This document shows, in pieces, positions 1 to 64,000 of a stretch of 64,000 bases of DNA. How positions within the stretch are numbered: the stretch's first letter is position 1; the number at the start of each line of letters is the position of its first letter. Made by a program: the position numbers and the translations under genes. This stretch comes from an uncultured Saprospiraceae bacterium (GTDB lineage Bacteria > Bacteroidota > Bacteroidia > Chitinophagales > Saprospiraceae): contig CALJOK010000013.1 of NCBI GenBank assembly GCA_937981555.1, positions 62,001-126,000 of the forward strand. Reading direction: 5' to 3'. Under the pieces are notes generated by a model. That model did not search any database. It saw only the letters and a program-made list of their open reading frames with translations, and was not told the origin of the DNA.

Positions 1-326
1 TGTTTTAAATGTTGTTCGGCAAAACCAGCTTGTTTTTTTTGCAAAGCCACCATACCCAAAACAAAATAATAATAAGCTTGATGAGTTTTAAGTAAAAAAT
101 CTGGACGCTTGATTTGTAAAATTAAATCTTCTGCTGCATCAACTTCTCCTTTGTTTAATTTCCCAAAAGCCAACATAACATTTCCAAATAAAAAATGCGT
201 CGCCAAAATAATTATGCCTGCTAAATACATGTACCAAGCGGAACCGATACCCACATTGAAATGAATAAGTGCACCCAAGACAAGGATGACAATTCCAATT
301 AAAAATCTAATTCGTGCTAAAAACAT
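1..326 (-). CDS. TPR-like membrane protein, N-terminal part (runs off the left edge)
   Basis: The reading frame starts with ATG at 326-324 and stays open to base 1, giving about 108 residues of the N-terminus. Two hydrophobic segments (residues about 7-22 and 36-56) are followed by a helical stretch (about residues 60-108) with Ala, Tyr and Leu spaced as in tetratricopeptide helices. This suggests a small inner-membrane protein with a cytoplasmic TPR-like tail. The start lies 7 bases past the stop of the upstream methyltransferase, so the two are probably co-transcribed. The function is unknown and the C-terminus is not in the window. Confidence 0.6.
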   Translation of the reverse strand, partial: MFLARIRFLIGIVILVLGALIHFNVGIGSAWYMYLAGIIILATHFLFGNVMLAFGKLNKGEVDAAEDLILQIKRPDFLLKTHQAYYYFVLGMVALQKKQAGFAEQHLK

Positions 327-332
327 AAAAGT

Positions 333-968
333 TTATTTATTTAACAACATCCAATTTCCTTTCACTTCCAAATAACTTCCTTCAGGAAAAACCGCTTTAA
401 AATTTTTATGATAAAAAACTTTTGTTCTTTCGACATCTTTTGGATGGCTTGCTAAACGGTTAAACAATAAAATGCCATCGTCGTTCACCAATGTTTTTAA
501 TTTTTTCAAAAAATCATTTTCCTCAAATTCTTCTGGCACCACATCGTCTAAAAAAACATCCATGCAAATCAAATCAAATTTTTGTTCTGTCTGCATCACA
601 AAAGCAAAAGCATCAGCGCAGATCATTTGGATATTCGATTCAAGTTGAGGCAAAGCATATTTGGAGGCAAGGTAAATGACAGATTCGTCAATTTCGACAG
701 CGGTATAGTTATATTTTTTTTCAAAATTCTTTTCCAACATCAAAGGAATACTTCCCAAACCTAAACCTAAAATCAACACATCTTCGATTGGATATTGATC
801 TAAATTTACTTCTTTGAATGCATCAAAAAAATTATCATACAAATCTTCAAAAGAATAAATTGCATTGGCTGTCGATAATTGATATCGACCTCGACTAAGG
901 CTTACATATAAATGTGGATTAATTTCACTCGGTGCACTTTCGATGTGGAATTCGAAAAAGTAACTCAA
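333..968 (-). CDS. Spermidine-synthase-like SAM-dependent methyltransferase-fold protein
   Basis: The 211 residues form one Rossmann domain of the spermidine synthase/methyltransferase class. Visible are a glycine-rich SAM-type loop (LILGLGLGSIP), an acidic residue ending strand 2 (AVEID), a DAF segment (CADAFAF) and MDVFLDD where the catalytic Asp region of spermidine synthases lies. It is shorter than true SpeE (about 280 residues) because the N-terminal beta-domain is missing, so polyamine synthesis cannot be assumed. The start is uncertain. TTG at 968-966 is the first usual start codon, but the frame is open upstream to the previous gene's stop and encodes a plausible extension (PFWKKI just before the TTG). 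It follows the GlmU-like gene in the same direction. Confidence 0.75.
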   Translation of the reverse strand: MSYFFEFHIESAPSEINPHLYVSLSRGRYQLSTANAIYSFEDLYDNFFDAFKEVNLDQYPIEDVLILGLGLGSIPLMLEKNFEKKYNYTAVEIDESVIYLASKYALPQLESNIQMICADAFAFVMQTEQKFDLICMDVFLDDVVPEEFEENDFLKKLKTLVNDDGILLFNRLASHPKDVERTKVFYHKNFKAVFPEGSYLEVKGNWMLLNK

Positions 969-1034
969 TATTTTTTTCCAAAAAGGAGGTTGGATTGGTT
1001 TGATGATAGTTGTTTTTTTGAGAAGCGATCTTAA

Positions 1035-2240
1035 TTATGTTTCCCAACTTCGATTAACTGAAGTCAGCTCAAAAACTTTTTCTAATATCTTTCTTTCTAC
1101 TTCGTCAAATTCAATTTTTCTACGAGCCATTACTTTTTCAGCAGTATCAAATGCTTTGTCGGTTTTATAAGTTTTCAATCCTTGCGTTCCTCCCCAAGTG
1201 AAAGAAGGAATAAAATTTCGAGGATAACCTGCTCCAAAAACATTGGAAGAAACACCTATAACAGTTCCGGTATTGAACATCGTATTAATTCCTGATTTGC
1301 TGTGGTCGCCCATAATCAATCCGCAAAATTGTAAACCTGTTGGAACAAATCGTTCGCTTGGATAATCCCACAATTTTATATTTGCGTAATTGTTTTTCAA
1401 ATTAGAAGTATTCGTATCTGCGCCTAAATTGCACCACTCACCCAAAACAGAATTTCCCAAATATCCTTCATGACCTTTGTTAGAATATCCCATAAGGACA
1501 GAGTTGCCAACTTCCCCACCAATTTTAGAGTGAGGCCCGACAGTAGTTGGACCATAAATTTTAGCACCCATTTTTACCGTCGAATGATCGCATAAAGCAA
1601 ATGCACCTCGAATCATAGCACCCTCCATTACCGTTGCATTTTTTCCAATAAAAATTGGACCTTCGGTTGCGTTTAGAATCGCACATTCAACTATCGCACC
1701 TTCTTCAATAAAAATATTTTTAGAATTAATTACTTGATTGGATTTAGAAATTGGAGCCGAAATTCTATTTTTTGTCAATAAATCAAAATCCTCTTGAATA
1801 GCTTCTCCATTTATTCTGAAAATATCCCAAAGGTTATTTATTTTTAAAAAAGGAGTATCTACTACATCAAACCCACCTAACTCTTCAATCTCTTCATTAT
1901 TAATTAAATGCTCAAATTGATTCTCATCCAAACGAGTAGCAATCAATTCTCCATCTTTCAGTAAAGCTTCGTTAGGTGATAATTCTTGGATCAATTGAAC
2001 CAACTCAGGGGATGGCAAAACAGAACCATTAATCACAATATTATCCTCCTCAATATGAATTGGAAATTTGTCTACCAAATAGTCTTGAGTAATGTGAGAA
2101 ATATTATCTACACGAAGGTGGCGCTGCCATTTTTCTTTGATGGTCAAAATTCCAACACGTAATTCACCCACGGGGCGAGTAAATGTTAGAGGCAATAAGC
2201 GCTCACGTACATCGTCGTCAAAAAGTATGATATTCGGCAT
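1035..2240 (-). CDS. GlmU-family sugar nucleotidyltransferase with left-handed beta-helix
   Basis: 401 residues. The N-terminus (NIILFDDDVRERLLPLTFTR) matches the Bacteroidota GlmU-like NTP_transferase family that lacks the canonical G-G-T-R nucleotide loop. From about residue 170 there are hexapeptide-type repeats (IVECAILNA, IFIGKNATV, MEGAMIRGAFALC, VKMGAKIYG, VGPHSKIGG), which predict a left-handed beta-helix acyltransferase domain. By family it should be a trimeric sugar-phosphate nucleotidyl/acyltransferase of envelope or nucleotide-sugar metabolism; substrate not determinable. ATG at 2240-2238 is preceded by an AT-rich promoter-like region. It is probably the first gene of an operon running leftwards. 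Confidence 0.85.
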   Translation of the reverse strand: MPNIILFDDDVRERLLPLTFTRPVGELRVGILTIKEKWQRHLRVDNISHITQDYLVDKFPIHIEEDNIVINGSVLPSPELVQLIQELSPNEALLKDGELIATRLDENQFEHLINNEEIEELGGFDVVDTPFLKINNLWDIFRINGEAIQEDFDLLTKNRISAPISKSNQVINSKNIFIEEGAIVECAILNATEGPIFIGKNATVMEGAMIRGAFALCDHSTVKMGAKIYGPTTVGPHSKIGGEVGNSVLMGYSNKGHEGYLGNSVLGEWCNLGADTNTSNLKNNYANIKLWDYPSERFVPTGLQFCGLIMGDHSKSGINTMFNTGTVIGVSSNVFGAGYPRNFIPSFTWGGTQGLKTYKTDKAFDTAEKVMARRKIEFDEVERKILEKVFELTSVNRSWET

Positions 2241-2415
2241 AGTAGGTTATGTGTGTATTTTTTTGTAAAAATATTCTTTTCGGCCACGTTTTTAGAGGAT
2301 AATCGCAAATAATTTTCTCTTCTTTAAATTTTTATTTTGTGATGTATCATAGCGGAACTATTCCGACTTCAGTAAATTTCATGAAACATGGGAGAATTAT
2401 TTTATAAAAAAAGAC

Positions 2416-2453
2416 AAAAAAAAAGTCCTGAACAATGTTCAAGACTTTTTTTT
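2416..2453. terminator. Bidirectional-looking hairpin terminator after rpmE
   Basis: An A-tract, an imperfect GTCcTGAACA / TGTTCaAGAC stem and a T-tract lie immediately 3' of the L31 stop at 2481. Because A- and T-tracts flank both sides it could act in both directions. Its natural client is the minus-strand L31 gene. Confidence 0.75.
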
Positions 2454-2480
2454 CAAGTAAGAAAGAATAAGAAGTGGAAA

Positions 2481-2774
2481 TTATTCCGCTGCATTTTCTT
2501 CTGATTCTTGAGCAGTTGGATTTGCTTCAGCAAATTTTGCGAATTTCTTATTAAATTTATCAATTCGACCAGCTGTATCAACAAACTGCATTTTTCCAGT
2601 AAAGAATGGGTGAGAAGCTGCGCTAATCTCCATTTTGATAAGTGGGTAAGTTGCACCTTCAAATTCTACAGTTTCTTTTGTATCTGCACAAGATTGAGTG
2701 ACGAACTCTACATCATTAGAAATGTCTCTAAAAACCACTTTTCTATAATTCTTTGGATGAGTATCTTTTTTCAT
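2481..2774 (-). CDS. rpmE2: 50S ribosomal protein L31 type B
   Basis: 97 residues beginning MKKDTHPKNYR, with ASHPFFTGK and GRIDKFNKKF as in type B (zinc-free, C-minus) L31. The CxxC zinc motif of type A L31 is absent. L31 sits at the central protuberance of the 50S subunit; C-minus paralogs elsewhere often serve under zinc limitation, but no second copy is visible here. An acidic tail (QESEENAAE) extends the usual length slightly. The ATG at 2774 is preceded by a short A-rich leader, and a terminator follows the stop. Single-gene transcript likely. Confidence 0.95.
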   Translation of the reverse strand: MKKDTHPKNYRKVVFRDISNDVEFVTQSCADTKETVEFEGATYPLIKMEISAASHPFFTGKMQFVDTAGRIDKFNKKFAKFAEANPTAQESEENAAE

Positions 2775-2903
2775 AATAATTTCTTTTTTTCAAAATTGGA
2801 ATGCAAAGATAAGTTTATTAATGTTGAATTAAAATGAAAAAGGAATCTTTTTTCAAATAAAAAGCCTGAAAAATGCCTTTTTTTTCCATCTTTTTGAAAA
2901 AAA

Positions 2904-2914
2904 TCACTTTTGCC
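2904..2914 (+). promoter_or_regulatory. Possible -7 element upstream of the LuxR-type gene
   Basis: CACTTTTG differs by one base from the Bacteroidota -7 consensus TAnnTTTG and lies about 35 bases upstream of the ATG at 2946. No convincing -33 TTTG was found at the right distance. Confidence 0.35.
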
Positions 2915-2945
2915 TAATTTTAAGGCTCAAAAAATTAAATTTTAT

Positions 2946-3383
2946 ATGCAAAAATTAGTGTTCAAATTCGGGTTATTAGCAACAGCCTTATTGCTTTTAG
3001 TCAAAGTTAGCCAATATTCGATGTTAACTCATAACCTTAGCAATGAAATCTGGATTGGCATTTTTGCATTATTATTTTTGGGTTTTGGAGTGATGATAAG
3101 CCAAATTTATTTTAGGCAAAAACAACAACCTTTGGTAACTAAAAATTCCACTAATGAATCAGCTCAGCTTAATGTTGAAAAGATAGAAGAACTTAACATC
3201 AGCAAAAGAGAATATGAAGTTTTAGAGCTCATCGACAAAGGGCTTTCCAATCAAGAAATTGCTACTCAATTATTCATTTCTGAGAGTACCGTAAAAACTC
3301 ACGTGTCCAACCTCTTATCAAAGTTAAATGCGAAACGCCGAACGCAAGCCATTAATATTGCGAAAAAGTGGAAGATTATTTGA
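2946..3383 (+). CDS. Membrane-anchored LuxR-type (GerE) HTH transcriptional regulator
   Basis: 145 residues from ATG 2946. A TTG-started frame reaches back to 2910, but the ATG directly precedes the first membrane helix and is preferred. Two hydrophobic segments (about residues 5-22 and 35-53) precede a C-terminal LuxR/GerE helix-turn-helix: LSKREYEVL-type start, then GLSNQEIATQLFIS and ESTVKTHVSNLLSKL, which are the recognition-helix hallmarks of the family. There is no receiver domain. Similar two-TM LuxR-type proteins of unknown targets are common in Bacteroidota. The protein probably binds DNA while held at the inner membrane. It is transcribed alone; DUF4199 follows 111 bases later. Confidence 0.8.
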   Translation: MQKLVFKFGLLATALLLLVKVSQYSMLTHNLSNEIWIGIFALLFLGFGVMISQIYFRQKQQPLVTKNSTNESAQLNVEKIEELNISKREYEVLELIDKGLSNQEIATQLFISESTVKTHVSNLLSKLNAKRRTQAINIAKKWKII

Positions 3384-3494
3384 CTCCTACTTAAGTCGTA
3401 ATCCATTGATCTTCAATTATTTGGTACTTTAGTATGAGAGAAAAAATAGCCAAACCACTTTCCTTTGAGGTATTCTTTTATCAAAAAAAATATC

Positions 3495-4004
3495 ATGAAA
3501 AAAATTATCATTCGTTACGGCACTTATTCAGCATTAACATTAATCGTTCTTTTTGGCTTAACTTTTTTATTTGGGAAAAATTTGGGTTTTGGAGCTTCAG
3601 AGAAATTAGGTTATGCTTCGATTTTAATCGGGATGATTTTCGTCTATTTGGGCATTCGAGAGTATCGAGAAAAAATCGGAGAAGGGAAAATTTCATTTTG
3701 GAAGGCAGTAAAAGTTGGACTTTTGATTGTATCAATTCCTTCTATAGTTTTTGGGTTGATTGATGTAATATATGTGACTTTCATCGATCCTGATTTTATA
3801 GAAAATTTTTATAATCATAGTCTTGCTGAAATGAAAGAAAGCATGTCTGCCGCTGAATACGAAATCAAAGCTGCTGAAATAGAGTCTCAACGAGCCATGT
3901 TTTCAAATGTTTTTTTCCAATTTATTGTAATGGGATTGACGGTGTTTTTGATTGGAATAGTTGCTTCGTTTATTTCTTCTTTTATTTTAAAAACGGAAGA
4001 TTAA
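3495..4004 (+). CDS. DUF4199 family membrane protein
   Basis: 169 residues from ATG 3495; the longer frame from 3465 begins at a less likely start. Four hydrophobic helices are visible (near residues 8-25, 32-48, 72-95 and 138-163) with the conserved IREYREKIGEGKISFWKA loop between helices 2 and 3, which is diagnostic of DUF4199. A soluble charged segment lies between helices 3 and 4. The family is confined mainly to Bacteroidota and has no established function. The stop is followed within 7 bases by a perfect 30-bp inverted repeat shared with the convergent YraN gene. Confidence 0.85.
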   Translation: MKKIIIRYGTYSALTLIVLFGLTFLFGKNLGFGASEKLGYASILIGMIFVYLGIREYREKIGEGKISFWKAVKVGLLIVSIPSIVFGLIDVIYVTFIDPDFIENFYNHSLAEMKESMSAAEYEIKAAEIESQRAMFSNVFFQFIVMGLTVFLIGIVASFISSFILKTED

Positions 4005-4010
4005 ACTCCA

Positions 4011-4098
4011 ACGTGGTGGTCTGCTTTAGCTGACCTAAAAAAAGAAACAATAATTCTTAGATTTTCAATTTTAGGTCAGCTAAAGCAGACCACCACGT
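4011..4098. repeat. Perfect 30-bp inverted repeat between convergent genes
   Basis: The left arm 4011-4040 is exactly complementary to the right arm 4069-4098, separated by a 28-base A/T-rich loop. The arms begin ACGTGGTGGTCTGCTTTAGC. No T-tract follows either arm, so it is not a standard terminator, although it fills the whole gap between two convergent genes and could stop transcription in both directions. It also resembles a palindromic repetitive element. Confidence 0.9.
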
Positions 4099-4099
4099 G

Positions 4100-4462
4100 T
4101 TAATTTGGAAAAAAGGCATCCTCAAAATGCTTAATCGTGAAACTTTGCTCATTTTTGTAAATAATCGAAATGATGTCAAAACGAATTTCCCAATCATGTT
4201 CAATTTTCCTCATATAAGCTGCTCCAGCCGAAGCAAGTAAATCCTCTTTTTTTTGATCCACCGCAAGTTCAGGCTCTCCGTAGTGATTATTATTTCGAGT
4301 TTTCACTTCTACAAAAACTAAAATGGAACCATCTTTGGCAATAATATCTACTTCCGCTCGGCGGTGTCGCCAATTGATTTCTAAAATTTGATATCCTTTT
4401 TTTTCTAAAAAAGAAACAGCGAGTTGTTCTCCGCGTTTCCCAAGTATGTTATTCCAAGCCAT
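4100..4462 (-). CDS. YraN/UPF0102 family endonuclease-fold protein
   Basis: 120 residues, the normal length. LGKRGEQLAVSFLEKKGY at the N-terminus, then EVDIIAKDG and VFVEVKTR form the E-D-ExK restriction-endonuclease-like core of UPF0102. This fold is shared with Holliday junction resolvases; the cellular role of YraN remains poorly defined. Start ATG at 4462-4460. The stop TAA (4102-4100) abuts the 30-bp inverted repeat. It is transcribed alone and convergently with DUF4199. Confidence 0.9.
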   Translation of the reverse strand: MAWNNILGKRGEQLAVSFLEKKGYQILEINWRHRRAEVDIIAKDGSILVFVEVKTRNNNHYGEPELAVDQKKEDLLASAGAAYMRKIEHDWEIRFDIISIIYKNEQSFTIKHFEDAFFPN

Positions 4463-4693
4463 GAAACCTCTGTCCCTTAAATGGGAACGATTTTGTAAGT
4501 ATTATTGAAAAAATGAAATTCATCTTGATTAAAAGTGTAAATTATTGATGCTTAGGTCAAGTCGAATATCGGAAAATATCTTTATTTTCGCCGCAAAAAG
4601 AGAGTGTTTATTTAAAGTAAGTTGTTTTAAAACATTAAAATTGTAAATACTTTTTTACCTATTTAAGAACCACATTTCAATCACTAGAAAAAG

Positions 4694-4725
4694 ATTAACC
4701 GTTAAGCATTAACTGTTAACCGTTC
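4694..4725. repeat. Short repeated words (TTAACCGTT family) just upstream of pgi
   Basis: TTAACCGTT occurs twice here with an intervening related CATTAACTG. The block ends 9 bases before the pgi start codon. The same words recur in palindromic arrangements at 17105-17238 and 29953-30003, which suggests a dispersed repeat family. Confidence 0.55.
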
Positions 4726-4734
4726 AAAAAAAAC

Positions 4735-6387
4735 ATGTCGAATAAAATAAACCCCACTCAAACTGATGCTTGGAAAAAATTAAAGAAGCATCATCAAGAA
4801 ATCAAGCGTGTACAGATGAAAGATTTGTTTGCGAATGATGCACGTCGATTTCAAAAATTCTCTCTGACTTTCGAAGAGATGTTGGTGGATTTTTCCAAAA
4901 ATAGAATTACCAAAGAAACGGTAAAACTATTGTTGCAATTAGCGAAAGAGACCAATCTCAAAGCTGAAATCAAAGCAATGTTTGCTGGTGAAAAAATAAA
5001 TGTAACTGAAGGTCGAGCAGTTTTGCACACCGCTTTGAGGAATCGTTCGAAAAAAGCGATCAAAGTAGATGGCAAAAATGTGATGCCTCAAGTAAATGCA
5101 GTGTTGGAGCAAATGAAAATTTTTTCGAATAAAGTTATTTCTGGAAAATGGAAAGGATATACACGAAAACGAATTACAGATATTGTAAATGTCGGAATCG
5201 GTGGAAGTGACTTGGGCCCGGTGATGGTGTCGGAAGCATTGAAACCATATTGGAAAAAAGGAATGAATGTTCATTTTGTTTCGAATGTGGATGGAACTCA
5301 TATTGCGGAGACCTTGAAAGATTTGTCGCCAGAAACAACTCTTTTTATTATCGCTTCTAAAACTTTTACAACACAAGAGACGATGACCAATGCTCGGTCT
5401 GCTCGTGATTGGTTTTTGAAAAAAGCGAAAAAGAATGAGTTTGTAAAAAAACATTTCGTAGCCGTGTCGACTAATCAAACAGGCGTAGAAGACTTCGGAA
5501 TTGCCGGTGAAAATATGTTTGGATTTTGGGATTGGGTAGGCGGTCGATATTCATTGACTTCGGCAATTGGATTGTCAGTTGCTTGCACGATTGGTTTTGA
5601 AAAATTTGAAGAATTATTGGATGGGTTTCATGCAATGGATCAGCATTTTGAGAAAACTCCTTTTGAAAAAAACGTTCCTGTTTTGTTAGCGTTGATTGGT
5701 GTTTGGTACAATAATTTTTTTGGAGCAGAGACGGAAGCGATTTTACCTTACGATCAATATTTGCATCGGTTTGCTGCTTATTTTCAACAAGGAAATATGG
5801 AGAGCAATGGAAAGTTGGTAGATCGAAATGGAAAGAAAGTGAACTACCAAACTGGCCCAGTTGTTTGGGGAGAGCCGGGAACAAATGGTCAACATGCTTT
5901 CTACCAATTGATTCATCAAGGAACCAAATTAATTCCTTGCGATTTTATTGCACCGGCCAATTCGCAAAACCCAATCGGTGATCATCATGTAAAGTTATTA
6001 TCCAATTTTTTCGCTCAAACGGAAGCGTTGATGAATGGAAAAACGAAAGCCGAAGCTACGGAAGATTTAAAAGCGTCTGGTAAATCGAGAGAGGAAATTG
6101 CGAAACTTTTACCTTTTAAAGTTTTTGAAGGTAATCGTCCAACGAATTCTTTTTTAATGAAAAAAATAACACCACGCGCGCTTGGAAGTTTGCTTGCGAT
6201 GTACGAACATAAGATCTTTGCTCAAGGAATTATTTGGAATATTTACAGTTTTGATCAATGGGGCGTAGAACTGGGAAAGCAACTGGCAAAGAAAATATTA
6301 CCTGAATTAGAAGATGAAAATGTGGTGAAATCTCATGACTCTTCTACGAATGGGTTGATTAATAATTATAAGAAAATGAGAAATTAA
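4735..6387 (+). CDS. pgi: Glucose-6-phosphate isomerase
   Basis: 550 residues, full length for the bacterial/eukaryotic-type PGI. It interconverts glucose-6-phosphate and fructose-6-phosphate in glycolysis and gluconeogenesis. Signatures: [10 protein letters not shown] near residues 153-162 (sugar-phosphate loop), [11 protein letters not shown] near 205-215, WDWVGGRYS, the catalytic-region [12 protein letters not shown] near 380 and [13 protein letters not shown] near 505. ATG 4735 directly follows a repeat-rich leader. manA follows after a 67-base gap on the same strand, and both enzymes act on fructose-6-phosphate, so they probably share a transcript and supply nucleotide-sugar precursors. 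Confidence 0.97.
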
Positions 6388-6454
6388 TATAGTGATAAGA
6401 TATAAGGGATGATTTTTGGCGAGTAAGAAATTCATCACTAAATAAATAGAATTC

Positions 6455-7684
6455 ATGAAAAAAATTTTTCCAATAAAAGGGGCAATTCAAAATTATGCTT
6501 GGGGCGGAAAAGAATTCATTCCTGATTTGATGAGATTGAGGAATGCTGATAGTCAGCCATTTGCAGAGGTTTGGTTAGGTGCGCATCAGCGTGGACCTGC
6601 ACAACTAATTGTGGATGGAGAAGAAATGTCATTAAAAGATTTTTTGGAAAAAAATCCTGAGGCGCTGGGTGAAAAAGTTATTAATAAATTTGGAAAGAGA
6701 TTACCTTATTTGTTTAAAGTTCTGGATGTAAACAAGATGCTTTCTATCCAAACTCATCCCACAAAAGAGGCTGCGGAAATCGGCTATTATGCAGAAGAAA
6801 AAACAGGAATTCCGATCACCGCATTTAATCGGAATTACAAAGATGATAATCACAAACCAGAAGTGATGGTTGCAATGACTGAGTTTTGGTTGTTGCATGG
6901 ATTCAAATCTCTGGAGGCGATTGAGGAAGTTTTAAAGTCAGTTCCTGAGTTTAAAATGTTGTTGGAATACTATCAACGGATTTTACACAAAGAAGTGGAT
7001 AATAAACTTTTTCATTTTTATAAAAATCTGATGGAGATGTCGCAAAAGACGGTGGATGAAATTTTGCAACCACTTGCGGAGCGATTGAGTTTAGATTTTG
7101 TGGTGAAAAAATTACCAAAAAATAGTCCTGATTATTGGGCAGCTTTGGCATTTCGAGATAACATGTTAGAAGGTGGTCATTTTGACCGAGGCGTTTTCTC
7201 TATTTATATTTTCAACTTAGTTTGTTTACAAGAGGGAGAAGGTATATTTCAAGATGCAGGGATTCCTCATGCCTATCTTGAAGGAGTGAATATGGAATTG
7301 ATGGCTAACTCTGATAATGTTTTTCGAGGTGGATTGACAGTTAAACATGTGGATGTAAATGAATTGTTAGAACATATGACGTTTGAAGCGGTGGTTCCAA
7401 ATGTTTTGACTGGAACTGAAATTGATCGAGGGGTGAAAGTGTACCAAACACCAGCACCTGATTTTGAATTGACTCGGATTTTTCTGAAAGAATTTGAAAA
7501 ATATTTTTGTGAAAAGGCAATGACTCCTGAGACTCTAATAGTGATGAAAGGCGAAGTGATTGTGAAAAGTGGAAAGGAGGAATTTCGATTGGAAAGGGGA
7601 GGAGCATTTTTTGCGACGAGTGGTTCTGAGTATACTTTGGCGAGTTATAGAGGGGCAGAAGTTTTTAAAGCTGCGGTGCCATAA
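6455..7684 (+). CDS. manA: Mannose-6-phosphate isomerase, type I
   Basis: 409 residues. Converts fructose-6-phosphate to mannose-6-phosphate, the entry to GDP-mannose and GDP-fucose. The zinc ligands of type I PMI are all in place: Gln and His in IQTHPTK (about residues 97-102), Glu in HKPEVM (about 136) and His in AGIPHAYLEG (about 272). NYAWGG at the N-terminus is also characteristic. A cupin-like C-terminal domain completes the protein. It lies behind pgi in the same direction. Context suggests supply of mannose-derived sugars to the polysaccharide genes elsewhere in the window. Confidence 0.95.
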   Translation: MKKIFPIKGAIQNYAWGGKEFIPDLMRLRNADSQPFAEVWLGAHQRGPAQLIVDGEEMSLKDFLEKNPEALGEKVINKFGKRLPYLFKVLDVNKMLSIQTHPTKEAAEIGYYAEEKTGIPITAFNRNYKDDNHKPEVMVAMTEFWLLHGFKSLEAIEEVLKSVPEFKMLLEYYQRILHKEVDNKLFHFYKNLMEMSQKTVDEILQPLAERLSLDFVVKKLPKNSPDYWAALAFRDNMLEGGHFDRGVFSIYIFNLVCLQEGEGIFQDAGIPHAYLEGVNMELMANSDNVFRGGLTVKHVDVNELLEHMTFEAVVPNVLTGTEIDRGVKVYQTPAPDFELTRIFLKEFEKYFCEKAMTPETLIVMKGEVIVKSGKEEFRLERGGAFFATSGSEYTLASYRGAEVFKAAVP

Positions 7685-7759
7685 ACTAGATTAATGTCAG
7701 GCACAAATTACTATTCTCCAAAGACTAACCAATATTAAATTTTTTCTTAATTTTACCGA

Positions 7760-8725
7760 ATGGCTTATCAAACGAATTCTGGAAATTTTTTCGATTACCT
7801 GACACAGATGTTAGTCGAAAATAAAGTGAGCGAAACGATTCAAATCCTTTCGGACGCTTCGTCGTCTGATCCTACTTTAAATGGTGATTTAAAATTTTTG
7901 AAGCTCCGAGCGAATAAAAAATTAATGGTTCCTGCAGGCGGTGTTGGAGGTCCTCCAAAAACACAAATCCAAGACGTCATAAAGTTAATCAAGGAATTAA
8001 AAAGTGCGCACTATCGTCGAGAGGTAAAAGTGAATACTTTGACTGAGCCTTCTAAGAAGGCAATGAAGCAAATACGAAAAAACAATCCTTCTGTTAATAC
8101 TGCAACCAAGAAGAAACGATCTGTATGGCCTTGGGTTTTACTTTTTTTATTGCTGGGCGGCGGCGCAGCGGGTTATTATTTTAAAGACCAAATTCTGCAA
8201 AATGAATTGGTGAAAAAAGTTATTCCAGCTGGATTTTTATCGAGTAATGAGACTCCAGAAATAAATAAAGCAAGCGCTGCACCTGAAAAAGCAAAAAAGC
8301 AAGCTAAGAAGGAAACGACTACATCGTCATCATCTTCTACGTCTTCCTCTTCTTCTTTACCGTCCTCTTCTTCCTCTTCGGCATCATTATCGTCCTCATC
8401 CAAGAAAAAAACGACTAAACCTTCTTCTACGAGCATTGGAAAATACTTTATTCAAATTGCCAGTTATACCGAACTTGATCAAGCAAAAAGTAAACGCAAA
8501 CGAGTAGAAATGAGTTTTGATCGAGCGATTGTTTTGCAAAAAGATTTAGGAGGGAAACCAAATTATAAAATTGTTATTCCAGGTTTTAAGACTAGAGAAA
8601 ATGCTGAGGATTTTCAAGATGATCGAAAAGTCGACAGATTATATGTTGGGGCTTTTATCCAACCTTTTAGAAGTGGTTGTGGTAATTTAACTAAGCTGGA
8701 AGAAAATGTTTATGCTTGTAAATAA
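7760..8725 (+). CDS. SPOR-domain membrane protein with serine-rich linker
   Basis: 321 residues. Residues 1-110 are cytoplasmic and charged; WPWVLLFLLLGGGAAGYYF (about 123-141) is a single transmembrane helix. A Lys/Ala-rich and then almost pure serine linker (about 185-225) is followed by a C-terminal SPOR-type domain starting GKYFIQIASYTEL, which in this family binds denuded peptidoglycan glycan strands at division sites. Orientation is therefore N-in, C-periplasmic. The tail ends with two cysteines (SGCG and YACK) that could form a disulfide. The linker is encoded by TCN-rich low-complexity DNA at about 8316-8403. Likely a cell-division or envelope protein; no specific ortholog assigned. 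Confidence 0.8.
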   Translation: MAYQTNSGNFFDYLTQMLVENKVSETIQILSDASSSDPTLNGDLKFLKLRANKKLMVPAGGVGGPPKTQIQDVIKLIKELKSAHYRREVKVNTLTEPSKKAMKQIRKNNPSVNTATKKKRSVWPWVLLFLLLGGGAAGYYFKDQILQNELVKKVIPAGFLSSNETPEINKASAAPEKAKKQAKKETTTSSSSSTSSSSSLPSSSSSSASLSSSSKKKTTKPSSTSIGKYFIQIASYTELDQAKSKRKRVEMSFDRAIVLQKDLGGKPNYKIVIPGFKTRENAEDFQDDRKVDRLYVGAFIQPFRSGCGNLTKLEENVYACK

Positions 8726-8780
8726 TTGATTTGATTGATCGGAATAGGTACTTATTTTTGGTTATAAACTCCTCTGAAAA

Positions 8781-9311
8781 ATGAATATCGAACAACTAAA
8801 ATTTCCCATCGGTAAATTTAAAACACCCGAATCTTTCTCTCCTCAAGATATTTCTAATTGGATATCCATCATCGAAAATACTCCTGCGCAAATCGAAGCA
8901 GCTGTCAAAGGATTGACTGAGGAACAATTAAATACGCCATATCGACCTGGAGGTTGGACGATTCGTCAAGTGGTGCATCATTTGCCTGACAGCCATATGA
9001 ATAGTTATATTCGATTCAAATGGACATTGACGGAAGACTCACCAATTATCAAAGCTTACGATGAGAGATCATGGGGAGAATTGGAAGATGGAAAAAATGC
9101 ACCCATCGAATTGAGTGTACAATTATTAAAAAGTTTACACGCACGTTGGGTCGTGATGTTGAAAAATTTAAGCGAAGCAGATTTAGAAAAATGCTTCACT
9201 CATCCTGAATCTGGAGAGCAAATTTCCCTCAATGAAATGGTTGCATTGTATGCTTGGCACAGCCAACATCATTTAGCGCACATTCAGGTGGCAATAAGTA
9301 GTTTTCAGTAA
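8781..9311 (+). CDS. YfiT/DinB-family putative metal-dependent hydrolase (bacillithiol transferase-like)
   Basis: 176 residues matching the YfiT/DinB_2 four-helix-bundle family. PYRPGGWTIRQVVHH followed by DSHMN and the C-terminal WHSQHHLAHI supply the three-histidine metal site. YfiT-type proteins are annotated as bacillithiol S-transferases or metal-dependent hydrolases; Bacteroidota commonly make bacillithiol, so that role is reasonable but not shown here. The start ATG at 8781 follows the SPOR gene by 55 bases. It converges with the next gene across a 29-base gap. Confidence 0.85.
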   Translation: MNIEQLKFPIGKFKTPESFSPQDISNWISIIENTPAQIEAAVKGLTEEQLNTPYRPGGWTIRQVVHHLPDSHMNSYIRFKWTLTEDSPIIKAYDERSWGELEDGKNAPIELSVQLLKSLHARWVVMLKNLSEADLEKCFTHPESGEQISLNEMVALYAWHSQHHLAHIQVAISSFQ

Positions 9312-9340
9312 GCAGACTGCCAACTGAAAACTACCGGCTA

Positions 9341-10003
9341 TTAGGTTTTCTCTCTACGCTTTCTTCTCAATTTTCTTCTCTTCAAATCACTCGTCGCTTT
9401 AAAAAGGTCATCGTTTATTTTTTGGACAGGTTTGGTTAAAGTCCCGTCTCCTTTATAATAATAATTGATGGTGTAGGGAAAAGGGCGAAGCGGCTGCAAG
9501 CCTTCATGAGTTCTGATGACGAATGCTTTTTTGCCTCCGATGCCAGCGACTTTTACAGGTTGTCCATTTTTTTCTACGGTTAATTCTTCTTGATGAACAT
9601 ATCCAAATTCTGCGTAAAATTTTTGTTTGTCGGAAAAGGATAAAGAGGAAACATTATTCAATTTTGCATCAAAAAGATTGCCGTCGAAATTTCCATTTTT
9701 CACATCGACACTTTTATCAGAATAATAATAATAAACGGGGCAAAAAGTAAAATGCTTTTCAAATGTTTTTAAAATATCAGTGTGAAATTGCGCCATCTGT
9801 GCACTTTCTTTTTTGGCCAAATCACTCCTCCCCATTGTTTTAAGCTTGGCAATTTTAGCTTCATTAGTAGGGAGCCGAATGAACATCACGCCCGATTGCA
9901 TATTATTTAGTTGATCGGTGGCGGTGTCTTTTCGGAGATGGACACTTTTACAATTTGAAAAAGTGGATAGAATAAAAATGGCTAGAATGATTCTGAAAGT
10001 CAT
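9341..10003 (-). CDS. Hypothetical lipoprotein
   Basis: 220 residues, not recognised. The N-terminus is a hydrophobic signal with a lipobox-like FSNC at residues 15-18, so a lipoprotein is predicted. The body has many Tyr/Phe residues (VYYYYSDKS, YTINYYYKGDG) and the C-terminus is strongly basic (KRRKLRRKRREK). No catalytic motif is seen. It has its own start region facing away from the next minus-strand gene (102-base gap), so it could be monocistronic. It may be a secreted envelope component. Confidence 0.6.
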   Translation of the reverse strand: MTFRIILAIFILSTFSNCKSVHLRKDTATDQLNNMQSGVMFIRLPTNEAKIAKLKTMGRSDLAKKESAQMAQFHTDILKTFEKHFTFCPVYYYYSDKSVDVKNGNFDGNLFDAKLNNVSSLSFSDKQKFYAEFGYVHQEELTVEKNGQPVKVAGIGGKKAFVIRTHEGLQPLRPFPYTINYYYKGDGTLTKPVQKINDDLFKATSDLKRRKLRRKRREKT

Positions 10004-10105
10004 AGTTGAGTTTTTTTATAACGTGCTTTAAATTTAGCATTGTAAAAATGAAAAATTAAATATGGAAGTTAGTACCAATTGGAGGGGAAAAGTCAGTTTT
10101 TTGAA

Positions 10106-10711
10106 TTAGACAATTTTATAAGCATTTGGAGAAAAACTTCCAAAGTAGGCATGGAAAAGATTATTCTTTTCTGTAGTATAAGTGATCCATTCTATATCTA
10201 TTGTTCCTCTTAAGGTTTTAATATTTACAAAAGAATAGCCTGTCCAATTTGACTCAATGGATTTTTTTATTTTTTCCAAATCACTTACGGTGTCATCAGT
10301 ACCGTCGGAAAAGATGATCGGATCGTAAAGAATGTATTTTGATTTTTTTCTGATATTGAATTTTTCACCAAGACTATTTATTTCATAAACAGTATATATA
10401 TTTTCAATATTAGAAATCCAGATGCAAAATTCTTTAACTATGATAAAATGTTCGATCTTCTTTCTTGAAATAACAATTGATAATTTGAAGCTGGGATGAA
10501 AAGTTACGGTACTATCCAACACTTCTAAATTAAGCTCTGCACTAATTTTTTTAATTTTGTCTTTGTATTTTTTTGAAGTAATTGTTGGAAGTTGTTTGTC
10601 AAGAATTTTTCTAACAAAATCTTTCTTTTGTTTTTTTACCTCTTCAGAATCATTTTCTATGGAGTAATATTGAGTTACTTTATTTCTAAGTTCGAGTGCT
10701 ATGTTTTTCAT
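10106..10711 (-). CDS. Hypothetical protein
   Basis: 201 residues with no signal peptide and no transmembrane helix. The N-terminal 65 residues are rich in Lys/Glu and likely helical; the rest alternates hydrophobic and polar residues as in a beta-rich domain (FIIVKEFCIWISN, YILYDPIIFSDG). I do not recognise a family. ATG 10711 is preceded by an AT-rich spacer. The codon usage is as AT-rich as its surroundings, and the frame is intact, so I treat it as a real gene of unknown role, possibly an accessory or immunity-type cytoplasmic protein, though nothing nearby supports that. Confidence 0.55.
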   Translation of the reverse strand: MKNIALELRNKVTQYYSIENDSEEVKKQKKDFVRKILDKQLPTITSKKYKDKIKKISAELNLEVLDSTVTFHPSFKLSIVISRKKIEHFIIVKEFCIWISNIENIYTVYEINSLGEKFNIRKKSKYILYDPIIFSDGTDDTVSDLEKIKKSIESNWTGYSFVNIKTLRGTIDIEWITYTTEKNNLFHAYFGSFSPNAYKIV

Positions 10712-10924
10712 TTTTGTAGAATATTTAAAATGGAATCTTAAAAACTAAAGTAGGGCAATAAATTTCATGTACAAATTCTGATGATATATTTTCATCCCTT
10801 TTTCTCAACCATTCGTCTGTAAAAACTTTACATTAACGCCACAAACACTAATTTACAAACGTTTTTCGTTCTGAAATGAGGTTTTTACCACATTTACTAA
10901 GAATTATTTTTAATAAATTTTTTT

Positions 10925-11602
10925 ATGAAAAAACTTTTTCAAACTACTTTCTTTATTGCTATTTTGATTTCAATCACAGGTTGTTTTGATGTGACTGAGG
11001 AAGTAAAAATGAATGCAGATGGTTCGGGCGAATTACGATTAAATATTGACTTAAGCCAAAGTAAAGGGAATCTTGCAGGTTACATGAACGCAGGCGAAAT
11101 CAATGGAGTGGAAATTCCTTCAGAAGCTGAAATAAAATCTGAGATCAAAAAACTCAAAAAAACTTTATCCAAAATAAAAGGAATTTCGAAAGTAAAAGCT
11201 AAAAGCGATTTTGATGAGTTCGTATTTGAAGTGACGGCGGATTTTGATAATATGAAAGCATTGAACAAAGCAATTAATGCTTCCGTAAAAACATTTAACC
11301 AAACACCTTTTCCACTTCCACGATTTAAGCATTTTTCATTTAAAGAAAATAAATTCTCTAGACTTTTTAATTATACTGATGAGCGATTTACGCAAGACGA
11401 ATTTGATGGAATGATGAGTGTCGTACGATATTTGATGGAATCAGCAAAGGTGGTGAGTATTTATCGTTTCGAAGAATCCGTGACAAATGTTTCGAATTCA
11501 AAAGCTAAAATTTCCCCTTCTAAAAAAGCAGTCATGCTCGAAGGAAATATTTCAGAATTTGCAACAGGGAAAAAAACTTTGGAAAACCATATTTCATTTT
11601 AG
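10925..11602 (+). CDS. Lipoprotein of unknown function (LppM-like N-terminal motif)
   Basis: 225 residues with a signal peptide and lipobox ITGC (Cys at residue 20). The mature start, CFDVTEEVKMNADGSGEL, has the DGSGE turn seen in LppM-type lipoproteins, where a membrane-proximal beta-sheet starts; this resemblance is weak. The middle is helical and Lys-rich, and there is no enzymatic motif. The next gene, also secreted, starts 80 bases downstream, so the two are probably an operon of cell-surface proteins. Confidence 0.65.
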   Translation: MKKLFQTTFFIAILISITGCFDVTEEVKMNADGSGELRLNIDLSQSKGNLAGYMNAGEINGVEIPSEAEIKSEIKKLKKTLSKIKGISKVKAKSDFDEFVFEVTADFDNMKALNKAINASVKTFNQTPFPLPRFKHFSFKENKFSRLFNYTDERFTQDEFDGMMSVVRYLMESAKVVSIYRFEESVTNVSNSKAKISPSKKAVMLEGNISEFATGKKTLENHISF

Positions 11603-11681
11603 AATAAATAAAAACACCTCAACCATGGAAGCAACAAATAGAAATTATTTTTTTTACCATAAACTATTAAAAACCAATTCG

Positions 11682-13409
11682 ATGAAATTTTTTAGAATAA
11701 CTGCGCTACTATTTTTACTCGTTGTTACAGCAATGAGTGTTCAAGCTCAAAACTTAAAACAATATATTCCAAGTGATGCGACATTTGTCGTGAGTATGGA
11801 TTTAGCTAATTTGGATAGCAAAATTAGTTTTGACAAACTAAAAGAATTTGACTTCTATAAAGAAGGAATGAAAGAATTCGACAAAGAAATGTCTGGAGAA
11901 AAAAAGGAACTTGCCGAAGCATTAAAGGATCCAGCTGCTTATGGAATTGATGTGATGAGTGAGACTTATATGTTTGGAGATATTTCTAAGGAATCTTCTT
12001 TCTTTGGATTTGCATTTAATATTTCTGATAGTAAGAAATTTTCGAAATTTTTTAAAGATAGCGTTTTACCAGAAGCCAAAGGTGCGGTGATGGGTATGAT
12101 GGGGAAATTCCAAACGATGACGGAAGATGGAGCTACTTTCGCTTGGAATGATAAAGTAGGAATCATTGTAGGTGGAGAACCAAATGCTGGAACTGATAAA
12201 TCTGTTGTGGATAGTTTTGTCAAAAAAGTATTGAATGGAACGCCGAAAAATTCTATCATGACGGATATGCGATTCAATAAAGCAACTAAAGGTAGAAAGA
12301 GCGATATGCGAATGTGGATGGATTACAATTGGGTGATGGATATGCAATTGGCTGGCAATGAAATGGCTGGTGTTCCAGGAATGGAAGCGATGATGACTGC
12401 CATGAAAGAATTGTACAAGGATACTGATTACTTGGTAGAAATGAACTTCAATGATGGAGAGGTTGTAATGGATTCTAAAATGTATATGAATCAGAAAGCA
12501 ACAGATATGTTTGCCAAAATGACGGAAGGAGATTTGAATAAAAACTTCTATAAATATTTGCCAAAGAACAATTTGATGGGCTATTTTTCTTTAGCTATGA
12601 AAACAGAAAATTTTGCTGATGGAATGTTCCAAATGTTTGATCCAATGATTAAAGAAATGGGCATGACTAGAGAAGCAATGGAAGGAATGGCATTGGGTGC
12701 GGTGAATTCTATGGGCTTGGAAATGGATGCTAAAGGATTGTATGAAATCATTCGAGGAGATATGGTTTTTGCAGTAACAGGGATGCGAGAGTTTACGATT
12801 AAGAAAACTCAATACGATGATGACTTCAACAAAGTGGAAGTGGAAGCGCAACAAATGTTGCCAGAAGTATTGGCGATGATGTCTTATGGAAGAGAAGCAG
12901 ATTTGAAAAAAATTATTCAAATGGGAGTAGATGGAGGAGCTTTAACTAAAGTTGGAAATGCATTTAAAGTTGCTGTTCCAATGGATGACCTTCCAATGGA
13001 TATGTTCCTTTCGATGAAAGATGGGATTTTATTTATTACCAATAATACAGATTTGGCTACGGGTAAATTGAAAGATGGATATTCCAAGTCAGACCGAATG
13101 ACTAAGGATCAACAAGAATTGATGAAAGAAAGTGGTGGAGCATTTTTCTGGGATATTCCTGCATCGTTGAATGCTGCTTCAGAATTTGCAAAAGAAGAGG
13201 GAATGAATGATAAAATGGCTGAGAAAATGCTTAATGTTAGCAAGCAAAGTTTTGAAAGCATGGTGATGAGAACAGATAAAAAAATCAAAGGAAGTTACAA
13301 TTCTGAGTTCAAACTTAATTTTGCCAACAAAAAAATGAATTCAATGGAGCAATTATTTAATTACTTCAATGAAATGTACATGACTGCGATGAATAGCGGA
13401 GGGATGTAG
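11682..13409 (+). CDS. DUF4836-like secreted protein, methionine-rich
   Basis: 575 residues from ATG 11682. An earlier in-frame ATG (11625) would put 19 residues ahead of a perfect signal peptide (MKFFRITALLFLLVV, cleaved near VQAQ), so 11682 is preferred. The start of the mature part (YIPSDATFVVSMDLANL) and the length fit the DUF4836 family of Bacteroidota exported proteins. The body is remarkably Met-rich (for example GMTREAMEGMALGAVNSMG). No catalytic residues are evident. Likely periplasmic or surface exposed and co-transcribed with the lipoprotein before it. A strong hairpin terminator follows. Confidence 0.7.
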   Translation: MKFFRITALLFLLVVTAMSVQAQNLKQYIPSDATFVVSMDLANLDSKISFDKLKEFDFYKEGMKEFDKEMSGEKKELAEALKDPAAYGIDVMSETYMFGDISKESSFFGFAFNISDSKKFSKFFKDSVLPEAKGAVMGMMGKFQTMTEDGATFAWNDKVGIIVGGEPNAGTDKSVVDSFVKKVLNGTPKNSIMTDMRFNKATKGRKSDMRMWMDYNWVMDMQLAGNEMAGVPGMEAMMTAMKELYKDTDYLVEMNFNDGEVVMDSKMYMNQKATDMFAKMTEGDLNKNFYKYLPKNNLMGYFSLAMKTENFADGMFQMFDPMIKEMGMTREAMEGMALGAVNSMGLEMDAKGLYEIIRGDMVFAVTGMREFTIKKTQYDDDFNKVEVEAQQMLPEVLAMMSYGREADLKKIIQMGVDGGALTKVGNAFKVAVPMDDLPMDMFLSMKDGILFITNNTDLATGKLKDGYSKSDRMTKDQQELMKESGGAFFWDIPASLNAASEFAKEEGMNDKMAEKMLNVSKQSFESMVMRTDKKIKGSYNSEFKLNFANKKMNSMEQLFNYFNEMYMTAMNSGGM

Positions 13410-13432
13410 TTTTTCTTTTTTTTCGAAAAAAT

Positions 13433-13474
13433 AAAAATAGGTTGAGTGGGATTCCATTCAACCTATTTTTTTTT
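13433..13474 (+). terminator. Intrinsic terminator
   Basis: AATAGGTTGAGTGG pairs with CCATTCAACCTATT across a short loop and is followed by a run of nine T. It lies 24 bases after the stop of the DUF4836-like gene. Confidence 0.9.
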
Positions 13475-13693
13475 GGAAGAAAATAGAATCTTAGATTTTT
13501 GCTCAAATCTTTCAATGACTTCCTCCTTTTTCTAAAAAACTATTTTTCTTCCGTTCCTTATTTTAGAATACTATTGGTAATTTTACCTCCCATTTATAAA
13601 ATATCTTTTTTCCCAAAAATGTAGATTAGCTGACTTTCTTAAGACGCAGATTATAGGATTAAAGCGTTCTTAGTTTCATAAAACAAAACAAAC

Positions 13694-14677
13694 ATGCTAA
13701 AAATAGGAGTGTTGGGTGTTGGTCATTTAGGGAAAATTCATGTAAAATGTATTCAACAAACTGACTGCTTTGAATTGATTGGATTTTTTGACCCAAATGA
13801 TGAAAATGCAAGGCAAGTGATTGAAAGTCAAGGAGTTAAACGATTTGAAAGAGTAGAGGAATTACTTGAGTTAGTTGATGTAGTGGACATTGTAACTCCT
13901 ACTATTACGCATTTTGAACTAGCCTTACTAGCCATTCAGCATGGCAAACACGTTTTTATAGAAAAGCCTTTATGTAACACAGTTGAAGAAGCGGAAACGC
14001 TTTTAGCTGCTTGTCGAGAGCATGGTGTCAAGGTGCAAGTTGGGCATGTTGAGCGATTTAATCCAGCACTATTAGCTTTAGAAAACACCAAATTGTCCCC
14101 CATGTTTATTGAAGCACATCGGCTGGCGGTTTTTAACCCGAGAGGAACAGATGTGTCGGTAATTTTGGATTTGATGATTCACGATTTGGATATTGTGTTG
14201 AGTTTGGTAGATTCGGAAGTGAAAGGTGTTCATGCGAATGGTGTAAGTGTGGTAAGTGATACACCTGATATTGCCAACGTTCGATTGGAATTTGAAAATG
14301 GCTGTGTGGCGAATTTGACGGCGAGTAGAATTTCTATGAAACAAATGCGAAAAGTAAGATTGTTTCAACCAGATGCTTATATCAGTTTAGACTTTTTAGA
14401 AAAGAATGCACAAGTTATTCGGTTGTACGATGAAGGATCACCTGATATTCCGAAAGATGCTAATTTGATGGATTTACAAACTGCGAAAGGAAAAAAGCAT
14501 ATTCATATTGATATGCCTCAAACGGAACCAGTCAATGCGATTCAATTAGAATTAGAAACCTTCGCAGAAAGTATATTGCAAAATAAAAAACCAAAAGTCA
14601 GTATTGACGATGGTTATCGAGCATTAAAAATGGCTCATGAAATTATTAAAACTATTGAAAAAAATGGTGGGAGATAA
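13694..14677 (+). CDS. Gfo/Idh/MocA family NAD(P)-dependent oxidoreductase
   Basis: 327 residues. The N-terminal Rossmann fold shows GVLGVGHLGKIH (dinucleotide loop) and the second family hallmark FIEKPLC near residue 95. The C-terminal domain has GHVERFNPA and a catalytic-region MIHDLDIVL His-Asp. Members oxidise or reduce sugars, sugar nucleotides or related cyclic compounds; several act in UDP-GlcNAc-derived uronate pathways, and a sugar transferase lies two genes downstream, but the substrate is not determinable. A short lipoprotein gene follows 33 bases later. Confidence 0.88.
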   Translation: MLKIGVLGVGHLGKIHVKCIQQTDCFELIGFFDPNDENARQVIESQGVKRFERVEELLELVDVVDIVTPTITHFELALLAIQHGKHVFIEKPLCNTVEEAETLLAACREHGVKVQVGHVERFNPALLALENTKLSPMFIEAHRLAVFNPRGTDVSVILDLMIHDLDIVLSLVDSEVKGVHANGVSVVSDTPDIANVRLEFENGCVANLTASRISMKQMRKVRLFQPDAYISLDFLEKNAQVIRLYDEGSPDIPKDANLMDLQTAKGKKHIHIDMPQTEPVNAIQLELETFAESILQNKKPKVSIDDGYRALKMAHEIIKTIEKNGGR

Positions 14678-14710
14678 GAGCATGCTTATCAACTACTAAA
14701 AAAAAAGATT

Positions 14711-15592
14711 ATGAAAAAAATAGAGCTTTACTTATTTGTAATTGTATTGTTTTTTATTGGAAGTTGTGATATCAAGAAGGAGCCTATTCCTGCTTATATT
14801 CACATCAAACCATTTAATGTCAATGTAAATATAAATGGGAGTCAAGGAACGAAGGAACAGCAGATCACAGATGCATGGGTGAGTGATGTAGTAACAGGAG
14901 ATTTTTTAGGAGTGTATGAATTGCCTGCCACACTTCCGATTATTGCTGAAGGAAATACGAAGTTAGTTATCGCACCTGGGATTTTGGAAAATGGAATTCG
15001 AGTAACTCCTAATATGTATTCATTACTAACCGAATACGAAACAGAGATTGATTTAACTCCAAATGTAATAGATACGATTCAGCCAACTACTCAATATGAT
15101 TCGCGAGTGTTTTTCCATTATACAGAAGATTTTGAAGGTACTAATAATACATTGGATGAGGTGATTGACACGACCATTTTTACCGAGATTAATTTTTTTG
15201 AAGCTCCATTAGCATTTGAAGGAAGCTCCATTGGATTTGTTTTGGATGAAGACAATCCGAAGATGGAAGTGGCGACTTCAACTTTTATGGATTTACCAAC
15301 TAAAGGAGATTTCACCGTAATGGAAATGCATTATAAAAATGAAGGGATACTTCAAATTGCATTATTGGGATATGAAGATTATAATTCATCGCCAGCATTA
15401 ACTTACTTTTTTGCCCTTAATCCTCAATCTGATTGGAATAAAGTTTATATCGATTTGACCAATCAATTAGTTGGTTTTGGGAGTCGATTTAAGCATTTTA
15501 AAGTTCTTTTTGGTGCGCAAATTCCTTCAGGAAAAACTACGTCGACTTATCTAATTGATAATATTAAGGTGCTGGAACTTCCAGATGATTAG
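14711..15592 (+). CDS. Hypothetical lipoprotein
   Basis: 293 residues with a signal peptide and lipobox FIGSC (Cys at residue 19). The mature protein is rich in beta-type segments with many Thr/Asn. A region with FEGTNNTLDEV and the closing YLIDNIKVLEL looks like a jelly-roll carbohydrate-binding fold, but I cannot name a family. It sits between an oxidoreductase and a sugar transferase on the same strand with short gaps (33 and 87 bases), so it is probably co-transcribed with envelope polysaccharide genes. Confidence 0.6.
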   Translation: MKKIELYLFVIVLFFIGSCDIKKEPIPAYIHIKPFNVNVNINGSQGTKEQQITDAWVSDVVTGDFLGVYELPATLPIIAEGNTKLVIAPGILENGIRVTPNMYSLLTEYETEIDLTPNVIDTIQPTTQYDSRVFFHYTEDFEGTNNTLDEVIDTTIFTEINFFEAPLAFEGSSIGFVLDEDNPKMEVATSTFMDLPTKGDFTVMEMHYKNEGILQIALLGYEDYNSSPALTYFFALNPQSDWNKVYIDLTNQLVGFGSRFKHFKVLFGAQIPSGKTTSTYLIDNIKVLELPDD

Positions 15593-15679
15593 ACTTTGGA
15601 GTAGCGGCCGAATGGAGAGAGACTTGCCAACTTGGGAAGTAAATAAAACTACAAAACTGAATTAATTTTTGATTTAAAA

Positions 15680-17098
15680 ATGAAGCAACAGCGACGCGTG
15701 GATATGTTTTTTTATGGACTTGCCGACTTTTTGACGGCAATGCTGGCGTGGGCGTGTTTTTATATTTATAGAAAAAATGTGGAAGGTGCGGTGGTGGATG
15801 CAACAATTTTCCAAGATGAAAATTTTTGGTTAGGCATCATTATCATTCCGATTTGTTGGGTATTGTTTTATTCTATTTTTGATCAGTATAATGATGTCTA
15901 TCGGATGTCTCGGTTGGCTACATTTACGAGGACATTCTTCTTAGCATTTTTCGGTGTTTTATTTTTGTTTTTCACCTTGATCTTAGATGATTTTGTGAAA
16001 GATTATAAAACGTATTATAATTCATTTTTCACCTTATTATTTTTGCATTTCGGATTTACAGTTCTCCTCCGAATGATTTTATTGACTAGAGCGAGTCGTA
16101 AATTAAAAAGCGGTCTCGTCACTTATCGAACCTTAGTCATCGGTGGCAATCAAAATGCCCTAGAGCTTTATGATGAAATTACTTCAAGAGAAAAAGGCTT
16201 GGGAAATAACTTTATCGGATTTATCGACAGTAATGGAAAAAGCAAAAATGAACTCTCTGCCCATCTGCCTAAATTAGGAAAAATAAAAGACATCCGAAGT
16301 GTTCTTAACGATAGCGAAATCGAGGAAGTCATCATTGCCATCGAAACCTCAGAACATAATCGAGTCAAAGAAATACTTGATGTACTCTATGATTTTTCTG
16401 AAAAAATATTGGTAAAAATCATTCCTGATATGTATGATATCATGCTCGGGACGGTCAAAATGAATCACGTTTACGGAGCAGTTCTTATTGAAATCAAACA
16501 ATACTTGATGCCTCGTTGGCAATTTTTTATCAAAAGAATTATCGATGTCGTAGCAAGCTTGGTGACTATGGTTATTTTATTACCAGTTGTCATTTATGTA
16601 GTCATTAGAGTTCGACTTTCCTCGGATGGACCTATCATGTTTTTGCAAGAACGAATTGGAATTAATGGAAAACCTTTCTTCATTTATAAATTCCGTTCCA
16701 TGCGAGTTGATGCTGAATCCGAAGGCCCACAACTTTCTCACGACCATGACAACCGAGTTACGCCTTGGGGAAAAGTTATGCGAAAATGGCGATTGGATGA
16801 AATCCCTCAATTTTGGAATGTACTCATTGGAGATATGTCGCTCGTCGGTCCAAGACCTGAACGGCAATACTATATCGATTTGATTATGAAAGAAGCACCA
16901 CATTATCGTCACTTACTCAAAGTACGTCCTGGCATTACCTCATGGGGACAAGTAAAATATGGTTACGCTTCCAACGTCAAAGAAATGTTGCAACGATTAA
17001 AATTCGACATCCTCTACATCGAAAATATGTCCCTTGCTTTGGATTTTAAAATCCTCTTTTATACAGGCCTTGTCCTTCTCCAAGGAAAAGGGAAATAA
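15680..17098 (+). CDS. Polyprenyl-phosphate sugar-1-phosphate transferase (exopolysaccharide initiation, WcaJ/WbaP class)
   Basis: 472 residues. Four N-terminal transmembrane helices (within about residues 10-140), a CoA-binding-like Rossmann domain (YRTLVIGGNQNALEL from about 153), a fifth hydrophobic segment near 290-312, then the catalytic bacterial sugar transferase domain: FIYKFRSM, RKWRLDEIPQFWNVL and DMSLVGPRPE, the conserved DE and PRP motifs. It transfers a hexose-1-phosphate to undecaprenyl phosphate to begin a repeat unit of capsule or exopolysaccharide. Full length for the class. Wzx/Wzy-type genes are not in the window. Confidence 0.92.
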   Translation: MKQQRRVDMFFYGLADFLTAMLAWACFYIYRKNVEGAVVDATIFQDENFWLGIIIIPICWVLFYSIFDQYNDVYRMSRLATFTRTFFLAFFGVLFLFFTLILDDFVKDYKTYYNSFFTLLFLHFGFTVLLRMILLTRASRKLKSGLVTYRTLVIGGNQNALELYDEITSREKGLGNNFIGFIDSNGKSKNELSAHLPKLGKIKDIRSVLNDSEIEEVIIAIETSEHNRVKEILDVLYDFSEKILVKIIPDMYDIMLGTVKMNHVYGAVLIEIKQYLMPRWQFFIKRIIDVVASLVTMVILLPVVIYVVIRVRLSSDGPIMFLQERIGINGKPFFIYKFRSMRVDAESEGPQLSHDHDNRVTPWGKVMRKWRLDEIPQFWNVLIGDMSLVGPRPERQYYIDLIMKEAPHYRHLLKVRPGITSWGQVKYGYASNVKEMLQRLKFDILYIENMSLALDFKILFYTGLVLLQGKGK

Positions 17099-17104
17099 CT
17101 TTTT

Positions 17105-17238
17105 TAATGGTTAATGTATAATGGTGAATGGTTAATCTCTCGTTGACCCTAATTATTTTTTTATAAAAAAAATAACACGTAAATTCAGAAACAACATCGT
17201 CAAAAAAATAACCATTCACCATTATACATTAACCGTTA
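17105..17238. repeat. Long imperfect palindrome (30-base arms, one mismatch)
   Basis: Bases 17105-17134 pair with 17209-17238 with one mismatch across a 74-base spacer. The arms consist of the words TTAATG, TAATGGTGAATGG and AACCGTTA. The right arm ends 6 bases before the next start codon at 17245. Related words occur at 4694-4725, 29953-30003 and 63389-63420. Confidence 0.85.
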
Positions 17239-17244
17239 AAAAAA

Positions 17245-18030
17245 ATGGCTTACAAACAATTGAAACTTTGGTTTGATGAAGAGCTAGCAAAAATGTTGGC
17301 TGATAAAATTCAACCACTCCATCCTGAATTTAACAAAAGACAATTCATTCAAAAAGTAAAAAAAGGAGTCACACCACTTGAACTCAAAGATCGAGTAGAG
17401 TTGATGGCTGATCTTTTGCAACAATACATTTCCAAAGATTTCGAAAGCAGTTGGAAAATCCTTGAACAAATTTTAGGTGAAGAAAATGAAAAGGAAACAG
17501 GCATGTTTACCGAAGGATATTGGATTATGCCAATTGCCAAATTTGTAGAAAAATATGGATTGGAAGAATTTACTATTTCTATGAAAGCCATCGAAGAAAT
17601 CACTAAACGAAATACGGGTGAATATACGATCCGACCATTCATCGAAAAATACCCAAAACGAACGATGAAAAAAATGCTTCGGTGGTCAAAGAATAAAAAC
17701 AAACATGTCCGAAGATTAGCTTCTGAAGGTTGTCGGCCTAAATTGCCATGGGCTTCAAAATTGCAAATATTTATAGATGATCCAAGTCCAATCTTACCAA
17801 TTCTTGAAAATTTGAAAGATGATGATTTCAAGTATGTTCAAAAATCAGTCGCCAATAATTTGAATGATATTTTAAAAAATAATTACTCTGTTGCAATTGA
17901 TATTTTAAAGAAATGGACTAATCAAAATCCTACTTCTTCTCGAAAATGGATTATTAAACATGCCTTAAGAAATCAATTAAAGCAAAAGAATCCAGAGGCT
18001 TTGGAAATTATTAAACAATTAACTAATTAA
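17245..18030 (+). CDS. AlkD-like DNA alkylation repair protein (HEAT-like repeats)
   Basis: 261 residues, almost entirely helical, with short HEAT-like hairpins: the segment MPIAKFVEKYGLEEF, then KKMLRWSKNKNKHVRRLASEGCRP, and the closing RKWIIKHALR, which is a strong mark of the DNA-alkylation-repair superfamily (AlkC/AlkD/AlkF). AlkD removes cationic N3- and N7-alkyl purines by cradling DNA rather than flipping bases. Many relatives lack glycosylase activity, so enzyme function is inferred. The gene starts immediately after a palindromic repeat. Confidence 0.8.
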   Translation: MAYKQLKLWFDEELAKMLADKIQPLHPEFNKRQFIQKVKKGVTPLELKDRVELMADLLQQYISKDFESSWKILEQILGEENEKETGMFTEGYWIMPIAKFVEKYGLEEFTISMKAIEEITKRNTGEYTIRPFIEKYPKRTMKKMLRWSKNKNKHVRRLASEGCRPKLPWASKLQIFIDDPSPILPILENLKDDDFKYVQKSVANNLNDILKNNYSVAIDILKKWTNQNPTSSRKWIIKHALRNQLKQKNPEALEIIKQLTN

Positions 18031-18181
18031 AATGACTTTTTAGGAGTCGTAAAATATAATTAAATTTAGTTGGTTTAATTTACTGACAATGAGTAAGTTA
18101 TGAGTTTATTTTGTGTTTTGTAAATAATGAAAGGAATCTTAAAAATGGGGTGTCTAAAAATCAGGACATTAACTTTCCTCT

Positions 18182-18189
18182 TATATTTG
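18182..18189 (+). promoter_or_regulatory. TAnnTTTG -7 box of the putative small-RNA cassette
   Basis: TATATTTG is an exact match to the Bacteroidota -7 consensus. It is followed by about 165 bases without a protein-coding gene and then a strong terminator (18316-18360). A convincing -33 TTTG was not found upstream. Confidence 0.5.
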
Positions 18190-18195
18190 TTTTGT

Positions 18196-18360
18196 AATTA
18201 GAACAACATTAACCAAATGCATAACACCCCAAAAGGCTGATCCGTCTAAGAAAATTAAAGATCGCTTTAACCACGACCTTTATAAACTTCACCCTTAACT
18301 TAGACGAACTCAGTTGGAGACTCCTATTTTACTTCCCCCAGATTTAGGAGTCTCCTTTTT
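18196..18360 (+). ncRNA. Putative structured small RNA
   Basis: Between a TATATTTG promoter box and a perfect 11-bp terminator hairpin lies a sequence with no gene-length frame. It contains a 7-codon ATG frame (MHNTPKG, 18218-18241), an 8-bp closing stem CGTCTAAG (18243-18250) / CTTAGACG (18299-18306), an internal AAAG-ATCG-CTTT hairpin and then the terminator. It lies in a 490-base gap on the plus strand between alkD-like and CNNM genes. Start is an estimate (about 7 bases after the -7 box). It does not show the long-rod layout of 6S RNA or the tRNA-like ends of tmRNA. A leader-peptide attenuator is an alternative. Confidence 0.5.
18316..18360 (+). terminator. Intrinsic terminator of the small-RNA cassette
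   Basis: GGAGACTCCTA (18316-18326) pairs perfectly with TAGGAGTCTCC (18345-18355), followed by TTTTT. The nearest upstream protein-coding stop is nearly 290 bases away, so it is not simply the terminator of the HEAT-repeat gene. Confidence 0.9.
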
Positions 18361-18424
18361 ACCAAATGAAAGACACAGATAAAAAACCTGATTAAAAAAA
18401 AGAGCGTGTGTTAGTTACATTCAG

Positions 18425-18464
18425 AGCCTTTGCCATAATATATATTTGGCAAAGGCTTTTTTTT
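18425..18464 (+). terminator. Second hairpin terminator overlapping the next promoter
   Basis: AGCCTTTGCC (18425-18434) pairs perfectly with GGCAAAGGCT (18448-18457), followed by eight T. The right arm contains the TTTG that may serve as the -33 element of the CNNM promoter at 18467-18474. Confidence 0.85.
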
Positions 18465-18474
18465 GTTACTTTTG
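18445..18474 (+). promoter_or_regulatory. Bacteroidota-type promoter of the CNNM/CBS gene
   Basis: TTTG at 18445-18448, an 18-base spacer and TACTTTTG at 18467-18474 match the -33/-7 pattern. The predicted start site near 18481 gives about a 40-base leader before ATG 18521. The -33 element sits within the hairpin of the preceding terminator. Confidence 0.65.
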
Positions 18475-18520
18475 CAAAAAGTTTTAGAACCTTTAAAGTT
18501 ATTAATCACAAAAATTATAT

Positions 18521-19645
18521 ATGTTTTTACTTTTCTTTTTTGCCGGTATTTCAATTGTTTTCTCTTTTTTATGTTCTATATGGGAGGCAGTTTTGCTAAG
18601 TATTACGCCCGCTTACACCGAGATCAAATTAAAAGAAGGAGGCTTCATTGGAAATAAATTAAAAGAATTTAAAGAAAATATAGATCGACCACTTTCTGCA
18701 ATTTTGACTTTGAATACCGTTGCGCACACCGTTGGAGCAATGGGAGTAGGAGCGCAAGCGGCAACGTATTGGAAAGATTCAACATGGAGTTGGGATATAA
18801 ATTTCTTTGGATATTATACTTTACCAATTGGAATGGAAGCGATAGTTGCAGTTGTGATGACGTTAGCCATTTTATATTTATCAGAAATTTTTCCAAAAAC
18901 AATTGGAGCAAATAATTGGAGGAGTCTAGCTCCTTTTACCGTTCGTTCTTTGAATATTATTATTAAAATTTTATATCCTTTAGTTTGGTTCAGTCAGTTG
19001 ATCACTAAGTTTTTGAAAAATGATAAAAATAAAAGTGTGCTTAGTCGTGCTGATTTTACAGCGATGACAGATATTGCGGAAAAAGGTGGAGAACTCAAAC
19101 AGAACGAGCATAAAATAATTCGAAACTTATTAGGCTTTAATAAAATTCTGGCTAAAGATGTGATGACTCCTCGAACCGTCGTTGTCGCTGCTGATGAAAC
19201 AACTACGATCAGAGAATTTTATGAAAAAAATAAAAATTTACGCTTTTCCAGAGTTCCTCTTTTTCAAGGTACAAAAGATCAAATCACAGGATATTTTCTC
19301 AAGGATCAATTGCTTGCTTCATTGATTGAAAAAAAAGATAATGAACCTTTGAGTAGCATCAAGCGAGAATTAATTGTGGTCAATGACAAGTATCCAATTC
19401 CAGATTTATTCAATCAGTTTATGGAAAAAAGAGAGCACATTGCTCTTGTCGTGGGAGATTTTGGAGGCATGTCAGGTTTGGTTTCTTTGGAAGATGTCAT
19501 CGAAACTTTACTTGGTTTAGAGATTGTAGATGAGTTTGATGGAACGGAAGATATGCAAATATTGGCTCGTCAAAAATGGGAAAAAAGAGCCAAAGAACTA
19601 GGACTTGTCGATGAAAATAATAATGAAGAAAAAGATGCAAAATAA
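18521..19645 (+). CDS. CNNM/CBS-domain transporter (hemolysin C/CorC-like family)
   Basis: 374 residues. An N-terminal DUF21/CNNM membrane domain (helices near residues 1-22, 58-80, 98-122, 135-160) with the acidic SEIFPKTIGA motif is followed by a tandem CBS pair: VMTPRTVVVAADETTTIREF and IALVVGDFGGMSGLVSLEDVIETLLG-type segments. It matches the CorB/YtfL group associated with magnesium export. The C-terminal CorC_HlyC domain of longer members is absent, and the protein ends in a charged tail. It has its own promoter and terminator, so it is monocistronic. The older label hemolysin is historical. Confidence 0.9.
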   Translation: MFLLFFFAGISIVFSFLCSIWEAVLLSITPAYTEIKLKEGGFIGNKLKEFKENIDRPLSAILTLNTVAHTVGAMGVGAQAATYWKDSTWSWDINFFGYYTLPIGMEAIVAVVMTLAILYLSEIFPKTIGANNWRSLAPFTVRSLNIIIKILYPLVWFSQLITKFLKNDKNKSVLSRADFTAMTDIAEKGGELKQNEHKIIRNLLGFNKILAKDVMTPRTVVVAADETTTIREFYEKNKNLRFSRVPLFQGTKDQITGYFLKDQLLASLIEKKDNEPLSSIKRELIVVNDKYPIPDLFNQFMEKREHIALVVGDFGGMSGLVSLEDVIETLLGLEIVDEFDGTEDMQILARQKWEKRAKELGLVDENNNEEKDAK

Positions 19646-19675
19646 AATTGATTTTTCTTTCTAAAAAATAAATTA

Positions 19676-19710
19676 GGGCTGTTAGCATTTCAAGTGCTAA
19701 CAGCCCTTTT
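19676..19710 (+). terminator. Intrinsic terminator
   Basis: GGGCTGTTAGCA pairs with TGCTAACAGCCC across a 7-base loop, followed by TTTT. It ends the CNNM/CBS transcript. Confidence 0.9.
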
Positions 19711-19756
19711 AGATTTAAATACAATTTTTTTTATTTTTATAAAAAACAAAAAGACC

Positions 19757-20383
19757 ATGCTTCCAAAAATTGACCACCTCATTTTCGCAGCTCCAACATT
19801 AGAATCAGGAATGGACGCTATTGAAAATTTATTAGGCATTAGACCAGTTGTTGGAGGGCAACACAAGGGGAGAGGAACCCATAATGCACTTTTAACTTTT
19901 GGAGATATTTATTTCGAAGTCATTGCGCCCGATCCTGCTCAACCTGATGTTCCAAAACCACTTTGGATGAAAACCGATCAGGCAACTCAACCTAAATTAT
20001 GGACTTGGGCAACAGTAAATCCAGACTTGTTTGAACTAGAAAAAGTAGCTAACCAAAATCAAATTTCTTTAGGGGAAATTGAAAGCGGTACTCGAATACA
20101 AACCAATGGAAATATTTTAAAGTGGCAATTAACTGAACCCATTTTAGAAAATGAAAATGGTATCATGCCCTTCTTTTTAAATTGGGGAGAAACCATTCAT
20201 CCATCAAAAACACTACCACAGGCAGGCGAAATTTTATCCTTCAAGGCGATCCATCCGAATCCTGAATTGATCCAAAATCAACTGGATAAATTAGGGGTAA
20301 ATCTACTTGTTGAAAAAGGAAATGATCCACATTTAGAAGCAACGATCCGAACCTTAAAAGGAGATATCATTCAACTTGCTTAA
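19757..20383 (+). CDS. VOC-superfamily glyoxalase-like domain protein
   Basis: 208 residues from ATG 19757; the open frame extends upstream through the terminator, so the internal ATG is the real start. KIDHLIFAAPTLESGMDAIENLLG is the first betaalphabeta unit of a vicinal-oxygen-chelate fold, with GRGTHNALLTFGDIYFEVI supplying the His and Glu metal-type positions. It matches the Glyoxalase_3-like group. Substrate unknown. Its 3' end overlaps the convergent gene by 17 bases. Confidence 0.8.
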   Translation: MLPKIDHLIFAAPTLESGMDAIENLLGIRPVVGGQHKGRGTHNALLTFGDIYFEVIAPDPAQPDVPKPLWMKTDQATQPKLWTWATVNPDLFELEKVANQNQISLGEIESGTRIQTNGNILKWQLTEPILENENGIMPFFLNWGETIHPSKTLPQAGEILSFKAIHPNPELIQNQLDKLGVNLLVEKGNDPHLEATIRTLKGDIIQLA

Positions 20384-22136
20384 TACTTTTTTCCAATCGT
20401 TTTTTAATCTCAATGGAAACTTTTTTTATTTTTTTATTTTTACTTCTTCGCTCACTAAGACCGGTATGCACTTTTACTTTATACCATTTTAATTCATCCT
20501 TCAAGAGTTCATTTTTTTCTTTTAAAATCATTTCTAATTCAACACGATCGGGGCAGATTTTATTTTTGGAAAATTTCTCTTCCAATTCTTTTTGCAATTC
20601 GTTAGCATGGATCTTAGCTAAATGAAGAAAATTTTCGAGACATTTAAAGTCTGTTTTATTTCGATGCATCGTAAAGGTGAAACGATAATCAATCACCGCT
20701 TCTGTTTTGAAGATCACAGTATCAGCATAACATTCATAATCCAAAAAAATAAAAGTTCTGGTCGATAGATTATTCTGAGGAGGCGCCTTATCTTGGTTAA
20801 TAAAAATGACCTCATCCAACTTATGACCTGGTCTGATTTCTCTTTGAGAAACTAACTCAGGAACAATTTCCCAATCCTTACTCCATCGCTCGAATCGACG
20901 TTCAATCAATAAAGCCGTTTCCCCATTTTGATTTTTAAAAAGTTCTTTTTCGTCCAATTCCTCTCTAAATTTTTGCTCATCTTCCGTTTCGGAAATCAAA
21001 AAATTTCTATTCCAAAAATATTTATCATAAGGAAAAAATAAGATTTTTTCATAGTCATGATAGGCTTCCGAAAATTCAGAGAAGAAGGGAGTTTGAAATG
21101 GTTTTTCATAATCATAAAAAACTAATTTAGTGTTTGAATTAACTTGATAAGTTTCAATTGGCGTCACCATTGTTTTTTGATCTTTAATTTGGATATAGTC
21201 AAAAACTGTTTTTCCGTCATGATATTTAAAACCAATATTCAAACTGAAATCTAAATTTGCTACTTTATTATTTATAGGATCTACCACACTTTTAAAAGGA
21301 TTTCTTCTAGTGTCTTTGGCCTGCAAGGTTACTTTTTCAATTACTAGACTTGACTTTTTAATCCATACTTTTCCCTCAAAAAGAATATCTTTTTTTCTTA
21401 ATGGTTCAAAACTGATTTCAAAAATGGTATCATTTTCAACAGCATATTCATTTCGAATTCTCACATCAAAATCTTTTCTTAATTTTCTCAAAGAAGTATA
21501 TTCTAAAGGCGAAGCAGGTAAGAAATGAAACTCATTGGTAAATAATTTATAGACTTGCATCAAATGAGTCAGGTCGATATTGAGAAAAGAAGAATCATTG
21601 GGAATTCCAAAACGACCATTTTTTAATTGGAAAAAATCAATTCCACCGTCTCGTGTTTTTACGTTGTAGAATGCTTCCATAAATTCCGCGGGACGATTCT
21701 CTCGATAAGAATAGGTTCGCCTAAATAACTTAGATTGATGTCTAGGTTTAGCTTCTTTTCTCGATTTTTTTATCGCTTTAAAAAGAAGATTCGAGGCCCA
21801 AAGATCTTTTGCCTTTACGACAACTTCTTGCATCGAGGTGATATTTTGTTGCAGTAAAATTTCTAATGGTTTATCCAGACTATTAATCGGAACCTCCATT
21901 GTTTGATAGCCAATATAACTGACCTTTAATGATTTAACCTTCTGATTGATTTTGATTTGAAAGCCACCATTTTCATTAGTAATCACTCCATCGTAATCTG
22001 AATAAAGGACTGTAGCAAATTCAAGTGGCGATTTAGTTTTGGCATCCAAGACTGTACCTCTGATAATAGTTTGGCTTGAAGTCGAAAAATGAAAGAGTAT
22101 AAGAATAAAAAGAAGTATGCTGGATTTTGAAATCAT
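20367..22136 (-). CDS. Exported carboxypeptidase-regulatory-like domain protein
   Basis: 589 residues with a signal peptide (ILLFILILFHFSTSSQ) followed by a carboxypeptidase-D regulatory-like Ig domain (about residues 24-105: IRGTVLDAKTKSPLEFATV, then VSYIGYQTMEV and the exit motif MQEVVVKAK). Such domains usually precede TonB-dependent receptors, but here there is no plug or barrel; the remaining 480 residues are a beta-rich region (DIFEISFEPLRKKDI type) and a Lys/Glu-rich helical C-terminus. Bacteroidota have many such surface proteins of unknown role. It converges on, and overlaps, the VOC gene. Confidence 0.7.
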   Translation of the reverse strand: MISKSSILLFILILFHFSTSSQTIIRGTVLDAKTKSPLEFATVLYSDYDGVITNENGGFQIKINQKVKSLKVSYIGYQTMEVPINSLDKPLEILLQQNITSMQEVVVKAKDLWASNLLFKAIKKSRKEAKPRHQSKLFRRTYSYRENRPAEFMEAFYNVKTRDGGIDFFQLKNGRFGIPNDSSFLNIDLTHLMQVYKLFTNEFHFLPASPLEYTSLRKLRKDFDVRIRNEYAVENDTIFEISFEPLRKKDILFEGKVWIKKSSLVIEKVTLQAKDTRRNPFKSVVDPINNKVANLDFSLNIGFKYHDGKTVFDYIQIKDQKTMVTPIETYQVNSNTKLVFYDYEKPFQTPFFSEFSEAYHDYEKILFFPYDKYFWNRNFLISETEDEQKFREELDEKELFKNQNGETALLIERRFERWSKDWEIVPELVSQREIRPGHKLDEVIFINQDKAPPQNNLSTRTFIFLDYECYADTVIFKTEAVIDYRFTFTMHRNKTDFKCLENFLHLAKIHANELQKELEEKFSKNKICPDRVELEMILKEKNELLKDELKWYKVKVHTGLSERRSKNKKIKKVSIEIKKRLEKSIKQVE

Positions 22137-22325
22137 GAGGCTAATTTTTTTGATTTAAAGAGTGCTGAAAATTAAAGATTCTTTGTTAGTTTTTTGCACT
22201 AAGAAATACGAAAAGTCAGTTTTTTAAAATAACTCTTAAGAAAGAAATTTGTTCCTTTTTTTTTAAATCGCATTATGTTTTCCAAAGAGAAAAACCTTTT
22301 TTATTCAAACATATCAACAGAATCT

Positions 22326-23411
22326 ATGTCTAGTCAAAAAGTCTTAATCTTCCTCCTTTGTATTTTTTTTGGAAAAATAGCGATAGCTCAAAGCTCTCCT
22401 TTTGATTCCGTAAATTTATTGTTACAAAAACGAGTGTATTTTGATTTTGGAAAACATGACATTACTTCTGAGTCTGCAAATGTATTAGCGGCAGCGTTAG
22501 AAATGATGGACCGCAGCAAAAATGAACGAAATATTTTTGTTCACGTCGAAGCTCATACGGATCACATTGGAACAGATGAAAACAACTTAATGCTCTCTCG
22601 TAGACGAAGTAATTCTGTTAAAGAATTTTTTTCTCAGCAAGAATTTTCCCCTGAAAAAATTTCTACATCTGTTTTTGGAGAAGCAAAACCAATTGCCGAA
22701 AATATCTCCGACGATGGTCGTCAACAAAACCGAAGAGCAGTTATTAGTTTTTATAAAAAAAACGAAATGTCCATCATAAAGGGAAAAGTGGTCGACAAAA
22801 AAACGGGCGAAGGAATGCAAGCCAAAGTTATTTTTCATACTAAAAATCATAAGGATTCTTTGGAGACTGCACCTGATGGTTCTTTCGAAAAAGAGGTAGC
22901 GGAGAATACAGTTGTGGGGGTAGATATTTATAAAAAAGATTATTTTTTTGATACACAAATGGTTAAGGTGGAAAAGAATTCAGTTGTGATGTCAATCCCA
23001 CTTTTACCTATCGAAGTAGGAGAAAAGGTGTCCATTAAGAATTTATATTATGTTGGAAATCAAGCAGTTTTATTGCCAAGATCAAAACCAGAGTTGCCTA
23101 AAGTCTTAAGATTCATGCAACTCAATCCTGCCATTAAAATCGAAATTGCAGGACACATCAATGCTCCTTTTCGAACTAAAGCACAACTTCAAAAATGGGA
23201 ATGGGATCTTTCTATCAATCGAGCAAAAGTGATTTATGATTTTCTTTTGAAAAATAATATTGCCGAAGAACGATTAGCTTATGAAGGCTACGGTAACACC
23301 CAAATGGTTTTTCCAAAAACGAGAAATGAAAAAGAACAATCCTTAAATCGTCGAGTAGAAATCCGAATTTTAGATACAGGAAAGGTAATTAGTGCGGCTG
23401 ATGAAAAGTAG
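22326..23411 (+). CDS. Secreted protein with two OmpA-like peptidoglycan-binding domains
   Basis: 361 residues from ATG 22326. The frame is open from 22275, but the later ATG leads straight into the signal peptide (VLIFLLCIFFGKIAIAQ). The first OmpA C-terminal domain begins VYFDFGKHDITSES and continues VEAHTDHIGTDENN and LSRRRSNSVKEFF; the second begins around residue 235 and carries INRAKVIYDFLL and RLAYEGYGN, ending LNRRVEIRIL. A short Ig-like linker (KGKVVDKKTGEGM) joins them. In OmpA domains the Asp and Arg of TDxxG..LSxxRA bind diaminopimelate; they are clear in copy 1, while copy 2 has NAP in place of the Thr-Asp pair. Copy 2 may be weakened. Confidence 0.85.
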   Translation: MSSQKVLIFLLCIFFGKIAIAQSSPFDSVNLLLQKRVYFDFGKHDITSESANVLAAALEMMDRSKNERNIFVHVEAHTDHIGTDENNLMLSRRRSNSVKEFFSQQEFSPEKISTSVFGEAKPIAENISDDGRQQNRRAVISFYKKNEMSIIKGKVVDKKTGEGMQAKVIFHTKNHKDSLETAPDGSFEKEVAENTVVGVDIYKKDYFFDTQMVKVEKNSVVMSIPLLPIEVGEKVSIKNLYYVGNQAVLLPRSKPELPKVLRFMQLNPAIKIEIAGHINAPFRTKAQLQKWEWDLSINRAKVIYDFLLKNNIAEERLAYEGYGNTQMVFPKTRNEKEQSLNRRVEIRILDTGKVISAADEK

Positions 23412-23427
23412 TTTTGATTTTTTTTTG

Positions 23428-23510
23428 CGCAGATTATTATGATCTAATATGACTTTTAAGATTTTCTTTTAAGTGTTTTGAAGGGATCATAATAATCTTA
23501 AAAATCTGCG
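23428..23510. repeat. Inverted repeat between ompA-like and addA-like genes
   Basis: AGATTATTATGATC (23431-23444) is exactly complementary to 23485-23498. Outer CGCAG and CTGCG (23506-23510) add a second pairing. The loop is AT-rich with repeated CTTTTAAG. It may be a terminator-like or repetitive palindrome; no clean T-tract follows on the plus strand. Confidence 0.75.
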
Positions 23511-23540
23511 ACAAAAACCCCCTTCTTTTTTTGTAATTTC

Positions 23541-23559
23541 ACCCGTTCAAAAAACGGGT
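23541..23559 (+). promoter_or_regulatory. Leader hairpin directly before the addA-like start codon
   Basis: ACCCGTT (23541-23547) pairs perfectly with AACGGGT (23553-23559) over a 5-base loop, ending 4 bases before the ATG at 23564. It would occlude the ribosome entry region if transcribed. A TAATTTCACC box overlaps its left arm, so a start site inside the hairpin is possible. Confidence 0.5.
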
Positions 23560-23563
23560 CTCC

Positions 23564-26500
23564 ATGAAGTTAAATATAAAAATTATTTCTGCTGGCGCTG
23601 GTTCGGGAAAAACGTATCGTTTGACTTCCGAAATGGTCGAATTGCTCAAAGGCGGTGTTCGAGCTAGTGGAATTATAGCCACCACATTTACCAAAAAAGC
23701 AGCAGCAGAATTGCAAGAACGAGTGCGGGTGCGATTGCTTGAAGAAGGATTAACCGAGCAAGCCGATGAATTGACCAATGCTTTGATTGGAACAGTTCAT
23801 GGGTTGGGGGTGAAGTTGTTGCGACGATTTGCTTTCGAAGCAGGAGTGTCTCCAGAGGTGGATATTATTGCCGATGAAGATCAGCAAGTGATGTTCAATA
23901 AAAGTTTGGCGACGGTGTTGAACTTGGAACGGATGGAAAAAATGGATCGTTACAGTAGTATTCTAGGACTCAATAAAAAAGGGGAATACGATTGGCGAAC
24001 TAAAGTAAAACAGTTAACTGATGTTGCTCGCTCAAATGATTTTTCCCTAGAAGTTTTGGAAAAAAGTAAAGTGAAATCTTTTGAAACTTTTGCTGCTTTT
24101 TTAGGAAAAAAATCAGACAAGGATCCTACTAAAGTTTATGCTGATTTGCAAAAAGAAATAAGCGAAGCGATTGACCGTTTGGAAAATAATCCTGACGAAA
24201 CCAAAGTCACTCGTGGAGGAATTGAAACTTTAAAAGCATTTCGAAATGAATTGAACATGCGAGGGAGTTTGGATTGGCACAAGTGGGTGAAAATGTCTAA
24301 ACTTAAAGTCGGCGCAAAAAGTAAAGATGATATTCAAGATTTGCAAGAGCTCGCTCGAGCGCATGATACACTTCCACAATTTCACAACGACATCGAACAA
24401 TTTATCCATCAGATTTTTGACATTGCGATTGAAGCAATTCGAGAATATGAAGCTTACAAAAAACAACGTGGATTGATCGATTATATTGACATGGAAATTC
24501 AAGTCAAGCGATTGCTCGATCATCCTCATGTAAAAGAAGTATTGAAAAGTGAATTGGATTTATTGATGGTCGATGAGTTTCAGGATACGAGTCCGATTCA
24601 ATTGGAGATATTTTTAAAGCTTTCTGAAATTGCGAAACACTCAGTTTGGGTAGGCGATCCGAAGCAATCAATTTATGGATTTCGAGGAGCTGATCCAAAA
24701 TTGATGCAAGCCATTATGGTCGAAGCAGGCGGTGTGAAAGCTGAGGATATTCAAGAATATTCTTGGCGGTCTCGGGAAGATATAGTGAATGCAACCAATG
24801 CAATTTTTACGAAATCATTTTCTCACATTCCCAAAGAACAAGTTGTCCTCAAACCAAAGCGAACTAAAATTGCAACAGCAGAAAGTAAAAATAAAAACAG
24901 CGAACCCATCGAAGCTGGTGATGCCATTCAACATTGGCACTTCGAAGCAGATATCGAAGGCAATCGATTACCAGGTAAACCTTGGATGGAAAACTGTATC
25001 GCGGAGTCCGTAAGAGTATTGTTAGAAAAAGAACCATTGGTCGCTCCCAAAGATGGCGGGCCCTGGCGAAAGATGGAACCAGGTGATATTGCAATCCTTT
25101 GTCGATCGAATGCAGCATGTCAAGCAGTTGCTGAATCTTTGCATCGGTCAGGCTTAAAAGCTGCGATTGCTCGAACAGGTTTACTTTCAACGGCGGAGTC
25201 CAAATTGATTTTGGCTTGCTTAAAATATATGTTGAATAAAAAAGATTCTCTTTCGATTGCCGAGATATTAAAACTCGCTTCCGGTAAACACATCGAAGAA
25301 ATCATTGAAGACCGTTTAACATTCTTAGAAGAAAAAGAAAACTCAAATGCTCGTTGGGCACAGGAGGATTTTTATATTAAAAATTTAGATAAATTACGTA
25401 AGGATACCGTTGAGTTGAGTAGTGCAGAATTATTGGATGTAGTTTTGGAAGAATTAGACTTGCGAAGAATCATTGCTCGTTGGGGGAAAGTCGAACAACG
25501 ATTAGATAATGTGGATGTGATGCGTCGATTCGCTTTGCAATATGAGGCAGCTTGCAATCGCTTGCACACCGCTGCTTCGCTGGGTGGTTTTTTGTTGTGG
25601 TTAAATGATTTGGAAAATAATGATAAAGATGTACAAGGATCAGGAGAGGGGAGTGATGCTGTAAATATTTTGACCTATCATCGAAGTAAAGGATTGGAAT
25701 GGCCGATGGTCATTTGTCATAGTTTGGAAGGTAAATTGAGGAGTGATGTTTTTGGAATGCATATCGTTTCAGACTCAGAAGGAATTGATTTGGAAAATAT
25801 TTTAGCAGGGCGATGGTTGCGATTTTGGATAAATCCATACTCGGATCAAAGTGGCGGAACAGCACTTGCGGAACGACTGGAAGTGAGTGACGTGAGTAAA
25901 GTGGCAAGAGAGCAAGCCTTGCAAGAAGAAGCAAGATTGATGTATGTTGGAATTACACGAGCGCGTGATTACTTAGTTTTTCCAACTCGAAAAAAAGCGA
26001 CTTTGTGGCTCAATCGAGTATGGCATGATGGAGATGAAAAGGTGCCGGCTCTAGATGAAAATTCAGGCGAGACGCAATGGGAGTGGGGTGATGTTTTATA
26101 CAAGGAAACTTGGGTGCAGGCATTTCCAAAAGATATTACTCACACAGATCCGAAGGAAGAACAGATCTTATTTTTAGGTGAGCGACAAGGCAATAGAGAA
26201 CATAAAAGTTATCAAATTGATTTGACCAAAGAGAAAGAGCTGCTTAATGATTTTAAGGGGAAACAAGGAGCGATTACAAATCACGGAGCTGCGTTTCAAA
26301 TCACAGAAGATACCGACACCTATACTTTGTTAAAAATGACGAAAGCGTTTTTGATGGCCGATCATTTGGAATATGATAATCAATTGAGAAGGGATATGGC
26401 AAGCGGATTTTTGGAACGATTTGAATTGACGGAAACTATTACTGAGAATGCATTGTTAGATTATTCACAGAAGTTTTTGGAGTATTTGAGTGAAAATTTT

Positions 26501-26806
26501 TCCATTAAAAAAATACACCGAAAATATCCAATTCGACATTTTTATCAAAAAAGATTATTTGAAACAGAGATAGATTTTGTCATCGAAACAGATCAAGGAA
26601 TTGTGATTATTCAAAATAGTGATTTTGCAGGCAAAGCAAAACAACATAAAAATGAAGCCTTGAAAATGACTACATGGTTGCATCTTTGCAAAACAGCCTT
26701 GCAAGTTATTTTCCAAAAAGGAAAAGTGCGAACGATGGTTCACTTTGTATTGGATGGAACTTTGATTGGGGTGGAAACGAAAGTAATAGCAGGGTGGGAC
26801 AGTTGA
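23564..26806 (+). CDS. UvrD/AddA(RecB)-like helicase with degenerate nuclease motif
   Basis: 1080 residues. SF1A helicase motifs are complete: Walker A ISAGAGSGKTYRL (residues about 8-20), Ia ATTFTKKAAAELQER, II MVDEFQDTSPIQ (about 340), III WVGDPKQSIYGFRGAD, IV YSWRSRED, V TYHRSKGLEW, VI RLMYVGITRARDY. The order matches AddA/RecB. At the C-terminus (residues 1000-1020) the PD-(D/E)xK core is recognisable as ETEIDFVIE and VIIQNSDF, but the Asp-x-Lys pair is Gln1017-Asn-Ser1019, so the nuclease is probably inactive. No AddB partner is adjacent. It follows a palindrome and is closely followed by an unknown secreted protein gene. Confidence 0.9.
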   Translation: MKLNIKIISAGAGSGKTYRLTSEMVELLKGGVRASGIIATTFTKKAAAELQERVRVRLLEEGLTEQADELTNALIGTVHGLGVKLLRRFAFEAGVSPEVDIIADEDQQVMFNKSLATVLNLERMEKMDRYSSILGLNKKGEYDWRTKVKQLTDVARSNDFSLEVLEKSKVKSFETFAAFLGKKSDKDPTKVYADLQKEISEAIDRLENNPDETKVTRGGIETLKAFRNELNMRGSLDWHKWVKMSKLKVGAKSKDDIQDLQELARAHDTLPQFHNDIEQFIHQIFDIAIEAIREYEAYKKQRGLIDYIDMEIQVKRLLDHPHVKEVLKSELDLLMVDEFQDTSPIQLEIFLKLSEIAKHSVWVGDPKQSIYGFRGADPKLMQAIMVEAGGVKAEDIQEYSWRSREDIVNATNAIFTKSFSHIPKEQVVLKPKRTKIATAESKNKNSEPIEAGDAIQHWHFEADIEGNRLPGKPWMENCIAESVRVLLEKEPLVAPKDGGPWRKMEPGDIAILCRSNAACQAVAESLHRSGLKAAIARTGLLSTAESKLILACLKYMLNKKDSLSIAEILKLASGKHIEEIIEDRLTFLEEKENSNARWAQEDFYIKNLDKLRKDTVELSSAELLDVVLEELDLRRIIARWGKVEQRLDNVDVMRRFALQYEAACNRLHTAASLGGFLLWLNDLENNDKDVQGSGEGSDAVNILTYHRSKGLEWPMVICHSLEGKLRSDVFGMHIVSDSEGIDLENILAGRWLRFWINPYSDQSGGTALAERLEVSDVSKVAREQALQEEARLMYVGITRARDYLVFPTRKKATLWLNRVWHDGDEKVPALDENSGETQWEWGDVLYKETWVQAFPKDITHTDPKEEQILFLGERQGNREHKSYQIDLTKEKELLNDFKGKQGAITNHGAAFQITEDTDTYTLLKMTKAFLMADHLEYDNQLRRDMASGFLERFELTETITENALLDYSQKFLEYLSENFSIKKIHRKYPIRHFYQKRLFETEIDFVIETDQGIVIIQNSDFAGKAKQHKNEALKMTTWLHLCKTALQVIFQKGKVRTMVHFVLDGTLIGVETKVIAGWDS

Positions 26807-26825
26807 GTTTTTAGAAAAGAGTAGC

Positions 26826-27524
26826 ATGAAAAATAAAATATTTTTTAGTTTATTCCTTTTTGGTTTTCCACTTTTTCTTTTTGGGCAACCTGTTCCATCT
26901 TATTCGCTTTCATCTAGTGAGGAGAATATAATTGAGGGCAATTGTCAGACTCTAGATATTTGGGTTGGAGAAAATCCTAAAATGTTTTTGAATGATAAAG
27001 ATCAATCTTTGACATTTTTTTTTGCGGAATTTCCTCTTGCGGTAGATACTCATTTTTTTAAAGATACAGTTGACCGTTTTTATTATGAAACAGATACAGT
27101 AAAGAGTGAGAACGAAAGGTATAATTTGATTGATCCAAAGGATGAAAAATTTAATTTATCAGAATTTGAATTGATAAAGTTGAAAGATTTTGAAGAGTCA
27201 GATTCCATTGAGTTTGTTCTTTATGAAAAAGAAATTGACTTTGTTGGCGATGCGGTAATCGATAAAATAAAAATTACTTCATCGACTTATGTTTCTAAAA
27301 ATGGAGAACGCCCCCTAGTTATTGAATTTTATGAAAATAGAAATTATGAAGATTTTAAATTAGAAAACTGTTCAATTTTTTTATGGAAAAGACCAAGAAG
27401 TATTTACGTTTCTAAAAAGAGGTATTTAGGAATGTCGATAATTTTCATTTTAAAAGAAGGGGATTTAATTTATGATAACGACAATTACTTTCTAATAATT
27501 TCCAGAGATATTATTCGATGGTGA
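26826..27524 (+). CDS. Hypothetical secreted protein
   Basis: 232 residues. The N-terminal FFSLFLFGFPLFLFGQ is a clear signal peptide. The rest has acidic, Asp/Glu-rich segments alternating with Phe/Tyr/Ile, consistent with a small beta-rich exported domain (for example LTFFFAEFPLAVD). I do not recognise a family. It begins 19 bases after the helicase stop, so it may be co-transcribed with it, though function does not connect them. The next gene has a separate promoter-like TAATTTCACC. Confidence 0.55.
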   Translation: MKNKIFFSLFLFGFPLFLFGQPVPSYSLSSSEENIIEGNCQTLDIWVGENPKMFLNDKDQSLTFFFAEFPLAVDTHFFKDTVDRFYYETDTVKSENERYNLIDPKDEKFNLSEFELIKLKDFEESDSIEFVLYEKEIDFVGDAVIDKIKITSSTYVSKNGERPLVIEFYENRNYEDFKLENCSIFLWKRPRSIYVSKKRYLGMSIIFILKEGDLIYDNDNYFLIISRDIIRW

Positions 27525-27579
27525 TAAGGACTTAGTTTTTTACTGAATAAAATATATTCCTTTTTCCAAAAATAATCTA

Positions 27580-27589
27580 TAATTTCACC
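27580..27589 (+). promoter_or_regulatory. Possible variant -7 element of the second SPOR gene
   Basis: TAATTTCACC, 48 bases upstream of ATG 27637. The same 10-base word (with T or C at position 7) also occurs upstream of 7760, 13694 and 23564. Confidence 0.35.
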
Positions 27590-27636
27590 AAATTATAAAA
27601 CATACTTAACTTACACAAAACACTAAAGAACATACT

Positions 27637-28206
27637 ATGGGAAAAACAGTAAGCTATTTTATTCTAGCCTTAGTTATTATATTAGGACTAACCTATATGG
27701 CAACTCAAGCAGAATCTTGCGCAAAAAAATCTCCAACGACTATTCATGCTAACGACCTTAGCGCTGACAACGAAGATGATAAACCGATCGAAAGTATCGA
27801 AGATGAGGATGATGAACCTATGGACGAGCACAATGATGCTAACGGTTCTACGACCTCTGATGAGGATGCTGACGATGACGAAGTTATTCCGCTAGAAGGA
27901 GATGAAGATGAAATTATTGGAAATGATGATGTGGAAGAAATCGTTCCAACTAACCCTAGAAGCTCAGGTGATTATTTAGTCATTGCTGGAGCTTTCAAAA
28001 GTGAAGAGAATGCTCAAACGGAAGTGGACAGGTTGAAAAGTTCAGGATATCCAAATGCGGAGATTGTGGAATTTGATTTTTCAGATTATTACTCTGTTTG
28101 TGTAGCAAAGTACAATACAAGTGAAGATGCTAATGCAGTAGCAAACTCAATTAAAAGTAAATCTGGGAAGAAAGCCTATGTGCATAAAAAGAGGGATAAG
28201 AAGTAG
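27637..28206 (+). CDS. SPOR-domain protein with acidic linker
   Basis: 189 residues. A signal anchor (SYFILALVIILGLTYMA, residues about 5-22) is followed by a Cys (C28) and an extremely acidic Asp/Glu-rich spacer (about residues 45-100). The C-terminal SPOR domain begins GDYLVIAGAFKSEENAQ and contains the conserved AEIVEFDFSDYYSV and SIKSKSGKKAYVH. By family it binds glycan strands lacking stem peptides in the periplasm. It is a second SPOR protein in the window, but with an acidic rather than Ser/Lys-rich linker. A strong terminator follows. Confidence 0.85.
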   Translation: MGKTVSYFILALVIILGLTYMATQAESCAKKSPTTIHANDLSADNEDDKPIESIEDEDDEPMDEHNDANGSTTSDEDADDDEVIPLEGDEDEIIGNDDVEEIVPTNPRSSGDYLVIAGAFKSEENAQTEVDRLKSSGYPNAEIVEFDFSDYYSVCVAKYNTSEDANAVANSIKSKSGKKAYVHKKRDKK

Positions 28207-28282
28207 CAATTACCCCTGTTTTCTTCTCTATTTGTAGAACAGACATGTTTATAGGGGAAGGAAATTATTTTATTTTTATTTT

Positions 28283-28321
28283 AAAAGTGATATTGATTCA
28301 TTGAATCAATATCACTTTTTT
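28283..28321 (+). terminator. Intrinsic terminator
   Basis: AAGTGATATTGATTCA pairs with TGAATCAATATCACTT over a very small loop, followed by a T-tract. It ends the SPOR gene transcript. Confidence 0.9.
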
Positions 28322-28574
28322 CATGTCACAAACTCTTGCAGCTTTTTTTATTAAAAAAAACTGAAAATTAGATTTCGGTATAGAATTAGTATTAAGGATT
28401 ATATTAGAAACAAATATTTTCAAAACATTCGTTTTATTTGGGTTTACCTAGGAAATGAATTAATTGATAATATGTATTTCAAGTTTCTAACAACTGTTAA
28501 AAAATAACATCCTTCCCCCACCTTAAATTTCCCTTATTTTTTTAACTAATTGTATAACTAACTTAATTACACAC
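28322..28574 (+). other. Leader region of the exopolysaccharide cluster
   Basis: About 250 AT-rich bases with no gene. It must hold the promoter of the nucleotide-sugar dehydrogenase, but I see no clean TAnnTTTG box; the long leader leaves room for regulation. Confidence 0.4.
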
Positions 28575-29942
28575 ATGCTTGACCTACATCATACCTATTC
28601 TGATACGAACGTATCAGGAAATTCCATATTGAATCAACGTAATACTCACAAAGTTATAACTGACTTACTAACTCATAATGCCCAAATGGCGGTGATAGGG
28701 CTAGGATATGTTGGGTTACCTCTTGCACTTGAGTTTGCTAGAAAATTGGACTTAGTCGGATTTGACATCAAACAGAATCGAGTGAATATGATGAATGCGA
28801 ATGAAGATCCTTCAGGTGAATTACCAAGAAGTGCATTTGACAATCGAAAAATAAATTTCACAGCGAATGTAAATGATTTAGCGGATGCTAAATTTTATAT
28901 CGTTGCCGTTCCAACTCCAGTTGATGCGAATAAAAAACCCAACTTAAATGCTTTGATTAGTGCGACCCAAATGGTGGGAAGTGTTTTGAAAAAAGGAGAT
29001 TATGTGGTGTTTGAATCGACCGTTTATCCAGGGTGTACAGAAGAAGTTTGTCAACCAATTTTGGAAAATAATTCAGGCTTAAAAGTAGGTATTGATTTTA
29101 AAATAGGTTACTCACCAGAGCGAATAAATCCAGGAGATAAGAAACATACTTTGACAAAAATCACAAAAGTAGTTTCAGGTTGCGACCAAGAGGCTTGTGA
29201 TGTAATTGCAGATGTTTATAGTATGATTATTGAAGCGGGAGTTCATCCAGCGACTTCAATCAAAGTAGCTGAGGCTTCTAAAATTATTGAAAATACGCAA
29301 CGAGATATCAATATTGCATTGATGAATGAATTGTCTATGATTTTTGAAAAAGTAGGAATTCGTACGCAAGATGTATTGGATGCAGCTGGAACAAAATGGA
29401 ATTTCCTGAAATTTTATCCTGGATTAGTAGGTGGACATTGCATTGGTGTTGATCCATATTATTTGGTGCATAAGGCGAATGAGTTAGGGGTAAATGCAAG
29501 ATTAATAGCTGCATCAAGAGCAGTCAATGATAATATGCCACAGCATGTGGCGAATAGAATTGTTAAACAATTGCGGGAAGATGGCATTGCAAATATGGAT
29601 GCAAAAGTCTTAGTGCGAGGCATTACTTTTAAAGAAGACGTTCAAGATATACGAAATTCGAAAGCAGCTGAGATGGTTCAACATCTCAAAAGCATGGGCA
29701 TCAATGTAACCGTTGAAGATCCACAGGCTGTTCCAAGTGAGGTAATGCATGAATATGGAATTGAAGCTACTTCAAATCCTACTGGTGAATTCGATTGCAT
29801 CGTTTTGGCCGTTCCACATAAAGAATTTAATGAAGATACGATTGATAAATATCTATCAATGAGCACAGCTCAACCATTCATTTTTGATTTTAGAAATACG
29901 ATCAAAGATGTGCCAAGAGGAGTCGTTTATATGACTCTTTAA
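28575..29942 (+). CDS. UDP-sugar 6-dehydrogenase (TviB/WbpA/WecC type)
   Basis: 455 residues. The N-terminal NAD loop is VIGLGYVGLPLA (about residues 38-50), the linker holds AEASKIIENTQRDINIALMNE, and the catalytic cysteine is in GLVGGHCIGVDPYYL near residue 295. These are the hallmarks of UDP-N-acetyl-glucosamine/mannosamine C6 dehydrogenases that make hexosaminuronic acids. The C-terminal half carries GITFKEDVQDIRNSK. UDP-glucose as substrate cannot be excluded. It sits at the head of a glycosyltransferase/HlyD/TolC-like gene set and likely supplies its uronic-acid substrate. A palindromic repeat separates it from the next gene. Confidence 0.9.
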   Translation: MLDLHHTYSDTNVSGNSILNQRNTHKVITDLLTHNAQMAVIGLGYVGLPLALEFARKLDLVGFDIKQNRVNMMNANEDPSGELPRSAFDNRKINFTANVNDLADAKFYIVAVPTPVDANKKPNLNALISATQMVGSVLKKGDYVVFESTVYPGCTEEVCQPILENNSGLKVGIDFKIGYSPERINPGDKKHTLTKITKVVSGCDQEACDVIADVYSMIIEAGVHPATSIKVAEASKIIENTQRDINIALMNELSMIFEKVGIRTQDVLDAAGTKWNFLKFYPGLVGGHCIGVDPYYLVHKANELGVNARLIAASRAVNDNMPQHVANRIVKQLREDGIANMDAKVLVRGITFKEDVQDIRNSKAAEMVQHLKSMGINVTVEDPQAVPSEVMHEYGIEATSNPTGEFDCIVLAVPHKEFNEDTIDKYLSMSTAQPFIFDFRNTIKDVPRGVVYMTL

Positions 29943-29952
29943 TAATGTTGAA

Positions 29953-30003
29953 GATGAACGGTGAATGATTAATAATGAAAAAATTAATCGTTAACCGTTC
30001 ATC
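29953..30003. repeat. Imperfect palindrome of the AACCGTT word family
   Basis: Bases 29953-29974 pair with 29982-30003 in 20 of 22 positions over a 7-base loop. No T-tract follows, so termination is uncertain. Words such as GAACGGT and TTAACCGTT link it to other intergenic repeats in the window. Confidence 0.8.
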
Positions 30004-30142
30004 ATTTAACCTTTCCTTTCAATTTAGCCATGACAAAATAGCTTTTACAAGAGCTATGAAATACATCAAAAAGAATTAACCAAGTCGAATATTCGACGAA
30101 GTATTTTTAGTGCATTTTTGGAAACAGAAGAGCAGATAGTGT

Positions 30143-31861
30143 ATGAGAAAATCATGGGGTCTTTTACTTTTGGGGATTTGTTTTTTTATAAATGTAAATA
30201 CGATATTTGCTCAGCCTAGAACGTTGAACAAAGCATTGGAAGATAGCATTTATCAAAAAGCAGTTTTGATGTTGAATCTCACGGAGTCAACTGATAATCA
30301 GCTTGTTGCGGACGAAGAGGCCATGCAGCAGGTGACTGATTTATTGGGGTATGGTTTTACAGAAGTAGACAGTTTGGAAGAGATGTTTTTGAAGGAAAAG
30401 ATGAAGGCAATCAAAAAAGATTTTGGCCTTAGTTTTTCCGCAAGATATACGCATAACGGAGAGAGAGCAGACGAAGTTTTGGAGCCAGGAACGAGATGGC
30501 GAGCAGGGGTGGAATGGGACGTTTTGAATAACGGCTATTTTGACAAAAGGAGAAAAAGTAAAACTGTTGAAGACGAATTAGCGCTCTATGAATTGGAGTC
30601 AGATCAGAGAAGAAGAACCAATAATTATCCTTTCATTTATAATAAAATTATCCATACTGGTAATCAACGAAAGATTGAATTATTACGCCAAAGGATTCCT
30701 TACCTAGAATCTTTATTGGAAATTTTGACTGACTTATATTATATCCATGATGTGAAATACACAGAAGTCTTGGATGTGAAAAAGAAGGTCGAAGAAAGTA
30801 AAGCCTTACTGAATACTTACGAAAATTTTAATCATGCATTTACTGCTCGAGTACAACAGGATACATTGAAATTAAATGCTGCGAAATTTCCCATTTTAAA
30901 TATTGATATTGATAAACTGCTTAACGATAGCATTTACGAACAACTCATCAACAAGATGGTGGACGTAAAAAAAGAAGCCATTCAGAATCGAGATGCAAAT
31001 GTCAACCTTCCTAATTTAAAATTATTTGGCAACTATAATTTGCGAACTCGAACTTTTGAGTACGATCGTTCTTACACAAGTTTTGGCGCTTCATTTAGTA
31101 TGCCAATCGATTTTAATAAAAAAGAAAAACGGATGTCTAATTTTTTGGAGGGTGAACTTATCCAGCAAAAAGCAGATAATCAAGTTTATAATAATACACG
31201 TGAATTGTTGAATTTGTATCAGGAGTATAATTACAAAATGAAACAGTACATCGCGTTTTTACATAACAAAGCACGCCTAGAAGAATTGCTTCGAGTGGAA
31301 AGGGTTTTGTTGAATTTTGATCGGCGAGGACATTCGCCACTTTCAGCTTTGAATTATCAAGATATGATTTTGGCAGTAGATATGGAGCTGTTGGACATCC
31401 AGCAAATGATGTATCTCAACTTAGCAAAGATTGCTACAAAAAGTTACCATTCAGATTTTATGTCTTGTTTGGCTATTCGAAATTTTGAGGAAGTTGGAAA
31501 AAAATTAGAAGGAGTAAGGTATGTTTATTTAACAAAATTAGATCTCCAAGAGAACTTCACTTTTATCACAAATTATTTGCAAAAGAACGAATTTAAATCT
31601 GTCATCTTGGAGGAGAAAATTCCAATAGAATATTATAAGAAATTTGGGGATGCTGGAATTTTAGCGTTGACTATTTATGATCCAATTTTTACAACATTAG
31701 AAATAGAAAAAGTACCTATTCATAAATTTGACAATCGGAATCATTTAGAATTTTGGATTTCGTCAGCAAGACGAGCCAAATCAAATAGTGTTTTTTTGTT
31801 TGAAAGTTTTAGTGCTTTGGTTGAATTAGATAAACGAAACAAACAGATTTCAAGGAGATAA
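30143..31861 (+). CDS. TolC-like outer-membrane protein of the exopolysaccharide cluster
   Basis: 572 residues with a signal peptide (LLLLGICFFINVNTIFAQ). Two beta-rich segments with barrel-like alternation (FGLSFSARYTH...RWRAGVEWDVLNNGYF near 95-130 and LKLFGNYNLRTRTF...ASFSMPIDFNKK near 295-330) are each followed by long charged helices. This is the two-strand-plus-coiled-coil repeat of outer-membrane efflux proteins (TolC family), though divergent. The last about 130 residues (from YVYLTKLDLQENF) look like a separate alpha/beta domain not found in TolC. The HlyD-like partner starts 49 bases downstream, so they probably form a channel-adaptor pair. Confidence 0.65.
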   Translation: MRKSWGLLLLGICFFINVNTIFAQPRTLNKALEDSIYQKAVLMLNLTESTDNQLVADEEAMQQVTDLLGYGFTEVDSLEEMFLKEKMKAIKKDFGLSFSARYTHNGERADEVLEPGTRWRAGVEWDVLNNGYFDKRRKSKTVEDELALYELESDQRRRTNNYPFIYNKIIHTGNQRKIELLRQRIPYLESLLEILTDLYYIHDVKYTEVLDVKKKVEESKALLNTYENFNHAFTARVQQDTLKLNAAKFPILNIDIDKLLNDSIYEQLINKMVDVKKEAIQNRDANVNLPNLKLFGNYNLRTRTFEYDRSYTSFGASFSMPIDFNKKEKRMSNFLEGELIQQKADNQVYNNTRELLNLYQEYNYKMKQYIAFLHNKARLEELLRVERVLLNFDRRGHSPLSALNYQDMILAVDMELLDIQQMMYLNLAKIATKSYHSDFMSCLAIRNFEEVGKKLEGVRYVYLTKLDLQENFTFITNYLQKNEFKSVILEEKIPIEYYKKFGDAGILALTIYDPIFTTLEIEKVPIHKFDNRNHLEFWISSARRAKSNSVFLFESFSALVELDKRNKQISRR

Positions 31862-31910
31862 AAATTAATAATTTAATTAGACACATTGACTGTTTTAACC
31901 ATCGGAAATC

Positions 31911-32975
31911 ATGAAAAATTTTAATTTCAAATCTAAAACGAGCGTCATCAAAACGCTCAAAGAGCCGCCGAAGGCCAAGCAAAAGATCAACTGGCAAAAG
32001 TGGTCTTGGATTGGTATTCTTAGTGCGATCGTTTTATTTTCTGGATTTAGAATTTTTAATGGAGTGGCAATTTTGAGAGGAAAAGGACAAGTAGAATTGG
32101 AGAAGCAAGCGCTGACATTTACTAATGATGTAAAAATTTTAGACATCCTTGTGGAAGAAGGGCAAGAAGTAAAAAAAGGAGATACTTTGTTTCTCTATCA
32201 TAATGAATATAATGACATCGGAAATTCGATTCGTCATTCCTACAATGCCAAAAAACCAATTGATTGGATTGAGCGAGAGCGATTGAATTTGAAAAAACAA
32301 ATCGCTTTAAAAAATATTGAAAAGGACAACCTTTCCTCGCGACTAAAATTTAAGAAAGATGAATTTAAACATCAGCAAGATTTGGTTTTACTAGGAGTCA
32401 ATGACATTGAATATACTTTGACTTCTATCGAATCAGATATTATGAGAATCGAGGTGAATCGAAAAATCTTAAAAGAGGAAATTAGTTTTTTGAGGCGGCA
32501 TCTATATCGACTTCGTAAGCAAGAAGAAGAGATGCAAAAATTGGAATCAGATAAGCAAAATTTTGAGACTGTGATGATTAATGAGATTACACCTTACATT
32601 GCTTTGATCGATGGAATTATTGGAAATATAAATTTTAGTCCGAATGAAGTTTGCTATGAGAAGCAAGATGTCATGACGATTCATCAAAGGGAAAACATTA
32701 GTATTCGAGCTTATTTTGATCCAGAATTAATGGGGCATTTAGCGATCAATGATGTGATGCAAATCCAATTTCCAGATGGGATGAAAGGCTTGGGAAGAAT
32801 TAGCAATATTTATATTTCCACCAAAGAATTGCCGGTAGAGTTTCAAAGTAAATATGAACCTATACAACGAAATGTAGTAATTGACATCATGCCAATTACA
32901 GAGGAAGAAGGAGCTAGATGGATTAATTTTTATAAAATGACGGTAGACGTGTCTAAATTAAAATATGAATTATAA
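31911..32975 (+). CDS. HlyD-like membrane fusion (adaptor) protein
   Basis: 354 residues. A cytoplasmic basic N-terminus, one transmembrane helix (residues about 31-50), a lipoyl-like half-motif (ALTFTNDVKILDILVEEGQEVKKGDTLFLYHN), a long coiled-coil hairpin (about 115-220) and a second lipoyl half and beta-barrel (ITPYIALIDGIIGNINFSPN onward). This is the adaptor architecture that bridges an inner-membrane complex to an outer-membrane channel. Positioned between a TolC-like protein and a processive glycosyltransferase, it should serve polysaccharide export rather than drug efflux; that is inference from context. Confidence 0.85.
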   Translation: MKNFNFKSKTSVIKTLKEPPKAKQKINWQKWSWIGILSAIVLFSGFRIFNGVAILRGKGQVELEKQALTFTNDVKILDILVEEGQEVKKGDTLFLYHNEYNDIGNSIRHSYNAKKPIDWIERERLNLKKQIALKNIEKDNLSSRLKFKKDEFKHQQDLVLLGVNDIEYTLTSIESDIMRIEVNRKILKEEISFLRRHLYRLRKQEEEMQKLESDKQNFETVMINEITPYIALIDGIIGNINFSPNEVCYEKQDVMTIHQRENISIRAYFDPELMGHLAINDVMQIQFPDGMKGLGRISNIYISTKELPVEFQSKYEPIQRNVVIDIMPITEEEGARWINFYKMTVDVSKLKYEL

Positions 32976-33167
32976 TGTTTTCACAAAACATTGATTATCA
33001 AGATGTTATAAAAAGTAATATGTTTTTTTTTAACAGTCACGTAAGTTGATTTTTTTGCAAAAAAATCACTTTAATTTATTTTAAATTAACTTTTGAGAAA
33101 ACACTCAACCTCCCAACTAAAGTAACACCTGATTTAGATTTCCCCCCAACTGATATTATACACAAAA

Positions 33168-34571
33168 ATGAATGCATTAAGAATATTACAGCGACCGCTA
33201 AGGTTGGACTTCAAAGAATTTGAAGGACTAAACTTTGCGATTGTTAAAACTGACGCAAATTTCTCAGGTCTTGACCTGACGAAAGCTGATGGAATATTCA
33301 TTGAGAATGAATCTCCAGAAGTAGTTTCGAATATCATCAAAGAGGTGAGAAATTCGGAAGTCACATCTATGTATCTAAAGCCTTTGTTTATCAAATCACT
33401 TTCAATTCCTACCGAAATTGTTCAATTAACAGATGGAAGAGTGGAAGATCTTACGATGAATAAAGCGTTGCAAAAATCGCTTGAAATTAACGAAAGAGTC
33501 AAAGGAATTCAATCAGATATAAAAAACTTAAATTTCTCAGAAAGTCTAATTCTTAAAACCACTCAATACATTTATACTCGACAAAAGCCATTAGTTCCTT
33601 TTCGAAATCGAGCTTCCAAGATTGGATATTCATTTCCTTTTTTGAGTGGATATATTTCTGTAGATGATCATTTACAGATTTTAGATAACCTTTCTCAAGT
33701 GAAGTACGAAGAGTATTTCAAATTCAAAACAGTTGATAAAGTAAATCTATGTCATGAGTGTGAAGGCACTTATATGAATTTTAGAGAGGTCTGTCCGAGT
33801 TGTAATTCTTTAGAACTGAAATCGGAAAATTTGATCCACCATTTCCGATGTGCTTACATTGGACCTGAGTCAGATTTTAAGCAAGATGAAGATATGATTT
33901 GTCCAAAGTGTGATAAAGTTTTACGTCACATTGGAATTGATTATGACAAACCATCAGAGATCAATCAATGCCAAACTTGTAATCACCAATCACAAGATGT
34001 CAACATGAGAGCTTCCTGTATTGACTGCGGACATGATATGGATTTGGAACATATTGCAAATCGAGCTGTCCAAACTTTACAAATTACTGCAGCAGGGGAG
34101 AAATTGGCAATTCGTGGTTTTGGTAAAAAAGTAGCTGCCGCACCTACGTATGAATTTAAGACTACTAAAAATTATTTTGGATGGGGATTATTCAAAATTC
34201 TAGTAGGACAAGAATTGACTAGATTGGAGTTGCGAAGTCATGAAAGTCATTTTGGAGTCATTCAGTTGAACGAAGAGAAATTTGATTTCTTAGATGAGAA
34301 AACTAAAGATGTTTTACAAAAAGAAATACTCAATATAGTATCACAATACTTGCGTCCGGTGGATTTGATTTCGTATAAAAATTTCTCAATGTTTGCCTTT
34401 TTAATGCCAGAAAGTGATCGAAGGTTAGCATCAGAAATGAAAGATATGATAGATTATAATTTGAAAAAATTGATAGGAGATAATATTGAAATGGGTAGTG
34501 GAAGATTGTTAGAAGTAGAAGTATTAACGCTCGACCCCGATGACCATAGTATTTTACAAATGTTAGAATGA
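33168..34571 (+). CDS. TackOD1 zinc-ribbon protein with GGDEF-like C-terminal domain
   Basis: 467 residues. The middle holds a dense cysteine cluster: C195/C198, C209/C212, C228, C245/C248, C268/C271 and C284/C287, with HHFRCAYIGPESDF and HIGIDYDKPSEINQC between them. This is the TackOD1 output-domain signature as I know it. Residues about 340-460 resemble a GGDEF fold, including GVIQLN and LRPVDLISY, but the GG(D/E)EF loop is replaced by KNFSMF, so no cyclase activity is expected. The first 90 residues look like a decayed receiver-type domain. Its stop overlaps the start of the glycosyltransferase (ATGA), implying translational coupling, so it is probably its regulator. Confidence 0.75.
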   Translation: MNALRILQRPLRLDFKEFEGLNFAIVKTDANFSGLDLTKADGIFIENESPEVVSNIIKEVRNSEVTSMYLKPLFIKSLSIPTEIVQLTDGRVEDLTMNKALQKSLEINERVKGIQSDIKNLNFSESLILKTTQYIYTRQKPLVPFRNRASKIGYSFPFLSGYISVDDHLQILDNLSQVKYEEYFKFKTVDKVNLCHECEGTYMNFREVCPSCNSLELKSENLIHHFRCAYIGPESDFKQDEDMICPKCDKVLRHIGIDYDKPSEINQCQTCNHQSQDVNMRASCIDCGHDMDLEHIANRAVQTLQITAAGEKLAIRGFGKKVAAAPTYEFKTTKNYFGWGLFKILVGQELTRLELRSHESHFGVIQLNEEKFDFLDEKTKDVLQKEILNIVSQYLRPVDLISYKNFSMFAFLMPESDRRLASEMKDMIDYNLKKLIGDNIEMGSGRLLEVEVLTLDPDDHSILQMLE

Positions 34572-35887
34572 GCCCAGAATTAAAAAATATTTTACCAGAA
34601 TATCTGGAATATTGGTACACCGTAGGTATTTGGAATTTTGTCCGAGTATTTTGGTATTTCGTTTTGCTAGAGTTAACTCGGTATATTTTTGCAGATTTTG
34701 CTATAGCTGGGTGGTATTATCTTTTTAGAAACGATAGGAAAAAAAAATGGAATAAAGCTCGTAGTGATTTTTGGAATGAAAACCCATTTGTGTCCGTAAT
34801 TATTCCTGGAAAAAATGAAGGGAAACACCTTTTTAAACTCACCAAATCTTTAGCAGAACAGACTTTTCAAAATTTTGAATTAATAATTGTTGATGATGGC
34901 TCAGATGATGAGACTCCTATCATTGGCCGTAATTTGCAAAAACGAGGATTGATTGATTTATTTTTGCGAAATGACATGCGGGGTGGAAAAGCCTCTGCTG
35001 CGAATCTCGCTTTACGGTTTTCAAAAGGAAAATATATTGTTCATTTGGATGCAGATTGTTCGTTTGACCGAGAGGCCATTGAAAATATTTTGATTCCATT
35101 CTTTATGGATGAGAAAATTGGAGCAGTTGGTGGAAATGTAAAGGTGAGAAATGCAGATGAAAGTCTTTGCGCGAGATTACAAGCAATTGAATATTTGAAG
35201 ACCATTTCTGTGGGGCGGATAATCGCTTCTCAACTAGGAATCTATAAAATTATTTCTGGAGCATTTGGAGCATTTCGAGCGGATGTAACTGATGCCATCA
35301 AAGGGTGGGATATTGGCCCAGGACTAGATGGAGATATCACAGTTAAGATTAGAAAATCTGGTTTCAAAACAGTTTTTGAACCATCAGCAGTTTGTTTAAC
35401 AAATGCACCTTCGAAGTTTAAAGTTTTGACGAAGCAAAGATTACGGTGGGACAAATCTATTATTCGATTTCGGGTCAGGAAACATAAAGACGTATACCTT
35501 CCGAGTGAAAATTTTAGTTGGCTTAATTTCTTTGCCCTTTTTGAAAATGTATTTTATAATGTAGTTTTAGATATTCTTTGGTGGGTATATATTATTGATT
35601 TGGTAATGAATTTTAATGATTCATTGCAATATGTAATTCCAATGAATTTTACTATTTATACAGTTGTAGGTTTCATGCAAATGACGAGTACCTACATTTA
35701 TTCTGAACGACGAAAAGAGGAGTTGAAGTTGTGGCCTTACGTTCCTATGATGAGTATTTATACCGGAACCTATTTGAGATTAATTCGATCGGTGGCTTAT
35801 ATTCATGAATTCGTTTGGAAAAAATCATATGATGATCCTTGGAATCCAGTTAAGTCGAGTAGCCAAGCTAAGGCTAATGGATTCTAG
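34568..35887 (+). CDS. Processive family 2 glycosyltransferase (exopolysaccharide synthase)
   Basis: 439 residues. Two N-terminal helices (about 16-36 and 38-54) precede a GT2 catalytic core: VSVIIPGKNEG (74-84), IIVDDGSDDET (106-116), DADCSF (151-156) as DxD, GLDGDIT (242-248) as the acceptor-base region, and QRLRW (280-284), the Q/RxxRW product-binding motif of cellulose/PNAG/hyaluronan-type synthases. Three further C-terminal helices complete a channel-like topology. No PilZ domain is attached. It is translationally coupled to the TackOD1 gene by a 4-base overlap. Product chemistry is undetermined; a uronic-acid or GlcNAc polymer is plausible from the upstream dehydrogenase. Confidence 0.9.
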   Translation: MSPELKNILPEYLEYWYTVGIWNFVRVFWYFVLLELTRYIFADFAIAGWYYLFRNDRKKKWNKARSDFWNENPFVSVIIPGKNEGKHLFKLTKSLAEQTFQNFELIIVDDGSDDETPIIGRNLQKRGLIDLFLRNDMRGGKASAANLALRFSKGKYIVHLDADCSFDREAIENILIPFFMDEKIGAVGGNVKVRNADESLCARLQAIEYLKTISVGRIIASQLGIYKIISGAFGAFRADVTDAIKGWDIGPGLDGDITVKIRKSGFKTVFEPSAVCLTNAPSKFKVLTKQRLRWDKSIIRFRVRKHKDVYLPSENFSWLNFFALFENVFYNVVLDILWWVYIIDLVMNFNDSLQYVIPMNFTIYTVVGFMQMTSTYIYSERRKEELKLWPYVPMMSIYTGTYLRLIRSVAYIHEFVWKKSYDDPWNPVKSSSQAKANGF

Positions 35888-35907
35888 AAATTCGATATTA
35901 TAAATTT

Positions 35908-35952
35908 AAAAAAAGCGGTGTTAGCCTTTAAAAGGTTAACACCGCTTTTTTA
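35908..35952 (+). terminator. Intrinsic terminator of the exopolysaccharide operon
   Basis: AAAAGCGGTGTTAGCC pairs with GGTTAACACCGCTTTT over a 7-base loop, followed by T-rich sequence. It lies 20 bases past the glycosyltransferase stop. Confidence 0.92.
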
Positions 35953-36203
35953 TTTTATCCAACTAATTAAGTTAGAACTAAAACAGCTCTAATCTCCAAT
36001 TCCAAAAAAGTGGTTAATCCTACCAATTTCAGTATTCTACTTACCAATCATCGAAAATAGCTTAGGAATTCTGACTTCTGCTATACATTTGTAATCACAA
36101 AGACGGAGCAAAAGAAATAATGATACTTAACACTCCTCTCAGTATTGAAACACTATAACCCTTTTTTTTAGGGAAAAAAGTAATTGAGATTATGTAGTTA
36201 TGT

Positions 36204-36234
36204 TGTGCAGAGCTTTTTAGCTCTGCACATTTTT
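36204..36234 (+). terminator. Orphan hairpin terminator, first of a hairpin series
   Basis: TGTGCAGAGCT pairs perfectly with AGCTCTGCACA over TTTT, followed by TTTTT. No gene lies between it and the previous terminator. The stem is close to the hairpins in the following tandem repeats. Confidence 0.8.
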
Positions 36235-36241
36235 AGAAAAG

Positions 36242-36624
36242 AATAACGAAGTGCTAAAAAGGTACGATAGCACCTTCGTGAGGAAGATAACCAAGATTTT
36301 ATTAAGGCGTGCGTTAGTTATTAAATTGTGTGGAGCTAAAAGAAGCTCTGCACAATATTTAAAAAAAAATAACAATGGACTACTCAAAAAATACAATAGC
36401 ATTTTAGCTAGAGAGAATAATCAAGATTATTATTAAGGCGTGTGTTAGTTATTAAATTGTGCGGAGCTAAAAGAAGCTCTGCGCAATATTTTTAAAACTA
36501 ATGAATGGCCATCCCAAAGATCAATAGCAAATTAGCTATAGAGAAACTCAAGGTATTATTAAGGCGTGTTTTAGTTATTAAATTGTGTGGAGCTAAAAGA
36601 AGCTCTGCACAATATTTTTAAAAC
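36242..36624 (+). repeat. Three tandem ~128-bp repeats, each ending in a conserved hairpin
   Basis: The anchor ATTAAGGCGTG recurs at 36301, 36432 and 36558 (periods 131 and 126). Each copy runs through TTAGTTATTAAATTGTG into a 12-bp hairpin: 36326-36355, 36457-36486 and 36583-36612. The stems vary as U-G, C-G and U-A while keeping pairing, and each is followed by ATATTT. A shorter diverged 5' part has ATAGCA with a nearby complement. No protein-coding frame is conserved between the copies. They could be tandem small RNAs, a palindromic element that duplicated, or nested terminators. Confidence 0.85.
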
Positions 36625-36865
36625 AATGAATTTGATTAAGGAGTAAAAATTTAATTATTTAGAAACGAGGTTTTCCTAAAACTGAATTTTGCTCATTGCC
36701 TTTTTTGTAATTAAATGCCTAGTGCAAAAAATGTATCAGATGATGATATGTGAATTAGACTAAAATATATTTAATCGAGCTATTATTTATTAGCCAGACA
36801 ACCCATCATTTTCCCATAATTAACTATTCAAAAACCGATTTAATTTCATTTATCTCAGAACTGTT

Positions 36866-36913
36866 AAGGAAGTCCATTAGTGGTAAGATTACCACAATGG
36901 CTTCCTTTTTTTT
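36866..36913 (+). terminator. Orphan intrinsic terminator in the non-coding region
   Basis: AAGGAAGtCCATTaGTGGTAA pairs with TTACCACaATGGcTTCCTT with three mismatches, followed by eight T. The nearest gene upstream ends almost 1 kb away beyond another terminator, so it probably closes an unannotated non-coding transcript in about 36630-36913. Confidence 0.85.
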
Positions 36914-37075
36914 ATGTTTTTCTTTTCCTTTTTTTTTATTACCTTATTTTTTCAATTTTGAACACTCTATAAATTGAGATATCAGATATATAGTTTTAAA
37001 TTTACATATTATTTCATGTGGATTTAGATACCTAATTCTTAGGAGGTATAAAATTTTTTCAAATATATTATCATT

Positions 37076-37621
37076 ATGAAAGGAATTGTTTTTACTGAGT
37101 TTTTGGAAATGGTAGAACAAAAGTTTGGTTATGAATTAGTGGACAAGATGCTAACAGAGAATGATTTAGAATCAAAAGGAGCTTACACTTCAATTGGAAC
37201 TTATAATTATTCTGAGATGGTACAACTCCTAGTAGATTTGAGTGCTCGAACAGAAATTGACATTCCTACTTTGTTAAAAGAATATGGAAAATATTTTTTT
37301 GATATATTATATAATTCCTATCCTCAATTTTTTAACACAGTTCCTAACTCGTTTGTTTTTTTGGAATCCATTGAAAATCATATTCATATAGAGGTGAAAA
37401 AAATATATCCAAAGGCTGAGTTACCAACTTTCGAAACGAAAATGATTGATCAAGATACTTTAGAAATGATTTATCATTCCGAACGAAAAATGGCAGATTT
37501 TGCAGAAGGTTTAATTTTAAGAACATTAAACCATTTCCAAGATCCTTGCACGATTAATAGAGAAAATATTAAAGAAGATGGCTCCATTGTGAAATTTTTA
37601 TTAGTCAGAAATAAAAAATAA
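37076..37621 (+). CDS. H-NOX (heme NO/O2-binding) sensor protein
   Basis: 181 residues, the standard length for a stand-alone H-NOX. Key residues are in place: the proximal heme ligand in the IEN-HIHIEVKKIYPKAELP segment (H104, or H102), and the heme-propionate-binding YxSxR motif as YHSER (Y133, S135, R137). N-terminal FTEFLEMVEQKFG is typical. The family binds nitric oxide through heme in the cytoplasm. ATG 37076 is 29 bases after an AGGAGGT, too far for a ribosome binding site. The next gene, a hybrid kinase, starts one base after the stop, so the two form an NO-signalling operon. Confidence 0.93.
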   Translation: MKGIVFTEFLEMVEQKFGYELVDKMLTENDLESKGAYTSIGTYNYSEMVQLLVDLSARTEIDIPTLLKEYGKYFFDILYNSYPQFFNTVPNSFVFLESIENHIHIEVKKIYPKAELPTFETKMIDQDTLEMIYHSERKMADFAEGLILRTLNHFQDPCTINRENIKEDGSIVKFLLVRNKK

Positions 37622-37622
37622 G

Positions 37623-39779
37623 ATGGAGGAATTGGAAATATTAAAGCGTAAACTGAGGAGGGAGAAGGCTGCTAGAAGAGAAGCAGAGTCTATCTTGGAA
37701 AAAAAGGCAATAGAGTTATTTAATGTTAATGAAAAATTACGTAAGATTAATAATGAGTTGCAAGAGAAATTAATTCTTGAGGCGGAAGAGTTGGTGCGAA
37801 GTGAGGAGAAGTATAGAGGAATAATCGAAGGAATGGAGTTAGGTTTGTTGGAAGTCGATTTGAACCATAATATTGTTAGAGCATATGATTGGTTTTGTGA
37901 TATGACAGGCTATCCTGCTGGAGAGTTAGAAGGGAAAAATGCGCTTGAAGTTTTTGTGGCGCAAGAGGATCTCACAATCATGGGTGAACAAGATGAAGTA
38001 AGAGAACAAGGGCAGGCAGGAGTGTATGAAATGAAAATTAAAAAGAAGAATGGCGAATATATATGGGTGTTAATTAGTGGAACTCCACTTTATAATTTTG
38101 AAGGAAAGGTAATTGGTTCGATGGGAATTCATTACGATATTTCTGATCGAAAGAAAATGGAACAAGAACTTCAACTCTCCCAAAAAGCAGCAGAGGCAGC
38201 AAGAGATGCAGAAAAACAATTTTTGGCAAGAATGAGCCATGAAATTCGAACACCGCTTAATGCCATAATCGGAATGGCTCATTTGCTGTCAGCTACTTCT
38301 TCCACTCCTGAGCAAAAGGATCACGTAAAAAGCATCAAAACATCGGGAGATTTATTACTTAAAATAGTTTCGGATATTTTAGATATATCAAAGATAGAAG
38401 CCAACGAAATTAAAATCCATAAAGAGACCTTTAACCTTCGAACATTAGTTATTTCTTTACAAAAAACTTTTCAAGTAAAAACAGATCGAGATCAGGTAAA
38501 CATTTCCTATGAGATTGATAAGGGGATTGAAAATTTATTGATTGGAGATGAATTATTATTGACTCAAATCTTGATGAACTTGATTAGTAATGCGGTTAAG
38601 TTTACAAAAGTTGGGAGCATAAAAATAGGCGTAAAATTACTGGCTGTTGAGGAGGGAAATTACTTTTTAGAATTTGAAGTTTCAGATACAGGAGTAGGTA
38701 TAAAGAAGGAAAAGTTGGATTTGATTTTTGAAAATTTCAAACAAGCCGACGAACAAGTTAGACATGAATTTGGAGGGACTGGTTTGGGGTTAGCTATTTC
38801 CAAAAAATTCGTAGACTTACAAGGTGGAGAAATTTGGGCAGAGAGTGAGTTTGGGAAAGGGACTAAATTTAAATTTAGATTGCATTATATTGATAGTGGT
38901 GAAAAAGATAAAAAGGAAGACGCGAAAGACGAAGAAGCATTACAAATAGTTTTTGAACCATCGGAATTATTCATGCTAATTGTTGAAGACAATTTTATGA
39001 ATCGGAAATATATCACCACTTTACTTCGAAAATGGGGGATTTATTTTCATGTTGCTATCAATGGGAAAGAGGCAGTTGAAATGACTAAAGAGCATCATTA
39101 TGATATGATTTTTATGGATATTTCAATGCCCATTATGGATGGATATGTGGCAACTAGATTGATTCGGAATGAGGAGAATTTAAATAATGAATCACCTATT
39201 GTCGCACTCACCGCTTCTGCTATATTATCCAAAAGAGAACAAGCAATGGGAGTCGGAATGACCGATTATATTGCAAAGCCATTTGCTCCGACTCAACTAT
39301 TGGAGGTGATTAGAAAATATACTACTCGAAAAGAAGAAAGCGTAGCATCGACTTCTGTTGTTAGAGAAGAAGAAAGTATAATTCCAATCTCTACGGATAC
39401 AGAAGAGGAAACTTCAGTTGATGATATTTTAGATGTTTCTTACTTGCAAAAATTTTACGGAGGAGATCATGAACATGCTGCAGATATGTTTGAAATATTT
39501 TTAGAACACACAGTTAAGGATGTACCACAATTACGGAGCTTTATTGAAAAAGAAGATTGGGAAGCAACGAGAAGATTGGCACATAGAATAAAACCTAATT
39601 TTTCAATGGTGGGACTGACTCAATTGGAAAAGAAAATACTGGCCATTGAGAAGATGGCTGATAAGCAAGAAGATGCTAATACTTTGATTAATTTTATGAA
39701 TGAGGTAGAAAGTAAATTAGCAGAAGCAAAACCATTTTTAAATGCCCAATTGGAGAAATATAGATCTCTAAAAAAATAA
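37623..39779 (+). CDS. Hybrid sensor histidine kinase (PAS-HisKA-HATPase-REC-Hpt)
   Basis: 718 residues and no membrane segment. Order: coiled coil 1-60, PAS 61-177 (WFCDMTGYPAGEL, MGIHYDISDRK), HisKA with phospho-acceptor H206 (MSHEIRTPLN), HATPase with N323 and DTGVGI at 355-360 and GGTGLGL, receiver 449-555 with VEDN and phospho-acceptor D499 (MDISMPIMDG) and K542, then Hpt with H644 (AHRIKP). It is cytoplasmic and adjacent to an H-NOX protein, the classic partner that inhibits autophosphorylation when NO-bound. The internal phosphorelay should feed the LytTR regulator 7 bases downstream. Its PAS may sense an extra signal. Confidence 0.93.
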   Translation: MEELEILKRKLRREKAARREAESILEKKAIELFNVNEKLRKINNELQEKLILEAEELVRSEEKYRGIIEGMELGLLEVDLNHNIVRAYDWFCDMTGYPAGELEGKNALEVFVAQEDLTIMGEQDEVREQGQAGVYEMKIKKKNGEYIWVLISGTPLYNFEGKVIGSMGIHYDISDRKKMEQELQLSQKAAEAARDAEKQFLARMSHEIRTPLNAIIGMAHLLSATSSTPEQKDHVKSIKTSGDLLLKIVSDILDISKIEANEIKIHKETFNLRTLVISLQKTFQVKTDRDQVNISYEIDKGIENLLIGDELLLTQILMNLISNAVKFTKVGSIKIGVKLLAVEEGNYFLEFEVSDTGVGIKKEKLDLIFENFKQADEQVRHEFGGTGLGLAISKKFVDLQGGEIWAESEFGKGTKFKFRLHYIDSGEKDKKEDAKDEEALQIVFEPSELFMLIVEDNFMNRKYITTLLRKWGIYFHVAINGKEAVEMTKEHHYDMIFMDISMPIMDGYVATRLIRNEENLNNESPIVALTASAILSKREQAMGVGMTDYIAKPFAPTQLLEVIRKYTTRKEESVASTSVVREEESIIPISTDTEEETSVDDILDVSYLQKFYGGDHEHAADMFEIFLEHTVKDVPQLRSFIEKEDWEATRRLAHRIKPNFSMVGLTQLEKKILAIEKMADKQEDANTLINFMNEVESKLAEAKPFLNAQLEKYRSLKK

Positions 39780-39786
39780 AAATATC

Positions 39787-40479
39787 ATGATTTTAGATTG
39801 TATGATTGTTGATGATGAAATAATGGCGAGAAAATCTCTTGGGCGATTTTGTGAAAAACATGACAACTTAAATGTGGTGCAAATCTGCGAAAACGCCAAT
39901 GATGCACTTTCCTATTTAATTGAGCACTCCGTAGATTTAATTTTTTTAGATATTGAAATGCCCGAACTTTCTGGCCTTGAATTTTTAGAGCAAGTGGTTA
40001 CGTTACCTCAAATTATCTTTACTACTTCAAAGACTGAATATGCTTATGAAGCTTTTGAATATTCGATAACTGATTATTTAAAAAAACCAATTAACATTTC
40101 TCGTTTCCAGCAGGCGGTGGAAAAGGCGCTCGAGGAGCAACAAAAAAATAATGCTTATCGAGCTAATGCAAAAGAAGTTTATTTGAAGGTAGAGGGGAAA
40201 TATGTTAGAGTGGCTTATGATGAGATTCTTTATTTTGAAAATGCAGGAGATTATGTAAAAGTGAAAACTACAGAGAGCAGTTATATTATCTACAGCACAC
40301 TTAAAAATATAGATGCTAAATTAGATAACCCACAGTTTCTAAAAGTCCACCGTAGTTTTATTGTTAACCTTAATAAGATCAAGGATATAGAAGAGGGAAC
40401 GCTAGTTATTGAGAAAAAAGTAATTCCAATTAGTAGAGCAAATAAATCAATCTTAATGAACAAATTAAATATCCTTTGA
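39787..40479 (+). CDS. LytTR-family response regulator
   Basis: 230 residues. The N-terminal receiver has DCMIVDDE (acidic pair D9/D10), phospho-acceptor D55 in IFLDIEMPELSG, and the Thr/Lys pair TTSK and LKKPI. The C-terminal LytTR DNA-binding domain (about 130-230) has YLKVEGKYVRV, ILYFENAGDYVKV and FLKVHRSFIVNL. It is the likely output of the preceding hybrid kinase (7-base gap). Regulon not identifiable, but LytTR regulators in this phylum commonly control surface or gliding functions; no LytTR sites were mapped. It converges with the HTTM gene across a 5-base gap. Confidence 0.93.
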   Translation: MILDCMIVDDEIMARKSLGRFCEKHDNLNVVQICENANDALSYLIEHSVDLIFLDIEMPELSGLEFLEQVVTLPQIIFTTSKTEYAYEAFEYSITDYLKKPINISRFQQAVEKALEEQQKNNAYRANAKEVYLKVEGKYVRVAYDEILYFENAGDYVKVKTTESSYIIYSTLKNIDAKLDNPQFLKVHRSFIVNLNKIKDIEEGTLVIEKKVIPISRANKSILMNKLNIL

Positions 40480-40484
40480 AAGAA

Positions 40485-41810
40485 TTAATCTAAAACCCAC
40501 TCATTTCTTCCAAAATAATTCCATTCAATTTTCGCTAAGTCGACATCAAATTTAAATAAAGGTTTTGCCTTGTTTCCATTTAATTTCACGCGACTCGTTT
40601 TACAATATATTTCAATATCGGTCATTCCTTTTTTAGCATATTCTTTCTTTAATCGTTGAACAAATTGATAAAGGAAATCAGGTTTTGTCGCTAACTCTTT
40701 GATTTGATCTTTAGTCAAATATTCTTCTTTTTTGATGAATATCTTTTCTTGAGTTTTTGGATTAACTACCTCTAAATTAATAGCACCTTGCTTCGTTCGC
40801 AACATCATTCTCCAACTCATTCTATGACCTTCTTCTCGCCAATTTACATCTCCTGGGATGAAGTGATGGCGCAAGGGCAAAGTAAATTGGATAGCGAAAA
40901 AAACCATCAAAATAGAAAATGTAAAAGTATTGTTATTTTGTTTTTGGAAATCTAAATCTGAAACGTGTGTATATTGTTTTTTTGGAAAAAATAATTTCCT
41001 AATTGTTTCAGCTTCAAAAAAGAAAACGGTCAAAGCAATTACGGTGTAAGGGAAAATTCCAATTTGAAAAACGGCAGAATTGAAAATATTAAACATAATC
41101 AAACCGATAAAAGCAAAGAATCTAGTTCTTTTCCAAATCAATAAAGGAATAATAATCGCATCAAAAATCACCCCCGAAAAAGTAATAAATTGTTGAAACC
41201 ATTCCTTGCCAAGAAGTGGACCAATCAACCAATAATTTGTCTTGTGAGAAAACGAATTTTTGATAAAGTCACCACTCCACCAACCGGGGTAAAACTTTGC
41301 AACTGCTCCATAAGTGAAAACTAATAACAATAGAATTATAAAAAATAATCGATTCCAGTTTGGGCAAATATGATCTTCGGTTTTTGTTCTTTTTGCATCC
41401 AATGAAGCGTAATGATGTGGATTCATAAACACCATTCCCCAAGTCAATAACATCACTAAATAATAGTGATTGTTGTACGAAGTTTTTTGCATGAAATAAG
41501 CTCCAGACCAGAGCACGGCTAAAGCCAAAATATTTAATTTATATCGATAGCCAAGCATCACCATCAAACTCACTATTCCCATCAAAATAAAGTAGAAATA
41601 CATACCATTGCCAGGCAAAGGTTGCAGCCATTCAAAACCGAAAAAACTAAAGGTAAATTGAGGATCAATCAAAGTCTTTTTTACCCAACCAGTTGCAATC
41701 GCACCAAAGGATTCCAGCACCATTAAAAAGCCAAAAAGCATTCTGAAAAGAACAACCTGACTATTGTCAATTGGCTTAAAAAAATATTGTTGAACTTTTG
41801 AGAAAATCAA
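40485..41810 (-). CDS. HTTM (vitamin K-dependent gamma-carboxylase-like) membrane protein
   Basis: 441 residues with about eight hydrophobic helices in residues 20-280 and a periplasmic-looking C-terminal third. The N-terminus SQVVLFRMLFGFLMVLES and the AKFYPGWW segment around residue 185 match the HTTM domain of the gamma-glutamyl carboxylase superfamily, found widely in Bacteroidota. Prokaryotic HTTM proteins have no established substrate. A soluble beta-rich tail (WREEGHRMSWRMML) resembles the carboxylase C-terminal region. It is transcribed alone and convergently with the LytTR gene. Confidence 0.85.
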   Translation of the reverse strand: MIFSKVQQYFFKPIDNSQVVLFRMLFGFLMVLESFGAIATGWVKKTLIDPQFTFSFFGFEWLQPLPGNGMYFYFILMGIVSLMVMLGYRYKLNILALAVLWSGAYFMQKTSYNNHYYLVMLLTWGMVFMNPHHYASLDAKRTKTEDHICPNWNRLFFIILLLLVFTYGAVAKFYPGWWSGDFIKNSFSHKTNYWLIGPLLGKEWFQQFITFSGVIFDAIIIPLLIWKRTRFFAFIGLIMFNIFNSAVFQIGIFPYTVIALTVFFFEAETIRKLFFPKKQYTHVSDLDFQKQNNNTFTFSILMVFFAIQFTLPLRHHFIPGDVNWREEGHRMSWRMMLRTKQGAINLEVVNPKTQEKIFIKKEEYLTKDQIKELATKPDFLYQFVQRLKKEYAKKGMTDIEIYCKTSRVKLNGNKAKPLFKFDVDLAKIEWNYFGRNEWVLD

Positions 41811-41871
41811 ATTTGTAAGAATTTTTAATTTTTAATAAAACAAACTTACGTTGATTTTTTCCCAAAAAAAA

Positions 41872-41914
41872 ATCCCACATTTCTCATTAAGTAGAAATGT
41901 GGAATAATTTTTTT
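41872..41914 (-). terminator. Hairpin terminator of the large lipoprotein gene
   Basis: CCACATTTCT (41875-41884) pairs with AGAAATGTGG (41893-41902), with a T-tract on the minus strand and a T-rich plus-strand flank as well. It lies just 3' of the stop at 41934. Confidence 0.85.
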
Positions 41915-41933
41915 TCAAAAAAAATATTGAATT

Positions 41934-44372
41934 TTAGTTAAATATTTGAACCTCTGTTAAGTGGAGAAAATTCTTTCCTGATAATTGAACTCTAACATAT
42001 CGTCCTTGTCGATTGAGGCTAATCTCTGTGAGATCTTGAGCGGAACCGGTGAAATGAAAATCACTAACTCCAGATTGATTTATAGTCTCGTTTATATCTG
42101 TACTATTGAAAGGTACATCTGAAACGAATACATGGAAATCATTCAATCGACTTTGACAGCAATTTGCCCTATTAAAAACATTTATAGCTGAAAGATTATA
42201 GATTTGTTCTAAATCAACTTCCCACCATGCATTTTGATTTTTCTTAGTATGATTGAAATTCTGTCCGCCAATAATTCCGTCTATTGCTTCTGAAGCAAAA
42301 AACTGTGAATTACTATATGAGGATGATTGTGTAGCGGTTTTCCCTTGAGCAATATTTTGAGTATTTGGAGGTGGAGATGATGCATTTACAATCGGATAAG
42401 CTGTAACATTAATTGCAGAAGCAGGATGTACATTTATTTGAAAGATTGCGTCATTGAAATCATTGTCACCTGTTCCTACTACTTGATCATCAAAACAAAC
42501 TACTAATTCTTCACATTCAGGTTCGTACAAGATCACACTTTGTCTTCCATTTGCATTGAATGCTGGGTCAGAATAATGAGCAGCTATGCCTTCTGAAATT
42601 GTCCCACTTCCTTCATTCCATCCATCTGAATTTAAGAAAAATCCAATTACGGTATTGGCTTTGAAATTACCATAAAGTGAGACTGTACTTCCTTCGAATA
42701 ATCCGCCACCTGAGCCTTGTGCTGAAGCATTAGGGAACGCAATTAATTTGATAATATCATCAACACTAGTTGGTGGATTATCTGCATTATAATAATAGTA
42801 TCCTAAAACATTTTTATAACCTGCTCCTTCATCAACAAAACTGATAGAGACCTCTGCATCTTCTTCGATTAAGATATTATAAGGGACAGAATTATCAAAA
42901 TATTCAGGATGAGCAGTCATTGCATTTTGCCCATCAGGAAGAGATAGAGAAAGGATGTTAGAAAGTAAAGCATCACATATTTCTATTTGCTCTACATTAT
43001 CTGGGACACCTTGATTATTGAAACTACTGATTGGTAAATAATCACCTGGTTGCGGTCGTCTTAATATTTTAGTACCTCCTAATCCTTTGGCGATTAGAAT
43101 CCATTCTGTAGATCCATCTACTTCAATAAAGTTGGCTGACGCTGCATCTGGTTCATTCATATCCCAAGTGAAAACTAACTCCGGATCAATTCCTGGAATT
43201 TCTGGTTTGGTAAAAACTGCTAATCCATCAGCACCGTTGGCAGCATAAATGAATTGATCATCAGAAGTAACACCATTAGTATTTCCAGTAGTTAACATGT
43301 TATTATTTGATGTCCAAGTTTCAGCACCTGTATGAATATTGTACGAAGCTAAACCATGTTTTCCTTTAGTGATGTAAACATTGTCAGGATCATTATTGAC
43401 GAAGTGAATAGTACTTTTTCCTCTACTATCAGTATCTACATTTTGATGTAAAATTTCTCCAACATTATATTCATTTGAAAAGTGAAAACTTCCAATATCT
43501 TCTACTCGAAGTGAACTTGATTCTCCAGTTTGCAAACTGACTACTTTGGTTGCATTGTCAGGTGTTCCATTGACATCGATGTATTTTCCATTTTCAAATT
43601 CTACACTTCCAAGCACCTCTAAAGTTTCAGCATTTATACAGAAAGCACCTCCATGTGTTTTTCCACTTGAAACATATAAATAGTCACCTGAATAAGTAAC
43701 TGAATTAGCGGAAGAAGATATTCCTCCATCAATGAAATTAGAAAGATTTACGATTTGGAATCCAGAGTAAGTTGTTCCTCCTGCCATAGTTACTTCGCCG
43801 AGTACCGCACCTTTTTTACTATCAGAAAGACTTAACCAAATTTTTACATCATTTGAACCAGGTAATTTTCCAACTTCAATTGCATTAATATCGGCGCTAC
43901 TTAAATAACCTCTAAAAGTAACAATTGGATTATTTGGATCAGATAAGTCTACTACCTCAAGCGCTCCTAAATGATCGACACCTCGTTTATGATAACTGAT
44001 ATATGCTTTGTCATCTAAAAAAGCTATATGAGTTGCACTCAATGTTACTCCATCCAAAACATAAGGCTCTATTTCACCTACATGCAACCAGTAATAATCG
44101 GAATTAACTATACCATCTCTAGTATCCACTTGACCAGAAGTAAGGCTATCACTATCCGTATTATTTTTAATAATGATGGTCTCGTTTACTATTGTAATTC
44201 GATCGCTAAAATTAGAGTTAGAACTTAAAGATTGGAAATAATTTTCAGGAACAGGACTCGTGGAGCTAGAAGTATTTTCTGAGTCTAGGGGAGTAAGGTT
44301 ATCTTTTTTACAGCTTTGTGTGAGAGCCAAAGCTAAAGCAAAGGCGAAGTAAATCACTACTCGATTTTTCAT
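41934..44372 (-). CDS. Large lipoprotein: beta-propeller-like, DUF4114-like and discoidin-like domains
   Basis: 812 residues with a signal peptide and lipobox TQSC (Cys at 21). Residues about 90-430 contain repeated blades such as HIAFLDDKAYISYHKRG and GALEVVDLSDPNNP, matching LVIVD-type propeller repeats. Residues about 500-660 have DEGAGYKNVLGYYYYN and the acidic GTGDNDFNDAIF motif, a DUF4114-like calcium-type signature. The last about 150 residues start IAQGKTATQSSSYSNS with WWEVDL, RLNDFHVF and RYVRVQL, which is an F5/8 type C (discoidin/fucolectin) carbohydrate-binding domain. It is likely a surface lectin-like adhesin. No sorting signal of type IX secretion is evident. It has its own terminator. 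Confidence 0.75.
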   Translation of the reverse strand: MKNRVVIYFAFALALALTQSCKKDNLTPLDSENTSSSTSPVPENYFQSLSSNSNFSDRITIVNETIIIKNNTDSDSLTSGQVDTRDGIVNSDYYWLHVGEIEPYVLDGVTLSATHIAFLDDKAYISYHKRGVDHLGALEVVDLSDPNNPIVTFRGYLSSADINAIEVGKLPGSNDVKIWLSLSDSKKGAVLGEVTMAGGTTYSGFQIVNLSNFIDGGISSSANSVTYSGDYLYVSSGKTHGGAFCINAETLEVLGSVEFENGKYIDVNGTPDNATKVVSLQTGESSSLRVEDIGSFHFSNEYNVGEILHQNVDTDSRGKSTIHFVNNDPDNVYITKGKHGLASYNIHTGAETWTSNNNMLTTGNTNGVTSDDQFIYAANGADGLAVFTKPEIPGIDPELVFTWDMNEPDAASANFIEVDGSTEWILIAKGLGGTKILRRPQPGDYLPISSFNNQGVPDNVEQIEICDALLSNILSLSLPDGQNAMTAHPEYFDNSVPYNILIEEDAEVSISFVDEGAGYKNVLGYYYYNADNPPTSVDDIIKLIAFPNASAQGSGGGLFEGSTVSLYGNFKANTVIGFFLNSDGWNEGSGTISEGIAAHYSDPAFNANGRQSVILYEPECEELVVCFDDQVVGTGDNDFNDAIFQINVHPASAINVTAYPIVNASSPPPNTQNIAQGKTATQSSSYSNSQFFASEAIDGIIGGQNFNHTKKNQNAWWEVDLEQIYNLSAINVFNRANCCQSRLNDFHVFVSDVPFNSTDINETINQSGVSDFHFTGSAQDLTEISLNRQGRYVRVQLSGKNFLHLTEVQIFN

Positions 44373-44545
44373 GTATTAGTTATTTTAAAAATTGACGTAT
44401 TGTTTTTATAGGCATTTTAACCTATTTCAAATACCAAACCGAGGTAAGTCAAAACTTCCGTGATAATTTAAAAAATGTGACACTAATTATTTTTTTATAC
44501 AAAAAAAACGTGATATGAAAAATGAATAAAAATCATCTTATTTTG

Positions 44546-45184
44546 CTATTTTCGACCAAAGTCAGCAGGTATTTCACCCCATTCCTTAGTTTCCCACTTC
44601 AAAATAGGATTTGTAATTGGGTTGTTTTTTAACCAAGTTTCGGCTCGATTCATTAGCTGAAAAAGAATAGCATTATCTGCTCTTTTTTCCAATTTGGTAT
44701 TGGCTCTCTTCTTTTTTACCCAACCGATAGCGATTCGAGAATCTGAATAAATGGGCAAATTAGGACGATTTTCTTTTTGTAATAAAGCTAATGCGTGAAC
44801 AAGCGCGAGAAATTCCCCAACATTATTAGTCCCTCTTTTGAATGGGCCTTGATGAAAAAGTTGCATTCCTGTTTTCGTATCCACACCTCGATATTCCATC
44901 GCACCAGGATTACCGCTGCACGCTGCATCGACCGCAATGCTTTCCCAAACGATTTTTTCACGAGCTTCAGCACTAATCTTTTTAGTTGTAGGTTTTTTAT
45001 TTTTCCCAATAAAATCTGCAGCACTTCCTCCACGGTAAGCTTGTTCGGCTTCTTCTTCAGAGGGAAATGATTTATACTTTGCATTTGGATAACCTTTGAT
45101 GTGAACTTGACATTCTTTCCAAGAATCGAAAACTCCTGTTTCGTTGCCTTCCCAAATGACGTAATATTTTTTCTTTTTTGCCAT
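44546..45184 (-). CDS. Viroplasmin-domain ribonuclease H
   Basis: 212 residues. The N-terminal 50 residues (KKKYYVIWEGNETGVFDSW, KSFPSEEEAEQAY) are the caulimovirus-viroplasmin-like domain known from eukaryotic and some bacterial RNase HI, thought to bind RNA/DNA hybrids. The catalytic domain has D86 (AVDAACSGNPG), E124 (NNVGEFLAL), D148 (IYSDSR) and a terminal D208, the D-E-D-D metal set. It degrades RNA in RNA-DNA hybrids. It precedes a CDF transporter on the same strand with a 53-base gap, likely a coincidental neighbour. Confidence 0.9.
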   Translation of the reverse strand: MAKKKKYYVIWEGNETGVFDSWKECQVHIKGYPNAKYKSFPSEEEAEQAYRGGSAADFIGKNKKPTTKKISAEAREKIVWESIAVDAACSGNPGAMEYRGVDTKTGMQLFHQGPFKRGTNNVGEFLALVHALALLQKENRPNLPIYSDSRIAIGWVKKKRANTKLEKRADNAILFQLMNRAETWLKNNPITNPILKWETKEWGEIPADFGRK

Positions 45185-45237
45185 ACGTAAAACGACTTTC
45201 CAAGTCGTAATTTTTTAATATAAAATTCACCAAATAA

Positions 45238-46029
45238 TTATTTACTCAAAGTCAATATCTTTCTCGCACCTTGAATCACCAAAACAAAAACAATAGTTCC
45301 AATAATTAAGTCAGGTAAATTTGATTTAGAGAAATAAACTGAAACTCCAGCGATGATAACGCCCAAATTTATAATCACATCATTTGAAGTAAAAATGAGA
45401 CTTGCTTGCATATGTGCCTCTGTGCTTTTAGATTTTTGTAATAAAAATAAACAAATACCATTGGCAATTAGTGCAAAAGTAGAGACGATAATCATCGTTG
45501 AAAAAATTGGAATTTCAACTTCTCCAACGAATCTACGAATAACTTCTAAAAATCCTAAAACAGCTAAAATGATTTGAAAGTAACCTGCTGTTTTTGCAAT
45601 GTTTTTTTTCAAACCAATAGTTCCTCCTATCGCTAAAATACTAATACCATAAACAAAAGCATCCGCTAACATATCCAAACTATCTGCCATTAACCCCATT
45701 GACTTGGAGAAAAAACCTGTCGTACTTTCAATAATGAAAAAAGCAAAATTGATGAGCAAAACAGTCCAGAGTAATTTGCGTTGTTGTTTATCTTCTGAAA
45801 ATTCTTGGTTTTCAACCTCTAAAGTTTTCAGATGTTTCTCTCCTAACTTTAATTCAGCTAAGGCACTTTCTATTGTTTCTTTTTTAGAAAAATGAAAGAT
45901 AGTCAACTTTCGATTTGGGATATCAAAGTCTAAATTTTTGATTTCAGTAATATCAGCAAGCTTCAGTCGAATGAGATTTTCTTCCGAAGGACAATCCATT
46001 TGCGATATTTCAAAAATTGTTTTTTGCAT
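45238..46029 (-). CDS. Cation diffusion facilitator with N-terminal HMA-like domain
   Basis: 263 residues. Residues 1-68 resemble a heavy-metal-associated ferredoxin fold with MDCPSEEN (C13) in the metal loop, but the second Cys of CxxC is missing. Residues 85-260 are six helices of the CDF family, with metal-site acids in MGLMADSLDMLAD (D119, D123) and an HMQASLIFTSND segment. The usual cytoplasmic C-terminal domain of CDF proteins is short or absent, so the N-terminal HMA-like part may replace it. It should export a divalent cation such as Zn or Co. It is transcribed leftwards and divergent to TatD. Confidence 0.85.
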   Translation of the reverse strand: MQKTIFEISQMDCPSEENLIRLKLADITEIKNLDFDIPNRKLTIFHFSKKETIESALAELKLGEKHLKTLEVENQEFSEDKQQRKLLWTVLLINFAFFIIESTTGFFSKSMGLMADSLDMLADAFVYGISILAIGGTIGLKKNIAKTAGYFQIILAVLGFLEVIRRFVGEVEIPIFSTMIIVSTFALIANGICLFLLQKSKSTEAHMQASLIFTSNDVIINLGVIIAGVSVYFSKSNLPDLIIGTIVFVLVIQGARKILTLSK

Positions 46030-46196
46030 GATGTATTTTACTTTTTCTAATAAAAATAAAAATAATCAATATTCACACACCAAAAAATCTACTTTTTTAA
46101 TCTAATTAATAAAGTCTGGAAAAGCAGTTATGCAGACAGCAGTTGTTTTTTGACTTTTATTAGAAAAGTTTAATAAATAAAACGAATCCAATTCAC

Positions 46197-46204
46197 TACT
46201 TTTG
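46197..46204 (+). promoter_or_regulatory. TAnnTTTG -7 box upstream of tatD-like gene
   Basis: TACTTTTG, an exact match to the Bacteroidota -7 consensus, 67 bases upstream of ATG 46272. The -33 region is only a weak TTTA. Confidence 0.55.
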
Positions 46205-46271
46205 TTCTTTTCAAATCCAAGGTAAATGGAGCCTACCCCACGGAAATGAGGTTATTTTATAACAGAGGACA

Positions 46272-47054
46272 ATGTTAGTCGACACACATACACATATATA
46301 TTTAGATCAGTTTGATGAAGATCGAACCGAAATGATGCAGCGTGCAAAAGATAATGGAGTAGAAAAATTCTACTTACCAAATATTGACAGCACTTCAATT
46401 GATGCGATGCTAGATTTAGAAAAATCAAATCCAGAAACATGCATTGCCATGATGGGATTGCATCCTTGTTCGGTCAAAGAAAATTATCAAGAAGAATTAG
46501 CCATCGTAAAAAGTTGGTTAGACAAACGATATTTTTGTGCGATAGGAGAGATAGGAATTGATTTGCATTGGGATACTTCAACTTTTGAAATTCAAAAAGA
46601 AGCATTCCGTACTCAGATCAATTGGGCTAAAGAACTCGATATTCCAATTGTGATTCATTCTCGAAAATCGACTCAAGAGGTCATTGATGTTCTGCGTGAA
46701 GAAAAAGACGAACGATTACGAGGAATTTTTCATTGTTTCGGAGGATCAATTGAAGAAGCCAATACGATAATTGATTTAGGATTTTATCTAGGAATAGGAG
46801 GAGTGGTGACTTTTAAAAAATCAGGTTTAGATAAAACGATGGAAGAAGTTTCGTTGAAAAATGTAGTTTTAGAAACGGATTCACCATATTTGGCACCGAC
46901 ACCATTTAGAGGAAAAAGAAATGAAAGTGGATATGTAAAATTAGTTGCTGAAAAATTAGCAATGATCAAAAATATAAGCTTGGAAGAAGTCGCAAAAATC
47001 ACTTCTGAAAATGCTTTAGACGTTTTTGAAAGAAAAAGAAAGGAAATAGTCTAA
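46272..47054 (+). CDS. TatD-family metal-dependent hydrolase (DNase-like)
   Basis: 260 residues, normal for TatD. Metal ligands are all visible: HTHIY at residues 5-9, GEIGID near 96, HSRKST near 135, HCFGGS near 157 and ETDSPYLAPTP near 205. TatD proteins are TIM-barrel phosphodiesterases with DNase activity involved in DNA repair and apoptosis-like DNA degradation; substrate in this organism unproven. It has its own TACTTTTG promoter box and is transcribed opposite to the CDF gene. Confidence 0.93.
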   Translation: MLVDTHTHIYLDQFDEDRTEMMQRAKDNGVEKFYLPNIDSTSIDAMLDLEKSNPETCIAMMGLHPCSVKENYQEELAIVKSWLDKRYFCAIGEIGIDLHWDTSTFEIQKEAFRTQINWAKELDIPIVIHSRKSTQEVIDVLREEKDERLRGIFHCFGGSIEEANTIIDLGFYLGIGGVVTFKKSGLDKTMEEVSLKNVVLETDSPYLAPTPFRGKRNESGYVKLVAEKLAMIKNISLEEVAKITSENALDVFERKRKEIV

Positions 47055-47302
47055 TTTTTAAGAACTAGAAAAGTAAATATTTTAAAAAATATATACTTTG
47101 AAGCTACATAAATAGCTGATAATCATGGTTTTTAGAGGAGATAGTGTATTTTTACCAATAAAATACATTTTATATGTATGGAGTTTTGGAAAATTTTGAA
47201 AATTTAATTTTATTTACATTTTATGTGAATAGCCAAATACCAAAGGGTATTACCAAATGGCAAAAAAATAAGGACTTAGACTTTGCTTTAAGCATGAAAT
47301 AG

Positions 47303-47389
47303 GGAGAGTTGGCCGAGTGGCTTAAGGCGCACGCTTGGAAAGCGTGTATACTAGAGATGGTATCAAGGGTTCGAATCCCTTACTCTCCG
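47303..47389 (+). tRNA. tRNA-Ser(GGA)
   Basis: An 87-base tRNA with acceptor GGAGAGT/ACTCTCC, anticodon stem CACGC/GCGTG around loop TTGGAAA (anticodon GGA, reading UCC/UCU), a class II variable arm, and TTCGAATCC in the T arm. G is the discriminator base and the 3' CCA is not encoded. It lies alone in a 530-base gap, with no partner tRNA seen nearby. Confidence 0.97.
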
Positions 47390-47582
47390 CTGAACTTAAA
47401 TATGTATAATTACTGATCGCAAGTTGTATAGTTGATAACTGATTAATTTTTGAACAGTTTGAAAGTTGAATTTAAAACAAAACGAATCAACCAACTAATT
47501 ATCAACCAGCAACAATTCCGAGGATTTCGGAATAAAATAATTTAATTTTTTAACTAAAAAACAATCGTAAAACCTTTTGACT

Positions 47583-48317
47583 ATGCGAAAAATTATTGCA
47601 CTTCTGCTTGTATTCGCTCTATGTATGACTACTGGAGCATTTGAAATGTTAGCTCAAAGCGGCGCTGAGGCTGCTGATGATGCTGGTGGATTTCAAATTT
47701 TGAAAAAATACTTCATTGATGGAGGTTGGCAGTTTATGAGTTTGGTATTGGTTTGTTTAATCTTAGGATTAGCTTTCTGTATCGAAAGAATTATTACACT
47801 TAACATTGCTAGCGCAAATACTGACAAATTAATGTCTCAAATTGATGAGAATTTAAAGTCAGGAAATGTGAATGGTGCTATGGAAGTATGTAAATCAACT
47901 CAAGGACCAACAGCAACTATCCTTTATGAAGGATTAAGGAATGCTAACAATGGCCCTGAGGCTGTTGAAAAAGCTATCGTTTCTTACGGTTCTGTACAAA
48001 TGGGACTTTTAGAAAAAGGACTAGTTTGGATTTCTCTTTTTATTGCGATTGCACCGATGCTTGGATTTATGGGTACGGTAATCGGGATGATTGGAGCCTT
48101 CGAAAAAATCGCAACAGTAGGTGAGCTTTCTCCTGCAGTAGTTGCCGATGGTATTAAAGTAGCCTTATTGACTACTGTATTTGGTTTGGTTACAGCAATT
48201 ATTCTTCAAATCTTTTATAATTACATTATCTCTAAAGTAGATAGTATTGTTGGAAAAATGGAAGATGCTTCTATTTCATTAGTAGATGTTATGGCTAGCA
48301 ACAATGTTTTTAAATAA
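47583..48317 (+). CDS. MotA/TolQ/ExbB proton-channel family protein
   Basis: 244 residues from ATG 47583. A signal-like hydrophobic segment (KIIALLLVFALCMTTGAF) is followed by three more membrane helices: MSLVLVCLILGLAFC near 56-75, LVWISLFIAIAPMLGFMGTVIGMI near 150-175 and VALLTTVFGLVTAIILQIF near 196-216. The GTVIGMI segment is the hallmark of the family. ExbB forms a pentamer with ExbD and couples the proton gradient to TonB or related periplasmic machines. It heads a four-gene operon. Confidence 0.9.
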   Translation: MRKIIALLLVFALCMTTGAFEMLAQSGAEAADDAGGFQILKKYFIDGGWQFMSLVLVCLILGLAFCIERIITLNIASANTDKLMSQIDENLKSGNVNGAMEVCKSTQGPTATILYEGLRNANNGPEAVEKAIVSYGSVQMGLLEKGLVWISLFIAIAPMLGFMGTVIGMIGAFEKIATVGELSPAVVADGIKVALLTTVFGLVTAIILQIFYNYIISKVDSIVGKMEDASISLVDVMASNNVFK

Positions 48318-48341
48318 TCAACTAAAACGAAGAATAATATT

Positions 48342-48833
48342 ATGTATAAATTTTTAACCAAAAATGGGCAATCTATCTCGTTTATTGTTGGTGCACTTCT
48401 CGTAGTAGCTTTCTATGCTTTAATCGTTACAAGTAGCGATTACGAGACTTTCACAGCGATGGATGCTGATGGTATAAAAGACAAAGCAAGATACGGATTT
48501 GGCTTGTTTGACTTCGGAATCGGAGTTACAGCGCTTCTGATTGGAATAGGAGCTTTTTTGATGTTAGGATTTGGATTATTCCAATCTATCACTAATATCA
48601 AAGGTTCACTAGGAGCAGTAGCAGGATTAGCTTTAATCGGGATTATCTTTGCTATTGGATACTCTACAACTCAATTGGAAACTTCAGGAGCTGTTTATGA
48701 TGCAGCTATGAAGTTTGAATTGGCAGATGGAACTAGAAAATTTGTTGGAGGATCAATAATGACAGGTGTTGCTTTGATAGGTCTTGCATCTTTAGGAATT
48801 GTAGTTTCAGAAATTCGTAACTTCTTTAAATAA
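48342..48833 (+). CDS. Small polytopic membrane protein in the exb operon
   Basis: 163 residues with four hydrophobic helices (about residues 12-30, 55-80, 86-106 and 136-158). I do not recognise a named family. It sits 24 bases after exbB and 7 bases before exbD, so it should be an accessory subunit of an ExbBD-type energy complex. A Gly- and Ala-rich composition (GAVAGLALIGIIFAIGYS) suggests tight helix packing. Bacteroidota often carry such an extra gene between exbB and exbD. Confidence 0.7.
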   Translation: MYKFLTKNGQSISFIVGALLVVAFYALIVTSSDYETFTAMDADGIKDKARYGFGLFDFGIGVTALLIGIGAFLMLGFGLFQSITNIKGSLGAVAGLALIGIIFAIGYSTTQLETSGAVYDAAMKFELADGTRKFVGGSIMTGVALIGLASLGIVVSEIRNFFK

Positions 48834-48840
48834 TTCAACT

Positions 48841-49398
48841 ATGTTAAAGAAAAAAGGAAGCAAAGGACGACAGTCCAACGAAATCAATGCGGGTTCTATG
48901 GCGGATATCGCTTTCTTACTCTTGATCTTTTTCTTGGTAACTACTCAGATTGCTGAAGATAAAGGAGTGTTAACTACACTTCCACCTTGGTCTGATGATG
49001 AGCCAGATATTACTAAGCTGAATGAGCGAAATGTATATGCAGTTTTAGTAAATGCTAATAATGAATTGTTGGTCAGAAATGAACCAATGAGCGCAAGAGA
49101 TTTAAGAAAGAATGCAAAGGAATTTATTTCTAATCCAGAAAATAGACCTGATTACGCAGAGAAACCTGAAAAAGCAATTATCTCTTTGAAAAATGATAGA
49201 GGAACGAAATATGAAACCTATATCGAAGTTTTGAATGAGTTAAAAGGAGCTTACAATGAATTAAGAAATGAAATGTCTGAAAGAACACACGGAAAACCGT
49301 ATGAATTTTTAGACAGAGCTGACCAAAAAGTCATTAGGAATAAAATTCCTTTGATTATTTCTGAAGCTGAACCTACAGCATTTGGTGAAGAAGGTTAG
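48841..49398 (+). CDS. ExbD/TolR-type biopolymer transport protein
   Basis: 185 residues. One N-terminal transmembrane helix (SMADIAFLLLIFFLVTTQI, residues about 19-37) carries the invariant proton-path Asp (D22). The periplasmic part contains INA-type segments and an extended coiled region from about 100 to 160, longer than in E. coli ExbD (141 residues). It lies 7 bases after the polytopic membrane gene. Confidence 0.9.
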   Translation: MLKKKGSKGRQSNEINAGSMADIAFLLLIFFLVTTQIAEDKGVLTTLPPWSDDEPDITKLNERNVYAVLVNANNELLVRNEPMSARDLRKNAKEFISNPENRPDYAEKPEKAIISLKNDRGTKYETYIEVLNELKGAYNELRNEMSERTHGKPYEFLDRADQKVIRNKIPLIISEAEPTAFGEEG

Positions 49399-49491
49399 AT
49401 GCTTTACTAATTTTTTTAGTAAAACTTAATCGAAAAACTACCTTATTTATTCACCAATCTTTTTTTAACGAAAGATTTAAATTTTTTAATT

Positions 49492-49962
49492 ATGGGTAAA
49501 TTTAATGAAGGTAAAGGGAAGGAGATGCCAGCTGTATCTACAGCTTCACTTCCTGATATTATTTTTATGTTGCTTTTCTTCTTTATGGTGACCACAGTAC
49601 TTCGTGAAAATACTCTCAAGGTAGATGTGATTACTCCTCAAGCAACAGAGTTGACAAAATTGATACATAAGACTTTGGTTAATACAATTCATGTAGGAAA
49701 ACCTAAGGAAAATTATCAAGATGTATATGGTACAGCACCTATGCTTCAGTTAGGGGATAAAGTTTCTAGTCCAAAGGATATTCCTTTGTTCTTGGAAAAT
49801 TTTAGGACGAAAGTACCTGAGAAAGACAAATTACGAATTATTTCTTCTTTGAAAGTAGATGGAGACGTTACGATGGGAATCCTTCAAGACATCAAAACTA
49901 AACTCAGACAATCTGGTCAACTCAAAATAAATTATTCTGCTAAAACTAAAGAGGCTAAGTAA
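49492..49962 (+). CDS. Second ExbD/TolR-type biopolymer transport protein
   Basis: 156 residues. SLPDIIFMLLFFFMVTTVL (about 19-37) is the transmembrane helix with its invariant Asp (D22), followed by a shorter periplasmic domain ending in KINYSAKTKEAK. It is a paralog of the previous gene, separated from it by 93 bases, so it may have its own expression control. Two ExbD-type subunits with one ExbB are typical for Bacteroidota. A strong terminator follows. Confidence 0.9.
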   Translation: MGKFNEGKGKEMPAVSTASLPDIIFMLLFFFMVTTVLRENTLKVDVITPQATELTKLIHKTLVNTIHVGKPKENYQDVYGTAPMLQLGDKVSSPKDIPLFLENFRTKVPEKDKLRIISSLKVDGDVTMGILQDIKTKLRQSGQLKINYSAKTKEAK

Positions 49963-49984
49963 TAATTTATGATATAAAATATAA

Positions 49985-50019
49985 AAAGGTCATTTCGAGT
50001 AATCGAAATGACCTTTTTT
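49985..50019 (+). terminator. Intrinsic terminator of the exb operon
   Basis: AAAGGTCATTTCGA pairs perfectly with TCGAAATGACCTTT over GTAA, followed by T6. It also separates the convergent DUF4293 gene. Confidence 0.92.
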
Positions 50020-50054
50020 CGTAGCCACCAACTTTAGTCGGTGAGTAAATCAAT

Positions 50055-50495
50055 TTATCTCAAACGATCTGCCGAGCGAACTATTTTTTCATCCTTAGAA
50101 ATTCCTCGTTGGGCTAAAAGTGCAAAAACAATAAATAGAACAGGCAGTCCAACTCCCATTTGTTCATTTACTTCAGCAGCTCCCGCCTGTGCTCCATCTT
50201 GGTACAAAAAAACGAGCACTAAAATAATCCCAATCACATTAGCAATAATGGCAAATCTTCCCATTAATAATTGTTGCTTTCTATTATTAAAAAGAAAAAT
50301 ACTAATCAAAGCCAAAGCTCCTGCTGCACAAAAAAGTGCTAAAAGAGCTGTATGATCATTGATATTATAAATACCATCAGCAAATAAAGAAGTGGCATCA
50401 GCATTTTGAGTAGAGGTCGCAAATGGAAGACCAAATAACCCAAATGCACAAGCTGCAGCTAAAGCCAAATAAATAGTTTGAATTCGTTGAATCAT
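50055..50495 (-). CDS. DUF4293 membrane protein
   Basis: 146 residues with four hydrophobic segments: IQTIYLALAAACAFGLF (about 3-21), ALLALFCAAGALALISIF (50-68), MGRFAIIANVIGIILVLVF (78-97) and LPVLFIVFALLA (117-130), starting with MIQRIQTIYL, which is the DUF4293 signature. It is a Bacteroidota-specific family of unknown function. It ends in a basic RxADRLR tail. Transcribed alone. Confidence 0.88.
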   Translation of the reverse strand: MIQRIQTIYLALAAACAFGLFGLPFATSTQNADATSLFADGIYNINDHTALLALFCAAGALALISIFLFNNRKQQLLMGRFAIIANVIGIILVLVFLYQDGAQAGAAEVNEQMGVGLPVLFIVFALLAQRGISKDEKIVRSADRLR

Positions 50496-50628
50496 AACAC
50501 GTCAGTTTATTTTTATTAAGATTTAATATTTTTTTGCAAATATAATGAATTTCAAATCATAGACCAGTTTCCATTCATGTTATGGTTTTTCCTTGAAATT
50601 TACTTTTAACATTGTCAAATCACTTAGT

Positions 50629-50636
50629 TATTTTTG
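50629..50636 (+). promoter_or_regulatory. TAnnTTTG -7 box of the FAD oxidoreductase gene
   Basis: TATTTTTG matches the -7 consensus and lies 15 bases before ATG 50651, implying a very short leader. A TTG at 50612-50614 is slightly too close (14-base spacer) to be a normal -33 element. Confidence 0.45.
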
Positions 50637-50650
50637 CAAAAATATTTTTT

Positions 50651-51790
50651 ATGAATTTAAGCTACTGGGAGAAAGAATCCTTTTTTAAAAATATTGATAT
50701 CGCAATTATTGGTAGTGGAATTGTTGGATTGAGTGCAGCTATTCGATTAAAAGAATTATCTCCGAAGTTGGAAGTAATGATCTTGGAGCGAGGTAGCTTG
50801 CCCATTGGTGCGAGTACCCGAAATGCAGGTTTCGCCTGCTTTGGCAGTATGACGGAACTGTTAGATGATTTGAAAACTCAGTCGGAAGATGTGGTTTTTT
50901 CTTTAGTGGAGAAAAGGTGGAAAGGACTTTTGAAATTAAGAAATAGGGTAGGAGATGCGAATCTGAGATATCAAGAATTGGGTGGTTATGAATTATTTCG
51001 GAAAGAAGATGTTTCAGATTTTCAGCAATGCGCAGACCAAATTGATTTTTTTAATAAAAAACTGAATTCAATTATTGGGGAAAAGGGAGTTTATAAAATC
51101 GCGAGTAGAAATATCCCTAACTTCGGTTTTGAAAAAATTGAACACTTGATTCATAATCAAGCGGAGGGTCAAATTCATACTGGTGAAATGATGAAAACTT
51201 TGCTTAGAATTGCTCAAGCAAAAGGTGTGAAAATCTTAAATGGTATTTTTGTAAAAAAATTAAATGATGTCGAGGATGGAGTTGAATTGGAAACGGGGAG
51301 CGGGTGGAATTTGAAATTTAAAAAAGTACTTGTCGCTACAAATGGTTTCTCCAAAACATTAATCAAACAAGGTGAGGTTGTTCCTGCTCGAAATCAAGTT
51401 TTAATTACCAAACCATTGCAAAACAACCCTATTCAAGGAACATTTCATTATGACAAAGGTTATTTCTATTTTCGAAATATTGACAATAGAATTTTGCTCG
51501 GTGGCGGTCGAAATCTAGCAAGAGAAGAAGAAGAGACTCCTGAATTTGGTACGACAGAGATTATCCAAAATGCCTTAATAGCTTTGTTGAAAAACGTAAT
51601 TTTGCCCAATCAAAAATTTGAAATAGAAAGCACTTGGAGCGGAATTTTAGGGGTTGGGAATACTAAGAAACCAATTGTTCAAACTATTAGCAAAAATGTG
51701 TCAGTTGCAGTTCGACTGGGAGGAATGGGGGTAGCGATTGGAAGTTTGGTAGGAGAGGAAGGAGCAGAATTAATTTTTAAGAAAATTTAA
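50651..51790 (+). CDS. FAD-dependent oxidoreductase (DAO/glycine-oxidase-like)
   Basis: 379 residues from ATG 50651; the open frame starts earlier at a TTG and is not needed. The FAD loop is IAIIGSGIVGLSAAIRL (residues about 17-33), a second dinucleotide-binding motif is VLVATNGFSK near 234, and the C-terminal GGGRNLAREEEETPEFG and RLGGMGVAIGSLVGEEGA regions are typical of the DAO superfamily. It oxidises amines or amino acids with FAD as cofactor; the specific substrate is unknown. Not part of an obvious operon. Confidence 0.88.
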   Translation: MNLSYWEKESFFKNIDIAIIGSGIVGLSAAIRLKELSPKLEVMILERGSLPIGASTRNAGFACFGSMTELLDDLKTQSEDVVFSLVEKRWKGLLKLRNRVGDANLRYQELGGYELFRKEDVSDFQQCADQIDFFNKKLNSIIGEKGVYKIASRNIPNFGFEKIEHLIHNQAEGQIHTGEMMKTLLRIAQAKGVKILNGIFVKKLNDVEDGVELETGSGWNLKFKKVLVATNGFSKTLIKQGEVVPARNQVLITKPLQNNPIQGTFHYDKGYFYFRNIDNRILLGGGRNLAREEEETPEFGTTEIIQNALIALLKNVILPNQKFEIESTWSGILGVGNTKKPIVQTISKNVSVAVRLGGMGVAIGSLVGEEGAELIFKKI

Positions 51791-51906
51791 AATTAGATGT
51801 TATTATTTCTTTAAAATGAATAAAATGACTCACGAAGACGAATAATTTTCGTTTTAAAAAAAGAACTTAACTAGGTTTTATTATTTCCAAAATTCATTGA
51901 TAATTA

Positions 51907-53901
51907 ATGATTTATACCTCAAGATATATTAAATTTTTATTCACAATCCTAACGATGTTAGTACTTCAAGTATTAATACCGCTAAACTCTTCTTCCCAAA
52001 TCCCTCCTCCGAAACCTAAAGTCAATCCTCAAAATGTCAATCTCGAAGAACTAGAAGAAGAAGCTCAAGACACCTTGGAAAAAGATCTAGTGATTATCGA
52101 TCATGCTGATATTGCGATTGGAATTACTGGAGAAGGCCGGCAATTATTTAAAGAAGTTCGGCAGGTGGAAATGCGACAGGGGGAAACTTATATGTATTGT
52201 GATAGTGCGTTTTTGTATGATAATAATAATGTTCGAGCATGGGGGAATGTGATTATTCAGCAGGGAGATTCGGTTAATATTTTTTCTGATTCTTTATTTT
52301 ATAATGGTTTTGAGAAAAAAGCAGATTTCTATAGCGAGGTTGTTTTGGAAAGTAAACAACAGAAATTATTTACAGATCGACTCAATTATGATTTGAATAC
52401 AAAGATTGCAAGTTATTATGAAGGAGCAACATTGACTAATGACACGACTCATTTGACAAGTAAAATTGGTTATTATTATGTTGGTGATAATATGGCATTT
52501 TTTAAAGATAGTGTGGTGGTAGTTGATCCTCAATTTGAACTAAAATCGGATACCTTAAAATTTGATACAAAAGAGAAAATCGCTTATTTTTTGGGACCAA
52601 CTTTGATTAGTCAGAATGAAGGAAAGATCTATTGTGAAGATGGATTTTACGATACTAAAAATAAAGTAGCCGAGTTTAAAGAAAATGCACAATATCAAAA
52701 AGGGGAAGAAAAAGCTTGGGCAGATTTGATGACTTACGATGGTAATAAAAAAGAAACCACTTTGACCGGTAATGCCCGATTCATTGATGGACCAAAGCAA
52801 GCCAAAGCTGATGTCATTCGCTACGAGGAGGGAAAAGAAATTACCAACTTGGAGGGAAATGCTTTTTATAAAGATGAGAAGCAAGAGATCCGTTCAGAGC
52901 GTATTCGATACGATAAGAAGAATGAAGTTTATTCGACAAAAGGAAGATCAAGAATGAGTGATCCACCACAAATATTAGAGGCAGATAGAATTGATTTTGA
53001 TGGTAATATTGGGTTTGCTGTGGGAGATGTAATTTGGCGAGATACCGCTCAAAATGTTTCCATAAGTCATTGTGATTCAGTTACTTATCTTAAAACTGAG
53101 GATTTCTTAAAAGCCATGGGAGGGCGACCATTGATGACGACCTTGATGGATGATGATACATTGTTTTTAGCAGCAGATACTTTGATATCATTCAAACAAA
53201 ATCCAGATGATTCTGTGCGGACATTACTTGCTTATCCAGATGTCAGATTATTTAAATCTGATCTACAAGCGGTGTGTGATTCTTTGGTTTATAGCGAAAT
53301 GGATTCTATTTTTAAGTTTTATGATGATCCAATAATTTGGTCAGATACCTCTCAATTTTCCGCTGATACTATTCATATTCAATTGGTGGAAAAAAAGGTT
53401 AATCGCATTTATTTGTATAGAAATTCTTTTATGATAAATTCGCCTGATGAAGTTTATTTTAATCAAATCAAAGGAAAAAATAATATTGTATTTTTCGAAG
53501 ATAATGAAGTTCGACGAATGAAAGTTGATGGCAATGCAGAGTCTATTTATTTTGCTTTAGATGATGATGAAAAATATATCGGATCGAATAAAACAGTTGC
53601 GAGTAGTATGCTTTTATACTTTGGGAATAATCAGATAGATAATATTAAGTTTTATACTCAACCAAAAGCTAAATTTACACCTATGAGCAAAGCAGCGGGG
53701 AGTGATGAGAAATTAGATGGATTTAATTGGGATACTTCAAGAAGACCAATGACGCTGGAGGATTTATTTTTTGAAAAAAATAAAAGCAAAGTGGAAATCA
53801 AAACGCCTCTACCTCCAAATGATAAAACAAAATTAGAGAATAAGCCTGAAGACAAATCAGGAACCAAACCAAAATCTGACTTAAAAACAACTAAACAATG
53901 A
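51907..53901 (+). CDS. OstA-like (LptA/LptD N-terminal-like) protein
   Basis: 664 residues. Signal peptide FLFTILTMLVLQVLIP at the N-terminus, a Pro/Glu-rich spacer, then from about residue 70 long series of beta-jellyroll repeats of the OstA_2/LptA type (MYCDSAFLYDNNNVRAWG, IFSDSLFYNGFEKKADF, TLKFDTKEKIAYFLGPT and so on). Its C-terminus is charged and Pro/Lys-rich. The fold binds lipid in a groove, so a role in lipopolysaccharide bridge assembly is plausible. Its stop overlaps the next start by ATGA. Confidence 0.82.
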   Translation: MIYTSRYIKFLFTILTMLVLQVLIPLNSSSQIPPPKPKVNPQNVNLEELEEEAQDTLEKDLVIIDHADIAIGITGEGRQLFKEVRQVEMRQGETYMYCDSAFLYDNNNVRAWGNVIIQQGDSVNIFSDSLFYNGFEKKADFYSEVVLESKQQKLFTDRLNYDLNTKIASYYEGATLTNDTTHLTSKIGYYYVGDNMAFFKDSVVVVDPQFELKSDTLKFDTKEKIAYFLGPTLISQNEGKIYCEDGFYDTKNKVAEFKENAQYQKGEEKAWADLMTYDGNKKETTLTGNARFIDGPKQAKADVIRYEEGKEITNLEGNAFYKDEKQEIRSERIRYDKKNEVYSTKGRSRMSDPPQILEADRIDFDGNIGFAVGDVIWRDTAQNVSISHCDSVTYLKTEDFLKAMGGRPLMTTLMDDDTLFLAADTLISFKQNPDDSVRTLLAYPDVRLFKSDLQAVCDSLVYSEMDSIFKFYDDPIIWSDTSQFSADTIHIQLVEKKVNRIYLYRNSFMINSPDEVYFNQIKGKNNIVFFEDNEVRRMKVDGNAESIYFALDDDEKYIGSNKTVASSMLLYFGNNQIDNIKFYTQPKAKFTPMSKAAGSDEKLDGFNWDTSRRPMTLEDLFFEKNKSKVEIKTPLPPNDKTKLENKPEDKSGTKPKSDLKTTKQ

Positions 53902-54662
53902 GAAAATTAATTTCCCTGATTTTCTGTATTTCACTATTCTTCACACTAGCTTCAGTTGCTCAATCTGAGGAGCAATCTACCTTCCAATCTGCTAGTGAAG
54001 CCTTTTTTAATAAAAATTATGACCAAGCGATTCAATTGTATGAATCAATTGTAGATAAAAAAATTCAATCGTCAGAATTATATTTCAATTTAGGAAATTG
54101 TTTTTTCCAAAAAAAGGAATGGGGTAAAACAATATTGAATTATGAACGAGCTTTACTTTTGACTCCTAATGATACCTCAATTCTCCAAAATCTATCTTTA
54201 GCAAAAGGAGAAACAGTTGATGAAATTGCAGTTTTACCTAACTTCTTTTTAGCTCGATGGTGGACTCAAATTCGAAATCTTACCCATTCAGGAATTTGGT
54301 CTCTCCTTGGAATTCTTCTGTTCTGGCTAGGAATAGGAGGAATCATTTTATGGATTTTAGGAAAAGAAAGGAATCAGAGAAAGCAAGGATTTTTAGGTGG
54401 AATGATAACTTTAGGATTGAGTCTATTGATTTTTGCATTAGCATATAATAGTTATCAAATACAACAAAAAAGTGGCTCAGCAATTATCATGAGCAAAGAA
54501 ACTTCGTTAAAATCTCTTCCAGACGAAATAAGTAGTGAAATTTTACCTCTTCATGAGGGAACAAAGGTCAAAATAACAGAGAAAATCACATCTTGGTACA
54601 AAGTTAGATTAGATAATGGAGAAGTCGGTTGGATTACCGAATCGGCTCTTGAAGAGATTTAA
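53898..54662 (+). CDS. BatE-like TPR and SH3 membrane protein
   Basis: 254 residues. A signal peptide (LIFCISLFFTLASVAQ), three tetratricopeptide-type helices pairs (about 27-95: EAFFNKNYDQAIQLYESIV, SSELYFNLGNCFFQKKEWGK, LNYERALLLTPND), two transmembrane helices (about 131-155 and 164-185) and a C-terminal SH3-type domain (GTKVKITEKITSWYKVRL, DNGEVGWITESAL). This matches BatE of the Bat/aerotolerance set or a general TPR-SH3 protein; no batA-D neighbours are visible. Its start overlaps the OstA-like stop by ATGA. Confidence 0.82.
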   Translation: MRKLISLIFCISLFFTLASVAQSEEQSTFQSASEAFFNKNYDQAIQLYESIVDKKIQSSELYFNLGNCFFQKKEWGKTILNYERALLLTPNDTSILQNLSLAKGETVDEIAVLPNFFLARWWTQIRNLTHSGIWSLLGILLFWLGIGGIILWILGKERNQRKQGFLGGMITLGLSLLIFALAYNSYQIQQKSGSAIIMSKETSLKSLPDEISSEILPLHEGTKVKITEKITSWYKVRLDNGEVGWITESALEEI

Positions 54663-54762
54663 TTTATAAAGAAATTTATAGAAATCTCTCGTAAAAAAAA
54701 TACCCCCTGATAGCTTACCCTCCCTTAGTCTAAACTAATTTTATTCGCCAAAAACCGACCGT

Positions 54763-55410
54763 ATGATTTTTAAACAAAAATTTCTTGCTCATCTATTGAG
54801 ATGTTTAAAGGATTCAGAATATTTATTATTTGAACATTTTGCTATTCATAAATCAGTCTCAGAGATTCCTTTTAATATTTTACTTCGCAAAGATGACCAT
54901 CAACAAGTAATCGATTCAATTAAAGCTTTTTCAGAAATAGGGATTGTTAATGCTTCTCAGACAGATGCTTGTACTCAATTTCAAATAGTATTTAAAGAAG
55001 GAACGAAGATAGAATTGAATATTTGGGAGAATTTATCTCACGGCAGTATGATTTTTATGAATTCAGAAAAAGTCTTTTCGAAGAGGCAGCGGTCAAAGTC
55101 GGAATTTTATATGCCTAATATTGAAGATTTATTTGAGTTTGCGGTTTTGCATCATTATTTGAATCATCAAGGTTTACCTATTCAATATTTAAATTATTTC
55201 GAAGATTTCCATTTTTTCGTAAAAGATGGTTTATTAGAATTCTTTAATCATAAATACCAGACGAACTTTTCGAATCTAGATGAATTGTCCAACTTTGATT
55301 TAAAAATCAAAGAATCGATAGTTGATGAGTTAAAGAAAGCACCTAATAATCAATTTCTCAAAAAGATAAATATACAATGGAGGAATCTTTGGGGAACCAC
55401 TAGTGCTTAA
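54763..55410 (+). CDS. Hypothetical protein, possibly nucleotidyltransferase-like
   Basis: 215 residues, no signal peptide, no transmembrane helix. The region FNILLRKDDHQQVID near residue 40 and an aromatic tail (FAVLHHYLNHQGL) are weakly reminiscent of nucleotidyltransferase-fold proteins associated with glycan gene clusters, where DxDILV-type segments occur, but the key Asp-x-Asp pair is not clear here. Function unassigned. It is flanked by an intergenic TAATTTTATTCGCC and a strong terminator, so it is monocistronic. Confidence 0.5.
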   Translation: MIFKQKFLAHLLRCLKDSEYLLFEHFAIHKSVSEIPFNILLRKDDHQQVIDSIKAFSEIGIVNASQTDACTQFQIVFKEGTKIELNIWENLSHGSMIFMNSEKVFSKRQRSKSEFYMPNIEDLFEFAVLHHYLNHQGLPIQYLNYFEDFHFFVKDGLLEFFNHKYQTNFSNLDELSNFDLKIKESIVDELKKAPNNQFLKKINIQWRNLWGTTSA

Positions 55411-55448
55411 AATGAGGCTTTTATAATAATGTTTTCTTATGAAAATTA

Positions 55449-55487
55449 AAAATGCACTTTAAGGTAAAATCTTAAAGTGCATTTTTA
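55449..55487 (+). terminator. Intrinsic terminator
   Basis: AAAATGCACTTTAAG pairs with CTTAAAGTGCATTTT over 7 bases, followed by T-rich sequence. It ends the hypothetical gene at 55410. Confidence 0.9.
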
Positions 55488-55552
55488 GTTTAGAGTTGGT
55501 TATATGGACTATAGGGCAAAATTTGATTAATTTTTGAATAACTATAAGTTAT

Positions 55553-55586
55553 TCAAAAAAAAAGCCTAATCGGAGAGATTAGGCTT
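55553..55586 (-). terminator. Terminator of the rplU-rpmA operon
   Basis: On the minus strand AAGCCTAATC pairs with GATTAGGCTT over 5 bases, followed by nine T. It lies about 190 bases past the rpmA stop. A further hairpin TTGAATAACT/AGTTATTCAA (55534-55556) partly overlaps the T-tract. Confidence 0.8.
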
Positions 55587-55774
55587 AACAACAAAAAATA
55601 TAAAGCTATGAAAACTAAAACTATTCTAATTCAAATTTGATAATAACAAAGTTAATAACTTTTATTAAAAATGACCAATTTTTTTTAATCATTTTTAAAA
55701 CGTTTTTTTATGCAAATTCAGTATTTATAATTTAACTGAAAGTCAATTATAAGACTTTTTGCAAAAAATAGTTA

Positions 55775-56041
55775 CTAAGCTTCTTCTCCAACTGGAGTAA
55801 TATGTACAAAAGTTCTGTTTGATCTTTTTTTGTCAAAAGTAACAAAACCATCAACTTTTGCATGGATAGTGTGATCTTTACCCATATAAACATTGTTTCC
55901 TGGGTGGTATTTAGTACCTCTTTGACGGATGATAATATTACCTGCAAGAGCAGCTTCACCGCCAAATAATTTTACACCCAATCTATTACTATTACTGTCA
56001 CGTCCGTTATCCGAACTACCTACACCTTTTTTATGTGCCAT
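55775..56041 (-). CDS. rpmA: 50S ribosomal protein L27
   Basis: 88 residues beginning [16 protein letters not shown] and containing [23 protein letters not shown] and [10 protein letters not shown], the standard L27. The conserved N-terminus reaches toward the peptidyl transferase centre. It follows rplU (55-base gap) in the standard rplU-rpmA pair and ends GEEA. The stop is followed by a stretch of non-coding DNA with the terminator. Confidence 0.98.
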
Positions 56042-56096
56042 GATATTTTATTTTAAATCACAAAATCAATTGTGAAAAGTTAACAATGAATAAAGA

Positions 56097-56408
56097 TTAA
56101 AGACTAATTCCGTCAATTTTGATCTTTGTGAAAGATTGACGGTGACCGTTTTTAACACGGTATCCTTTACGTCTTTTCTTTTTGAAGACAATTACTTTAT
56201 CTCCTTTTTGATTTCCCAAAACAGTTGCGCTTACTGAAGCGCCACCTACGTTTGGTGTACCGAGGCTAACATTTCCGCCATTATCTACCAAGTGAACTTG
56301 GTCGAAAGAAACAGAATCACCTTCTTTTGCATCCAGCTGGTGGACAAAGATCTCTTGATCTTTCTCAACTTTAAATTGCTGACCAGCGATAGTTACAATT
56401 GCAAACAT
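56097..56408 (-). CDS. rplU: 50S ribosomal protein L21
   Basis: 103 residues, the usual length. MFAIVTIAGQQFKVEKDQEI, KGDKVIVFKKKRRKGYRVKNGH and RQSFTKIKI are L21 signatures. It binds 23S rRNA in the 50S subunit and is co-transcribed with rpmA downstream. Start ATG 56408 lies about 100 bases upstream of the TonB-receptor 3' end, so it has its own promoter. Confidence 0.98.
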   Translation of the reverse strand: MFAIVTIAGQQFKVEKDQEIFVHQLDAKEGDSVSFDQVHLVDNGGNVSLGTPNVGGASVSATVLGNQKGDKVIVFKKKRRKGYRVKNGHRQSFTKIKIDGISL

Positions 56409-56511
56409 TGATTATATTATTTAAGTGGTTTAAAAAACGAGTGCAAAGATAACTTTAGTATTTCAAAAAACCAATGTTTTTAAAGGATTTTCCAATGGAA
56501 ATAAAATTTTT

Positions 56512-59184
56512 CTACCATTTCACAGAATAACTAAAAGAGGGTAAAATTGGTAAAGAATAGACCGTTTTAATCGTGCTAACTTCTTCCCCAAATTGATTAA
56601 CAGTTACCTCAGGATATGCGAAAAACACATTCTTCCGATTGTAAGCATTGTATATTCCAAGATTGAAATGATGCTTCCACCTCTTTTTTCCAAAGTGGAT
56701 ATTCAATCCTAAATCTAATCGATGAAAATTAGGAAGTCGATCAGAGTTGCTGGTTAAATCGGAAGTATTGAGCAAATCGATGACAGAGGGAGGAACATCG
56801 CCTTCAGCAAACTCTGAAGAAGAAAATGGACGTCCAGTTTGGAAAAGCCAGTTGGCTGAAAAATTAACATTTTTATTTAGGTGAAAAGTAGTGGCAACAG
56901 AAGCACCATGACGACTATCAAAAGAAAAAGCAGTTTTTTGGTTTTTAAAATTTCTATTGGTTTTGGAAAAAGTATAACTTACCCAACCTGTTAATCTTCC
57001 TTTTTGTTGCTCTACGGTTAATTCAATACCTGCGGCATCACCATTTCCTTGCTCTACAAATAATTCCCAATTTTTGGTATCAATTTGTAATTCTTGCAAA
57101 CTAGCAGAACCTTCTGGAATCTGGCTTTGATTAATTCTAGAAAGGTTATTCATTTTTTTCCAAAAACCTTCGACACTCCAATTGGAGTATATTCCTAGTT
57201 GTCCTGAAAGCTTACTTGTAATTTGCCAAGCATTTTGCGGTGTAGTTTTAGAACTTGCAGGAACCCACAAATCATTCGGTAATCCAGAATCTGAGCGGGT
57301 TAGCAATTGTAAAAATTGAGCAGTTCGAGAAGCAGTTGTATTGAAGTTTAAATATTTATTGTAATGATAATAAATGGCTAATCTTGGTTGAGGAATAATA
57401 TTTAATTTTCCTTGTTGAGCAAAAGCAGATAAACGGATACCTCCATTTATAGTCCAATTCTTTTTTTGAAATTCTTCTTCTACATATAAATTAAATTCAC
57501 CCGTTCTGATTGCTTCATTGTCATCAAAATTATTTTGAATAAATTCTGGAATACTATCTAGTTCACTTCCTGAAGAACTAAATTCGGACAAGCCGGGAAT
57601 AAAATTTCGTTGAATTGCATTCGCTCCAAAACGTAATCGATGCTGATGATTAATAAAATAATCAATGTCAGTTCGGATAGAAAAATCAGTTATAGTTGAA
57701 CTATAAAAAGATGCGTTTCGAAAGGCTTGAAAATTATCATCAAAAATAGAAAATTGAAGTTCAGCGGCATGTTCACTCGTATATTGAAATTTACTATAGG
57801 TCGCAGTTGTATTTGAAAATATTTTATCATTGAACAAATGATTCCAACGAAGGGAGATGATTTGATTTCCCCATTCTATAGCAAAACTATCCTTGGAAAG
57901 AACTGAAAACCCGAAAGGCGGTTGATTCGGATCCATTCCCTGATTTTCATCTTTAGAAGAACGATCAGATAGATCATCTTTTCCTGCATAAAAACTTAAA
58001 TAGATTTTATTTTTTTTATTTAAAGAATAATTGGCTTTGGCATTAAAATCTGCAAAAAGATAATTCATTTCACCTTCAAAACCTTGTTCTTCTTTTTTCT
58101 TTTTGGCTAAAGGTGAAAGCCATAAATCTAAATGTGTTCGACGACCTGCTATCAATATGGAACCTTTCCCTTTATTTAAAGGAATCTCAATCAAGCCTCG
58201 TGTTGCCATGGTTCCTGCGGAAAACTCTCCGGAGAAACTTTGTCCATTCCCTTCTCGAGTTCGCACATCTAAAACTGATGAAATTCGACTATCATATCGA
58301 GCAGGAAATCCACCTTTATAAAACTTGACACTTTTGACAATGTCAGGATTGAAAATAGAAAATAAACCAAAAGTATGGGAAGGATTATAAATCGGCACAT
58401 CATCAAATAGAATTAAATTATGATCGCTATTCCCTCCTCGTACATGGAGACCGCCAAATCCATCTGCTCCACTCTGGACACCAGGTAAAAGATGAATAAA
58501 TCTCATTATGTCAGGCTCTCCTCCTGCCGTTGGTAAAAAGGAAAGTTGATCTAATGGTAAAGTGGTTTCAGTTCCTCTTGGATTGGCTAAGACACTATCT
58601 GTTTTAGAAATAACCACAATTTCTTGGAGGGTGAGCGAAGGTTCTAAGGCGATATTTATTTCTTTGGGTCTACGTAAATCAACTTCAACGATTTTCGTTT
58701 GATAACCTAAATAAGAAACTTGTAGTTTGACTTTTCCTTGCTTATAATTTTGACTAAAAAATCCATAGGCATTACTGGTGTTTCCTTCCAAACTATTCAA
58801 CTCTATAATATGTGCACCGACCAATCTTTCATTTGTTTTTGCATCGGTCAAATATCCGCTGATGGTCATTCTTCGAATTGGTTTTCGAAATAAAACAATG
58901 CCTCCTTTTGACAACCTAAAACCAATATTTGTTTCTTTTAAAAAGTTCTTTAAAACTTTTCGAAGTGGTTCTTCATAAGCCTCAATACTCACTTTTTTTT
59001 CTTTTTGGAAAAACTTAGAAGAGAAAGTAATATTTACATCTGAAACTTCACTTACTGTAAAAAGTGCATCAGAAATAGGCGTGTCTTGAAGGGAAAAACT
59101 AATAGGCTTATCTAGCAACGATTGTGCAGATAAGCCTATTTGAAAAAATAAAAAGAGAAAAAAAATAGATATTTTTTTAGTCAT
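56512..59184 (-). CDS. TonB-dependent receptor with STN and carboxypeptidase-like N-terminal domains
   Basis: 890 residues. Signal peptide IFFLFLFFQIGLSAQ, then STN domain (about residues 28-103: FSLQDTPISDALFTVS, FRLSKGGIVLF), a carboxypeptidase-regulatory-like Ig domain (about 107-190: ISGYLTDAKTNERLVGAHI), a TonB plug (about 205-310: GGEPDIMRFIHLLPGVQS, LHVRGGNSDHNLILFDDVP) and a 22-strand-type outer-membrane barrel ending SFSYSVKW. The STN domain receives the FecR signal. The substrate may be iron chelates or glycans. It is the last gene of the sigma factor/FecR/receptor set. Confidence 0.92.
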   Translation of the reverse strand: MTKKISIFFLFLFFQIGLSAQSLLDKPISFSLQDTPISDALFTVSEVSDVNITFSSKFFQKEKKVSIEAYEEPLRKVLKNFLKETNIGFRLSKGGIVLFRKPIRRMTISGYLTDAKTNERLVGAHIIELNSLEGNTSNAYGFFSQNYKQGKVKLQVSYLGYQTKIVEVDLRRPKEINIALEPSLTLQEIVVISKTDSVLANPRGTETTLPLDQLSFLPTAGGEPDIMRFIHLLPGVQSGADGFGGLHVRGGNSDHNLILFDDVPIYNPSHTFGLFSIFNPDIVKSVKFYKGGFPARYDSRISSVLDVRTREGNGQSFSGEFSAGTMATRGLIEIPLNKGKGSILIAGRRTHLDLWLSPLAKKKKEEQGFEGEMNYLFADFNAKANYSLNKKNKIYLSFYAGKDDLSDRSSKDENQGMDPNQPPFGFSVLSKDSFAIEWGNQIISLRWNHLFNDKIFSNTTATYSKFQYTSEHAAELQFSIFDDNFQAFRNASFYSSTITDFSIRTDIDYFINHQHRLRFGANAIQRNFIPGLSEFSSSGSELDSIPEFIQNNFDDNEAIRTGEFNLYVEEEFQKKNWTINGGIRLSAFAQQGKLNIIPQPRLAIYYHYNKYLNFNTTASRTAQFLQLLTRSDSGLPNDLWVPASSKTTPQNAWQITSKLSGQLGIYSNWSVEGFWKKMNNLSRINQSQIPEGSASLQELQIDTKNWELFVEQGNGDAAGIELTVEQQKGRLTGWVSYTFSKTNRNFKNQKTAFSFDSRHGASVATTFHLNKNVNFSANWLFQTGRPFSSSEFAEGDVPPSVIDLLNTSDLTSNSDRLPNFHRLDLGLNIHFGKKRWKHHFNLGIYNAYNRKNVFFAYPEVTVNQFGEEVSTIKTVYSLPILPSFSYSVKW

Positions 59185-59235
59185 GGTTTTTTAACCTTTC
59201 ATCATTTGTAACGCTTCGCTAACGTATTTACATTC

Positions 59236-60240
59236 TTACTCACAGGCGCCTCCAATCAATTCATATTCTGTTTCGCTTAATTTTTTTACTTCAATTTTTT
59301 GATTAGAAGTTAAGTCTCTTAATAAGTCGAAAATAGGAGTTGTAGTTTTGTATCGCCCTGAAATTGAACATTTTTTGAGACCTTTATTTTCTAAGTTGAT
59401 ATTTATATTAAATTGATTTTCCAAAGTTGAAAGTGCATTTTCCAAAGTTGTATTTTGAAATTTTAAACTCTTTCTTTTCCATGAGATCGCATTTAGATTT
59501 TTATCATTCACTTTTTCTAACGAATCATTTTTCTCATCATAAACTGCTTTTTCATTTTTTACTAAAATGACTTTTTGACTTGATTCATTTTTTTGAACTC
59601 GAACTTTTCCTTCTTGCACAGCTACCTCAAAAGTTTTTTCGTCAGCTATATCTCGCACATTAAATTCTGTTCCTAAAACAGTTACCGTCGTTCGATTTGT
59701 CGTCACCTGGAAAGGACGATTGGCATCTTTACTTACTTCAAAAAATGCTTCTCCAGTTAATTTTATTGGACGTTCCGTTGCTGAAAATTCAGCAGGGTAG
59801 GAGAGTGTACTTCCAGCATTTAACCAGACTTTTGAACCATCCGCTAATTGCAATTCTTTAATCTCAGAATTGGCTTCAACAAGTTCCCATTCGGTCTCAT
59901 CTTGAAAATAATTTTGGAATGAAAAAGTCGCTCCTAACAATACAATTACGGCAGCAGCAACAGCTTGTAACCAAAGTCTTCGAGGACGCATGGTAACAAC
60001 TTTTGTTGGAGTATTGGAAGTCGTAATTGTTGATTTCATTTTTGCAAAATCAGCCTCGTGATCTAATTCAAAAGGCAATTCATAATTTTCACTTTCAATC
60101 CAAACTTGTCTGATTTCTTCGGAAGTTATTTGATTTTCAGACGATTGCTTTTCCCACGCTCGCAAGTCTTTTGTCTCTTCCTGCGAGATGATGCCTTTGA
60201 GTTCTTTGTAAATTAACGATATGTAGTAGTCTGAATTCAT
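59236..60240 (-). CDS. FecR-family anti-sigma factor
   Basis: 334 residues from ATG 60240; an in-frame upstream ATG at 60267 would add nine basic residues and is less likely. The N-terminal cytoplasmic part (DYYISLIYKELKGIIS) is the anti-sigma domain, a transmembrane helix lies at about residues 92-108 (LWLQAVAAAVIVLLGATF), then the FecR periplasmic domain (ELQLADGSKVWLNAGSTL, TGEAFFEVSKDANRPF, VTVLGTEFNVRD) and a DUF4974-type C-terminus (TLENALSTLENQFNI). It transmits substrate binding from the TonB receptor to the ECF sigma factor. Confidence 0.93.
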   Translation of the reverse strand: MNSDYYISLIYKELKGIISQEETKDLRAWEKQSSENQITSEEIRQVWIESENYELPFELDHEADFAKMKSTITTSNTPTKVVTMRPRRLWLQAVAAAVIVLLGATFSFQNYFQDETEWELVEANSEIKELQLADGSKVWLNAGSTLSYPAEFSATERPIKLTGEAFFEVSKDANRPFQVTTNRTTVTVLGTEFNVRDIADEKTFEVAVQEGKVRVQKNESSQKVILVKNEKAVYDEKNDSLEKVNDKNLNAISWKRKSLKFQNTTLENALSTLENQFNININLENKGLKKCSISGRYKTTTPIFDLLRDLTSNQKIEVKKLSETEYELIGGACE

Positions 60241-60313
60241 GATTTTTTTTTTATGCTTTCTAAGCATTAGTTATTTAGTTGACAAATGAAAATAGCGTTC
60301 CCCCTAAAAGATT

Positions 60314-60895
60314 TTAAAAAAAGTTTAAAAGAAGAAAGATAAGTAGGGCGGTTTTGTAAATCGCTTTTCGAAGTGCTTTCAATGCGATGGTAATTTGATT
60401 CTCAACAGTTTTGGGAGCGATACCTAGAGCTTGAGAAATTTCTTTGTGTGATTTTTCTTCGTAGCGGCTCATGCAAAAAATTATTCTACATCTATTAGGT
60501 AAGTTATCGACGACTGCTTGAATTGTTTTTTGCAAATCTTCTTTTTCTAAATGATGAATGGCATCAATTGACGTGGTCATTTCTGGAAGTTGAGAATTTT
60601 CCGAAAAATCTATTCGTTGTTCTCGTCGCAAATGGTTTAAACATTTATTAACGACCACTTGTCGCAAATATGGTTTTAACCCCAATCTGATATCTAAATC
60701 ATTTCGATGATTCCACAAAACGACGAAGGCTTCTTGAGCAAAGTCTTTTGCTTTTTCTCCGTCTTTTAAATATCGATAAGCAATGGCGGTGAGGTACTTA
60801 TAGTAGGTACTAAATAAAGTTCGAAAAGCGGCATCGTCGTCTTGTCGTAATTTATTGAGTAGGTCTTTTTCTTGTTCTGAAGTAATAACTTTCAT
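60314..60895 (-). CDS. ECF-type RNA polymerase sigma factor
   Basis: 193 residues. Sigma-70 region 2: FRTLFSTYYKYLTAIAYRYL with DFAQEAFVVLWNHRNDL; region 4: DNLPNRCRIIFCMSRYEEKSHKEISQALGI and KTVENQITIALKALRK. Belongs to the FecI-like ECF group. It is likely activated when the TonB receptor binds ligand, through the adjacent FecR, and then transcribes this operon. The C-terminus ends in a hydrophobic FLLLNFF tail. The 73-base gap to fecR supports one transcript. Confidence 0.93.
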   Translation of the reverse strand: MKVITSEQEKDLLNKLRQDDDAAFRTLFSTYYKYLTAIAYRYLKDGEKAKDFAQEAFVVLWNHRNDLDIRLGLKPYLRQVVVNKCLNHLRREQRIDFSENSQLPEMTTSIDAIHHLEKEDLQKTIQAVVDNLPNRCRIIFCMSRYEEKSHKEISQALGIAPKTVENQITIALKALRKAIYKTALLIFLLLNFF

Positions 60896-61412
60896 GATTT
60901 TTTATAAAAGTAAATAGCTTATGTGTGTGATAAAGGTACGTAGCAAACGGAGGAAGTTTATAAAATGTTATTTGCAAAAATTGATTGTGGCAAAGAGGCG
61001 GCATTAATTGTAATAGGAAGGAGATCTTAATTACAAAAGTATAAAATATTTGCAAGAGACGCTAGGATAGATTTTTATAACAATAGTATTACATGTTTAT
61101 TGTTTTCTGATTTATGTGTTACGGAAAATATTAAATGTAATTTTTGTAAAATATTTCCCCCATTGTAAAGTGTTGATTTGCAGTATGTTATGTGTTGCGT
61201 TTTTATTTTTTCATAAAAAGTAAAATAAAAATTGGGGGGAAGCTCTTTTTCATTTGTCACTTATTCGAAGGCAGAGAAATTTATGTATCGAAAATAAGAT
61301 CCTCTAGCCTAGATTAAATATTTTCAATTTAATCTGTTTTAAATCAAATCATTTTAAAGAACAATTTCCCATGGTCAATTGACTTTTGGGAAAACAAAAA
61401 AACCTTTGCCTT
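60896..61412. other. Divergent promoter region, no gene seen
   Basis: About 520 AT-rich bases between the sigma factor (minus) and the repeat lipoprotein (plus). GACTTTTG at about 61380, roughly 30 bases before ATG 61413, resembles a -7 element. No conserved ORF or convincing RNA was found. Confidence 0.5.
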
Positions 61413-62666
61413 ATGAGTAAGTTACTTAAGTTAAGTTTTCTTTTTGCGATCGTCGCACTTTTTATGACATCATGTAATAATGATAATCCGTTGCAAGATA
61501 ATAATGTAACACCTGACCCACCTGTGGTTACTCAAAACCAACAACAAATTAGTAGCTTGGTTACTTCAGATTCTGCAGGATGCTACGAAATTGTTTTTCC
61601 AATTACCTTTATTATGGATGATGGAACTTCAGTTACGGTTGACTCTGAATTAGACTTAGATGATGTTTTTGCAGCACCACCTTTTCCAGTAAATTTAGGA
61701 TTTCCAGTAAATTTAACAGACCCTGTAACTGGAGAAAATGTAGTAGCTAACGATGAAGCGGAATTAGGTACATTCTTATCAGAGTGCGATTTTGGACCTG
61801 ATCCAGGAGTTGGAATTTGTGATAGTTTAGATTTAGAATTTGGGTTTTTTGGCTGTTACGATTTGGAATATCCAGTAAGTTTTGTACTTGAAGATGGATC
61901 AACTGTGACTGCTAATTCAGTTGACGATTTGTCTACGATCTTTACTGCAAATAATTCAATAGTGGATTTTGCTTATCCATTGAATTTAACGCATATTGAT
62001 ACAGGTGATTCTGTAACGGCTAATAACGAAGATGAATTAAATGACCTTCTATTACTTTGTGATGGTTTCGGAGGTGGTGGACCAGGTAATGGCGGCGGAG
62101 GAATTTGCGATAGCACGAATATTAATTTCGGATTTATCGGTTGTTATGATTTAGTTTACCCTGTAAGTTTTACTCTTGAAGATGGAACTACTGCAACTGC
62201 GAATTCAGTTGATGATTTACCAACAATTTTTACCAATAGTAATCCACCAGTAGATTTTGCTTATCCATTAAATTTAACAAATACTGATACTGGAGCTCCT
62301 GCAACTGCTAATAGTGAAGCTGAATTAGGAGATCTATTATTGCTTTGTGATGATTTTGGTGGCGGCGGAAGCGGCGGTGGAAACTGGGGACAGAGTGTGG
62401 TTTACCCAATGACAATAATTACAGCGATTCCAGATTCTACAGGTTTTCCAGGATGTTATGATTACCAATATCCAGTAAGTGTAGTTGATATTGATGGGAA
62501 TGTTTTGACAGCAAGTGATGATGATTCAATGATGGGAATCGTATTTGGCGCTATTGAGATAGCGGATTTCGTCTACCCTGTTAATGTAACAGATACTAAC
62601 ACAGGCCTAACTTTGACTGCGAATAATGAAGGAGATGTAGTAGCGTGGTTGGATGATTGCGATTAA
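61413..62666 (+). CDS. Lipoprotein with four tandem Cys-bracketed repeats
   Basis: 417 residues from ATG 61413. Signal peptide FLFAIVALFMTSC makes a lipobox with Cys at about residue 21. Four repeats start at residues 56, 147, 243 and 347, each beginning GCY(E/D) with a (Y/F)P(V/I)(S/T)F-like strand, containing DG-T-TxTANS and VNL/PLNLT(D/N) segments, and closing with LLLCD or SECD. The first and last Cys of each unit are conserved and could pair. Gly-rich linkers separate repeats 2-3 and 3-4. I do not recognise the repeat; surface or adhesion role inferred. A terminator follows. Confidence 0.75.
   Translation: MSKLLKLSFLFAIVALFMTSCNNDNPLQDNNVTPDPPVVTQNQQQISSLVTSDSAGCYEIVFPITFIMDDGTSVTVDSELDLDDVFAAPPFPVNLGFPVNLTDPVTGENVVANDEAELGTFLSECDFGPDPGVGICDSLDLEFGFFGCYDLEYPVSFVLEDGSTVTANSVDDLSTIFTANNSIVDFAYPLNLTHIDTGDSVTANNEDELNDLLLLCDGFGGGGPGNGGGGICDSTNINFGFIGCYDLVYPVSFTLEDGTTATANSVDDLPTIFTNSNPPVDFAYPLNLTNTDTGAPATANSEAELGDLLLLCDDFGGGGSGGGNWGQSVVYPMTIITAIPDSTGFPGCYDYQYPVSVVDIDGNVLTASDDDSMMGIVFGAIEIADFVYPVNVTDTNTGLTLTANNEGDVVAWLDDCD
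61578..62663 (+). repeat. Four tandem protein-coding repeats within the lipoprotein gene
   Basis: Repeat starts at 61578, 61851, 62139 and 62451 (unit spacing 91, 96 and 104 codons, linkers included). Units 2 and 3 are the most alike; unit 4 is most diverged. Confidence 0.85.
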
Positions 62667-62712
62667 AGATTTTTTAAGAAAGTTTAGGTAGATGAACGTT
62701 TCATCTCAATTT

Positions 62713-62742
62713 GCCGTCCGATTTTATCGGACGGCTTTTTTT
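62713..62742 (+). terminator. Intrinsic terminator
   Basis: GCCGTCCGAT pairs perfectly with ATCGGACGGC over TTT, followed by T6. It ends the repeat lipoprotein transcript. Confidence 0.95.
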
Positions 62743-62796
62743 ATTTTGAGGAGTTAGTTTTTAGGTTGGTCGAGAGTGCAGTGTACCTGACTCCTT

Positions 62797-62898
62797 CTAT
62801 CCAAAGGTGACATTTAAAACTAAAATAATTGCAAATGCCAAGACCGAAAGTATTCCCGTCATCGCTGTCCAACTTTTTAAAGTTTGTACCTTGGTCAT
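62797..62898 (-). CDS. 33-residue single-helix membrane protein, translationally coupled to gluconokinase
   Basis: ATG at 62898-62896 overlaps the gluconokinase stop TGA (62897-62895) in the classic ATGA arrangement, and the frame ends at TAG 62799-62797. The 33 residues have a basic, short N-terminus (MTKVQTLKSW) followed by a hydrophobic run (MTGILSVLAFAIILVLNV) suited to one transmembrane helix. I do not recognise a homolog. Start-stop overlap with a clear gene argues that this short frame is real. It could be a small accessory membrane peptide. Confidence 0.6.
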   Translation of the reverse strand: MTKVQTLKSWTAMTGILSVLAFAIILVLNVTFG

Positions 62899-63431
62899 GA
62901 TCCATTTTTGTTGGTCGTTTTGATTTTTTCTAAAATTTGTAGATGTATTGTTTTTGGATCATCTTGAATATTGAAAATCCATGCGTCTTTAGGTTTCTCT
63001 AAAGTGTCCAATTGACTCTGTAAAAGATGGGCAGGCATGAAATGTCCAGCGCGTTGCTCCATTCTATTTTTGATTAATTCAAATGATCCTTCGAGGAAAA
63101 TAACTTGCAAAGGGTTGGAAATCAATGAATTAAGAGTGTGTCTGTATTTTTCTTTTAGCGCAGAACAAGCGAGAACGGCTCCGCTCTTTTCATTTTGAAA
63201 AAGTTCTTTTGCTAAATTTTGTAGCCACGGTTCCCGATCATTGTCATCAAGAGGTTGACCATTTTTCATTTTTAAAATATTGGCTTCAGGATGAAAATCA
63301 TCTGCCTCAATAAATGGAATTTTTAATGTTTCGCTGAGTACTTTTGCTACAGTACTTTTTCCACAACCAGAAACTCCCATGACTAAAAATAATGGTGAAT
63401 GGTGAGTGGAGGATGGTGAATTTTTAGACAT
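62895..63431 (-). CDS. gntK: Gluconokinase (GntK/IdnK type)
   Basis: 178 residues. Walker A GVSGCGKST (residues about 19-27) and the gluconokinase signatures ADDFHPEANILKMKNGQPLDD, LACSALKEKYR and QRAGHFMPAHLLQSQ match GntK. It phosphorylates gluconate with ATP to 6-phosphogluconate for the pentose phosphate or Entner-Doudoroff route. The N-terminal about 13 residues (MSKNSPSSTHHSP) are encoded by the repeat words at 63389-63420 and seem to be an added tail. The next gene, a short membrane ORF, overlaps its stop by ATGA. Confidence 0.92.
   Translation of the reverse strand: MSKNSPSSTHHSPLFLVMGVSGCGKSTVAKVLSETLKIPFIEADDFHPEANILKMKNGQPLDDNDREPWLQNLAKELFQNEKSGAVLACSALKEKYRHTLNSLISNPLQVIFLEGSFELIKNRMEQRAGHFMPAHLLQSQLDTLEKPKDAWIFNIQDDPKTIHLQILEKIKTTNKNGS
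63389..63420. repeat. Repeat words inside the gluconokinase N-terminus
   Basis: AATGGTGAATGG and GGATGGTGAA recur here; 15 bases (ATAATGGTGAATGGT) are identical to part of the palindrome at 17105-17134. They encode the Ser/His-rich N-terminal tail on the opposite strand. Confidence 0.65.
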
Positions 63432-63444
63432 GTGTGAGATACAA

Positions 63445-63858
63445 TTATTTATTTTTTGGATAAAAATATTTTAAAATAGTATAGAGCAAAAATCCAACTG
63501 GGCCAAGCATCAAAGTAAAAAATAAACAAGGAGCAACGAACCATTTTGAAATTCCATTTTTGACAGCATCCAAGGCAATCCAACGACCAGTCAATAAATC
63601 AAAAACTAAATAATGAACCCAGCCTGCGAGCACCGCTTTAGGGTTTTTAAATAAGATCATCACCTCTTCCAGACTTCCAAATCCACCTTCTTCCATTTGG
63701 AGAAATGTGGGAACCATACTCGCATAAACTAATGCTAAAATTATGGCAACTGCGGTGATTAATTTTTTTACCAATTTATGTTCAGGCGCAAAAATGAGTG
63801 CCAGCCAAAAAGGTAAAACTAAAGTATTGCAAATTTTGAAAAGTAAGTTAACGTCCAT
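63445..63858 (-). CDS. ABA4-like (DUF4281) membrane protein
   Basis: 137 residues with four hydrophobic helices (about 8-24, 34-52, 75-90 and 104-130). The HYLVFDLLTGRWIALD motif near residues 82-97 and the closing LGPVGFLLYTI are signatures of DUF4281/ABA4-like proteins, known in plants from neoxanthin synthesis; the bacterial role is unknown. It lies upstream of gluconokinase (13-base gap) and is probably in one operon with it. Confidence 0.85.
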   Translation of the reverse strand: MDVNLLFKICNTLVLPFWLALIFAPEHKLVKKLITAVAIILALVYASMVPTFLQMEEGGFGSLEEVMILFKNPKAVLAGWVHYLVFDLLTGRWIALDAVKNGISKWFVAPCLFFTLMLGPVGFLLYTILKYFYPKNK

Positions 63859-63871
63859 TTTGTTTTGATTT

Positions 63872-64000
63872 TTAAATTAAATCTCGAAGTTTAAATCGTA
63901 AAATCATAATTTGATCACCTCGTTTAATTTTGACTTTAATTTTTTTACCGACTTTTTTAGTCAATTTTTTAGACACCCCTTTGAGATTTAAAAATCGAGT
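63872..64000 (-). CDS. C-terminal fragment of a protein running off the right edge
   Basis: A minus-strand frame is open from base 64000 down to TAA at 63874-63872, giving 42 residues rich in Lys/Val (KKVGKKIKVKIKRGDQI, then ILRFKLRDLI). The pattern resembles the last strands of a PDZ-type domain, but a family cannot be named from this fragment. Confidence 0.5.
   Translation of the reverse strand, partial: TRFLNLKGVSKKLTKKVGKKIKVKIKRGDQIMILRFKLRDLI

Follow-up and report, generated by a model that had tools for sequence, protein, structure and literature searches.

The mxdABCD operon of Shewanella oneidensis, needed for three-dimensional biofilm, encodes a degenerate-GGDEF protein, a membrane type-2 glycosyltransferase (GT2) and an efflux-like protein, and its MxdA product contacts the receiver protein CheY3 (PMC3691769, PMC3409153, PMC7666153; all papers are cited here from excerpts of their text). 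MxdA has also been reported to bind c-di-GMP (PMC7666153, PMC11395469). Catalytically dead GGDEF domains regulate exopolysaccharide secretion in PelD and in BcsE, a degenerate receiver-GGDEF tandem, and both proteins read c-di-GMP by an RxxD motif (PMC7439463, PMC8461298). As for export, a path consisting of a GT2, an HlyD-like adaptor and TolC has been proposed for cyanobacterial cellulose (XcsAB-TolC; PMC12430437), and in alginate synthesis the periplasmic membrane-fusion (HlyD-type) domain of Alg44 acts with the GT2 (PMC8461298). H-NOX proteins partnered with histidine kinases take part in biofilm control via c-di-GMP enzymes or response regulators (PMC8738867), and the function of TackOD1 has been called obscure (PMC5847659).

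Here, we analysed a window of 64,000 nucleotides (the whole stretch of DNA under study) from an uncultured Saprospiraceae bacterium, in which five ORFs lie on one strand in the order dehydrogenase, TolC-like, HlyD-like, TackOD1, GT2. These probably form an Mxd-kind system for synthase-dependent production of exopolysaccharide, switched by phosphorelay and, in some genomes, by nitric oxide. New here are the lack of GGDEF and PilZ matches in the tested carriers, the operon-linked H-NOX set and the GH18-like relic in the TolC tail. The features are as follows:

28575..29942, + strand: UDP-sugar 6-dehydrogenase, closest to UDP-HexNAc dehydrogenases (TIGR03026, TviB-like); accessory, precursor supply
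30143..31861, + strand: TolC-like outer-membrane channel (OEP, PF02321), conserved with HlyD in relatives
31490..31858, + strand: C-terminal tail of the TolC-like channel, shortened GH18-like relic by the hhalign tail series (PF00704 in longer tails)
31911..32975, + strand: HlyD-like periplasmic adaptor (weak profile matches)
33168..34571, + strand: TackOD1 regulator (PF18551)
33168-33521, + strand: its N-terminal conserved domain, about 118 aa, no fold assigned
33546-34079, + strand: its TackOD1 zinc-ribbon domain (PF18551)
34140-34568, + strand: its degenerate GGDEF domain by GGDEF homology, NFSMF replacing GGDEF
34568..35887, + strand: membrane GT2 synthase, its start overlapping the TackOD1 stop by ATGA
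35909..35951, + strand: terminator-like hairpin, 20 pairs and a T-rich tail, closing the synthase unit
37076..37621, + strand: H-NOX (heme NO-binding) sensor (PF07700), with homologues beside the operon in genomes G005, G082 and G198
37623..39779, + strand: hybrid histidine kinase, PAS-HisKA-HATPase-REC-Hpt, kinases of 39-44% identity adjoining the operon in G082 and G198
39787..40479, + strand: LytTR response regulator (domain scan)
41934..44372, - strand: propeller-like lipoprotein, DUF4114 and F5/8-type C domain (lipobox by eye)

Conservation of the operon and its likeness to Mxd

A sequence-only reading had described these five ORFs as a synthase-type system that exports by an HlyD/TolC arrangement and has a regulator tied to the GT2. 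The ORFs are present at the coordinates and on the strand it gave, the ATGA overlap was confirmed in the window, the DxD and QxxRW residues it pointed out in the GT2 are invariant across 16 aligned GT2s, and the general scheme is supported by the neighbourhood, which is kept in relatives. In all 31 Bacteroidota loci (window included) the GT2 gene follows TackOD1 at a distance of no more than 28 nt; an HlyD-like gene is present in 28 of the 30 fetched loci and a TolC-like gene in 25/27, three short contigs having been dropped for the latter count. The dehydrogenase adjoins the module in 9/31 loci, again including the window, some contigs being too short to tell. Among 199 genomes of the same family, GT2 and TackOD1 occur together in 19 and are both absent from 178; two have the GT2 alone and none has TackOD1 alone. 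In one GT2-only genome (G091) the GT2 contains two internal stops, and the remaining 1.1 kb of its contig holds no TackOD1; in the other (G189) the locus is cut at the contig end.

The order TackOD1-GT2-HlyD recurs outside Bacteroidota, in other phyla. GT2 follows TackOD1 in 11 of 12 bacterial plasmid loci opened, the exception being Microvirga, whose TackOD1 locus has no GT neighbour annotated. An HlyD-like gene is annotated at the TackOD1 loci of Plesiomonas, two Rhodobacterales, Phyllobacterium, Aminobacter and Aeromonas, and was found by Pfam at those of Photobacterium and Palleronia. In Methylocystis an MFS/HlyD/outer-membrane efflux set adjoins the locus on the opposite strand. Three of four haloarchaeal TackOD1 matches opened were without an annotated GT nearby, in gene tables that are incomplete, and in the archaeon Halorussus the TackOD1 gene stands beside an annotated glycosyltransferase.

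In Gammaproteobacteria the order is TackOD1 with degenerate GGDEF, then GT2, then HlyD, which fits what has been published on Shewanella mxdABC (PMC3691769, PMC3409153). Thus, contrary to the earlier suggestion, the plan is not undescribed; the Plesiomonas and Photobacterium loci keep the published order. We consider it most likely that the system is of the Mxd kind, a likeness drawn from gene order and the published description of Mxd. In both, a degenerate-GGDEF gene is directly followed by a membrane GT2, as also at the Plesiomonas, Photobacterium and Aeromonas TackOD1 loci, and an efflux/HlyD-like partner belongs to the operon. The operon studied here departs from Mxd in that it includes TolC and places HlyD ahead of the regulator; the tested genomes yielded neither a GGDEF nor a PilZ match, and some have H-NOX/LytTR genes linked to the operon. 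Alginate is exported via AlgE/AlgK, not TolC, and Alg44 differs in being a single PilZ-membrane-fusion protein. The XcsAB-TolC system differs as well: XcsA variants have PilZ or PCR domains, the genes are scattered in T. vulcanus, and no TackOD1 protein is named for Xcs in the excerpts of PMC12430437. On the window GT2 the domain scan found no PilZ domain, which sets it apart from Bcs and Xcs.

The regulator and its degenerate GGDEF domain

The TackOD1 protein scored 166.9 bits against PF18551 (cut-off 32), which places it in the family, and eleven Cys are invariant across 39 aligned TackOD1 rows. Pfam GGDEF matches at E 0.01 or better were obtained for 6/39 rows and exceeded the cut-off in the three gammaproteobacterial proteins; a profile of the region matched PDB 6zxm at 4.7e-10. 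By hhalign, the Bacteroidota rows scored 92.7 and the Proteobacteria rows 91.4 against GGDEF (best of 30 shuffles, 0.8 and 5.8). By profile homology, then, the C-terminus is a degenerate GGDEF domain. The contrast once drawn with degenerate-GGDEF regulators falls away, as the protein itself ends in such a domain, like PelD and BcsE. The active-cyclase signature GG(D/E)EF is absent from all 39 rows. The dead GGDEF module on a synthase regulator is shared with BcsE and PelD; here, unlike there, a zinc-ribbon TackOD1 domain precedes it and self-made c-di-GMP is unlikely. An AlphaFold model of the protein (three rows in the alignment; mean pLDDT 39.8) was not used as evidence.

Translationally coupled to the GT2, the regulator would sit at the cytoplasmic face, contact the synthase and switch it. 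We found 29 carrier genomes and tested 26 (91-100% complete), leaving out G039, G159 and G161 (71-81% complete). Neither GGDEF nor PilZ exceeded its Pfam cut-off in any of the 26. Since neither domain was recognised in these carriers, the cells are unlikely to govern the synthase with c-di-GMP of their own making, and the switch is probably not read in that way.

Classical Mxd logic, in which the degenerate GGDEF uses an RxxD I-site to bind c-di-GMP that the cells produce or obtain in a way invisible to Pfam, should be weighed against this and seems to us improbable, although it is the strongest of the alternatives. It can draw on the c-di-GMP binding reported for MxdA and on the RxxD-dependent binding of PelD and BcsE. 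The window protein has an intact motif, RPVD, at residues 396-399, five residues before the degenerate NFSMF; this fits a cyclic-dinucleotide receptor and counts against the explanation we prefer. RxxD is kept in 12/39 rows (3/3 gammaproteobacterial, 9/30 Bacteroidota). However, it is missing from 21/30 Bacteroidota rows, the 26 carriers yielded neither domain, and in a phylum sample GGDEF occurs in 0/12 TackOD1 carriers vs 202/383 others, a comparison confounded by taxonomy.

The probable polymer and its proposed path of export

The GT2 (domain score 87.9 bits) resembles PgaC, chondroitin and hyaluronan synthases. Against the PgaC/IcaA model it reached 162 bits, short of the cut-off of 422.3 for a PNAG (Pga/Ica) synthase. 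The dehydrogenase scored 393 bits against TIGR03026 (nucleotide-sugar dehydrogenase); its best named relative is TviB, at 420 bits and below the cut-off of 592. Its PDB matches were ManNAcA dehydrogenase (199.6 bits), Cap5O (180.4), GalNAcA dehydrogenase (155.5) and UDP-glucose dehydrogenase (100.6); a plain UDP-glucose dehydrogenase was rejected, being outscored by the HexNAc enzymes. A GlmS-like gene lies near the module in two relatives (L031, L034).

The HlyD-like protein matched Biotin_lipoyl_2 (E 8.7e-5) and RND_mfp (E 1.4e-9), both under cut-off. The tails of the TolC-like proteins could be joined in a series by hhalign, which scored short against mid tails at 96.1, mid against long at 98.2 and short against long at 83.8; for each pair, 30 column shuffles gave at most 0.6. 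PF00704 (GH18) matched two of six scanned long or mid tails just under cut-off (E 1.8e-6 and 5.1e-6) and was missing from the other four. Judged from these profile comparisons, the window tail is a shortened relic of a GH18-like domain. The HexNAc-dehydrogenase-like enzyme, the GlmS-like gene, the kinship of the GT2 and the GH18-like tail make an amino-sugar exopolysaccharide the best reading of the product. The GT2 would polymerise HexNAc, joined in some genomes by HexNAc-uronate that the dehydrogenase supplies, and would move the polymer through its own membrane channel, while the HlyD-like adaptor would bridge it to the TolC-like outer-membrane channel.

Membrane GT2s work in many pathways, and instead of secreting a long polymer this one might make a glycolipid, a wall glycan or a lipid-linked glycan. 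Two loci of one genus (L032, L033) have TackOD1-GT2 without HlyD/TolC, within the available stretch around the locus, and the archaeal pairing with a glycosyltransferase points the same way. We regard this as quite unlikely against the adaptor in 28/30 and the channel in 25/27 loci, the hydrolase-like tail and the likeness to PgaC and hyaluronan synthases. That a TolC/HlyD secretion or efflux system merely neighbours the GT2 and a signalling protein by chance is very improbable: the HlyD-like protein does weakly match RND and type I adaptor models, but the TackOD1-GT2-HlyD order is repeated in other phyla, no RND pump was recognised by eye among 12 ORFs of >900 aa judged from their first 60 residues, and the ABC transporter pairing once raised as the counter-case did not appear, with no ABC ATPase found by a rough motif screen of 383 ORFs picked from the neighbourhood at 27 loci, coarse enough to pass over an apparent UvrA gene and with a faulty ORF pick in L026.

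Proposed signal input and linked sensor genes

A receiver domain (PF00072) is fused to TackOD1 in 8/39 rows. At six loci the TackOD1 protein begins with a receiver, and the relative of the N-terminal domain is there a separate small gene. The window N-terminal domain itself was rejected as a degenerate receiver (hhalign probability 1.8 and 0.4, shuffles 1.2 and 1.7), its resemblance being by eye only. In the Mxd-kind system proposed here, the signal would arrive by phosphorelay, the fused receivers of some relatives being consistent with such a route.

Four genomes, the window's and those of three relatives, carry an H-NOX/kinase/LytTR set (37076-40479 in the window) linked to the operon, where it may relay redox state or nitric oxide, with an effect at least at the level of transcription. 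We know of no description of H-NOX linked by gene position to a synthase operon. Of the 12 H-NOX genes in carriers, four are no more than 10 kb away from TackOD1 (a rough binomial that ignores ancestry gives about 8e-8), and the operon-linked LytTR copy is the genome-wide best match in 5/6 other genomes having one. No H-NOX match was found in 15/26 carriers and one was found in 3/10 non-carriers; thus, H-NOX is not a general part of the system. In L002, the closest relative (93% identity), the stretch from the GT2 to the next shared gene contains no H-NOX/kinase/LytTR. No LytTR regulator is named in the excerpts of PMC8738867. The propeller-like lipoprotein is probably a surface accessory and the least certain part: in L063-L065 proteins of 42-46% identity are encoded between HlyD and the dehydrogenase, and weaker relatives (24-28%) adjoin the GT2 in L066, L069 and L071. 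Neither this gene nor the H-NOX/kinase/LytTR genes figured in the sequence-only reading.

Sensing of another cyclic dinucleotide by TackOD1, such as c-di-AMP, is very improbable: a DAC cyclase match occurs in 16/26 carriers, but the window's own genome (G000), where c-di-AMP was rejected as ligand, has none, and neither do 9 further carriers.

Gene content, conservation, GGDEF homology, the missing GGDEF/PilZ matches and linkage are the directly established basis of the Mxd-kind reading; the polymer, its way out of the cell, the regulator's contact with the GT2 and the direction of control are inferred. More tentatively, these synthases may keep a c-di-GMP-type regulator (dead GGDEF plus TackOD1) although their cells have no c-di-GMP enzymes, with its input switched over to phosphorelay and, in some genomes, to NO sensing by H-NOX, kinase and LytTR. 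If so, the locus would hold a sensor-to-matrix switch without a second messenger, and the receiver-TackOD1 fusions would be a covalent form of the reported Shewanella CheY3-MxdA contact. Control of a synthase by a dead GGDEF would become testable where c-di-GMP enzymes appear absent, and H-NOX would be tied to matrix synthesis by genome context. TackOD1 would gain a concrete role, that of partner to a membrane GT2, in Bacteroidota as well as Proteobacteria and perhaps also in an archaeon.

Operon structure and conservation in Bacteroidota

All five genes that the sequence-only reading had joined into one candidate exopolysaccharide system were found where it had placed them, with the expected domains matched, and the ATGA overlap it had reported between TackOD1 and the type-2 glycosyltransferase (GT2) is present. 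Together with the linked sensor genes discussed below, they are as follows.

28575..29942 (+), dehydrogenase
30143..31861 (+), TolC-like protein
31911..32975 (+), HlyD-like protein
33168..34571 (+), TackOD1 protein
34568..35887 (+), GT2
37076..37621 (+), H-NOX protein
37623..39779 (+), hybrid kinase
39787..40479 (+), LytTR regulator

The intergenic gaps preceding the overlap are 200, 49 and 192 nt. Since a terminator-like hairpin lies 3' of GT2 at 35909-35951, the synthase unit probably ends there. Between GT2 and H-NOX, at 36267-36627, lie three direct repeats of about 104 bp with hairpins. In the closest relative (L002:5373-6740) the dehydrogenase is split into two ORFs, which is either a true break or an assembly error.

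The module is real and conserved. TackOD1 (PF18551) scored above cut-off in 19/199 genomes of the window's family and in 12/395 genomes of the phylum, giving 29 carriers in total, with two genomes common to both samples. The sequence-only reading had proposed neighbourhood conservation as a check, and such conservation was found in the 30 Bacteroidota loci read beyond the window (L062 and L072 belong to one genome, and L002 to the window's close relative). GT2 adjoins TackOD1 in all 30, and the gap between them is at most 28 nt in 31/31 loci, the window counted. HlyD is present in 28/30 (the exceptions are L032 and L033), and TolC in 24/30 by BLAST, or 25 once L071 is added by clustering, which makes 25/27 without the short contigs L041-L043. 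TolC and HlyD lie on the opposite strand in L038, and two genes separate HlyD from TackOD1 in L063-L065. L032 and L033 come from the same genus; their TackOD1-GT2 pair stands beside a secreted-looking protein of >3000 aa, and TolC and HlyD were not seen in the stretch examined.

In a reverse search with the window's GT2 at 1e-60, matches were obtained in 21/199 family genomes, namely all 19 TackOD1 carriers and two others, G189 and G091 (Fisher p about 1e-24 for co-occurrence, ancestry ignored). The G189 gene is truncated by the contig end. That of G091 (C65:30515-31825) has two internal stops, and TackOD1 was not found in the remaining 1.1 kb of its contig; G091 probably carries a decayed system. 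Pairing with an ABC transporter, which the sequence-only reading had set against its own proposal, was not seen: 383 ORFs picked from 27 loci were screened with a coarse motif, which falls short of proof, and none was recognised as an ABC ATPase. A probable UvrA gene (L030) escaped this motif, and for L026 the ORFs picked were other than the module's own genes.

The TackOD1 regulator and cyclic dinucleotides

By profile comparison, the C-terminal 143 residues of the TackOD1 protein are assigned to a degenerate GGDEF domain, and the GGDEF-like regulator proposed earlier is upheld by hhalign, Pfam and PDB profile matches. We aligned 39 TackOD1 proteins (30 from Bacteroidota, 3 from Gamma- and 6 from Alphaproteobacteria). 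Against 15 genuine GGDEF domains, hhalign gave 92.7% for the Bacteroidota rows and 91.4% for the Proteobacteria rows, with column-shuffle controls reaching 0.8% and 5.8%, respectively, as the best of 30; removal of receiver-type rows from the Bacteroidota set gave 73.7% (shuffle controls cover the other two sets only). All 39 rows against 16 references, one of them without the GGDEF motif, gave 96.2%. Pfam GGDEF matched 6/39 rows at E 0.01 or better, and was above cut-off in the three gamma proteins, while the 39-row profile matched GGDEF structures in PDB with a best E of 4.7e-10. The window has NFSMF at the GGDEF signature position. RxxD, which in PelD and BcsE is described as the I-site for c-di-GMP (PMC8461298, PMC7439463), is intact in the window and in 12/39 rows (9/30 Bacteroidota, 3/3 gamma, 0/6 alpha).

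The N-terminal domain appeared receiver-like by eye, an assignment rejected by profile tests. The receiver family matched 8/39 rows, two Alphaproteobacteria have receiver fusions, and in six loci whose TackOD1 has a receiver in front, a relative of the N-terminal domain is encoded by a separate small gene.

Cyclic dinucleotide genes were sought in 26 of the 29 carriers, three of 71-81% completeness being left out. GGDEF (PF00990) was above cut-off in 0/26 carriers and 1/10 non-carriers, the sole weak match among carriers being the C-terminus of a TackOD1 protein (genome G396); PilZ was found in 0/26. Across the phylum sample GGDEF was above cut-off in 202/395 genomes and in 0/12 TackOD1 carriers, a comparison confounded by taxonomy. 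In 14 named control genomes, including E. coli, B. subtilis and Caulobacter, GGDEF was detected in 8 and PilZ in 5. A c-di-AMP cyclase occurs in 16/26 carriers, with no match in the window's own genome.

Predicted polymer and linked sensor genes

The nearest relatives of the dehydrogenase are HexNAc dehydrogenases, GT2 lies near PgaC/IcaA and the chondroitin and hyaluronan synthases, and in L031 and L034 the genes in line with the operon include a GlmS-like one, which has SIS and glutamine amidotransferase domains. A hexosamine-type polymer is, on balance, our best guess. The relatives' TolC proteins bear a tail of about 240 residues related to GH18 (chitinase family), of which the window's TolC keeps a relic. 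GH18 matched two of six scanned long or mid tails slightly below cut-off (E 1.8e-6 and 5.1e-6), and chitinase-type GH18 proteins in PDB matched weakly (E 0.08-0.5). PDB entries labelled GH97 (4.1e-5), OT3 (4.5e-4) and PCNA (0.043) score better, which makes GH18 a tentative choice of glycosidase family for the tail.

Downstream of GT2 (37076-40479) the window encodes H-NOX, a hybrid kinase and LytTR. A homologous set (H-NOX 55-57% identical) lies directly upstream of the operon in G198 and G082, where the order is GlmS-like gene, dehydrogenase, TolC, HlyD, TackOD1, GT2. In G005 an H-NOX gene (45%) begins 11 nt past GT2, and after it come genes for a kinase, a receiver and LytTR; in three genomes of another family, the same LytTR type and a different kinase both lie upstream. 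In 5/6 other genomes that have a linked LytTR, no other gene of the genome matches the window's LytTR as well as the linked copy, G005 being the exception, and 4/12 H-NOX genes, from 11 carriers, lie within 10 kb of TackOD1. Against linkage, H-NOX had no match in 15/26 carriers and is present in 3/10 non-carriers; the set is absent from the corresponding place in L002 and on a different contig in G066, and in G168, where neither TackOD1 nor GT2 was matched, there is a LytTR gene of 78% identity. The window's genome has a second H-NOX gene (C55:484-966), distant from the operon.

Occurrence beyond the phylum and probable relation to Mxd

TackOD1 matched 21 plasmid records, and 16 loci from 15 organisms (12 bacterial, 4 archaeal) were opened from the plasmid searches. 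GT2 follows TackOD1 in 11/12 bacterial loci, cut by the record end in one Aeromonas record; Microvirga is the sole exception. The next gene is annotated as HlyD-family in Plesiomonas, Rhodobacteraceae M382, Alisedimentitalea, Phyllobacterium and Aminobacter, and is HlyD-like by Pfam in Photobacterium and Palleronia, weakly so in Methylocystis, and by eye in Roseibium. The entire TackOD1-GT2-TolC-HlyD module is carried by a 29-kb mobilizable Aeromonas caviae plasmid (L084:4548-10370). Phyllobacterium has an annotated glycine-betaine ABC ATPase upstream, and an MFS/HlyD/outer-membrane efflux set adjoins in Methylocystis. No glycosyltransferase is annotated near the TackOD1 match in 3/4 haloarchaea; on the Halorussus plasmid (L081:6950-9911) a TackOD1-like gene, DUF2334 and a glycosyltransferase are consecutive. 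A putatively viral 97.7-kb IMG/VR contig (L117:4959-10993; PHROGs match 3/6 scanned flanking proteins) encodes TackOD1, GT2, a 443-aa protein of unassigned family and a nucleotide-sugar epimerase, as well as a protein HlyD-like by eye, without a Pfam match.

The function of TackOD1 has been described as obscure (PMC5847659). In Shewanella, the GGDEF domain of MxdA is reported to be degenerated (PMC3409153), and the protein is described as an effector binding c-di-GMP and contacting CheY3 (PMC7666153); MxdB is described as a type-2 glycosyltransferase and MxdC as efflux-like, and the mutants as lacking three-dimensional biofilm (PMC3691769). A title and abstract search, with subscription literature mostly outside its scope, found no description of such a system in Bacteroidota. 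The module is most likely an Mxd-type, synthase-dependent exopolysaccharide system in which the control layer is a variant one.
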